Assembly: GCA_039802005.1 (NCBI GenBank)
Contig: JBDRVV010000024.1
Span: 1 to 37,335 of the forward strand
Direction of reading: 5' to 3'
Length of the DNA stretch: 37,335 bases
From: a candidate division WOR-3 bacterium
Lineage (GTDB): Bacteria; Hydrothermota; Tepidihabitantia; SM23-42; JAOAFX01
The notes under the pieces were generated by a model that saw only the letters and a program-made list of their open reading frames with translations, did no database searches and had not been told where the DNA came from. The stretch's first letter is position 1, and every line of letters starts with the position of its first letter. Positions 1-37,335 of this stretch are shown in pieces. The position numbers and the translations under genes were made by a program.

Positions 1-2
1 TA

Positions 3-1022
3 ATGGACCCGATGTTGGGGATTGAATTTTCAAAGGATATGCGGATGTATTCAATATCCCAGGAATTCCCCTTCCCGACAAAATTAAGTAGTCAATATAA
101 AATCGCAACCACAGTCGCTGAAAAAAACTTTATTCTTTTTGAGGCAAAGAAAAATGAGGTTATAAAAAATGTAAAAGAATTATATGGACAGTTATATATT
201 ATTCGGAAAGAAAGAGAGATAATGGAAATGGTAAAAGAGAACCTGGAAGGTATTCATTCCGTTACCATGAGAAATTATACGCTCAATCGTGTATCGCAGA
301 CCGATGTATTGCAGGTAGAGATTGGTCAGACTAAATTAGAAAACGAAATTTTAAATATAAAAAGTGAAGAAACTTTGATACTGGCAAAATTAAACCAATT
401 GCTGGGCCGTAATCCAGATGATGAATTGAGTATTTCTACAGAAATTTCTTTAGATTCAGTTATAATTGATACTGATAGTCTGTATGCATTAGCATTGAGA
501 TACAGTCCAATCTTAAAATCCCTCAACATAGATAAAGAGATTGCTCAAAGAAATCTCTTATTATCAAAGCAAGAATACCTGCCTGATTTTATGGTAAAAT
601 TTGAGCAGGGAGAGATGGATTTTGAATTTCAAAATCAGAAGATAATGATAGGACTGACCTTCCCATTATGGTTTTTGGGTAAACAACGGAAGATGGTTGA
701 TGAAATGAGGGCAGAGTTGAGGATGGCACAGGTAGAATATGAGGCGATGGAGTTAGACATAAAGCGGATGATAAAAGAACTCGTTATTATGCTTCACAAT
801 CAGAGACGCGAAATTAATCTCTATCAAAATGCAATCATCCCGAGGATTGAATCTGCATTAAAATCTGCGATACGGGACTATGAGTTAAACAGAGTTGATA
901 TAATGACTGTCTTAGAAACCCAGAATATGTTGATTGAAAACATACTCCAGTACCAGCGGGCAAGAATAAACTATTTCATAACCTTTGCTGAACTTGAGAG
1001 AATAATCAGCACTGATTTGTAG
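3..1022 (+). CDS. TolC-family outer-membrane efflux channel, 5' truncated by window edge
   Basis: This is the outer-membrane channel of a tripartite efflux pump, of the CusC/TolC family. The visible 339 residues contain the two long helical coiled-coil stretches and the typical early phrase PMLGIEFSKDMRMYSISQEFPFPTK in diverged form (PMLG..., QEFPFPTKL). The signal peptide and first strand are missing, so the gene surely begins before the window and the ATG at base 3 is internal. The C-terminal part (TVLETQNMLIENILQYQRARINYF) is the usual TolC ending. The metal role is inferred from the CusB/CusA genes further along on the same strand, normally adjacent to such a channel but here separated by about 8.6 kb. 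A palindromic operator-like site begins 26 bases after the stop. Confidence 0.88.
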   Translation: MDPMLGIEFSKDMRMYSISQEFPFPTKLSSQYKIATTVAEKNFILFEAKKNEVIKNVKELYGQLYIIRKEREIMEMVKENLEGIHSVTMRNYTLNRVSQTDVLQVEIGQTKLENEILNIKSEETLILAKLNQLLGRNPDDELSISTEISLDSVIIDTDSLYALALRYSPILKSLNIDKEIAQRNLLLSKQEYLPDFMVKFEQGEMDFEFQNQKIMIGLTFPLWFLGKQRKMVDEMRAELRMAQVEYEAMELDIKRMIKELVIMLHNQRREINLYQNAIIPRIESALKSAIRDYELNRVDIMTVLETQNMLIENILQYQRARINYFITFAELERIISTDL

Positions 1023-1047
1023 CATATACAACGACATTTGTCATTTC

Positions 1048-1073
1048 ATCATTTCAACAATTGTAAAAATGAT
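1048..1073. promoter_or_regulatory. 26-bp palindromic operator-like site, copy A
   Basis: Left half ATCATTTCAACAA, right half TTGTAAAAATGAT; 11 of 13 positions pair. It matches 23 of 26 bases of the site in front of the arsR gene at 22892. No clear promoter is visible around this copy on either strand, so its target is uncertain. It may be a leftover of a promoter that once served downstream efflux genes. Confidence 0.6.
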
Positions 1074-1135
1074 AATCCTTACAGAAGATGTAGCGTGCGA
1101 CTTCAGCCGGGCGAGAAAGACAAAGCCTTAATACA

Positions 1136-2755
1136 CTATTTCACAACCAAGATTTTTCCACGCTTACTTTCTCTTTCGCCTTCAAGGATTAGGAAATAGA
1201 CACCAGAACTCAAAGCAGATGAATCTAATCGGTAAGAATAAACACCAGGCTCAACAGTGCCTTCAGTAATCGTTTTAACCTTCCTGCCGATAATATCATA
1301 AAGATTTAAGCTGATTCGCTGTCTTTCTGGAATCGCATATTGAATTTGGGCATTATCCCTCCTCACAACACTCGGCAAAACCACTAAACTTAACCCTTCA
1401 CCTTTTCCCTTCAACTTTTCACCTTCGTCAATCCCCACATAATTTGCATAATCAAAACAAATATACATTGGATCGAGGCCGGTACCAAACATTAGATGCC
1501 AGAGGGGGTCAATATCTCTTATCATATCAACTCCATAAACATAATAGACGCGATTTCTTAGAGTATCTATTCGTTTTGCCAGTTGGGGTAGCCCGGGTCG
1601 GTTAGTTAACGATTGGGTACAATTAATTGGCGTCCCCCATGTTTCTCCATTGTCCGTTGACCAATTGACAAAAAAATCCCACCAGTTTAAGGAATCAGCT
1701 TCGTTGTTTCTGGGTGTGCAATAAAGCACAACAACTTTATTCCCACCTATAGCAATTGTGGGATAGAAACATTCGGTATCAGGTGCCCCAAAGGTTGAAG
1801 AAACCTCAACACAGGGTTGCCCCGAAGTGTAAGAAACATACACCTTCCCATACCAGGGATAGGTAAAGTCATTACCATCAATGATATCAAAAACCAGAAT
1901 TGGATCCCCACCATCGGTGACTGCCATCTGGGTCCAGAAAAGAATGTTTTGTGAATACGGATTTGGCCAGACCATGTTGTAGGTTTGCTGGTCAGACCAG
2001 GTTATGCCATCGGTCGTTGTTTTGTAGTGAATATTTAGATTTACATCGTAGTATAATATATAACCTATACCACCATTTATGTCAAATCCCCAAAAATATG
2101 CATTGTTAGCAATTATTCCCTGGGCGTAAACATTTGAAAGATCGGGGGACATCGTCCGCCAATAAATATTAGTATCTGTAGTGCCAATGAACAGGAGGTT
2201 GCCGTTTGGTAGTTGTTTTCCAATATACATAACAGTCCCATTGACCCCACTTGGTGGTTCAATAAAAACTGTATCCCATAGAGATGAAAACCAGCCGCCC
2301 ATTTCATACATTGCAAATCCAATTTGCCCATAAGGACCACTAATTCGAAAAGAAATGTGTGGTCCATTTCCTGTTCCATTATCTGAGGCTATTGAGTTTG
2401 GATAACTTGCCACTCCCCACCATTTTTTGTAGACCGAATAATCGTGAACCCAATAAGCAAGATTTCCAGGTGTCTGATGCACATTTAAAATTCCAGGATC
2501 AGTAAATGATTTATTCACTATTTGAATGGCGTCAACAATCGGATTATATCCAATGCACTCCTGCATCTGTGTCCAGAGCGTATATCCATTATATGAAGAA
2601 TCAATCGCGGTTGCAGGTTGCACAACCCTTGATGACGGTGCAGAGTAAGTAGTCCCATTAGTGGTCTTTGTTTTATCAATTATCGCCGGCGCAACGCCAG
2701 CATTGACCAGATGGGTCAATAACATACATATTAGAATTTGTTTTTGAACATTCAT
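1136..2755 (-). CDS. Secreted BNR/beta-propeller-like protein with Por/FlgD-type C-terminal tail
   Basis: A 539-residue exported protein. The N-terminus (QKQILICMLLTHLVNA) is a signal peptide. The middle has Asp-box-like phrases (TTTDGITWSD, STDNGETWGTP), as in sialidase-type beta-propellers, so a repeat-built carbohydrate- or surface-facing fold is likely, but no catalytic residues can be assigned. The last ~80 residues (NLYDIIGRKVKTI...GVYFLILEGE...KILVVK) form the FlgD-like/type-A sorting tail used for T9SS-like export or surface anchoring. A clear GGAGGTGTG site precedes the ATG and overlaps the stop region of the upstream gene (11-base gap), so it is the last gene of a three-gene minus-strand operon. 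Function beyond secretion is unknown. Confidence 0.85.
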   Translation of the reverse strand: MNVQKQILICMLLTHLVNAGVAPAIIDKTKTTNGTTYSAPSSRVVQPATAIDSSYNGYTLWTQMQECIGYNPIVDAIQIVNKSFTDPGILNVHQTPGNLAYWVHDYSVYKKWWGVASYPNSIASDNGTGNGPHISFRISGPYGQIGFAMYEMGGWFSSLWDTVFIEPPSGVNGTVMYIGKQLPNGNLLFIGTTDTNIYWRTMSPDLSNVYAQGIIANNAYFWGFDINGGIGYILYYDVNLNIHYKTTTDGITWSDQQTYNMVWPNPYSQNILFWTQMAVTDGGDPILVFDIIDGNDFTYPWYGKVYVSYTSGQPCVEVSSTFGAPDTECFYPTIAIGGNKVVVLYCTPRNNEADSLNWWDFFVNWSTDNGETWGTPINCTQSLTNRPGLPQLAKRIDTLRNRVYYVYGVDMIRDIDPLWHLMFGTGLDPMYICFDYANYVGIDEGEKLKGKGEGLSLVVLPSVVRRDNAQIQYAIPERQRISLNLYDIIGRKVKTITEGTVEPGVYSYRLDSSALSSGVYFLILEGERESKRGKILVVK

Positions 2756-2765
2756 ATCACACCTC

Positions 2766-4541
2766 CTATTTCAGTTTAATCACTTTTTCCATCAATGATA
2801 AATCTTCTTTTTTTAATTCAACAAAATATATACCGCACGGTAATTTGGAGCCGGAATCGTCGGTGCCATTCCAGAGGAGGTAGTCTGATGTTTTCATCAT
2901 CTTATCGTTCCATTGTCTGATTAATCTGCCGGCTGCATCGTAGATGCGGATGTAGGCAGTCGGCACCTTATCGTTGTTTTCTCCTTGGTACTTACTGCTT
3001 AGTGCATACCTGATTACTAAAGAAGAACGGAATGGGTTTGGAGATATTTGAAGCGAAGGAATTGGGCTATAACTACAGAATGATTGTTCAGCAATACTCC
3101 CCTGTTGTTTTATGTAAAACAACGGCGAGAGCATGGAATCTCGCCTGCCAAACCCAGCAACCACAAGCCATATTTTGAACAGACTCTGGGTATCTGGAAG
3201 CACCCACTCGTAATTCGTATCTGTAGGCAAACCTTGATAGATCAACCATCTGCCTATTTGTGGATGATAAAGATACAAGTATAATGAGTCAAGTTGGAAT
3301 GTATCATAAACTGCCCATCTTAAATTCACTGTATCCAATGCATAAAATGTGTCGTATTGAACCGGACAGAACCATGCCATATCAACCCCTTTCTCATATA
3401 TTCGTATCTCGTTATTTCCCGAAATGGCAATTTCGGATAAACCATTGCCATCAAAATCATAAACTTGAATACTTGAGCCGTTCCCATTGCCAGGTAAGGT
3501 ATCAAGGATATAGAAGGAATCATTCCCACAAGATTTAATGAGATAAACATACCAGGATGCTTCAAGGGCAATCTCTGGCACACCATCAGCATCTATGTCG
3601 CCAGTAGCGGAATAACCACCATAATATCCCATATTTGGTGGACTGCCAGTTGCAAGATCAAACGACTTGATGACTTCATAAGTGTTATCTGTGACTGCTT
3701 CAAAAATAAAGACATGGCAGCGGGCGTCTAATGGTGTAAAGCCCTTGATGACAAATTCAATCTTACCATCTCCATCGGCATCAGGAATTGTAAAACAGTC
3801 CCTGATGTTTTTCGTTGGAACCTGGCTTTGAATGATTCTTTCATAGGTGTTGTTTGCTGGACTTTCATAAACCCAGAATGAAGCACCCTCACCGGGTCCG
3901 GCACTTGTTCCACCAAAAACAAATTCTATTTTGCCATCGGCATCAAAATCACCAAAAGCGTAGGTGGATGCAGGGTTCTCATAATTAGAACTATCGGGAT
4001 TTGTCGTAAAAATTGAATCGTATTGATTATTCGCGATTGCCTCATAAATCCACAACCAGTTTGGCGGTCTCCCCCTGTTATTAAAAATCTCACAAAATCC
4101 ATCACCATCTACATCGTAAATGCAGAATGGTTTATCTAAAATGCTTCCTACGGTATCGCGCCATACCTCATAAGCAGGATAAGAAAAGGAATCAGGGGAT
4201 TCGTAAATAGCAATGAGCGGAATTGGTGGTGATGGATTGGCGCATGCGTATACCACTAAATCAGTTAAACCATCATTATCGCAATCACCAATATCCCAGA
4301 CGATAATCGTATCAACTGTATTGCTTTCAAAAATATCCCAGGAATCCGGTGGCACAAACTCAGCAAAGTAGACACTATTATACTGAGGTAGATAAGGCCT
4401 GAAGATCAGTTCTATCCTTCCATCATGGTCTGAATCATAGAGCAGTGTTCTTCCTGCAGATCCTGAATTGCCATACGGTATATCCCATTTCTGAAGAAAA
4501 TGTATGTTAAAAAGATTGAGTAAAATTAAAAAAGTAGCCAT
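2766..4541 (-). CDS. Secreted FG-GAP/VCBS-repeat protein with Por/FlgD-type tail
   Basis: A 591-residue exported protein with a short hydrophobic start (MATFLILLNLFNIHFLQ). It carries at least six calcium-binding-like repeats of the FG-GAP/VCBS type with D-x-D-x-D-G cores (DSDHDGRIEL, DCDNDGLTDL, DVDGDGFCEI, DFDADGKIEF, DADGDGKIEF, DIDADGVPEI, DFDGNGLSEI), so an integrin-alpha-like beta-propeller is expected. The C-terminus (IRIYDAAGRLIRQW...GIYFVELKKED...KVIKLK) is the same sorting-tail family as its two neighbours. The start has no strong ribosome site. It lies 55 bases after the 1444-residue gene, with a 13-bp hairpin in the gap that could reduce its expression relative to the first gene. 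The ligand is unknown. Confidence 0.87.
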   Translation of the reverse strand: MATFLILLNLFNIHFLQKWDIPYGNSGSAGRTLLYDSDHDGRIELIFRPYLPQYNSVYFAEFVPPDSWDIFESNTVDTIIVWDIGDCDNDGLTDLVVYACANPSPPIPLIAIYESPDSFSYPAYEVWRDTVGSILDKPFCIYDVDGDGFCEIFNNRGRPPNWLWIYEAIANNQYDSIFTTNPDSSNYENPASTYAFGDFDADGKIEFVFGGTSAGPGEGASFWVYESPANNTYERIIQSQVPTKNIRDCFTIPDADGDGKIEFVIKGFTPLDARCHVFIFEAVTDNTYEVIKSFDLATGSPPNMGYYGGYSATGDIDADGVPEIALEASWYVYLIKSCGNDSFYILDTLPGNGNGSSIQVYDFDGNGLSEIAISGNNEIRIYEKGVDMAWFCPVQYDTFYALDTVNLRWAVYDTFQLDSLYLYLYHPQIGRWLIYQGLPTDTNYEWVLPDTQSLFKIWLVVAGFGRRDSMLSPLFYIKQQGSIAEQSFCSYSPIPSLQISPNPFRSSLVIRYALSSKYQGENNDKVPTAYIRIYDAAGRLIRQWNDKMMKTSDYLLWNGTDDSGSKLPCGIYFVELKKEDLSLMEKVIKLK

Positions 4542-4555
4542 CTTACACGATCAAG

Positions 4556-4592
4556 AACAGGGAGCAGAAGAATAAATCCTCTGCTCCCTGTT
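4556..4592. terminator. 13-bp perfect inverted repeat between two secreted-protein genes
   Basis: AACAGGGAGCAGA (4556-4568) pairs perfectly with TCTGCTCCCTGTT (4580-4592) around an 11-base loop, just after the TAG of the large gene on the minus strand. No clear T run follows, so it is either a weak or partial terminator, or an mRNA-stabilising hairpin inside the operon. Confidence 0.5.
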
Positions 4593-4596
4593 ACCT

Positions 4597-7500
4597 CTAT
4601 TTGAGCCTCAGAATCTTGTGAACAGCAGACTCCCCAGTATCAAGATTTTCAATTCGGAGAAAGTAAATGCCTTGAGAAACAGGTCTACCATTTTCGTCAT
4701 CACCCGTCCATGTGATTTGGCTGGATGGCTGGATAGTTGGATAGTCAAATCGTTTAACCAGCCTTCCGGTGATATCATAAATCTTAAGGGAAATTCGTTG
4801 ACTATTATCTGGTATTTCGTATCTGATTTCTGTCTTTTCAGTGAAGGGATTGGGTGCATTCACAAAGGAACTTTTGCATAACGATTGATTATCCTGTGAC
4901 ATTTTTCCACCACCTGAATGCCCAGCCAACTTTTCACTTTCTTCATATTCATACCGATAAACAAAAATCGGACCGCAAGTAGCAAAAAGCCCGGTAATTT
5001 GGTCAAAGACCACTTCAATCCAACCATCCTGATAAAAGGCTGGTGGTATCCAGCACTCCAAGGTTTCTGGTTCGTAGGCATTATATTTAATAAGATGTTT
5101 CAGTTTGTTGTCTATTTTTATCCATTCTCGCCATTCACCAGACGATTCATGGTAAATGATTGCTTTTATTTTATAGCGATAACCAGGTTCAAGCGGGAAT
5201 TGATAAGTGATTGTTCCATAACCCACATCAACTGGGATTTGCCAGGTAGATATAAAACTATCTCTTTGAATTAAGTAAGAAGAGGGTGTCTCAATGCCAT
5301 TAGGTGAAGTAAGAAATGCAGGTATATATTGAGGGGTAGGGAACTGGAGCCTCTTGTAGCCAATTTCATAAGGACTATCATCTCCTTCAAGCCAGGCCGT
5401 GTAAAGATAAAGCCATCCGCCTGTGACTCTTGCAGAAACATGCGGATAAAGGGACTTGGTTAGGGTCTGACTAATGTTTAGGAAACCACCGGGATATCGG
5501 CAGAAGATTTCAAATCGTGAATCTGGCGGCGGGACTATTTCGTCAACATAAACATTAAACATCCCTGTAGCGTTTACCGGATAAAGAGATTTGGTATTTG
5601 GTGACTGACTGAGATTGAACCAGGAAAACCGAGGTGGTAGAGTCGGCATATAGGTACCTGCCCTATAGACTTCAAATGCTTCAGGACCGTTTTCCTGATG
5701 CTGCCAGAGAACAAAGACTGAATCACCATAAGTTTCAATAAATGGATGGGCAGATTGGAGACCTTCTAAGTCGAACTGCCAGCCCCAATTTTGCCAGGTC
5801 TGCCCTATTTGCCTTGTTGCATAGCAGATTGTATCTGCCCTCTGCCAGACTGCATGGAGGGAATTATCTATTTCACATCTGGTAATGGAAGGAAAGTCAT
5901 GCCAGGGGCCTGTAGCCATCGGACCCCACCAACCTTCTATTTCTGAGATGGTAATTGCATCAGGGTTTGAAATTGGGAATTTAAGTTCACCAATACCGCT
6001 CCCCCTGCCATTTGCTAACTGATAGAAGTGGCAAAGAATATGAACAGTATCCTCAGCCTCCTGATGGTATGTAATGACCATTGAGGGCCACCCAACATTT
6101 ATCCACAGAAGAGAATAATAAAGGGTATCAATTGGTGACCACTCAGTAGAAGAGATTTTTCTGCGATAAAATAATGCTCCTCTGCCGTGTGAGGAAGTCC
6201 AGATTATTGAAGGCAAGCCGTTGTGGTCTAAGGCGATCGTCGGAGAGCCACCTTCACCAACAAGAAATGGTATAGTCCAATCTGTTCCACCATTTGAGGA
6301 ACGACGATAAATCACCTTATCGTGATTGGTATAAGTTATGTGTAACTCTTGGGTACCTGGTTTTCGGGCAAGGTGGCGCTCGCCGTTGTAAGCAAGTGCC
6401 GATGGGTCATCAGTCCAGAGTGCATGCTCACCAATAAACTTGCCCCAAATTCGATAGTTCTCAAATTCAGGAACCCAGCCAGTGAAGGTTACCAAGGTAA
6501 GGTCTTCAGCTCCGTGACAGATTGCAGGTTCATATTGGAGTCCTGGTGAAGTGGATACCGAGAAAATTGGGCTCACCATGCCCGCTGAACTGACCTTAGC
6601 ACCTATGAGGTCACCCGATGATACATCTTCCCAAACCACAACAAAATGAGAGCCGTTGAAAGATGCTTTTGGCCTAACCTGGTCACCGGGTTGCCTAATT
6701 ATTGGTATACCATCAGGGTCAAGAACAACACCACCCGGGGATACTCTTGCGCCATAAATATCGGCGCCTGGTGCATTGCGATAATCTTGCCAAACAACAA
6801 AATAGTTTGTACCATCAAATGATACCGAGGGATACCTCGGCATATCGGGTTCCTTAATGGAAATTGGAATTCCTCCTGGATCTAAGATAACCCCAGTTTG
6901 ACTTACACGCACTCCATAAATACCGCAATCTATTACGGGTGTAGGACGGAACTCTTGGAATACTATGAGAAAATTAGTGCCATCAAAAGAAAGCGATACA
7001 TTCTCTTTATCCGTAGGTGCATCCAGAATAAAGTCAGTGAGCACCATACCCTCGGTGTTGACTAATGCACCTCTAATCCGGTCTCTATGTAGACCCAAAT
7101 GCCATTCCTCTTCACACACTACAAGGTAGTTTTCTTGACCAAAAATGACCTTGGGCGCCTTTAGAGTGAATTCCGAAGAGAAAATGAGAATACCATTTGG
7201 GTCAAGTACCTGTCCAGTTCTGCTAACACGAGCTCCATAAATGGCAAAATTATTGTTCAGTGGACCCTCCCAAACCACGAGATAATTATTTCCATCAAAT
7301 GCCACTGATGGATTTTTTTGTGCATAAGGATCACTTGAAATGGAAATTCCTTCAGGATCCAGAACTTCGCCTGTCAGGCCAATTCGGGCACCATAAATAT
7401 CGGAGTAAGTGCCATTCCGAAAATCATGCCACACTACAAGAAAATTGGCGCCATCAAAACTAGCTGCAGAAGACCCTTGACCATAAATTTGAGTAGAGAG

Positions 7501-8931
7501 TAATTTCCCCTCGGGATCAAGTACAACTCCTGTCTGCGTCACGCGAGCACCATAAATATCAAAACCATCACCATTATACATACTCCGATTGTCATGCCAT
7601 ACTGTAAGGTAATTTGTGCCGTCAAAGGCAATCGCCGGATGACCTTGACCCCCTCTTTCAGCAGAGATAGCTATGCCTGCTGGGTCCAGAACCTGGCCGG
7701 ATTGGTCTACGCGTGCACAATAAATGTCGGCATAGGTAGTGTATAAATCGCGAAAGTCGTGCCAGACTACTAAGTAATTGTTGCCATCAAAAGAGAGCAC
7801 AGGATATGCTTGGTTATAGATTGCTTGAGAAATCGCAATACCATTGGGGTCCAAAACAGAACCAGATGGAGTGATACGGGCACCGTAAATATCAAAATCA
7901 ACGGTATTTCGGCTATCAAACCAAGCCACAAGATAGTTAAACCCACCGAAAGTGATCCTATGGCAACTTTGAAGCGCATCCGTTGTAGAGATTGGGATCC
8001 CATCGGGGTCCAAAACTAAACCAGCCTGGTTCACCCTGGAGCCATAAATATCACCATTACCGTTACGCCAATCTTCCCATACTACAAGAAAGTTAATGCC
8101 ATCATAGGCGACCGCAGGTGCTCCTTGATTTCTATCGGCAGTCGATATTGCGATGCCATCTGGATCAAGGACAATACCTGATGGATTTACTCTCGCTCCA
8201 TATATATCATAGTTTCCATTCCGATAGTCGTGCCAAACAACCATGTAATTTGTGCCACCAAAAGCAATTCTTGGATATGACTGCATGTATGGTGCAGGAC
8301 AAATCAGGATACCGTCGGGGTCTAATACAGCACCATCTTGACTTACTCTTGCACCAATGATATCATAAAAATCAGGTTGAGTTCGCCTATCATGCCACAC
8401 TACAAAATAATTAGTTCCGTCAAACCCGATACCGGTGAAAGGTGGTTCATCCCATCCAATTAGCAATGTAGTTGATGAAATCAAAATCCCAGATGAATCA
8501 AGTAAAACGCCCTCTGGTGAGCACCTTGCACAGTAAATGTCCCAAAGTTCAGATGCAGGGTCTCGGCCGTCAGCCCATACTACCAAATAATTTGTGCCAT
8601 CAAATGCAATAGAAAGATATCCCTGGTGACCTTGAGCATTTACAAAAACTCGGTTTGTGTCGATTAAGAATTCTTCAACTGAGCGTAATAGAACATCAGG
8701 CTTATCTTTTTTATTCTTATTATTCTCAACAACGCGTGCGAATTTAGCTTGGATAAGACCAAATGAGTAAATGTCTTCTTCTGCAGCACCATAAGATAAT
8801 GGGATGTCCGGGGGATATTCTTTGGACAACCCTATTCCTCTCATCCTATCAAGACCTTTCCCAACCGAAAGTCCATATTGAGAGAGGTCAGAGGATAGGG
8901 TATATGAACCTTGAGCAAAGAGAATACTCAA
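4597..8931 (-). CDS. Giant secreted repeat protein, about 13 tandem ~50-residue repeats, start out of frame at a GATA repeat
   Basis: The open frame encodes 1444 residues but opens only at a TTG without a ribosome site. The real start is almost certainly the ATG at 8968, preceded by AAGGAGG. It is in a different frame, and the five GATA units between them cause the shift. With four or seven units the product would begin MLRAIYLSIGLLSILFAQ, a good signal peptide. The body has about 13 imperfect repeats of ~50 residues (FDGTNYLVVWHDYRNG...DIYGARV...G.VLDPDGI.IS), roughly residues 100-830, each expected to be one blade or strand set of a beta-propeller. A BNR-like region follows, then a C-terminal FlgD/Por tail (SLKIYDITGRLVKRF...KILRLK). 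It heads the three-gene secreted operon. A surface adhesin or binding role is inferred only. Confidence 0.85.
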   Translation of the reverse strand: MSILFAQGSYTLSSDLSQYGLSVGKGLDRMRGIGLSKEYPPDIPLSYGAAEEDIYSFGLIQAKFARVVENNKNKKDKPDVLLRSVEEFLIDTNRVFVNAQGHQGYLSIAFDGTNYLVVWADGRDPASELWDIYCARCSPEGVLLDSSGILISSTTLLIGWDEPPFTGIGFDGTNYFVVWHDRRTQPDFYDIIGARVSQDGAVLDPDGILICPAPYMQSYPRIAFGGTNYMVVWHDYRNGNYDIYGARVNPSGIVLDPDGIAISTADRNQGAPAVAYDGINFLVVWEDWRNGNGDIYGSRVNQAGLVLDPDGIPISTTDALQSCHRITFGGFNYLVAWFDSRNTVDFDIYGARITPSGSVLDPNGIAISQAIYNQAYPVLSFDGNNYLVVWHDFRDLYTTYADIYCARVDQSGQVLDPAGIAISAERGGQGHPAIAFDGTNYLTVWHDNRSMYNGDGFDIYGARVTQTGVVLDPEGKLLSTQIYGQGSSAASFDGANFLVVWHDFRNGTYSDIYGARIGLTGEVLDPEGISISSDPYAQKNPSVAFDGNNYLVVWEGPLNNNFAIYGARVSRTGQVLDPNGILIFSSEFTLKAPKVIFGQENYLVVCEEEWHLGLHRDRIRGALVNTEGMVLTDFILDAPTDKENVSLSFDGTNFLIVFQEFRPTPVIDCGIYGVRVSQTGVILDPGGIPISIKEPDMPRYPSVSFDGTNYFVVWQDYRNAPGADIYGARVSPGGVVLDPDGIPIIRQPGDQVRPKASFNGSHFVVVWEDVSSGDLIGAKVSSAGMVSPIFSVSTSPGLQYEPAICHGAEDLTLVTFTGWVPEFENYRIWGKFIGEHALWTDDPSALAYNGERHLARKPGTQELHITYTNHDKVIYRRSSNGGTDWTIPFLVGEGGSPTIALDHNGLPSIIWTSSHGRGALFYRRKISSTEWSPIDTLYYSLLWINVGWPSMVITYHQEAEDTVHILCHFYQLANGRGSGIGELKFPISNPDAITISEIEGWWGPMATGPWHDFPSITRCEIDNSLHAVWQRADTICYATRQIGQTWQNWGWQFDLEGLQSAHPFIETYGDSVFVLWQHQENGPEAFEVYRAGTYMPTLPPRFSWFNLSQSPNTKSLYPVNATGMFNVYVDEIVPPPDSRFEIFCRYPGGFLNISQTLTKSLYPHVSARVTGGWLYLYTAWLEGDDSPYEIGYKRLQFPTPQYIPAFLTSPNGIETPSSYLIQRDSFISTWQIPVDVGYGTITYQFPLEPGYRYKIKAIIYHESSGEWREWIKIDNKLKHLIKYNAYEPETLECWIPPAFYQDGWIEVVFDQITGLFATCGPIFVYRYEYEESEKLAGHSGGGKMSQDNQSLCKSSFVNAPNPFTEKTEIRYEIPDNSQRISLKIYDITGRLVKRFDYPTIQPSSQITWTGDDENGRPVSQGIYFLRIENLDTGESAVHKILRLK

Positions 8932-8937
8932 TAGTCC

Positions 8938-8958
8938 GATAGATAGATAGATAGATAG
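8938..8958. repeat. (GATA)5 tetranucleotide tract in signal-peptide codons
   Basis: Five perfect GATA units plus one G, read as TATC on the coding strand. The tract lies between the ATG at 8968 (AAGGAGG five bases upstream) and the open frame at 8931. The ATG frame ends after 26 codons at TGA. Removing one unit or adding two joins the ATG to the 1444-residue frame. Confidence 0.85.
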
Positions 8959-8967
8959 CGCGTAGCA

Positions 8968-9127
8968 TCTTTACCTCCTTTTTTGTTTTGACCCAATTTC
9001 TTTTTCTATTCTTTTGAGTGTCGGGTCAAGCACTTAAAAGGATTTTGTTTCTGCTCCTTCCCATCACCTCCTTTCACCCTCACCTTTATCCTTTTCCTTC
9101 AAGGGAGAGGACTTCATTTATAATTCT
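8968..9127 (-). promoter_or_regulatory. ~160-base 5' leader of the secreted operon
   Basis: The leader runs from the predicted transcription start near 9127 to the ATG at 8968. It holds AAAGGAGGTGAT, a 12-base match to the complement of the 16S rRNA 3' end, directly followed by a 12-codon reading frame (MGRSRNKILLSA, stop). Further down are TTGACCC and GGGTCAA arms (8988-8994 and 9023-9029 on the plus strand) about 28 bases apart, then the real AAGGAGG. The unusual length and second ribosome site suggest post-transcriptional control, but this is inference. Confidence 0.45.
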
Positions 9128-9133
9128 AATTTA

Positions 9134-9161
9134 AGTATAATCACTTTTTGAGAATTGTCAA
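9134..9161 (-). promoter_or_regulatory. Promoter of the secreted-protein operon
   Basis: On the minus strand TTGACA (9161-9156), a 16-base spacer, then TATACT (9139-9134). It is the only strong promoter upstream of the large secreted gene. The target duplication of the MITE-like element begins two bases from its -35 box. Confidence 0.75.
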
Positions 9162-9163
9162 GG

Positions 9164-9474
9164 GGCAATCACACTGAGTCCTCTCTATTTTTTATATCTT
9201 TATGAAGGAACGATAAAACTCATGGGCAGGATTTGTAAGGGTAATCAATAATTTAGCGTTGGATACTTTTGTAGGGCAAGGCTTTCGCCTTGCATAAATA
9301 AAAAATGCCAACCCGAGGGAATAACCGGTAAAATGGTAGGCGCAGGCTTTAGCCTGCGGATAAATGTTTTTAAATCACCGGGTATTTCGCACCCTGAAGG
9401 TGCGGTTACCTCTAATAATCCAGCGCGCATAAAATTAATTTGACAAAAAGCGGAGAGGACTCAGGCAATCACAC
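9164..9474. mobile_element. MITE-like non-autonomous transposon with 11-bp TSD
   Basis: The element is 9175-9463 (289 bp). Its ends are TGAGTCCTCTC and the exact reverse complement GAGAGGACTCA, with a further shared TTTTT three bases inside. It is bracketed by perfect direct repeats GGCAATCACAC (9164-9174 and 9464-9474), the target-site duplication. There is no transposase. The interior contains three GC-rich hairpins (GCAAGGC/GCCTTGC at 9276, CGCAGGC/GCCTGCG at 9341, CGCACC/GGTGCG at 9388). An 11-bp duplication is within the range known for IS4/IS231-type elements, so such a transposase elsewhere in the genome could mobilise it (inference). Confidence 0.85.
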
Positions 9475-9684
9475 AATTTTTTAATTAACGAAACTAATAG
9501 CCAGGCAAGACTGACCACTACAAATATAAAATTCTTACTAAATTAACTCCAGAAAATTCATAGTTTGATGACATAGTCGCCAATATGCTCATTGGGTATA
9601 GTCTTATGGTCAATTACCTAAATCGTGAAAAATCTTCGTAACTCTTTCAATTTATCATCGTCAGTATATCTGATGGAGGTCGGA
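9475..9684. other. AT-rich intergenic stretch before the CusB gene
   Basis: About 210 bases with no gene or repeat that I can support. No consensus promoter for the efflux genes could be chosen with confidence. The only clear signal is the GGAGGT ribosome site at 9675-9680. Confidence 0.5.
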
Positions 9685-10929
9685 ATGAAACAAGCAATTT
9701 TTAATAGATTTTCATTTCCTTTTTTGCTCTTTTTAATGATGAGCACAGTTTTAATCTCCTGTGCTGGAGCCAATAAGGAAAAGGTTGATGCCTCAATGAT
9801 TGGTAAAGAGGTCATCTGTCCTGTCACTGGTGAAAAGTTTAAGATCACCCAGCATACAAGGTTCGTTGATTATCAGGGAAAAAGATACTATTTCTGCTGT
9901 CCGGGGTGTGACAAGCAGTTTCTCAAGGACCCCGAAAAATATATCAACCAGATGCATGAAACGGGGAATAAAGATGTAGACTCGGTAAACGGTAAACGTT
10001 CAACGGATAACGAGATTTCTTATTACACCTGCTCAATGCATCCACAGGTGAAACAAGATAAACCCGGCAAATGTCCAATCTGTGGTATGGAACTCATTCC
10101 CGTCTATAAAGGGAGTGAAAATCGTATCACAATAAGTGAAGAGAAGATTGCGGTATTAAAGATTAAGAGTGCACCAGTGGAAAGAAAGGCATTGATCAAG
10201 AAAGTTGAGATTCCAGCAAAGGTTGTAAAAGATGAAGAACTCTATATCATTCAACAGGAATTGCTTACAGCAAAGACAAGTAGCGAACTTCTAAACTCAG
10301 TGATTCTGAAATTGAGGTTGATGGGTTTTTCTAATAATGCGATAAAAATGATGATTGAAGAAAAATCTATTGATGAATCGTTTATTCTCCCCAGTCAACA
10401 TCGTGCCTGGCTCATTGCCGATGTATATGAGCAGGATATTGCTTTAATAAAGACAGGGCAGAAGGCAAAGATAAAATTCTCCGCGTATCCAGAGAAAGAA
10501 TTTTCTGGAATTATTGTTGCAATTGAACCACGGGTCAATCCAGAAACGAGAAGGGCAAAGGCAAGGATACTCTTGAACCATCCAATGGTTAACCTGTATA
10601 CTGATATGTATGGAAATGTTATTATTGAGTCATCTTCAGGCAAATCCCTTGCCATTCCATATTCATCAATCATTGATACTGGTCGGCGAAAGATGGTCTA
10701 TGTGGAGGTCAAGCCTGGTATCTATGAACTGAGAAGCATCAAAACCGGGATTGAGACTGATGAATATGTTCAAGTCGTTGATGGATTGTCAGAGAATGAA
10801 AAGGTTGTAGTTGATGGTAATTTTTTACTTGACTCCCAGACAACCCTTGCCGGTGGACAGTCATTGTTATATGGGTCAGCAGAAGAAGTGAAGGAGATGC
10901 CCAGTGAACAGCCACAGCACCGCCATTAA
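9685..10929 (+). CDS. CusB-like periplasmic adaptor lipoprotein with YHS and heavy-metal-binding domains
   Basis: Periplasmic adaptor of a heavy-metal RND pump. The ATG at 9685 is chosen because GGAGGT lies just upstream and it opens a lipoprotein signal with lipobox LISC (Cys at about residue 26). Next come a YHS domain (VICPVTGEKFKI...YYFCCPGCDKQF, about residues 40-90) and a heavy-metal-binding domain (YTCSMHPQV...CPICGMELIP, about 114-140). Then follow a short helical hairpin, a beta-barrel (AWLIADVYEQDIALIKTGQKAKI) and the membrane-proximal domain. Both halves of the lipoyl (barrel-sandwich) domain normally flanking the helices appear to be missing: the strand after AKVVKDEEL runs straight into YIIQQELLTAK. 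The pump gene follows after 84 bases. Which metal is moved cannot be told; copper or silver is the family default. Confidence 0.88.
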   Translation: MKQAIFNRFSFPFLLFLMMSTVLISCAGANKEKVDASMIGKEVICPVTGEKFKITQHTRFVDYQGKRYYFCCPGCDKQFLKDPEKYINQMHETGNKDVDSVNGKRSTDNEISYYTCSMHPQVKQDKPGKCPICGMELIPVYKGSENRITISEEKIAVLKIKSAPVERKALIKKVEIPAKVVKDEELYIIQQELLTAKTSSELLNSVILKLRLMGFSNNAIKMMIEEKSIDESFILPSQHRAWLIADVYEQDIALIKTGQKAKIKFSAYPEKEFSGIIVAIEPRVNPETRRAKARILLNHPMVNLYTDMYGNVIIESSSGKSLAIPYSSIIDTGRRKMVYVEVKPGIYELRSIKTGIETDEYVQVVDGLSENEKVVVDGNFLLDSQTTLAGGQSLLYGSAEEVKEMPSEQPQHRH

Positions 10930-10975
10930 TCTTCAAAATGTATCATCAAGATTCATCCAGATTTTCAGGTACTTT

Positions 10976-10995
10976 CGTCCATCTAAAGATGGACG
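10976..10995. repeat. GC-rich hairpin between adaptor and pump genes
   Basis: CGTCCATC and GATGGACG form a perfect 8-bp stem around TAAA. No T run follows, so it is more likely a dispersed hairpin repeat or mRNA processing signal than a terminator. Confidence 0.5.
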
Positions 10996-11013
10996 CTATA
11001 AATAAGATAGTGT

Positions 11014-14000
11014 ATGATAAACCGATTTATCAACTGGTGTCTGTATAACCGCTTTCTGGTTTTACTGGCAACATTTATTATTGTCATCTTTGGAATTCAG
11101 GCAATTAGAAATATACCCGTAGATGCAATTCCTGATATTGGTGAGAATCAGCAGATTGTATTCGTTGACTGGCCGGGTAGGGATGCCTTAACAATTGAGA
11201 ATCAGATCACCTATCCATTATCAACGAGACTTCAGGGAATCCCTGGTGTGAAAACGATCCGTGCCTCAAGCGAATTTGGTTTTTCAATGGTCTATGTGGT
11301 ATTTAAAGACAATATAGATTTTTACTGGGCAAGGACCAGGCTTATTGAGAAACTTCAAGAGGCATCAAAGATACTACCCGAAGGGGTTGTGCCGACACTC
11401 GGACCTGATGCAACCGGACTCGGTCAGGTCTACTGGTATACGGTTGAAGGTGATAATTATACACTTGCCCAACTCCGTTCAATCCAGGATTTTTATATTA
11501 AGTATCAATTACAATCTGTAGAGGGTGTCGCTGAAGTTGCCTCGGTCGGTGGATTTGTAAAACAATACCAGATTGATGTTGACCCGAATAAACTCGCCAC
11601 CTATGGAATAAAATTTTCTGATGTTTTCAATGCGGTGCGCAATTCAAATATTGATGTTGGTGCAAAGGTGATTGAACGGGGTGGGATGGAATATATAATT
11701 CGGGGTGTCGGTTTTATCCATTCAATTGAAGATTTAAAGAATATCGGGATAAAATCAGAGAATGGAACGCCAATTCTTTTAAAGGACATAGCCCGTATCC
11801 AGATTGGTCCTGAATTTCGCCGGGGTGCACTTGATAAAGGTGGTAAGGAGGTTGTCGGCGGGGTTGTAAACGTCAGATTCAAGGAGAATCCATTAAAAGT
11901 AATCACCAGGGTTAAAGAGAAGATAAAAGAGATCGCTCCTGGCTTACCACCGGGTGTGAAGATTATTCCTTTTTATGACCGCACCGAACTCGTCCATCGG
12001 GTTATCAATACTTTAAGCGACACGCTTATTCAGGAAATAATCTTTTGCATTGTTGTTGTATTACTCCTGCTTGGACATCTCCGCTCCGCAGTTGTAGTAT
12101 CACTTGGTTTGCCAGTGGCGGTAATCATTTCTTTTATCATTATGTATTTTTTGAAGGTTGATTCCAATATTATGTCATTGGGCGGAATTGCTATAGCGAT
12201 TGGCACACTCGTTGACTCCGGTATTGTGATGACCGAAAATATCCACCGTCATGCGGTGTTGTATAAAGAAAAAAGTAGGATTGACCTGATACTTGATTCA
12301 GCAAAAGAGGTTGCACCGGCAATTGTAACCGGAATCCTAAGTACAATCATCTCTTTTATTCCGGTCTTTGCCCTGGAAGGGCAGGAAGGGAAGTTATTTA
12401 AGCCACTGGCATTTACAAAAACTTTTGCCCTTGGTGCCTCAATCATCGTCGCATTAAGTTTGACTGTTGTCTTAAGTTTCTATCTTTTGCGGGGCAGAAT
12501 GCGACCAATAGAGGAAAATCCAATCACGGGATTTCTGTTAAAGATATATGAAAAAATTCTGCGTTGGGTCTTAAAAAACAGAGTAAAGTTCTTATTGCTC
12601 CCGGTCGGAATAATCGGACTTGCATTATTTTTAAGCACAAAGATTGGCAGTGAGTTTATGCCTCCATTTGATGAAGGGACAATATTATTTATGCCCGTTG
12701 TTGCACCTTCGATATCACTCACCGAGGCAATGAAGATTATGCAGATTCAGGATAGTATCATCAAGGCATTTCCTGAGGTAGCAGATGTGGTAGGCAAACT
12801 CGGTCGGGCAGAGACCGCAACTGACCCGGCACCAATTGAGATGTTTGAGACAGTAATCACATTAAAAGAAAAGAAATTCTGGCGTAAAGGAATGACAAAG
12901 CAGAGGATAATTCACTCCCTTGATTCACTCTTAAAATTTCCTGGTGTAAGCAATATCTGGACACAGCCGATTGTGAATAGAATTGATATGCTTTCAACCG
13001 GGATACGGACACCGGTGGGCGTAAAGATATTTGGAAGTAACATAGATACCCTCCAGATGCTTGCTGAAGAGATAAAAAATATTATTCAGAATGTGAAGGG
13101 TGCGGAAGATTTATATGCCGAAAGGATAACCGGTAAACCATATATTGAAGTCATTCCTGACCGGATTCAGATTGCTCGTTATGGATTGAATATCCAGGAT
13201 GTTATGGAGGTCGTAGAGATGGCGATTGGTGGTGAGAACCTTACTACTATCTATGAAGGACGCGAGCGTTATCCAGTAAGGGTGAGGATCGCCCGTGAAT
13301 TGCGTGATACACCCGAGAAAATTCAGCGCATACTTATTCCAACGATGGATAGTGGTTATGTGCCACTCGGACAGATTGCAAAGATTCGTATCACTGAAGG
13401 TCCCGCAATGATAAACTCTGAGAATGGTATGCTCCGTGCCTATGTTCTGGCCAATGTCAGAAATCGTGACCTGGTCGGATTTGTGAAGGAGGCGGGTAAG
13501 TTAGTTGCCCAAAAAATGGCAGACAAGATTCCTCCTGGTTATTCAATTCAGTGGTCGGGTCAGTTTGAGAATCTGGTTCGGGCACAGAGAAAATTATTTG
13601 TTTTAATCCCTTTAAGTCTTTTGATTATCTATATAATAAACTTTATGAACTTTAAATCACATCGGCGTTCGCTCACGATTTTTTCTACAGTTCCGATCAC
13701 CTTTGCAGGTGGAATCATATTACTTGCTGTCTATGGTTTTAATTTCTCTACCGCAGTCTGGGTCGGTTTTATTGCGGTCTTTGGTATTGCTGATGATGAT
13801 GCAATCTTGATCACTACATATCTTGACCAGGTCTTTGCCCGAAGAAGACCAAAGACAAAAAGCGAAGTCATTGAAGCGACGGTTGAGGCTGGTAAGGCAC
13901 GTTTCAGACCTGCATTTATGACCGTTACTACAACCTTTCTGGCTTTACTACCAATCTTTATCTTTGGCGGTACCGGCAAAGAAATAATGCTACCAATGGC

Positions 14001-14097
14001 AATACCGAGTTTCGGTGGTATGGTTGTTCATATGATAACCTGGTTCATCGTTCCGGTCGTATATTCCTGGTTTGAGGAGAGGAAAATTAAACCTTGA
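11014..14097 (+). CDS. CusA/CzcA-family heavy-metal RND efflux pump
   Basis: A 1027-residue inner-membrane proton/metal antiporter, full length for the family. Visible landmarks: N-terminal helix and IPVDAIPDIGENQQIVFVDWPG; periplasmic pore domains; TM4 motif GGIAIAIGTLVDSGIVMTENIHRH with the conserved Asp and Glu of the proton relay; MPPFDEGTILFMP and IDMLSTGIRTPVGVKIFG, which carry methionines at positions like those of the CusA metal path; and the distal helices ending MITWFIVPVVYSWFEE. TM10 has the variant GIADDDAILITTYLDQ instead of the usual GIAVETGVVM-type sequence. There is no obvious ribosome site, so translation may depend on the adaptor gene before it. It works with the adaptor and probably with the TolC channel at the window start. 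The -35 box of the following regulator overlaps its stop codon. Confidence 0.93.
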   Translation: MINRFINWCLYNRFLVLLATFIIVIFGIQAIRNIPVDAIPDIGENQQIVFVDWPGRDALTIENQITYPLSTRLQGIPGVKTIRASSEFGFSMVYVVFKDNIDFYWARTRLIEKLQEASKILPEGVVPTLGPDATGLGQVYWYTVEGDNYTLAQLRSIQDFYIKYQLQSVEGVAEVASVGGFVKQYQIDVDPNKLATYGIKFSDVFNAVRNSNIDVGAKVIERGGMEYIIRGVGFIHSIEDLKNIGIKSENGTPILLKDIARIQIGPEFRRGALDKGGKEVVGGVVNVRFKENPLKVITRVKEKIKEIAPGLPPGVKIIPFYDRTELVHRVINTLSDTLIQEIIFCIVVVLLLLGHLRSAVVVSLGLPVAVIISFIIMYFLKVDSNIMSLGGIAIAIGTLVDSGIVMTENIHRHAVLYKEKSRIDLILDSAKEVAPAIVTGILSTIISFIPVFALEGQEGKLFKPLAFTKTFALGASIIVALSLTVVLSFYLLRGRMRPIEENPITGFLLKIYEKILRWVLKNRVKFLLLPVGIIGLALFLSTKIGSEFMPPFDEGTILFMPVVAPSISLTEAMKIMQIQDSIIKAFPEVADVVGKLGRAETATDPAPIEMFETVITLKEKKFWRKGMTKQRIIHSLDSLLKFPGVSNIWTQPIVNRIDMLSTGIRTPVGVKIFGSNIDTLQMLAEEIKNIIQNVKGAEDLYAERITGKPYIEVIPDRIQIARYGLNIQDVMEVVEMAIGGENLTTIYEGRERYPVRVRIARELRDTPEKIQRILIPTMDSGYVPLGQIAKIRITEGPAMINSENGMLRAYVLANVRNRDLVGFVKEAGKLVAQKMADKIPPGYSIQWSGQFENLVRAQRKLFVLIPLSLLIIYIINFMNFKSHRRSLTIFSTVPITFAGGIILLAVYGFNFSTAVWVGFIAVFGIADDDAILITTYLDQVFARRRPKTKSEVIEATVEAGKARFRPAFMTVTTTFLALLPIFIFGGTGKEIMLPMAIPSFGGMVVHMITWFIVPVVYSWFEERKIKP

Positions 14098-14122
14098 CAA
14101 AACCCTACTTTTTTGATATACT
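14094..14122 (+). promoter_or_regulatory. Consensus promoter of the Rrf2 regulator, leaderless
   Basis: TTGACA, 17 bases, TATACT. The -10 box ends eight bases before the ATG at 14131, so the predicted transcript starts within a few bases of the start codon. The -35 box overlaps the TGA of the pump gene. Confidence 0.8.
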
Positions 14123-14130
14123 ATTATGCT

Positions 14131-14544
14131 ATGAAGTTAACAACTAAAACCAGATATGCGGTAAGGGCAATGGCTTATTTGGGATGTCGGTTCGGCAAGA
14201 GGACAGTTAACCTTAGAGAGGTTGCCTGTAGCGAGGAGATAACCGAGAAATATCTGGAGCAGATTTTTTATAGATTGAATAAGGCAGGACTTCTCAGGAC
14301 AAAGAAGGGACCCGGTGGTGGATATGAACTTACAAAGAGGCCTTCGGCGATAAAGTTAATAGATATAATGTCTGCAGTAGGAGAAACCCTTGCCCCGGTA
14401 TTCTGTGTTGCGGATAAAAAGTCAAAATCCTGTCCGAGAAGTAGGAACTGTCCAGCACGACCATACTGGCTGAAATTAAAGAGAACAATAGAAAAATTCT
14501 TTAGAGACCATACCCTTGCTGATATCTGCAAAAAATCTTCTTGA
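14131..14544 (+). CDS. Rrf2-family Fe-S transcription regulator
   Basis: A 137-residue winged-helix regulator of the IscR/NsrR/RsrR family. The start at ATG 14131 (MKLTTKTRYAVRAMAYLG) is the classic Rrf2 beginning; an upstream in-frame TTG lies inside the promoter and is rejected. The DNA-binding wing region reads EQIFYRLNKAGLLRTKKGPGGGYEL. Three cysteines in C-x8-C-x5-C spacing (FCVADKKSKSCPRSRNCPA) are the usual Fe-S cluster ligands, so sensing of iron-sulphur status, redox stress or NO is expected. It forms a short operon with the AIR-synthase-like gene 20 bases downstream. It has its own consensus promoter giving an almost leaderless transcript. Confidence 0.92.
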   Translation: MKLTTKTRYAVRAMAYLGCRFGKRTVNLREVACSEEITEKYLEQIFYRLNKAGLLRTKKGPGGGYELTKRPSAIKLIDIMSAVGETLAPVFCVADKKSKSCPRSRNCPARPYWLKLKRTIEKFFRDHTLADICKKSS

Positions 14545-14564
14545 GGTGTATAAAAGGAGGCTAA

Positions 14565-15644
14565 ATGGCAAAACTACCAGAGATTGGTAAGATATCGGCG
14601 GAAGTATTTAATGAACTGATCTATCCCCATTTAGGAGCAGAAAATAAACATATTCTTGTTGGTCCTCAGCATGGAGTGGATGTGGGGATTGTTGAGATCG
14701 GAACAAAGGCAGTGGCGATGACCTCGGATCCGGTCTTTATCGTGCCTGAATATGGATTTAAAAGGGCGGCCTGGTTTGCGATACATATCCTTGCATCGGA
14801 TGTTGTCACATCGGGCCTGCCACCAACCTATCTAACAATAGATTTGAACTTGCCAATGTCAATGACTGAAGATGAACTTACTACAGTGTGGACAACGATA
14901 GACGAAGAGTGTAAAAAGATGGGGATGGCGATTGTCTGTGGCCACACTGCCCGCTATGATAATTGTTTTTATCCGATGGTCGGTGGTGCGACTGTTCTGG
15001 CGGTTGGTGATTTAGATAAGTATGTTTCACCAAAATTTTGCCGCAAAGGCGACAAGATAATCATTACTAAAGGTCCAGCAATTGAGGCAAGTGGTATATT
15101 TGCTACGATGTTTCCGAAATTACTGAAAAAAGAATTTGGTGAAGAGTTTGCTCGGAAGGCGGAAAATCTCTTTTACAAGATGTCGGTCGTTGAAGATGCA
15201 ATAACCGCAGTAAAGGTTGGCGTCAGGGATGAAGGTGTTTCAGCAATGCATGATGCTACTGAATGCGGGGTATGGGGTGGGCTTTATGAGATAGCCCAGG
15301 CTGCAAACCTTGGCGCGCGGATAGAAAAAGAGAGAATTGTGATTGAGGATTGTGTAAGAGAAATCTGTAACTTTTTTGGGATTGATCCTTATAAATCAAT
15401 CAGTGAAGGGACATTGATCATCACCTGCCGTGAACATAAGGCGGAAAAAGTAATAGAAATTTTAAAAGAAAAAGGGATAAGGGCTTCTATTGTTGGTGAA
15501 ATGGTTGAGCAGAAATACGGGATGATTTTGATTGAAGAAGGGAAAGAAAAGCCCCTTGAACACCCTAAAGTTGACCCATTCTGGAAGGCATTTTACGATG
15601 CCCTGCATAGATATAAAAAATTAGAAGGACCCACTGCGGGTTAA
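14565..15644 (+). CDS. AIR synthase-related protein (HypE-like fold)
   Basis: A 359-residue protein of the PurM/HypE/ThiL/SelD superfamily of ATP-binding enzymes. The N-terminal domain (LVGPQHGVDVGIVEIGTKAVAMTSDPVFIVPEYGFKRAAW...HILASDVVTSGLPP) has the typical acidic ATP/Mg site pattern. The C-terminal domain shows AMHDATECGVWGGLYEIAQAA. It most resembles the uncharacterised HypE-like group often annotated as hydrogenase maturation or AIR synthase. No other hyp genes are here, so hydrogenase maturation is not supported. AGGAGG precedes the ATG. Being second in an operon with a Fe-S-type Rrf2 regulator suggests a redox- or sulphur-linked task, which is inference. Confidence 0.85.
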   Translation: MAKLPEIGKISAEVFNELIYPHLGAENKHILVGPQHGVDVGIVEIGTKAVAMTSDPVFIVPEYGFKRAAWFAIHILASDVVTSGLPPTYLTIDLNLPMSMTEDELTTVWTTIDEECKKMGMAIVCGHTARYDNCFYPMVGGATVLAVGDLDKYVSPKFCRKGDKIIITKGPAIEASGIFATMFPKLLKKEFGEEFARKAENLFYKMSVVEDAITAVKVGVRDEGVSAMHDATECGVWGGLYEIAQAANLGARIEKERIVIEDCVREICNFFGIDPYKSISEGTLIITCREHKAEKVIEILKEKGIRASIVGEMVEQKYGMILIEEGKEKPLEHPKVDPFWKAFYDALHRYKKLEGPTAG

Positions 15645-15666
15645 CTCAGGTACATGACTATCTTGA

Positions 15667-16644
15667 TTATTTCTTCTTGGGTAACACCGGTTCCTGTCGA
15701 GGAGGAACCTGAATCATCAATTGTTGACTTTGTTTAATGAATGCTTTGCCTAAGTGATTTTCAATTATCTTAACAGCTGGCGTAGCATCAAAGGTGTGAG
15801 TAGTAGCATGAAAAACAGATAGAACCAAATCTTGAAGTTTTTGGTCGTCCTCTAAATTAGTGATTTTAAGTTTCAATTCTATTACCTGTTCTCTGCCGAT
15901 GTGGCGGGCATGGCTTTTGAAAAATGAATGAGCTGAGAGCTTATTGCCGATTGTTTTAGCCTTTTCTTGTGCATCATCTTCATTTGCAAACATATATTTT
16001 TCAAGCCACTCAGTTACAAGGGTTTTAGATAGCTCATTTGCATGCTCACACTGCACGAGAAGTGCTGGACCATATTGTTCGATAATTGGTAACCAAACAC
16101 CCAAATTTTTGGGGTCTTTAATACATTCTTCTCGTGCGATATTAAATTGCTCAATGATTGCCTGAGCTGGTATTGCTTGGAGCCCTAACCGTGTATGAAC
16201 AATTACCTGAGGGTCTATCGGTCCTATAAAAGAGTGTTTACCCATGATAATCTCATTGGCAGCACAAGCCAGCATGGTTGCAGCAGACATTGCCCCGTAT
16301 GGAATTATTGCGCGAATATGCTTAAATTTTGAACGTAGATAAATAACCAATGCTTCTGTCGCCTCGGCAGAACCACCCGGACTATGAATAATGATATCTA
16401 AATTATCATCCGTTAAACCAGATACTACTTCCATAAATCCCTGAACATCTTCATCCGTAATGCTAATCAATTCCGAGGGAATATTTTTTGCTTGGGTCCA
16501 GTTGACAGCATATATAATTGTATTTCTTTTAGAGTATTTATTAAGTTCACTCAAATATTTTCTGCGAACGAAATCAAAAGGTGGCTTCTTTTCTTTGTTT
16601 TGAAAATCTATAAGTTCTTTTAGTATTTCACCCCAAGTGGGCAT
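15667..16644 (-). CDS. SDH-type (ClpP-fold) serine protease
   Basis: A 325-residue protein of the serine dehydrogenase proteinase family, which shares the ClpP/SppA crotonase-like fold. The oxyanion-hole motif HSPGGSAEATEAL (about residues 87-99) and the nucleophile region PYGAMSAATMLACAANEIIMGKHS, with the likely catalytic Ser at about 120, are present, as is the downstream GPIDPQV. It has no signal peptide or clear membrane helix, so a cytoplasmic role is likely. It starts five bases after the small gene before it (minus-strand operon order: 68-residue gene, then protease). Its position next to a restriction-modification island invites a defence role, but that is inference. Confidence 0.85.
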   Translation of the reverse strand: MPTWGEILKELIDFQNKEKKPPFDFVRRKYLSELNKYSKRNTIIYAVNWTQAKNIPSELISITDEDVQGFMEVVSGLTDDNLDIIIHSPGGSAEATEALVIYLRSKFKHIRAIIPYGAMSAATMLACAANEIIMGKHSFIGPIDPQVIVHTRLGLQAIPAQAIIEQFNIAREECIKDPKNLGVWLPIIEQYGPALLVQCEHANELSKTLVTEWLEKYMFANEDDAQEKAKTIGNKLSAHSFFKSHARHIGREQVIELKLKITNLEDDQKLQDLVLSVFHATTHTFDATPAVKIIENHLGKAFIKQSQQLMIQVPPRQEPVLPKKK

Positions 16645-16649
16645 CTATA

Positions 16650-16856
16650 CTATGTAGAGGAATCTTTTGTAGAGAAAACAAATTTCTGATTCATCTGCTG
16701 AAGGTATGTGTTGGCAATGTCTAATAGTTTCTTATATTCACCGTATAGTTTCATTAAATCTGATATTCCGGCATTTTCAGATAATTTCATTAGTTGTCTA
16801 TATTCTTCTTCCCGGTTATTTTGGTGGGGTTGCGATTTATTATTTGGATTTTTCAT
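16650..16856 (-). CDS. Small hypothetical protein (68 residues) upstream of the protease
   Basis: I do not recognise a family. It is hydrophilic, with a predicted helical middle (EEEYRQLMKLSENAGISDLMKLYGEYKKLLDIANTYLQQMN) and no membrane segment. A promoter-like TTGACT-16-TATTAT lies upstream and leaves a leader of only about nine bases without a ribosome site. The tight five-base spacing to the protease gene suggests that the two are co-expressed and that the small protein may be a partner, adaptor or inhibitor of it. Confidence 0.6.
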   Translation of the reverse strand: MKNPNNKSQPHQNNREEEYRQLMKLSENAGISDLMKLYGEYKKLLDIANTYLQQMNQKFVFSTKDSST

Positions 16857-16871
16857 ATTTTTTATGCCTTA

Positions 16872-16899
16872 ATAATAACCAAATTAAATCAAAAGTCAA
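16872..16899 (-). promoter_or_regulatory. Promoter of the small protein and protease genes
   Basis: On the minus strand TTGACT (16899-16894), 16 bases, TATTAT (16877-16872). The predicted start is about nine bases before the ATG at 16856. Confidence 0.6.
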
Positions 16900-16932
16900 G
16901 GGTTAATTTCATCACTATAAAAAAGCTATCTT

Positions 16933-17487
16933 CTATTTATTTGCCTTTCTTTGGGCAAATCTACTTTCACATTCATTTACTAATAATTCCAATTTTGCGA
17001 TATATGTTTGTGAAAGCGTTAAGATATCTTCATCCGCTATATCTTCAAAATACCAGTGATATCGCACTTCTGCAGTTTTTTCTTTTTTCGGGATTGGTGG
17101 CGTTTTTTCATTAGATTCAAAACGTTCATACGTTCCATTTTTATGATGCAATATCTCAACAAGATGGTCGGTTATTGTTATGGTTGATTTTAGGAAAACA
17201 TCAATCTTACTTCGTGGCTGAATAGGCTTTTGATGAATTGTCACTCTTCGCTTATCATTCATCAATTTCATCAGTGGATCACTATTTAATTCCTTCTGTT
17301 TTTCATCATACCATTCTTTAAATTCAGGTACCGAACTAAATTCGGTCTGCATAACAAAAGTAACACTTCGGCCAGCAGACAGAAATGCACTCAGGTTGTA
17401 TTTGAATGGCTCACAAGTAGCTACTTCATCGGCCAATCGTTTGAGGAAATATTTTGCTTCTTCTAACTTAAATCGTGTATTTGTCAT
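16933..17487 (-). CDS. Hypothetical protein, 184 residues, in the defence island
   Basis: I do not recognise this family. The protein is soluble and rich in charged residues. It starts MTNTRFKLEEAKYFLKRLAD, has a middle region with FVMQTEFSSVPEFKEWYDEKQKEL, and ends with AEVRYHWYFEDIADEDILTLSQTYIAKLELLVNECESRF in a likely long helix (quoted discontinuously: RYHWYFED, then LSQTYIAKLELLVNECESR). No catalytic motif can be named. The ATG at 17487 lies just after the relic of an R-M methylase in the same orientation and has no ribosome site. It may be the surviving accessory gene of that older system. Confidence 0.65.
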   Translation of the reverse strand: MTNTRFKLEEAKYFLKRLADEVATCEPFKYNLSAFLSAGRSVTFVMQTEFSSVPEFKEWYDEKQKELNSDPLMKLMNDKRRVTIHQKPIQPRSKIDVFLKSTITITDHLVEILHHKNGTYERFESNEKTPPIPKKEKTAEVRYHWYFEDIADEDILTLSQTYIAKLELLVNECESRFAQRKANK

Positions 17488-17569
17488 ACATTATTCATCA
17501 AAAATTGTCAAACACCATCCTCCGAATTCGCCTCTTGTATTTATTAGATAGACGATGTGATTATACACT

Positions 17570-17695
17570 TCATACAATCTTTGCCTTAACAAGGCGATTT
17601 TTGACGAGTTCAACAACTGCTCGCTAAACCTCAAGTTGCTCATCTTCGGTTAAACCTACCGATTGCAGAATCATCTCTGCCTGCGGCAAAGATGT
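17570..17695 (-). pseudogene. C-terminal relic of an Eco57I-type restriction-modification methylase
   Basis: One frame reads LPQAEMILQSVGLTEDEQLEV, an in-frame TAG at 17624-17626, then RAVVELVKNRLVKAKIV and a TGA stop. This matches the characteristic C-terminal end (GLTEEEQLEVYRAVV-like) that I recall for Eco57I/type IIG-like methylases. The internal stop, where a Tyr codon is expected, and the missing remainder of the protein show that it is dead. The recognition is by memory of the family's tail and should be checked by alignment. Confidence 0.55.
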
Positions 17696-17771
17696 CTAAA
17701 ATCACTCAATGTTTTATTAGTCATTAGAACAGCCGTCAACATAAATTTCAATTTTATCTATAAAATTCTTA

Positions 17772-17828
17772 CTATTCATAAAAACTTTTTACAACAACAT
17801 CTATTTCTTCCTTCGTCAAGCCATAAAT
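17772..17828 (-). pseudogene. Second short relic resembling an R-M methylase tail
   Basis: The peptide IYGLTKEEIDVVVKSFYE ends at TAG and is preceded directly by a TGA in frame. The phrase YGLTEEEI is common at the end of Eco57I/TaqI-like methylases. It is only 18 residues, so this is a weak call. The rest of 17488-17885 holds nothing else that I can support. Confidence 0.35.
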
Positions 17829-17885
17829 TCATAACCTTTGAACAATAAATTCATATTTACTTAGCTCACAATAAGAAATATAACA

Positions 17886-18737
17886 TTAGCCTAATATCTG
17901 TTTAATCATTTTGGGAACTACAATCGTTTTTGAGTAAAAGAGCGGTTCTATTTCCATTAGAATATCCTCACGATTACTCCCTTTTATTTTTTCAGCGAGG
18001 AAAATGCTGCTATCGATAGGCATTACGGCACCCTTTACTTTTAATATGCCTTCGATCTGTTGAGTATGATAATCAAGACGCTTCTGGGTATCCTTGGATT
18101 CACTTGTTACCCAGAGATAATGGCTGCGGTTTACATTGTGATTTTTTTCTAATTTACTTTTAAAATTGTGAATATAACTGACCATCGCACGCTGGATTGA
18201 AGATGTGATTGTAAATCCACCGGAATACGCCTTAGCGTCAACAATCAGTCCGTAAGAATCTTTCTTGGTCTTGGCATGATACCAGAAAAGGGAATCAGGT
18301 TCATCTGGCCCACCCAAAGGAATACCCTCAAAACCAATGATTTCTGTATATAATCTGTGCACAGATTTTTCAAAGTCGCGAGCCTTTAGTTTTCCGCTAT
18401 ATGCTTCCTGTATAATTTGTTCAATAAATTGGCTATCAATATTTACCAAAGTGCTTTTTAGGTTAACAATTAGTTTCTTAATTTTTTCGCCTAACTTTAC
18501 GATCTCTTCAGCAAAGGTAGGAATATTCAAATTGATTTTTTCTTTCAGGATAACGAAGTTACTCACTCTCTGTATCAAAATACCAGTGTTGATTAAGCCT
18601 CTAAGGTCATTCTCTACCTCTTCTTCTTTTGATTTTAAGCCATTATGCTCAAGGAAAAGCAGAATTTCATTTAACGGCACTTCTTTACCTTTTTTCTTTA
18701 ATAAATGTGTCAAAATTAAGGAACGTCTCTTTCTCAA
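17886..18737 (-). CDS. FokI-type restriction endonuclease, D3 plus cleavage part
   Basis: A 283-residue protein colinear with the second half of FokI (type IIS, cleaves at a distance from its site). The first ~70 residues (LRKRRSLILTHLLKK...ENDLRGLINTGILI) align with the FokI third recognition subdomain (VRTRRALILEILIK...ENDIKGLINTGIFI). The C-terminal half is the PD-(D/E)XK nuclease: EPDSLFW with Asp at about 148, then YGLIVDAKAYSGGF with Asp 167 and Lys 169, matching FokI D450, D467 and K469. The catalytic triad is therefore intact. It begins at a TTG whose last bases overlap the TGA of the preceding ORF (TTGA), in the -1 frame. This is either a natural split enzyme, a frameshift-dependent fusion, or a one-base T loss in the sequence. 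Confidence 0.9.
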   Translation of the reverse strand: MRKRRSLILTHLLKKKGKEVPLNEILLFLEHNGLKSKEEEVENDLRGLINTGILIQRVSNFVILKEKINLNIPTFAEEIVKLGEKIKKLIVNLKSTLVNIDSQFIEQIIQEAYSGKLKARDFEKSVHRLYTEIIGFEGIPLGGPDEPDSLFWYHAKTKKDSYGLIVDAKAYSGGFTITSSIQRAMVSYIHNFKSKLEKNHNVNRSHYLWVTSESKDTQKRLDYHTQQIEGILKVKGAVMPIDSSIFLAEKIKGSNREDILMEIEPLFYSKTIVVPKMIKQILG

Positions 18738-19489
18738 TATTTGTATCCAGCCATTTTCCCCGACGCCAACATTTCAAATGAAACATTCTTTGTCACCTTG
18801 TTTTGAATACTCGCACCGAGAGCTCTCCTATATGCCTTTCTGCCTTGGTCAGTAATTCTATAAGCATGTGGTGTCCTTGCAGAATAAACAGCGCCTGCCT
18901 CTTCATATTTGAGATCCATCTCTACAGATTCAACCCAGCCCATCTGAATTAAATAATGCGCAATCATCCGCGCATATTTATCGGCAGTTCCTTCTTTGTA
19001 TGAAATTATTTTATTTTTTGCACTTTTATTAGGAGCAAGATGATATTCTTTTATAAAATTTTCCTTACCATATAAAGTAAATCCGCGTTCACCTGAAAAA
19101 CCTAGGTTTTTAGCGATATCAAATTTCGTCAGATGCCCATAATTAACAAGTAGCTCAAGAATCCTGCAAGCCGGCGGATACGAGAGTAATCCTTTTTCAA
19201 ATATTGTTCTTTCCGCCATTGAATTTGGCTCGGAATTGAGCAAATCAATGCCCAATTCTGTTAGTGAAAAATCATCAGTTTCACGATTGTATTCAATAAA
19301 CCCAAGTGCCTCGGCAAGCCTTACATATGTATTATCTGCCCAGCGGCCTATGTCTAAAGATATGCCCACAAGTTTTTGGCTCTCAACAATGTCTAAAGGT
19401 CTGTCAGAAAGTTTAAAAACTTCGACGACCTTCCTTAATTTGTTCAATTCACCTGCATCCTGAATCCAACCCAATGTCCGAGAGCGCAT
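18734..19489 (-). CDS. FokI-type restriction endonuclease, recognition part (D1-D2)
   Basis: A 251-residue protein colinear with the first half of FokI. Matching phrases run in order: RTLGWIQDAGELNKLRKVVEVF (FokI RTFGWVQNPGKFENLKRVVQVF, shown only in part), LAEALGFIEY, LLSYPPACRILELL, HLTKFDIAKNLGFSGERGFT, DKYARMIAHYL, HAYRITDQG and SFEMLAS. These are the DNA-recognition subdomains D1 and D2; there is no nuclease motif. The ORF stops (KYK-Y-TGA region) exactly where FokI passes from D2 to D3. Its ATG overlaps the methylase stop by one base (TAATG), and AGAGG lies upstream, so translation is coupled. Target site GGATG is that of FokI and is only a guess here. Confidence 0.9.
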   Translation of the reverse strand: MRSRTLGWIQDAGELNKLRKVVEVFKLSDRPLDIVESQKLVGISLDIGRWADNTYVRLAEALGFIEYNRETDDFSLTELGIDLLNSEPNSMAERTIFEKGLLSYPPACRILELLVNYGHLTKFDIAKNLGFSGERGFTLYGKENFIKEYHLAPNKSAKNKIISYKEGTADKYARMIAHYLIQMGWVESVEMDLKYEEAGAVYSARTPHAYRITDQGRKAYRRALGASIQNKVTKNVSFEMLASGKMAGYKY

Positions 19490-21540
19490 TATGCCTCTTT
19501 TCTAAACACCAAAATAAATTGATGAAGTTGATTTGGAACAAAGGCATATGGGTAGCCATAGGGATAAAGCGTAATCGTCTTGTCATACCAAATTTTGTAG
19601 CCTTTAAAATAAAGTGTATCAATTTTTGATAATTCCTGAATAATATCATTATGTAGCAAACCATTATACTCTTTAGTGGGTTGAAAATCCTTGGTAAATA
19701 ATACTACATATTTTTTATTATTTAAATATTTAATTGCTTTTTCAATGATTTTTCGTAATTCTTCAAGAAAAAGGGGGAGCGGTAAATTGCCGATATCCTC
19801 TGCTGAATTTGTAAATGGAGTAGGTGCATTGTTCTTTTTTCGTTTAGCACTTTCACCCGTCTTTTTTCGTGCCTGCATATCGCCATAAGGGGGGTCAGTT
19901 AAAATTAGGTCAAACCGTCTGCATATTACTTCATCAAAATTTTCCAAATGCTTTGAATTACCAACCAAGGCTATTTGTTCTTTCAGATTTTCTCTTTTAC
20001 AAACTTCTTTGTAAATATCAATATATTTTGCTGATATATCAATCCCCACACCATTCCGATTGGATAGTGAACATCCTAAAAGTGTCCCTCCGACCCCCAT
20101 AAATGGATCTAAAACCCATTGATCGTGTTTGGTAAAAAATTCAATTATTTTTTTCATTAACTGAGGGGGCTTCGGTGACGGGTGTTTTTTTCGTAATTCA
20201 TGACAGAATCCTTCTTTACCTTTCGTTGAATATGCTGTTACCTCAACAGAATTCAAAAAGTAAACCCATTCTCTTCCTGAAAGGTCATTTAATTGATTTT
20301 TCTTATCTAAGGATTTATCAGTTGCCTCTGTCTTAAAAATTGTGCTACTTGGTATTTCTTTATCTAAAGAAGGGAAGAGTGAATATGTTGGAAATTGTTC
20401 TTTTACTAATATTGTGTCTCTGCGCGCTTTTTTACTAACCGCGGGAGAAATGAAGAACACTTTCTTCCAATATTTTGTATTGCGAACATAATATAATAAT
20501 TCAACAACTCCAGTTGATTGTGCACCATTTTGATTACTCTTGAATCGACGATAGGGTTTTTGAAAAACTTCAACTTTGCCAAGTTGACTCAATATCTTTT
20601 TGATTTCATTGTCTTTCATTAGCCCCTCATTATTATAGCTAAATAATACATGAGTCGCTTTTGCATTGGCAATGATATCATCCAATGCTTCCAAGACAAT
20701 TCCTTTCTGGCAGTATCTTGACCTTTGGTGCTTATATGGTCTGAGTCCAGTTTTACCATATATCAGAGGGTTATCCCATTCAGCGATAGTTTCGAGGATA
20801 TGATAATTTGTGATATATTGTCGTTCATTATAGGGTGGGTCAAGATAAAGAACATCGCATTCAATCTCTTTTATTAGTTTATTAGCATCTGACATATTGA
20901 TATAATGAGTGTGAATACTTGGGATTACTTCTGGGACTTCTAAAGTCAATTTTTTATATGCCCTTGGGTCCCAGAATTTAAGGAAAGCACCATAAGTTCC
21001 AGATATATTTGAGACCGATGGAACCGCTTCAATTAAGGATGCCAACAGACAGTAGTATTCGTCTTCGTTGATATAGTCCATATTACACCATTTCTGTATG
21101 GTATTTCTTATTGCATCAATGCGCATAGCGTTGGCGCCAGTAAAATATTTTCTCTGAAATTCTTTTTGCGCTGTACCCTCATCAGAATAATTTTCGAACA
21201 TAAATCCTTTTTCCCCTTCTAAATTATTCAAATAATAAAGCACTAAATAAATCGCTTCGGTTTTATATTTGTATTTGGTAATGTTATTTTTGTCTAATAA
21301 GTGAGGAATAAGATTTTCAAAACTGGGGTAATTGTTATTTTTAATATAGGCGTATTGAAACACATAAGAAAATTTAAGGTTATCATTTGTTATCAATCTG
21401 AATCCCTTGCGCTTAAAATATTTCGCAACTGCCGTAGTACCAGTAAACAAATCACAAAAAACCCCCTCGGTTATCCCTTTATCTACAATAACTTTGCCGA
21501 TAAAATCTAAAAGGTTTTCCTTACTGCCAATAAATCTCAT
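19489..21540 (-). CDS. Type IIS two-domain DNA adenine methyltransferase (M.FokI-like)
   Basis: The start is set at ATG 21540 because M.FokI/Dam-type enzymes begin MRFIGSK; the in-frame TTG three codons upstream lies in the promoter. The first half is a D12/alpha-class N6-adenine methylase: MRFIGSKENLL, SAM motif FCDLFTGTTAVA (about 28-40), catalytic DPPYNERQY (about 234). The second half has KHPSPKPPQLMKKIIEFF, SAM motif VLDPFMGVGGTLLGC (about 476-490) and TDPPYGD (about 549-554), resembling the N6_N4 type. An asymmetric site needs one methylase per strand, so two domains fit a FokI-type system. It is first in the order methylase, recognition ORF, cleavage ORF, all overlapping. It has its own promoter that gives a nearly leaderless transcript. 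Confidence 0.92.
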   Translation of the reverse strand: MRFIGSKENLLDFIGKVIVDKGITEGVFCDLFTGTTAVAKYFKRKGFRLITNDNLKFSYVFQYAYIKNNNYPSFENLIPHLLDKNNITKYKYKTEAIYLVLYYLNNLEGEKGFMFENYSDEGTAQKEFQRKYFTGANAMRIDAIRNTIQKWCNMDYINEDEYYCLLASLIEAVPSVSNISGTYGAFLKFWDPRAYKKLTLEVPEVIPSIHTHYINMSDANKLIKEIECDVLYLDPPYNERQYITNYHILETIAEWDNPLIYGKTGLRPYKHQRSRYCQKGIVLEALDDIIANAKATHVLFSYNNEGLMKDNEIKKILSQLGKVEVFQKPYRRFKSNQNGAQSTGVVELLYYVRNTKYWKKVFFISPAVSKKARRDTILVKEQFPTYSLFPSLDKEIPSSTIFKTEATDKSLDKKNQLNDLSGREWVYFLNSVEVTAYSTKGKEGFCHELRKKHPSPKPPQLMKKIIEFFTKHDQWVLDPFMGVGGTLLGCSLSNRNGVGIDISAKYIDIYKEVCKRENLKEQIALVGNSKHLENFDEVICRRFDLILTDPPYGDMQARKKTGESAKRKKNNAPTPFTNSAEDIGNLPLPLFLEELRKIIEKAIKYLNNKKYVVLFTKDFQPTKEYNGLLHNDIIQELSKIDTLYFKGYKIWYDKTITLYPYGYPYAFVPNQLHQFILVFRKEA

Positions 21541-21548
21541 AATGCGCA

Positions 21549-21576
21549 ATTATATTAATTCCCATCTATGGTTCAA
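21549..21576 (-). promoter_or_regulatory. Promoter of the R-M operon, leaderless
   Basis: On the minus strand TTGAAC (21576-21571), 16 bases, TATAAT (21554-21549). The predicted transcript starts about two bases before the methylase ATG. The box overlaps the stop codon of the upstream relic. Confidence 0.65.
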
Positions 21577-21813
21577 GAGTATTAGTTGCCTTTGTGCACT
21601 CTCAATCAACTCACGCCGAGTTCTTTTTGAAGTCTCATCACCAAGGATAATCCGCAATCTTTTTAATTTTTGCCACGAATCTTCCAAGGATAGTAGAGCG
21701 CCAATTTCAAAATAGCCGGTGGCAATGTCTAAGGATACTACTTGCGGAAGCAAAGATTTTAGATGGCCAAGCAAGGTGTTATCTTCACGATTATCTATGA
21801 TTATCTTTGCCAT
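21550..21813 (-). pseudogene. N-terminal relic of a PLD-like/helicase defence protein
   Basis: An 87-residue ORF reading IIIDNREDNTLLGHLKSLLP, then SLDIATGYFEIGALLSL and RLRIILGDETSKRTRREL. This is the beginning of the large (about 1000 residues) phospholipase-D-like plus helicase proteins that accompany Eco57I-type methylases in defence loci, as I recall the family. It ends after about one tenth of that length, one base before the methylase's first frame. A good promoter (TTGATT-16-TATAAT) still stands upstream. It is probably a remnant left when the FokI-type cassette replaced the rest, although a short expressed protein cannot be excluded. Confidence 0.6.
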
Positions 21814-21823
21814 CTTTAATTTA

Positions 21824-21851
21824 ATTATACAAACATTTCATAAAAAATCAA
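21824..21851 (-). promoter_or_regulatory. Promoter upstream of the PLD/helicase relic
   Basis: On the minus strand TTGATT (21851-21846), 16 bases, TATAAT (21829-21824). The ATG at 21813 is about four bases from the predicted start, with no ribosome site. Confidence 0.6.
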
Positions 21852-21896
21852 GGGTTGATTTTAGTTGTTTTCTACTATTAGTTATTGAGACACCCA

Positions 21897-21924
21897 TTGA
21901 CATTTTTTCCCTTTTTAGTATAGT
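21897..21924 (+). promoter_or_regulatory. Promoter of the metal permease gene
   Basis: TTGACA, 16 bases, TATAGT, with a leader of about 13 bases containing AGGA before the ATG at 21944. No copy of the 26-bp palindrome is present here. Confidence 0.65.
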
Positions 21925-21943
21925 ATTTGTGTATAGGAAAAAT

Positions 21944-22858
21944 ATGATAAATTTAATCTTCAATCAGTGCTGTCCTGAGGCGCCGGGATTTTTTGAGGCT
22001 TTACTGCACTATCTCATTGAAGTCGGTCCTCCATTGATCATTGGTTTTCTTTTGAGTGGCATTATCAATGAATTTGTGCCGGAAGAATGGGTTGAAAAAC
22101 ACTTGGGCGGTGAAGGACTGAAGCCTATACTTCTCGCCACTTTTATTGGTGCGGTTTTGCCAATCTGCTGCTGGGGTTCGTTGCCTCTGGCAGTGAGTTT
22201 TCAAAAGAAGGGCGCAAGGTTAGGTCCAATCTTAGCATTTTTAGTGGCAACACCCGGAACTTCTATTTCTGCGGTCTTAGTAACCTGGTCTGTGCTTGGA
22301 TTAAATTTTGCAATTTTTATATTCTTTTCGGTGATTATTATGGGTATTGTAATGGGGTTGATTGGCAATCTATTTTCGGTCTCTAATGTGAACAATAGTG
22401 CCGAATCACGCTGTCATTGCTGTGAAACCGAAACAGAGAAGACAATATCACAGCATATTGTATCAGTTTTAAAATTCGCCTTTGTTGACATGGTAAAGGA
22501 TATTGGCTTGGAGACATTGGTCGGGCTCGTTATTGCGGCGATCGTTGCCTCATTTGAACCGGTCGGTAGATTTGTAAAGCTCTATCTCGGTAATTACTGG
22601 GGATTTTTGTTTGCCCTTATCTTTGGAATTTTGATGTATATTTGTGCGACCTCAAGCCCACCAATGGTTGATGCATGTATTAGTCGCGGCTTGTCATCAG
22701 GTGCTGGGATGACGATGTTGCTGGTTGGTCCGGTAACCAGTTACGGCACAATTCTGGTGATGCGTAAAAAATTCGGATTCAAAATTCTCTTTGTATATCT
22801 AATAACCATCTCCTTGCTTTCTTTGATTTTTGGATATCTGTTTCAAACTATCGCTTGA
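21944..22858 (+). CDS. SO_0444/ArsP-type metal or arsenical efflux permease
   Basis: A 304-residue inner-membrane permease (DUF318/ArsP_1 family, which includes SO_0444-type Cu/Zn and organoarsenical exporters). The ATG at 21944 is preferred because it follows the promoter and AGGA and gives the family's usual start. There are about eight hydrophobic segments, with the conserved GAVLPICCWGSLPLAVSF, FLVATPGTSISAVLVTWSVLG and CATSSPPMVDACISRG, TMLLVGPVTSYGTI. A cysteine/histidine cluster CHCCETE sits in the central cytoplasmic loop and an early NQCCPEAPG lies near the N-terminus; both could bind metal. It is followed by an arsR-type regulator with a palindromic operator, so metal- or metalloid-controlled efflux is likely. 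The ion itself is not determined by the sequence. Confidence 0.88.
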   Translation: MINLIFNQCCPEAPGFFEALLHYLIEVGPPLIIGFLLSGIINEFVPEEWVEKHLGGEGLKPILLATFIGAVLPICCWGSLPLAVSFQKKGARLGPILAFLVATPGTSISAVLVTWSVLGLNFAIFIFFSVIIMGIVMGLIGNLFSVSNVNNSAESRCHCCETETEKTISQHIVSVLKFAFVDMVKDIGLETLVGLVIAAIVASFEPVGRFVKLYLGNYWGFLFALIFGILMYICATSSPPMVDACISRGLSSGAGMTMLLVGPVTSYGTILVMRKKFGFKILFVYLITISLLSLIFGYLFQTIA

Positions 22859-22891
22859 TTTTACCACAATGCCAAAGAATATTATCATTTC

Positions 22892-22917
22892 ATCATTTCT
22901 ACAATTGACAAAATGAT
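22892..22917. promoter_or_regulatory. 26-bp palindromic operator, copy B, overlapping arsR promoter
   Basis: Left half ATCATTTCTACAA, right half TTGACAAAATGAT; 10 of 13 positions pair. An extra ATCATTTC sits directly to its left. The right half contains the TTGACA -35 box of the regulator gene, so a bound repressor would block RNA polymerase, the usual autoregulation of ArsR proteins. Confidence 0.75.
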
Positions 22918-22932
22918 GATTTTATGTATTAT
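22905..22932 (+). promoter_or_regulatory. arsR promoter, leaderless
   Basis: TTGACA, 16 bases, TATTAT. The -10 box ends six bases before the ATG at 22938, so the mRNA should start at or within a base of the start codon. Confidence 0.75.
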
Positions 22933-22937
22933 TGATT

Positions 22938-23252
22938 ATGGAAAGAAGAAAGAAAATACCAGAAGTTCATTATCGGGCATCGCGGATATGCCGAATCTTA
23001 GGCAATCCTACTGCTTATGAAATTATACATTTGTTAAGGAATAATATGATGAGACCTGAGGAGATAGCGTCAGCACTGGGCGTTAGTATGTCCACAGTTT
23101 CTATGACTCTCCGCTCATTAAGACAAATTGATCTGGTGAGATATATCGTAAAATGGAAAAAGAGGATATACTGGATAAAGGATGAAAAGGTTCTGACCGT
23201 TATGGATGAATTGGAAAAATTAGTTAAACGAATCAAGTTTCGTGATTATTAA
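22938..23252 (+). CDS. ArsR/SmtB-family metal-responsive repressor
   Basis: A 104-residue winged-helix protein. The start ATG 22938 (MERRKKIPEVHYRASRICRILGNPTAYEIIHLL) is chosen over the TTG two codons upstream, which lies in the -10 box. The helix-turn-helix reads RPEEIASALGVSMSTVSMTLRSLRQIDLV and the wing YIVKWKKRIYWI. The ELCVCDL metal site of classic ArsR/SmtB is absent. A single Cys (about 18) and a His (about 11) near the N-terminus are the visible candidate ligands. The operator-like palindrome overlaps its promoter and recurs four bases after its stop, so it probably represses itself and neighbouring genes. Confidence 0.9.
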   Translation: MERRKKIPEVHYRASRICRILGNPTAYEIIHLLRNNMMRPEEIASALGVSMSTVSMTLRSLRQIDLVRYIVKWKKRIYWIKDEKVLTVMDELEKLVKRIKFRDY

Positions 23253-23255
23253 TTT

Positions 23256-23281
23256 ATTATTTCTACAATTGTTGAAGTGAT
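23256..23281. promoter_or_regulatory. 26-bp palindromic operator-like site, copy C
   Basis: Left half ATTATTTCTACAA, right half TTGTTGAAGTGAT; 10 of 13 positions pair. It lies between the regulator and the truncated cysteine synthase gene, and has the same length and centre as copies A and B. No consensus promoter is obvious over it. Confidence 0.65.
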
Positions 23282-23355
23282 AAAATGATAGCTAAGGATC
23301 GGTATATCAGTAGAGTTAAGGATAAGTGGGGTATCAGTATAATTGGAGACTCGGG

Positions 23356-23577
23356 ATGAAGATTGCTAATGATATCACTGAAGTGATTGGCAATACGCCG
23401 TTGGTAAGATTAAATAGAATAACCAGCGGAATCGAGGCTGAGATTGTTACCAAATTTGAGTCGTTCAACCCACTCCATAGTGTAAAAGACCGAATCGGCT
23501 ATGCGATGATTCTAGACGCTGAAGAAAAAGATTGCCTATTTTTTAATGAACAGTTTTTACGGCTCCTCTTTTTTTGA
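23356..23577 (+). pseudogene. Cysteine synthase (CysK-type) N-terminal fragment
   Basis: About 56 residues match the start of PLP-dependent O-acetylserine sulfhydrylase: [17 protein letters not shown], then [19 protein letters not shown], including the PLP lysine in SVKDR. Similarity ends near 23525, after LDAEE. The remaining codons are unrelated and run into the 3' end of the convergent transporter gene. The full protein is about 300 residues, so this is a deletion remnant. ATG 23356 is chosen as the family's usual start; GGAG lies 8-10 bases upstream. It was probably controlled by the operator before it. Confidence 0.8.
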
Positions 23578-23976
23578 TAAGAGACAGATACCCAATGCAA
23601 GGAATAATAAGCCAAAGAATTGTAATGCGGTAATAAATTCCTTTAAAATCACAAATCCTAACAACGATGCAAAAAATGGAGTAGCAAGTTCTAAGGCAGA
23701 GACCTGGGCGGCTTTGATTCTTTTTAGCCCTTTGTAATATAAAATTGTACCAATGCCGATGACAAAGCCTAAAAGAACTTGATATATATTTGCTATTTTG
23801 ATTCCATGGGTCAGCAGAAGATATACAAAAAATATTATCCCGGCAAATAAGAATCTGTAGAATGCAATCACTTGTGCAGGGAGTTCTCTTAAATATTTTC
23901 TGGTGGTTATTGCGGTTGTTGCCCAGGCAAAGGTGGCAAAGAGCACAAGGAGGTCACCGAAAGTCCCGAGTTTCAA
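23557..23976 (-). CDS. EamA-family transporter, C-terminal half (split gene)
   Basis: 139 residues with five predicted membrane helices ([86 protein letters not shown]). It equals the second EamA repeat of a drug/metabolite transporter. It begins at a TTG overlapping the stop of the first half (TTGA), in the -1 frame. One additional T in the ATTTGA run would fuse the two halves into a normal ~290-residue protein. The substrate is unknown. Confidence 0.75.
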
Positions 23977-24428
23977 ATCCTTAGATTATCAATCGTCTTC
24001 GTTGATACAAAAATACCAGCAAATATCATAAATATGATTCCCAGATAATCAAATTTTGTAAGACGGTCTGATTTCAAAAAGAAATAGCCTAAGATTACAA
24101 TAAAAATCGGCTGGGTATGTCCAATAAGAACTGCGTTTATGACCATTACCTTTGTGAATGCATATGTATAAAGAAAGTCTGCAAACAAAGTTGCGACTAT
24201 TGAGAGATAAATGAGCCATTTTAAATCTCTTGTCTTAACCTTTAGATCTCTTGGATTTTTTAAGAAGGCATAGACGGTTATAATCATTAAACAGAATAGA
24301 ACTCTCGTGGCAAAGGTATTCAGAACATCGGTTGCCTGGAAAGATAATTTTGCAAATATCGGCTCCAGTGCCCACATCACACTCGCACCAAGAACTGCAA
24401 GTATACCAATCGTCTTATTTGAAGGCAA
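23973..24428 (-). CDS. EamA-family transporter, N-terminal half (split gene)
   Basis: 151 residues with five membrane helices (IGILAVLGASVMWALEPIFAK..., ending YLGIIFMIFAGIFVSTKTID). It is the first EamA repeat. The frame opens at a TTG with no ribosome site, and no ATG or GTG is available before the upstream stop, so the start also looks damaged. With the frameshift to the second half and the decayed cysteine synthase gene beside it, the transporter is probably a pseudogene, unless the frameshift is an assembly error. Confidence 0.7.
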   Translation of the reverse strand: MPSNKTIGILAVLGASVMWALEPIFAKLSFQATDVLNTFATRVLFCLMIITVYAFLKNPRDLKVKTRDLKWLIYLSIVATLFADFLYTYAFTKVMVINAVLIGHTQPIFIVILGYFFLKSDRLTKFDYLGIIFMIFAGIFVSTKTIDNLRI

Positions 24429-24642
24429 AGAAAATAATAGACAAAAAATTATGTGTGGTAATAGGGAAGAGGTTGCGATTTAGTTAATAGTTATTTGGTT
24501 TGGAACCTAAAAAGAATTATAGGCCATTCTATTTTTATTAATTATTGTTTGGGATCAGGTGCTTTGGATTTGATTAACAATACAGGCTGTGAAACTATAA
24601 AACGAAAACGGATTAAATACTGCCATTTTAATAAAACATTTA
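24429..24642. other. Intergenic stretch between divergent genes
   Basis: About 214 AT-rich bases without a gene. I see no promoter facing the transporter gene that I would trust, which fits its decayed state. Confidence 0.5.
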
Positions 24643-24670
24643 TTGACATCACCTCTTTTTTTGTTATAAT
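24643..24670 (+). promoter_or_regulatory. Promoter of the M16 peptidase operon
   Basis: TTGACA, 16 bases, TATAAT, giving a leader of about 15 bases with AAAGGAG before the ATG at 24692. Confidence 0.8.
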
Positions 24671-24691
24671 CTAAGCGTTGAAAGGAGCGAA

Positions 24692-25969
24692 ATGATAATT
24701 AATCTTACATTGCTTATTCTTTCTTTCAGTCCTATTCAAGTTTATGAGCATCAACTTGATAATGGACTCAAAATCTTAGTGTATGAAGACCATTTTGCAC
24801 CGGTCGTTGCAACTCAAATTCATTATAAGGTAGGTTCATATAATGAATTTCTTGGATGCACCGGTATTTCCCATTTATTAGAACATATGGCATTCAGGGG
24901 TACAAAAAATTATGGTCCTAAAGAATATGACCGTATCATTGATGAGGCAGGTGGTGAAGAAAATGCCTTTACCTCAACCCATCAAACCGTCTACTGGGCG
25001 AATCTTTATAAGGACCGTTATGAATTAGAATTGATGTTAGAAGCAGACCGTATGCAGAATTTGCTTATTGCTGAGAAGGAATTTATACCAGAAAAAGGCG
25101 TGGTGATGGAAGAACGCAGACTTGGTGAGAACGATCCCTACGGAAATCTCTTTGAGATGATGGACCAAATGACTTATCTTTATGCTCCATATCGAAATCC
25201 GACGATTGGTTATATGGTTGATTTGCAGAATATCGGGCATAAAGATGTGTATAATTGGTACAGAAAATACTACAATCCATCCAATGCAATAATTGTTGTT
25301 AGCGGGGATGTAAATAGGGAAGAGGTAGTAAAACTTGTGAAAAAATATTATGGTAGAATAAAGGGTATACCGGTAAAAGAAATCGAATATCATGAATCTC
25401 CACAAAATGGTGAGAGAAGATTTAAATTGTACAGGGATGTAAATTTTCCAGTTCTGGCGATAAATTACCGAACAGTCTCAATCACTCATTCTGATGTTTA
25501 TGCCCTTGATGTTATGAGTAAGATACTTTCTTATGGCAAATCATCAAGGTTTGAAAGAATTCTTGTTCGCGAAAAAGGTCTTGCCACAAATATAAATTTA
25601 TATCATTCTCCTGCAAAATACGACGGTACATTGTTTATCTTCGCTATACCTCAGGCAAGCCTTAATATTGAAGAACTTGAAAAGGAAATATATTCCGAAA
25701 TTGATAGATTAAAAAAGGGCGATATAAGCGATGCTGACATAGAGAAGGCAAAGAATCAAACCCTTGCTCAATTTATCTTTCGCCAGGATTCACCCACCGG
25801 TATGGGTTTTACAATTGGATACTGGGAGATTATGAGTGGTTCCTGGCAGAATATTAATATCTATCCTCAGAAAATCCTTGAGGTAACAAAGAATGATGTT
25901 GCTCGTGTTGCCGACAGGTATTTAACCGAAGATAACAGGACAGTTGGGTATTTACTGCCCCGGAGGTAG
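24692..25969 (+). CDS. M16-family zinc peptidase, catalytic subunit
   Basis: A 425-residue secreted or periplasmic metallopeptidase of the pitrilysin/MPP family. A short hydrophobic N-terminus precedes the domain. The inverted zinc motif HxxEH is present as HLLEHMAFRGT (about residues 61-65), followed by the distal glutamate region ELELMLEADRM. The second domain carries the usual SRFERILVREKGLA. AAAGGAG lies upstream. The gene is followed after two bases by a second M16 gene lacking the zinc motif, so the pair is expected to form a heterodimer like mitochondrial MPP or bacterial YmxG-type pairs. Confidence 0.92.
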   Translation: MIINLTLLILSFSPIQVYEHQLDNGLKILVYEDHFAPVVATQIHYKVGSYNEFLGCTGISHLLEHMAFRGTKNYGPKEYDRIIDEAGGEENAFTSTHQTVYWANLYKDRYELELMLEADRMQNLLIAEKEFIPEKGVVMEERRLGENDPYGNLFEMMDQMTYLYAPYRNPTIGYMVDLQNIGHKDVYNWYRKYYNPSNAIIVVSGDVNREEVVKLVKKYYGRIKGIPVKEIEYHESPQNGERRFKLYRDVNFPVLAINYRTVSITHSDVYALDVMSKILSYGKSSRFERILVREKGLATNINLYHSPAKYDGTLFIFAIPQASLNIEELEKEIYSEIDRLKKGDISDADIEKAKNQTLAQFIFRQDSPTGMGFTIGYWEIMSGSWQNINIYPQKILEVTKNDVARVADRYLTEDNRTVGYLLPRR

Positions 25970-25971
25970 TG

Positions 25972-27306
25972 ATGATAAAAAAATTCATTTATTTTTTGTT
26001 AAGTTTGGTTGTATTTTTGAATTTTGCTTTCGCATTCAATATTCAAAGGGATACACTTGAAAATGGTTTTGTGATACTTTTAAGTGAAGCCCACAAAATC
26101 CCGATGGTTGAACTTAAAATTGTTGTCAAATCAGGTAGTGTGTATGATCCATTAGGTAAAGAAGGTCTCGCAAACCTAACGGCAAAGATGTTATTAAGGG
26201 GTACAGAACTTCATAAAGGTGATGAATTGATTGAAAAAATTGAATATCTCGGTGCAAATATTGATGTAAATACACAAGAAGATTATATTGAAATCTCGGG
26301 TCGTGTATTGAGCAAAGATTTATATATATTATTGGATATTGTCTCAGAATGCTTGCAAAGACCTTCTTTTGATACTACCGAATTTAAGAGATTGCAAAGA
26401 CAGACATATTCAGAAATTTTAAGCCAGTTGGATGACCCATTTTATGTTGGGCAGGTTGCGTTTAGAAGATTCCTTTTCGGGACACACCCACTTAATCATG
26501 ACCCACTCGGTTTTGATACTACAATTAAAAAGATTAACATTGAGGATGTAAAGAGTTTTTATAACACTTATTATGCGCCGAATAATACGGCAATCATACT
26601 CGTCGGAGATTTTAACACCGATTCAGTAAAATGTGAGATTAAAAAATATTTCTCTAACTGGAGGAGAAAAGAAATTCCTGTTTTTTCTGCTCAATTGCCT
26701 GACTCTAAAGGAAAGAAAGGGATGATAATAAACAAAGATATATCGCAATCTTACATCTTCCTCGGATTTTTTGGTCCAAATAATAAAATACCAGATTGGA
26801 TGCCGACAAGGGTGATGAACTATATCTTGGGTGGTTCAGGATTGACTTCAAGGCTTGCTACCGAAATCCGCGAAAAGCGCGGGCTTGCTTATAGCGTATA
26901 TTCATTTTTTGCCCGTTATAATTTTGGTGGCTATTTTATTGCTGGGGTTCAAACCAAGAATGAGTCTGCAAACGAGGCGATTAATTTGATTTTACAGGAA
27001 ATAAAAAAGGTAAAAGAAGGTGTTAGCAATGATGAACTTGAACGGGCAAAAAAGTACTATATCGGAAATTTCCCATTGAATTTTGACACCTACCGGGAGA
27101 TGACAAACTTCATTACCAGAATTGAGATTGAAAATTTGGGGCTTAATTATCCTGATAGATACGAACAAATGGTTAAAAATGTTACGATAAACGACATAAA
27201 AGAGGCAGCAAATAAATATCTCAAGACAAATGAGGTTTGTCTCGTCATTGTAGGGAATGTTAATAAAAATATGATTAAGTTAGAGGATATAGAGTGGGAT
27301 AAATAA
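25972..27306 (+). CDS. M16-family peptidase, non-catalytic partner
   Basis: A 444-residue protein with a signal peptide (KKFIYFLLSLVVFLNFAFAF). It aligns with M16 domains (TLENGFVILLSEAHKIPMVELKI...GLANLTAKMLLRGTE), but the place of HxxEH reads NLTAK, so it cannot bind zinc in the standard way. It keeps the glycine-rich, substrate-binding region SGLTSRLATEIREKRGLAYSVYSFF typical of the regulatory chain of the heterodimer. ATG 25972 follows GGAGGT, which overlaps the end of the upstream gene; GTG three bases earlier is less likely. Confidence 0.9.
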   Translation: MIKKFIYFLLSLVVFLNFAFAFNIQRDTLENGFVILLSEAHKIPMVELKIVVKSGSVYDPLGKEGLANLTAKMLLRGTELHKGDELIEKIEYLGANIDVNTQEDYIEISGRVLSKDLYILLDIVSECLQRPSFDTTEFKRLQRQTYSEILSQLDDPFYVGQVAFRRFLFGTHPLNHDPLGFDTTIKKINIEDVKSFYNTYYAPNNTAIILVGDFNTDSVKCEIKKYFSNWRRKEIPVFSAQLPDSKGKKGMIINKDISQSYIFLGFFGPNNKIPDWMPTRVMNYILGGSGLTSRLATEIREKRGLAYSVYSFFARYNFGGYFIAGVQTKNESANEAINLILQEIKKVKEGVSNDELERAKKYYIGNFPLNFDTYREMTNFITRIEIENLGLNYPDRYEQMVKNVTINDIKEAANKYLKTNEVCLVIVGNVNKNMIKLEDIEWDK

Positions 27307-27316
27307 CACCTGTTCT

Positions 27317-28798
27317 TTATTTTTTTAATATACTCAAAAATGCCCTTACAACCTTGGGGTCAAATTGTGTGCCACTGCCTTCTTTCAGTCTTTTAATTGC
27401 TTCGTTTTTGCTTAATGCCTTACGATAAGGTCTGTCCGTGGTCATCGCATCATATGCATCAGCAACTGCGATTATCCTTGCACCGATAGGTATTTCATTT
27501 CTTTTAAGTCCATTAGGATAGCCATTACCATCGTACCTTTCATGTTCGTATTTTATTATTTCGCAGGCACCGGATAGATGACGGGCGTGTTTTAATATAT
27601 TATGTCCGATCTTGGGGTGCTCTTTGACTATTTCATATTCTTCTTCAGTTAGGGGGCTTGGTTTAGTCAATACTGAATCGCTTATGCCGATTTTTCCAAT
27701 GTCATGTAAATATCCAGCATAATCAAGTTCTTCTATCTCTTCGGGTGGAAGTTTTAACTTTCGCGCTATTTTCAATGCATACTTTCTCACCCTTTCTGAA
27801 TGTCCTGATGTATATGGGTCTTTTGCCTCAATCGCCGAAACAAGGGTTTTGATACTATCAAGATAACTCTGTTTCAAAGAAGAGTATAACTCGCTGTTCT
27901 GTATGGCGATAGATGCCTGATTAGCAACCAGTATTAAAAGTTCTAAATCTTTTTCGCTAAATGCATTTTTTTTATAACTTTCAATATTAATAACACCGAT
28001 TATTTTTTCACCTATCTTTAATGGAACAGCAATTTCAGATTGTGTTTTTTTGTCAAAAATATAATAGTAGTGATTTTTTGAGACATCATTCGCAATGTAG
28101 GGCTTACCAGTTTGCGCAACATAACCGGTTATGCCCTGTCCTAAATTGAGTCTCAATCTTGACTGTATCTTTTTTGAATAGGGTTTTTCCGCAGCCCTAA
28201 TCACAAGTTGTTTTGTTCGCTGATCAATTAAAGCAACGGCAGCCCTTTCATAATTTAAAGTTTCTTTAAGATGCCTCACAATATGCTGTAATAGAAGCTC
28301 AAGGTCAAGGATTGAAGAAATTTCTTGACTTATTTGCTGGAGTAGATAAAGTTCTTTTACCATCTGTGATAATTCCATAGTTAATTCTTTATGTTCTGTA
28401 ATATCCGTTGCGATACCCATTATTGCCTGAACCTTGTTTTCTTTAAAGATTATATGTTCACTTGTTTTTAGATGGATTTTTTTTCTATTTTTATCAAGAA
28501 CAACCAGTTCGTAAGGTTTGATGTCCTTTCCTTTTAACTGCTGAAGAAAGGTTTTGCGTGCGGTATAAATTGATTCAGGTGCAACAATGTACTTGAAATG
28601 TTTACCCAAGAGTTCTTTGACTTTATAATGTGAGATTTTTTCAACAAAATCATTTAAATAGATTATCCTGCCTTTACGGTCAATGATATAAATGACTGCG
28701 TTCAAATTTTTAAAGAGTAATTTATAATAAGGATTTATAACAGCAACATCAAAAACATCAATAAACTTAAGCCCTGGTTTATGGGGGTAGAGTTTCAT
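27317..28798 (-). CDS. PAS-GAF-HD-GYP cyclic-di-GMP phosphodiesterase
   Basis: A 493-residue cytoplasmic sensor enzyme. Order: PAS domain (about 20-140, FKNLNAVIYIIDRKGRIIYLND...ATDITEHK in parts), GAF domain (about 155-305, ISSILDLELLLQHIV...AFSEKDLELLILVANQASIAIQNS in parts), HD-GYP domain (about 310-490). The HD-GYP motifs are YLHDIGKIGI, KEHPKIGHNIL and HERYDGNGYPNG. The position that is His in the usual HHE is Glu (YEHERYDG), a variant that should be checked against known active enzymes. It should hydrolyse c-di-GMP, opposing the GGDEF protein near the window end. Its promoter places the transcript start at the ATG. Confidence 0.92.
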   Translation of the reverse strand: MKLYPHKPGLKFIDVFDVAVINPYYKLLFKNLNAVIYIIDRKGRIIYLNDFVEKISHYKVKELLGKHFKYIVAPESIYTARKTFLQQLKGKDIKPYELVVLDKNRKKIHLKTSEHIIFKENKVQAIMGIATDITEHKELTMELSQMVKELYLLQQISQEISSILDLELLLQHIVRHLKETLNYERAAVALIDQRTKQLVIRAAEKPYSKKIQSRLRLNLGQGITGYVAQTGKPYIANDVSKNHYYYIFDKKTQSEIAVPLKIGEKIIGVINIESYKKNAFSEKDLELLILVANQASIAIQNSELYSSLKQSYLDSIKTLVSAIEAKDPYTSGHSERVRKYALKIARKLKLPPEEIEELDYAGYLHDIGKIGISDSVLTKPSPLTEEEYEIVKEHPKIGHNILKHARHLSGACEIIKYEHERYDGNGYPNGLKRNEIPIGARIIAVADAYDAMTTDRPYRKALSKNEAIKRLKEGSGTQFDPKVVRAFLSILKK

Positions 28799-28804
28799 AA
28801 CTCC

Positions 28805-28832
28805 ATTATAATCATATATTAAAATTTGTCAA
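28805..28832 (-). promoter_or_regulatory. Promoter of the HD-GYP gene, leaderless
   Basis: On the minus strand TTGACA (28832-28827), 16 bases, TATAAT (28810-28805). The box ends six bases from the ATG at 28798, so the GGAG between them would not be in the mRNA. Confidence 0.8.
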
Positions 28833-28878
28833 TAATATATTTTTAACATTTATGAAAAATTATTCAGACAAATTGTGC

Positions 28879-28906
28879 TTGATTTTTTAAATTATCAGAA
28901 TATAAT
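28879..28906 (+). promoter_or_regulatory. Promoter of the MBL-fold and fumarase genes
   Basis: TTGATT, 16 bases, TATAAT. The leader of about 20 bases holds AAAGGAG ahead of ATG 28933. Confidence 0.65.
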
Positions 28907-28932
28907 TAATAGTATTTAAGAAAGGAGTGGTT

Positions 28933-29580
28933 ATGAAGATAAAATTCCTGGGGCATGCAGCATTTTTAATAACCTCAGAAAAGGGTATTAGAATTATTAC
29001 CGATCCTTATAAACCAGGTTGCTACGGCGGGGGTATAAAGTATGGCCCGATTACTGAAGAAGCAGATATCGTTACAATCTCCCACGAACACGATGACCAC
29101 AATGAAACAAAGATAAAAGGCAATCCTGTTTTTGTCCGTGAATCGGGTAAGAAAGAAGTAAAAGGCATAAATATCTCTGGATACGAGGTCTATCATGATA
29201 AAAGTTCAGGAAAAGAAAGGGGAAGGGATGTTATTTTCAATATTGAAGTAGATGGGATTAATATTGTTCATCTTGGAGATCTGGGACATACGCTTACAAA
29301 ATCTGATGCAGAAAAAATCGGAAAGGTGGATATTCTACTCGTCCCTGTTGGTGGTTATTTTACGATTGATTCTAATGATGCCGAAGCAATTATAAGCTTG
29401 CTGAACCCTAAGGTAGTGATACCAATGCATTTCAAAACTTCTAAATGTGATTTTCCAATTGCACCGGTTGAGGAGTTTACTAAAAGTAAAGAAATAGAAA
29501 AGGTTGATGGCGAATTGGAAATTAGAAAAGATACGCTACCAGCGAAAACTATGATTTACTTATTAACACCAACAAAATAA
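28933..29580 (+). CDS. MBL-fold metal-dependent hydrolase (UlaG/UPF0173-like)
   Basis: A 215-residue metallo-beta-lactamase-fold enzyme. The start is ATG 28933, five bases after AAAGGAG; the GTG six bases upstream overlaps that site and is rejected. Metal-site motifs appear in order: GHAAFLI near the start, SHEHDDHN (about 50-57), HLGDLGH (about 115), and PMHFKT towards the end. This pattern is that of the UlaG/YtnP-like group of lactonase-type hydrolases. The substrate is unknown. It is followed 15 bases later by the fumarase alpha gene and probably shares its transcript. Confidence 0.9.
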   Translation: MKIKFLGHAAFLITSEKGIRIITDPYKPGCYGGGIKYGPITEEADIVTISHEHDDHNETKIKGNPVFVRESGKKEVKGINISGYEVYHDKSSGKERGRDVIFNIEVDGINIVHLGDLGHTLTKSDAEKIGKVDILLVPVGGYFTIDSNDAEAIISLLNPKVVIPMHFKTSKCDFPIAPVEEFTKSKEIEKVDGELEIRKDTLPAKTMIYLLTPTK

Positions 29581-29595
29581 TTTCTGGGAGGTTGT

Positions 29596-30435
29596 ATGAG
29601 AGAAATAGAATATAACACAATTGTGGATACAGTTGCCCGATTGTGTAAAGAAGCCAATTATTTTTTAGGTGAGGATGTATATAATGCCTTAAAAAATGGA
29701 CTGGAAAAAGAAGAATCGCCGGTTGGCAAGGATATCTTGAATCAATTACTCAAAAACGCGGATATTGCAAAAAATGAACAGATTCCAATATGCCAAGATA
29801 CCGGATTTGCCGTAATATTTCTTGAACATGGTGCAGATGTTCGGGTAAAAGGCGATATTAATCAGGCAATCAGTGAGGGGGTTGCAAAAGGTTATACTGA
29901 GGGATATCTGCGAAAATCAATACTCTCCGACCCGATTAAAGGCAAAAATACAAATGACAATACACCACCGATTATACATACTACAATTGTGCCGGGAGAT
30001 AAAATAAAGATAACGGTTGCGCCAAAGGGTGGAGGCAGTGAAAATATGAGTGCAGTTAAAATGATGACCCCTGCTGCGGGTATTGAAGGAGTGAAAAAAT
30101 TTGTGATTGATACTGTAGTTCAGGCAAGTTCAAATCCCTGTCCACCGATTGTGGTTGGTGTTGGCATTGGTGGTAATTTTGAATATGTTGCATATCTGGC
30201 AAAAAAGGCACTTTTGAGGAATATCGGTGAAAGACATCCAGATCCGTTCTATGCCGATGTGGAAAGGGAATTGTTGGAGAAGATTAATAAAACAGGGGTT
30301 GGTCCAATGGGATTAGGTGGCAGAATTACATGTCTTGATGTTTTTATTGAGGTCTATCCAAGACATATTGCTTCTTTCCCAGCGGCAATTAATATTAATT
30401 GCCACGCCGCACGACATAAATCAGCGGTAATATAG
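29596..30435 (+). CDS. Class I fumarate hydratase, alpha (N-terminal) subunit
   Basis: A 279-residue subunit of the Fe-S-dependent two-chain fumarase/tartrate dehydratase family, catalysing fumarate + water to malate in the TCA cycle. Three cysteines that could hold the 4Fe-4S cluster are visible: IPICQDTGFAVIF, ASSNPCPPIVVGVG and GGRITCLDVF. GGGAGG precedes the ATG. The beta subunit gene follows after 109 bases containing repeats and a hairpin. Tartrate dehydratase has the same architecture, but the context favours neither strongly; fumarase is the common case. Confidence 0.93.
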   Translation: MREIEYNTIVDTVARLCKEANYFLGEDVYNALKNGLEKEESPVGKDILNQLLKNADIAKNEQIPICQDTGFAVIFLEHGADVRVKGDINQAISEGVAKGYTEGYLRKSILSDPIKGKNTNDNTPPIIHTTIVPGDKIKITVAPKGGGSENMSAVKMMTPAAGIEGVKKFVIDTVVQASSNPCPPIVVGVGIGGNFEYVAYLAKKALLRNIGERHPDPFYADVERELLEKINKTGVGPMGLGGRITCLDVFIEVYPRHIASFPAAININCHAARHKSAVI

Positions 30436-30532
30436 TGAAACGGAGCATCGGTGAAACGGAGAGACGGAGAAAAGGATATCCGTGTAAATCCGTGCCATTA
30501 TCCGTGTGAATCTGTTCAGCCTTCGGGCTGAA
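30435..30532 (+). repeat. Repeat cluster and UUCG hairpin between fumarase genes
   Basis: GTGAAACGGAG occurs twice (30435 and 30451). ATCCGTGTAAATC and ATCCGTGTGAATC are near-copies, and ATCCGTG recurs. The cluster ends with TTCAGCC-TTCG-GGCTGAA (30515-30532), a 7-bp stem with an extra-stable UUCG loop, two bases before the AAGGAGG of the beta subunit gene. There is no T run, so it is not a terminator. Confidence 0.6.
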
Positions 30533-30544
30533 AAAGGAGGTATT

Positions 30545-31102
30545 ATGTCAGAGCCAATTAGATTGAAAACCCCACTTTCCGAAGGGGATGTTTTAAAATT
30601 AAAAATTGGTGACAGCGTTTTAATTACAGGAAAAATTTACACGGCAAGGGATGCAGCCCATAAAAGGCTTTTTGAACTCGCACAAAAAGGCGAGCCATTG
30701 CCGCTTGATTTAAAAGGTCAAATTGTTTATTATGCTGGACCTGCACCAGCAAAACCTGGTTATGTGATCGGTCCTGCTGGTCCTACAACATCAGGCCGTT
30801 GTGATCCTTATACCCCGAAACTGCTTGAGATTGGTTTGAAAGGAATGATTGGTAAGGGTGTGCGTTCAAAAGAAGTGCGCGATGCAATGAAGGCATACAA
30901 GGCAGTCTATTTTGCCGCAACAGGTGGTGCAGCAGCACTTATTGCCAAAAATATTAAGGCTGTTAAGATAGTTGCTTATGAGGACCTTGGTGCTGAGGCT
31001 ATAAGAGAACTTGAGGTTGAAGATTTTCCGGTGATTGTTGCCAATGATGCCTATGGTGGTGATTTGTATGAAGAAGGGATGAAGAAATACCGGAAGGAAT
31101 AG
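30545..31102 (+). CDS. Class I fumarate hydratase, beta (C-terminal) subunit
   Basis: A 185-residue subunit that completes the fumarase above. The start ATG 30545 follows AAGGAGG by four bases; the longer reading upstream starts within the repeats and is rejected. Family phrases are LSEGDVLKLKIGDSVLITGKIYTARDAAHKRL, with VYYAGPAPAKPGYVIGPAGPTTSGRCDPYTPKLLE in similar order, and YFAATGGAAALIAKNIK. The length is typical. Confidence 0.93.
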   Translation: MSEPIRLKTPLSEGDVLKLKIGDSVLITGKIYTARDAAHKRLFELAQKGEPLPLDLKGQIVYYAGPAPAKPGYVIGPAGPTTSGRCDPYTPKLLEIGLKGMIGKGVRSKEVRDAMKAYKAVYFAATGGAAALIAKNIKAVKIVAYEDLGAEAIRELEVEDFPVIVANDAYGGDLYEEGMKKYRKE

Positions 31103-31257
31103 TTATTGGGTTAGGGTTGGGAAGCTGGTTTTTCCCAAAGTTCCAGTGGCGGCCTGCCACCCATCTGCCACGCTACTTGATGGACGGCATGACGGAGTGT
31201 GGCGCAATGCATTTATCCATTGTAGTGGCAGAGCTTGCTCTGCAAGAAAGATTTGAA
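31103..31257. other. Intergenic stretch with two hairpins
   Basis: TTGGGAA and TTCCCAA form a stem after the fumarase gene. Further down GCAGAGC-TT-GCTCTGC (31228-31243) forms a 7-bp stem in the context TAGTGGCAGAGCTTGCTC, a layout shared with other hairpins in the window. No gene is present. Confidence 0.5.
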
Positions 31258-31270
31258 AAAAGGAGATAAT

Positions 31271-32401
31271 GTGAAAAAAATATGCTTGATTTTGTTTGGT
31301 GTATTGATTCTTTCCTGCGGACCGCAGGAGAATGTTATAAAGATTGGCCTTGTCGCACCATTGACTGGTGATGTAAAGACCTTTGGTGAATCTACAAAGA
31401 ATGGATTTTTGTTAGCGATAGAAGAGGTAAATTCACAGGGTGGAATAAATGGAAAACAGATAAAAACTTTTATTCAGGATGACAAAAACGACCCTACTGA
31501 AGCACAGAACGCAGGAAGCAAGCTCATAAATCAGGATGGCGTTAAGTTGATAATCGGCTCGGTTTCTTCAAAATGTTCAATACCATTAGCACAGGTTTGT
31601 CAGGATGCGAGTGCGGTAATGATAACACCCACATCAACAAATCCCAAGGTGACGATCAGGGATGATGGGTCAAGAAAGGATTTTATATTCAGGGCATGTT
31701 TTATTGACCCGTTTCAGGGAAGGGTCGCTGCAAAGTTTGCCCTTGAAAATTTGAAGGCAAAGACAACCGCAATCCTTTATGATGTGGGCAATGACTATGT
31801 AAAAGGGCTTGCTGAATTTTATCGTGATAACTTTATTCAAGGTGGTGGGCAGGTATTGGTTTACGAATCATATCAAAAAGATGATACGGATTTTTCAGCA
31901 TTACTGACAAAGGTCAAACAGGCAAATCCAGATATTTTATATATTCCAGATTATTATAATAAAGTTGGTCTGATCGCCAAACAGGCAAGGCAGATAGGAG
32001 TAAAATCTATCCTTATGGGGGGTGATGGTTGGGATTCGCCGGAAATGCTTAAGATTGCAGGTGATGCAATTGTCGGTGGCTATTTTACAAACCATTATTC
32101 ACCGGATGACCCCAGACCTGAAGTTCAGGAATGGGTAAAAAAATATCTGGCAAAATATGGTTCCAGTCCTGATGCTCTTGCAACGCTGGGTTATGACGCA
32201 ACCTGTCTATTACTTGAGGCAATAAAAAAGGCTAATTCTGATAATCCAGTAAAGGTTAAAGAGGCACTCCAAGGAATAAAGGATTTCAAATCAGTTTCAG
32301 GCAATATTTCACTTGATGAGTATGGTAATCCAATAAAGAGCGCGGTGATTTTGAAATATACAAAAACCGGGCAGGAGTATGTAGCAACCGTATCGCCTTA
32401 A
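31271..32401 (+). CDS. LivK-type substrate-binding lipoprotein of a branched-chain amino acid ABC system
   Basis: A 376-residue periplasmic binding protein of the leucine/isoleucine/valine family. The start is the GTG at 31271 (KKICLILFGVLILSCGPQ), with AAAGGAGA upstream; the lipobox LSCG marks it as a lipoprotein. The mature chain has the type I fold: KIGLVAPLTGDVKTFGEST, GSVSSKCSIPLAQVCQDA, MITPTSTNP. No permease or ATPase genes are nearby, so it either pairs with transporter parts elsewhere or acts as a sensor. It is followed by a clear terminator. Confidence 0.9.
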   Translation: MKKICLILFGVLILSCGPQENVIKIGLVAPLTGDVKTFGESTKNGFLLAIEEVNSQGGINGKQIKTFIQDDKNDPTEAQNAGSKLINQDGVKLIIGSVSSKCSIPLAQVCQDASAVMITPTSTNPKVTIRDDGSRKDFIFRACFIDPFQGRVAAKFALENLKAKTTAILYDVGNDYVKGLAEFYRDNFIQGGGQVLVYESYQKDDTDFSALLTKVKQANPDILYIPDYYNKVGLIAKQARQIGVKSILMGGDGWDSPEMLKIAGDAIVGGYFTNHYSPDDPRPEVQEWVKKYLAKYGSSPDALATLGYDATCLLLEAIKKANSDNPVKVKEALQGIKDFKSVSGNISLDEYGNPIKSAVILKYTKTGQEYVATVSP

Positions 32402-32464
32402 TATTTTAAAAAACACAAGAAATTATTTCAATAAAGTTTACTCTGCACTTAATAACTTCTTGAG

Positions 32465-32492
32465 CGCAATAGCTTGCCATTGCGTCGTTTTT
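32465..32492 (+). terminator. Rho-independent terminator after the LivK gene
   Basis: CGCAATAGC and GCCATTGCG form a 9-bp stem with one weak pair around TT, followed by TCG and five T. The stem resembles the dispersed GC-TT-GC hairpins of the window, so it may be one of them reused as a terminator. Confidence 0.65.
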
Positions 32493-32519
32493 AATTTGTA
32501 GTTATTCAGGAAGTCATTC

Positions 32520-32547
32520 TTGACTTGGGACTTTTCCTGGGTATAAT
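32520..32547 (+). promoter_or_regulatory. Promoter of the gap-pgk-tpiA operon
   Basis: TTGACT, 16 bases, TATAAT. The leader of about 14 bases includes AAGGAGG. Confidence 0.75.
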
Positions 32548-32567
32548 CACATTATAAGGAGGTTTTG

Positions 32568-33575
32568 ATGAAACCAAAGGTCGCAATCAATGGTTTTGGA
32601 AGAATTGGCAGGCTTGTTTTTAGAGCCGGTTATAAAAGCGATAAGTTTGAATTTGTTGCTATAAACGATATAAGCGATGCAAAGACACTTGGTCATTTAT
32701 TAAAATATGATTCAGTTCATAAAAAATTTAATGCAAAAGTTGAGGTAAAATCAGACGCCATCATTGTTGATGGTAAGGAATACAAGGTTCTTTCTGAAAA
32801 AGAACCGACAAAATTGCCCTGGAAACAACTGGGTATAGATTATGTAATTGAAGCAACTGGTAAATTTACTGAAAGATCTCAATGTGAGATACACTTGCAA
32901 AATGGGGCAAAAAGGGTGGTAGTAACAGCACCAGCAAAAGGTGAACCAAAGGTTCCCACGATTGTAATGGGTATAAATGAAAACAAATACGACCCTAAGA
33001 AAGACACAATAGTTTCCAATGCCTCTTGCACTACAAATTGTTTTGCACCTATGGTTAAAGTATTACATGAAAATTTTACTGTAAAAAAAGGTTATCTAAC
33101 AACCATTCACGCATATACGAATGACCAGAGGATACTTGATCTGGTCCATAAAGACCTGCGTCGGGCAAGGGCAGCCGGATTATCAATGATTCCTACCTCT
33201 ACTGGTGCGGCAAAGGTGATCGGTGAAATATTCCCGGAATTAAAAGGTAAACTTGATGGCGTGGCGATTAGAGTTCCTACCGCTGATGTTTCAATCTGTG
33301 ATTTTGTATGTGAAGTTGAGAAGTCAACAACAAAAGAAGAGGTCAACCAGGCATTCAAAAAGGCTGCTCAGGGACCATTGGGTAAATATCTTGAATATTG
33401 TGAAGAGCCATTGGTTTCTATTGATTTTGTTGGTAATCCCCATTCATCAGTCTTTGACCCTGAGCTAACCATGGTCAATGGCAATATTGTTAAAACTTTT
33501 GCCTGGTATGATAACGAATGGGCATATTCATTGAGAATTATAGATTTGCTTGAATATATCATCGGGAGGGAGTAA
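32568..33575 (+). CDS. gap: Glyceraldehyde-3-phosphate dehydrogenase
   Basis: Full-length, 335 residues. The NAD-binding start KVAINGFGRIGRLVFRA and an Asp in VAINDISD favour NAD over NADP. The catalytic cysteine is about residue 154 in SNASCTTNCFAPM, and the partner His lies in TIHAYTNDQ. The C-terminus NEWAYSLRIIDLLEYI is typical. It catalyses the oxidative phosphorylation of glyceraldehyde-3-phosphate. ATG 32568 follows AAGGAGG; an in-frame TTG one codon upstream is rejected. Its TAA overlaps the ATG of pgk by one base, so the two are translationally coupled. Confidence 0.98.
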   Translation: MKPKVAINGFGRIGRLVFRAGYKSDKFEFVAINDISDAKTLGHLLKYDSVHKKFNAKVEVKSDAIIVDGKEYKVLSEKEPTKLPWKQLGIDYVIEATGKFTERSQCEIHLQNGAKRVVVTAPAKGEPKVPTIVMGINENKYDPKKDTIVSNASCTTNCFAPMVKVLHENFTVKKGYLTTIHAYTNDQRILDLVHKDLRRARAAGLSMIPTSTGAAKVIGEIFPELKGKLDGVAIRVPTADVSICDFVCEVEKSTTKEEVNQAFKKAAQGPLGKYLEYCEEPLVSIDFVGNPHSSVFDPELTMVNGNIVKTFAWYDNEWAYSLRIIDLLEYIIGRE

Positions 33576-34756
33576 TGCCTAAACTATCGGTTAAAGACCT
33601 GCCGATAAAGGGTAAAAAGATTTTTCTACGTGTGGACTTCAATGTGCCCCTTGATGAAAATCAGAATATCACCGATGATACAAGAATAAAAGAATCATTG
33701 CCCACGATAAAATATATTCTTGATAATGGCGGCATCCCCATCATCGCGAGCCATCTTGGCAGACCAAAGGGAAAGGTTGACCCGAAACAGAGTTTGAAAC
33801 CCGCAGCCAAAAGGCTGGGTGAACTATTAAATCGGGAAGTAAAATTTGCACCTGACTGTGTTGGTTCCGAAGTAAGAAAGATTGTGGATGGATTAAAACC
33901 GGGTGATATTCTCTTGCTTGAAAATTTGAGGTTCCATCCTGAAGAAGAAAAGAATGATACAAATTTTGCAAAAGAACTTGCATCCCTTGCTGAAATTTAT
34001 GTAAATGATGCCTTCGGCACAGCACATCGTGCCCATGCCTCGGTTGAGGCGATTGCCCATTATTTTGAAAGTCCTGCCTGTGGATTTTTAATGGAAAAGG
34101 AACTGAAATACCTTGAATCAGCATTGAAAAATCCGCAAAGACCATTATTGGCAATAATTGGCGGTGCAAAGGTTTCAACGAAGATCGGTGTTTTGAAAAA
34201 CTTACTTGATAAGGTTGATAATCTTGCGATCGGCGGTGGAATGTGCTTTACTTTTTATAAGGCAAAGGGACTGAATATCGGTAAATCACTCTGCGAAGAT
34301 GATTTTATTAACGAAACAAAGCCATTACTGGAAAATCCCAAGGTCTATCTGCCCGAAGATGTTGTCATTGCTAAAGAGATAAAGGCTGGTGAGAAGATCG
34401 GTACGGTTGATGTTGTAAAAATTCCGCAGGATGCAATAGGCGTAGACATTGGTGAAAAATCAATTGAGGCAATTAAAAAATTGATACAAAACGCCAAGAC
34501 CATAGTCTGGAATGGTCCAATGGGTGTATTTGAGATTGATGACTATGCAAAAGGGACTGAAGAAATAGCAAAGGCAATCGCCCAGGCAACAGAAAAGGGT
34601 GCAATTTCAATAGTTGGTGGTGGCGATTCAGTTGCAGCATTAGAAAAATTCAACCTGAAATCAAAAATCAGCCATGTCTCTACAGGCGGTGGCGCATCCT
34701 TAGAATATCTTGAAGGAAAAGAACTACCCGGGGTAAAGGTGTTGAAAGATAAATGA
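33575..34756 (+). CDS. pgk: Phosphoglycerate kinase
   Basis: Full-length, 393 residues. The substrate site RVDFNVPLDENQNITDDTRI (in part), SHLGRPKG, LLLENLRFHPEE and AFGTAHRAHAS are present. The nucleotide-binding loop GGGDSVAAL and the end STGGGASLEYLEGKELPG are intact. It makes ATP from 1,3-bisphosphoglycerate in glycolysis. A GGGAGGGAG ribosome site lies inside the end of gap, with one-base overlap TAATG. Confidence 0.98.
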   Translation: MPKLSVKDLPIKGKKIFLRVDFNVPLDENQNITDDTRIKESLPTIKYILDNGGIPIIASHLGRPKGKVDPKQSLKPAAKRLGELLNREVKFAPDCVGSEVRKIVDGLKPGDILLLENLRFHPEEEKNDTNFAKELASLAEIYVNDAFGTAHRAHASVEAIAHYFESPACGFLMEKELKYLESALKNPQRPLLAIIGGAKVSTKIGVLKNLLDKVDNLAIGGGMCFTFYKAKGLNIGKSLCEDDFINETKPLLENPKVYLPEDVVIAKEIKAGEKIGTVDVVKIPQDAIGVDIGEKSIEAIKKLIQNAKTIVWNGPMGVFEIDDYAKGTEEIAKAIAQATEKGAISIVGGGDSVAALEKFNLKSKISHVSTGGGASLEYLEGKELPGVKVLKDK

Positions 34757-34781
34757 TAATGGTCAATGGTTTGAGAATGGG

Positions 34782-35516
34782 ATGCAGGATATGAATCCAA
34801 TCATTGCTGGAAACTGGAAGATGAATAAGGATCCCGGAGAGTCAAGGGTCCTTGTCCAGAGACTTTTAGAACTTGCTGGTGATGTGAAAGACCGGGATGT
34901 GATAATCTGCCCGCCATTTACATCACTACCAGCAGTGGCGGAGATTTTGAGAAACTCACGATTCAAACTCGGTTCCCAGAATATGCACTGGGAAAGGAGT
35001 GGTGCATTCACCGGTGAGATCTCTGGATTATTCTTGAAATCATTGGGGTGCGAATATGTTATAATCGGACATTCAGAAAGGCGTCATATTATGGGCGAAA
35101 CCGATGAAATGATAAACAAAAAGTTGAAGACCGCATTAGAGATTGGATTGATTTCAATTTTTTGCATAGGTGAGACCGAGAAGGAACGGGAACAGGGCAG
35201 GACTGAAGAAGTTATTTTGCATCAACTAAAAGAGGGATTAAAGGATATAGAGTCCGAGGTCCACAAGATTATCTTTGCCTATGAGCCGGTCTGGGCAATA
35301 GGGACCGGAAAGACCGCTACCCCCCAGCAGGCGAGCGAGGTCCATAGACTCATCCGCAATCAATTCAAGAAACAAGTGACAATTCTTTATGGCGGTAGTG
35401 TGAATGCGGGCAATATTGATTCATTAATGGCACAAAAAGAAATAGACGGTGTCCTGGTGGGTGGCGCAAGTCTAAAACCCGAAGACTTTGCAAGAATAAT
35501 AAGATTCCAGATTTAA
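34782..35516 (+). CDS. tpiA: Triosephosphate isomerase
   Basis: About 241-244 residues, complete. Active-site phrases: PIIAGNWKMNKD (Lys), IIGHSERR (His), AYEPVWAIGTGKTATP (Glu) and YGGSVNAGN (phosphate loop). It interconverts DHAP and glyceraldehyde-3-phosphate, completing a three-gene glycolytic operon. The start could be ATG 34782 or, closer to the family norm, ATG 34791 (MNPIIAGNWKMN); neither has a strong ribosome site. Confidence 0.97.
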   Translation: MQDMNPIIAGNWKMNKDPGESRVLVQRLLELAGDVKDRDVIICPPFTSLPAVAEILRNSRFKLGSQNMHWERSGAFTGEISGLFLKSLGCEYVIIGHSERRHIMGETDEMINKKLKTALEIGLISIFCIGETEKEREQGRTEEVILHQLKEGLKDIESEVHKIIFAYEPVWAIGTGKTATPQQASEVHRLIRNQFKKQVTILYGGSVNAGNIDSLMAQKEIDGVLVGGASLKPEDFARIIRFQI

Positions 35517-35590
35517 AATTTTTTTGTGGAAGATTAAGTGCATGAGCGATTTCCAGTCGTGGTGATAAGCACTGAGTTCATCTTACTTTT

Positions 35591-35614
35591 TCCTCCCCCT
35601 TTGATGGGGGAGGA
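35591..35614. repeat. GC-rich hairpin after the glycolytic operon
   Basis: TCCTCCCCC and GGGGGAGGA form a perfect 9-bp stem around TTTGAT, within a GGTGGGGGTG context. There is no T run after it on the plus strand; on the minus strand AAAAAGTAAGATG follows. It looks like a dispersed repeat. It may still block transcription from the operon into the next gene. Confidence 0.55.
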
Positions 35615-35638
35615 TTAAGGTGGGGGTGATAAAAATTA

Positions 35639-35666
35639 TTGACATTAAAATAAATTTTCATATAAT
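35639..35666 (+). promoter_or_regulatory. Promoter of the GAF-GGDEF gene, near leaderless
   Basis: TTGACA, 16 bases, TATAAT, with the predicted start about five bases before the ATG at 35678 and no ribosome site. A second TATAAT directly abuts the ATG. Confidence 0.75.
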
Positions 35667-35677
35667 GATAGTATAAT

Positions 35678-37335
35678 ATGAAAATGGTTGATGAGAAACA
35701 AAGACTTCAATTGTTGGGAAGGATAGATCAAATACTGGGTTCGTCGTTTAATTTGAGCAAGGTTATAAGAATGATTTATAAAGAAATAAGCAGGGTAATG
35801 GACACGAGCAATTTTTATATTGCGATTTATAATCCCAAAACTAATATAATAAAATTTGAAATTTATACAATAGAAGGTAAAGAAATTCAACCATCCTCCA
35901 GACCGTTATCTGGAGGATTGACGGAGTATGTGATTAAAACTAAAAAACCTCTTTTGATTAACAGGGATTTGAAGAAACAATGCAGACGCCTGGGAATTAA
36001 TCCCATTGGCAAAAATGCCTACAGTTGGCTTGGTGTTCCGATGATATATAAAGGAAATGTTGAAGGAGTGATGACTATCCAGGATTATAAAAAAGAGAAT
36101 GCATATAGTTGGGAAGATGAGTTATTTTTAAGTAATATAGCCGCAAAGGCAGCGGTCGTAATCGCTAATACCAGACTGGTTGAAGAAGAAATGAGACGGG
36201 CAAGAGAACTTGCAATGCTTAACAAGATTGTCCACCGTTTAACCAAAAGTTTGAATATACAGGAAATTTGTGAAAGTGTTACTGATTCTATCCTTGAATA
36301 TTTTGAAAAATTCAATGTCGCAATATTCTGGAAAGAAGGTAATGAACTTGTCTTGAAAAAACTCTCGCGTGGGTTTAAAGATGAAGTGCCAAGAAATTTA
36401 CGAATACAATTTGGTCAGGGTATTGTTGGTTCTGCGGTCCAGTCTGAAGAAACACTGATCGTAAATGATGTTTCAACAGACAAGCGATATATTGCCTTTG
36501 GGCAGACATCCACAAAATCCGAGGTTGCAATTCCATTAAAAATTGGAAAAAAACTTTGCGGGATACTTGATATTCAGTGCAATGAAATAAACGCCTTTGA
36601 TATGGATACAGTGCGGGTTTTGGAGCTGATTGCAGACCGCTTGAGTGTTGCTTTTCAAAATGCGAGTTTGTATGAAGAGGCTGTTGCAAGGAGTCGTGAG
36701 TTATCAGTATCATTCACAATCGCCCAATCATTGATATCTACCCTTGAACTTGATGATGTTCTCAATCGTATTCTTGATGTAATTCGCAGTAATTTTGGAT
36801 ATGAAAATTGTGCTATTTTACTTGTGGACAAAAAGACAAATGAACTATATGTTCGGGCTTCAAGTGGTTATCCGGAATATGTATCAAAGAATGTCCGTTT
36901 GAATATCAACAAAAGAGAAGGGATTACTGCTTATGTTGCTGCAACCGGTAAGCCATACTATGCCCCGGATGTGAGTAAAACCCCGTTTTATGTAATGGGT
37001 AAAAAGACAATTAAATCAGAGGCTGCGGTGCCGTTGATTGTTCGGGAAAGTGTAATTGGAGTTCTGGATATTGAAAGTGAAAAATTGAACGCATTTACAG
37101 AGCAGGATATGAGAATGTTTAGTATTTTTGCATCTCAGGCTGCGATAGCAATTGAAAATGCCCGTCTCTACAATGAAACAAAGGAAATGTCTCTCACTGA
37201 TTCGCTAACCAAAATCGCCAATCGCAGACATTTTGATTTAATATTAGAAAATGAATTAAAGCGAGGCAGAGGGTATGCACGCTATGTTAGTCTGGCGATG
37301 ATTGATCTTGACCGTTTTAAGAATTTTAATGATAA
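35678..37335 (+). CDS. Triple-GAF GGDEF diguanylate cyclase, 3' truncated by window edge
   Basis: The frame is open from ATG 35678 to the window end (552 codons visible). Three successive GAF sensor domains occupy about residues 15-165, 180-335 and 345-500. Typical ends are VPMIYKGNVEGVMTIQDY, VAIPLKIGKKLCGILDIQ and VPLIVRESVIGVLDIESEK. The cyclase begins SLTDSLTKIANRRHFDLIL (about 505) and continues with SLAMIDLDRFKNFND, the first Mg-binding region; the GGDEF loop itself is outside the window. It should make c-di-GMP. The GAF type resembles that of the HD-GYP protein upstream, suggesting that both respond to related signals. No membrane segment is seen. Confidence 0.9.
   Translation, partial: MKMVDEKQRLQLLGRIDQILGSSFNLSKVIRMIYKEISRVMDTSNFYIAIYNPKTNIIKFEIYTIEGKEIQPSSRPLSGGLTEYVIKTKKPLLINRDLKKQCRRLGINPIGKNAYSWLGVPMIYKGNVEGVMTIQDYKKENAYSWEDELFLSNIAAKAAVVIANTRLVEEEMRRARELAMLNKIVHRLTKSLNIQEICESVTDSILEYFEKFNVAIFWKEGNELVLKKLSRGFKDEVPRNLRIQFGQGIVGSAVQSEETLIVNDVSTDKRYIAFGQTSTKSEVAIPLKIGKKLCGILDIQCNEINAFDMDTVRVLELIADRLSVAFQNASLYEEAVARSRELSVSFTIAQSLISTLELDDVLNRILDVIRSNFGYENCAILLVDKKTNELYVRASSGYPEYVSKNVRLNINKREGITAYVAATGKPYYAPDVSKTPFYVMGKKTIKSEAAVPLIVRESVIGVLDIESEKLNAFTEQDMRMFSIFASQAAIAIENARLYNETKEMSLTDSLTKIANRRHFDLILENELKRGRGYARYVSLAMIDLDRFKNFND

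Follow-up and report, generated by a model that had tools for sequence, protein, structure and literature searches.

Matching palindromes on both sides of ArsR-like regulator genes in candidate division WOR-3

Genes for a family of small ArsR-like winged-helix proteins in candidate division WOR-3 bacteria are commonly bracketed by long palindromes that match each other across one gene and differ between paralogs. The arrangement is present in the window, by which we mean the whole 37,335-nucleotide stretch of DNA analyzed here. The window is one contig (C24) of a 2.54-Mb genome in 62 contigs, which was searched by patterns and sampled stretches. A sequence-only reading of the window had taken three copies of a palindrome to define an ArsR-type metal regulon. 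The palindromes are confirmed, and the finding extends further than first described; its metal interpretation is unsupported. The encoded proteins are probably metal-blind autorepressors that are bound at both ends of their own gene.

Palindromes of the window and their distribution

The regulator gene, called arsR here, occupies positions 22938 to 23252 of the forward strand and encodes an ArsR-fold winged-helix protein of 104 amino acids from a leaderless ATG at 22938; the mechanically called open reading frame begins at a TTG at 22932. Palindrome B (22885-22919, core 22892-22917) lies upstream and is a candidate operator with tandem TCATTTC half-sites that recurs 5' of orthologs. Palindrome C (23253-23284, core 23256-23281) starts directly behind the regulator stop codon, 364 bp from B. 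Palindrome A (1041-1076, core 1048-1073) is a solo copy lying between two 3' ends, that of tolC on the forward strand and that of a T9SS-tail gene on the reverse strand. None of the palindromes is assigned a strand. All three exist as the sequence-only reading described them: cores A and B agree at 23 of 26 positions, as do A and the reverse complement of C, and A, B and C are self-complementary at 22, 20 and 20 of 26 positions, respectively. Each 26-bp core is the central part of a longer element, in whose arms 8-bp half-sites are repeated in tandem.

In the window's own genome, the 26-mer occurs at five places with up to three mismatches (reversed control pattern, none), and a looser 24-mer occurs at six (reversed control, one). 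The three palindromes are far beyond chance; a chance origin was rejected because strong palindromes are otherwise nearly absent, outside the regulator family, from 400 kb of sampled DNA and the window. This class of palindrome, termed class 1, was detected in 20 of 61 genomes (the window's own and 60 relatives), with no match to the reversed control in any of them. The 20 genomes belong to the window's family, to another family (f2) of the same order and to one further family (f3). Palindrome pairs spaced 360 to 367 bp apart each enclose an ortholog of the window's arsR.

Protein search places the regulator family, whose members have about 104 amino acids, in every one of the 28 close genomes searched, which comprise the window's order and family f3, at one to seven copies each; the 33 other genomes of the class have none. 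Within the class, the class-1 palindrome and the regulator family have an equal phylogenetic range. Of 147 genomes from across the phylum, 35 carry the family, and named records that have it are assigned to candidate division WOR-3, Stahlbacteria and TA06, together with two MAGs labeled Omnitrophota. IMG/VR and PLSDB hold no relatives, and a viral or plasmid origin was rejected on these grounds.

Two loci, L287 (G129:C40) and L288 (G144:C27), share 1438 identical bases though their genomes are assigned to different families, which probably reflects MAG contamination or very recent transfer. Class-1 sites lie within about 160 to 450 bp of contig ends unusually often (L045-L049 in G027, and L041, L042, L062 and L063), hinting at adjacent repeats that break assemblies. 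Among the contig-end sites of G027, two loci have approximately 250 bp of common flank at 80%, and the remaining loci are alike in the palindrome only. Another dispersed short repeat, around CAAACCTGAAGGTTTGCCCTACA, has dozens of copies in the genus (L010:8336-8366 and many places in G000-G002).

Bracketing of the gene by matching palindromes

Flanks on both sides of the gene were read for 67 family members, 54 of which remained after dereplication. Most of the 67 have an upstream palindrome, usually overlapping the predicted promoter, and the centers of these palindromes cluster at 33 nt or about 49 nt 5' of the ATG. In the 33-nt type, TTGACA within the palindrome is the -35 box, a TATAAT-like box follows approximately 16 nt on, and the ATG comes a few nucleotides later, giving a leaderless gene. 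In the 49-nt type, the palindrome is immediately 5' of the -35 box. The window's arsR is of the leaderless kind: its promoter, predicted by consensus at 22905-22932 of the forward strand, has its -35 box (TTGACA, 22905-22910) within palindrome B, a 16-nt spacer and a -10 box (TATTAT, 22927-22932). This prediction bears out the earlier statement that copy B includes the arsR -35 box, and the same layout and spacing are repeated in other species. Downstream centers are mostly 16 to 25 nt past the stop codon. The two sides clearly match in about 36 of the 54 dereplicated members, or about two thirds; about a third have no clear downstream copy and carry an upstream site alone or neither.

Palindrome sequences differ between paralogs, as exemplified by ATTTTATCATTTTGTCAATTGACAAAATGATAAAAT, TTTTCTCATTTGGTCAATTGACCAAATGAGAAAA, TCTGGTATTCTGGTAATTACCAGAATACCAGA, TACGACATTACGACATTTGTCGTAATGTTGTA and TTCATTAATTTGCCAATTGGCAAATTAATGAA. 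A gene's own upstream and downstream sites match with a mean score of 18.1, compared with 10.2 against the sites of other genes (0 of 20,000 permutations). Despite the differing sequences, a common plan is evident, consisting of a palindrome of 32 to 40 bp, each arm of which is built from two 8-bp half-sites in tandem. Tandem identity at a lag of 8 is 0.637 versus a null value of 0.289 (sd 0.023), and no other lag approaches it. Distances between palindromes and distances between proteins are correlated (Mantel p = 0.0002). An attempt to prove directly that specificity resides in the recognition helix fell short: the helix and the remainder of the protein could not be distinguished statistically as correlates of the palindrome (partial p = 0.07).

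Because the two sides match within a gene and the palindrome tracks the protein, regulator and palindrome belong together, as had been proposed. Palindromes were looked for near orthologous arsR genes and are present; orthologs in other genera have a promoter copy and often a copy behind the gene. Homologs at 35-39% identity from other WOR-3 families also have palindromes, mostly on both sides and unrelated in sequence, and the two Omnitrophota MAGs have such palindromes in less perfect form. A search of open-access papers by title or abstract found no account of such bracketing, which is weak evidence of absence. A more distant winged-helix gene outside the family, at C5:82314 (L299) of the window's genome, has identical copies of TTTCTTTGTTTCTTAAGAAACAAAGAAA on both sides; to judge from this sequence, bracketing may extend beyond the regulator family.

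We infer protein binding, repression, and looping or a roadblock, as follows. The palindromes at 22892 and 23256 would be paired operators of the regulator gene that they enclose. For the regulator, palindrome B is the most likely target, with probable occupancy by two dimers given the two tandem half-sites in each arm; the bound protein would cover the -35 box of its own leaderless promoter, which would result in self-repression. Palindrome C, which matches B and lies just 3' of the stop codon, would be a second binding site; there the protein may reinforce repression through a loop to B, block read-through or, in this genus, affect cysK. Paralogs presumably evolve new half-site sequences jointly with their own two palindromes, such that each paralog would become a self-contained switch. 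One ortholog counts against paired operators: in the arsR of G002 (L043:5064-5217), an in-frame deletion has removed the DNA-binding domain and the upstream palindrome is decayed, yet the downstream palindrome is perfect. The members with no clear downstream copy, the solo copies with no recognizable cognate gene, the location of solo copies away from promoters and the inseparability of the recognition helix also speak against this account.

Self-bracketing regulators could supply many natural, putative protein-operator pairs (54 dereplicated members, about 36 of them matched on both sides) from which to work out the DNA-recognition code of ArsR-fold proteins. That a second site so often lies behind the gene also raises a testable question, namely whether this site serves as a loop, a roadblock or an insulator.

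The regulator protein and the proposed metal regulon

The regulator matches the ArsR-type profile Pfam HTH_5 (1.2e-8; 35.1 bits against a cut-off of 22). Its AlphaFold model is a winged helix (pLDDT 93.6), for which the best PDB folds returned by Foldseek are CzrA, SmtB and NolR, with TM-scores up to about 0.8. On this model, the protein would behave as an ArsR-fold DNA binder.

A metal regulon, in which a metal-sensing ArsR would act through the three sites on both permease-arsR-cysK and tolC/cus, is very improbable. The SmtB/CzrA type of fold agrees with it, as do an SO_0444/ArsP-like permease and cysK, which flank arsR in an order kept in three genomes of the genus. In the window, the permease gene (21719-22858, forward strand) lies 5' of site B, matching Pfam ArsP_1 at 1.3e-39 and scoring 214.7 bits with NCBIfam, below the equivalog cut-off of 300. 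However, among the 67 family members no metal ligands of the α3 CxC type or at the α5 D/H sites are conserved, no position has a conserved His, and the only conserved Cys is C18 (61 of 67). The regulator also scores 49.7 bits with NCBIfam HTH_metalloreg (NF033788), below the cut-off of 55. By its ligands and curated score, the protein does not qualify as an ArsR/SmtB metal sensor. The metal-like, CVC-containing ArsR of the same genome is a separate gene (C6:73018) that is not bracketed by palindromes, and orthologs of the window's arsR outside the genus adjoin non-metal genes, encoding OmpA, T9SS-tail, GGDEF-AAA, HAD or ERCC4 proteins.

Site positions likewise argue against a metal regulon. 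Site A, which lies between convergent genes and has a counterpart at the equivalent position behind tolC in a related genome (L040 in G001), is separated by three reverse-strand genes from the cus-like genes, whose start at 9625 is 8.5 kb off. A site identical to A, at C5:72269 of the window's genome, has a convergent gene on each side, both with secretion-tail-like C termini, which gives it no metal context. The earlier observation that each copy shortly follows a metal-related gene therefore captures no meaningful common feature, and solo sites are located 3' of genes and not, as had been envisaged, in front of metal or sulfur genes. The metal regulon was rejected on ligands, neighbors and site positions. 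What survives of the proposal that one regulator governs both gene sets is the tie between regulator and palindrome, together with a plausible link to cysK; control of tolC/cus from site A is unsupported.

The cysK of the window (23356-23577, forward strand), 3' of site C, is truncated to 73 amino acids, of which approximately 58 are homologous (Pfam PALP, 1.1e-10 over 52 positions). Intact cysK genes follow site C in G001 and G002. The intact cysK of the window's own genome is on contig C16 (L074:4692-5615), preceded by a palindrome, an arsR-like -10 box and then apparent arsR remnants. Because a palindrome and -10 box of this kind stand upstream of it, the window's arsR could act on this gene in trans, and the sequences make a link of the regulator and palindrome to cysK plausible. 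Decay at the two loci is complementary: the window has an intact arsR and a truncated cysK, and C16 an intact cysK behind apparent arsR remnants.

The family resembles ArsR/SmtB metalloregulators (SmtB, CzrA and CadC) in its winged helix of approximately 100 residues, its theme of proposed autoregulation and its candidate palindromic operator near the promoter. It differs in the absence of conserved metal ligands, in a second candidate operator behind the gene, in a long operator with two tandem half-sites per arm and in many paralogs with private sites. SdpR-type proteins are ArsR-fold autorepressors with no metal site, a description that the WOR-3 regulator appears to share; however, it scores 32.7 on NCBIfam SdpR, for which the cut-off is 100, and we know of no such bracketing for SdpR. 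DtxR/IdeR-type operators also have tandem half-sites in each arm, with room for two dimers. In contrast, the WOR-3 sites have a period of 8 bp, the protein belongs to an unrelated subfamily, and no link to iron is shown. The case warns that ArsR-fold genes in candidate phyla should not be named metal regulators by profile match alone.

Solo sites and other explanations

Not one of the 52 class-1 sites placed is genic, though genes cover approximately 93% of the sampled DNA; the random scatter inside genes that would have spoken against a regulatory motif is absent. Solo class-1 copies often lie close to the gene 3' ends that they face (13 of 29 within 60 bp) and seldom to 5' ends (1 of 19; p = 0.003); when convergent gaps are taken by themselves, the excess falls short of significance (p = 0.11). 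Several genomes keep solo copies with no recognizable cognate gene. Such a pattern is more in keeping with REP-like elements or roadblocks than with a promoter regulon. In the REP-RAYT system, a gene lies between its own palindromes, protein and palindrome coevolve, and further copies are dispersed outside genes (PMC2817692). Its protein is an IS200/IS605-like tyrosine transposase, and its cognate palindromes have a GT(A/G)G head and usually exceed 100 per genome (PMC2817692). In arrangement, REP-rayt-REP minus the transposase is the closest counterpart of the WOR-3 loci. Metal-blind winged-helix proteins might then each coevolve, across WOR-3, with their own palindrome pair and a few cognate palindromes behind other genes that serve as insulators or polymerase roadblocks, although we consider such a system unlikely. 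The related view that the palindromes form a dispersed extragenic repeat family whose cognate protein is encoded by the bracketed gene, with solo copies as offspring or as docking or roadblock sites instead of promoter operators, seems to us equally doubtful.

Coevolving flanking palindromes, extragenic class-1 copies and orphan copies that persist in the absence of the gene favor the REP-like view. However, under the mismatch limits applied, each genome has only 0 to 11 copies, and the regulator is a winged helix only, with no nuclease or transposase domain. In addition, the palindromes are fully symmetric and headless, upstream copies are integral to promoters, and some solo copies have moved along with duplicated T9SS-tail genes. 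A second class of palindrome (CATTCYGGTAATTACCRGAATG), dispersed at 0 to 11 copies per genome with almost no control matches, has no 3' bias (p = 0.42), and eight of its sites are inside predicted open reading frames, some of them short. Autorepression from paired operators is the account that we favor over a REP-like one. Mycobacteriophage stoperators are asymmetric phage repressor sites, scattered outside promoters, that are proposed to stop transcription (PMC9283540). Solo class-1 copies behind genes resemble them by position only; the WOR-3 sites are palindromic and chromosomal, and their roadblock effect is putative.

It is also very unlikely that the palindromes are RNA hairpins, either terminators or protectors of mRNA 3' ends, that lie near regulator genes by coincidence. 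Copies are indeed located behind genes and between convergent genes, and perfect copies have good predicted RNA folds (-16.6 and -21.7 kcal/mol), but the window copies fold more weakly (-4.6 to -9.0 kcal/mol) and no U-tract was seen. On the transcribed strand of downstream sites, G-T mismatches are no more common than A-C mismatches (19 versus 18), which gives no hint that an RNA hairpin is under selection. Moreover, the same element forms part of the promoter upstream, and its sequence tracks the neighboring protein. An RNA element was rejected on this negative wobble test and the absence of a match in Rfam.

Two other loci of the window are on the reverse strand. Positions 17886-21549 hold a FokI-like restriction-modification locus with a 686-residue adenine methyltransferase alongside. 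The FokI-like gene is broken inside D3 into a recognition D1/D2 reading frame (18734-19489) and a reading frame for D3 plus the cleavage domain (17886-18737); the break is a frameshift, an assembly error or a natural split. At 23557-24428, an EamA-type transporter is encoded in two reading frames, each with one EamA domain.
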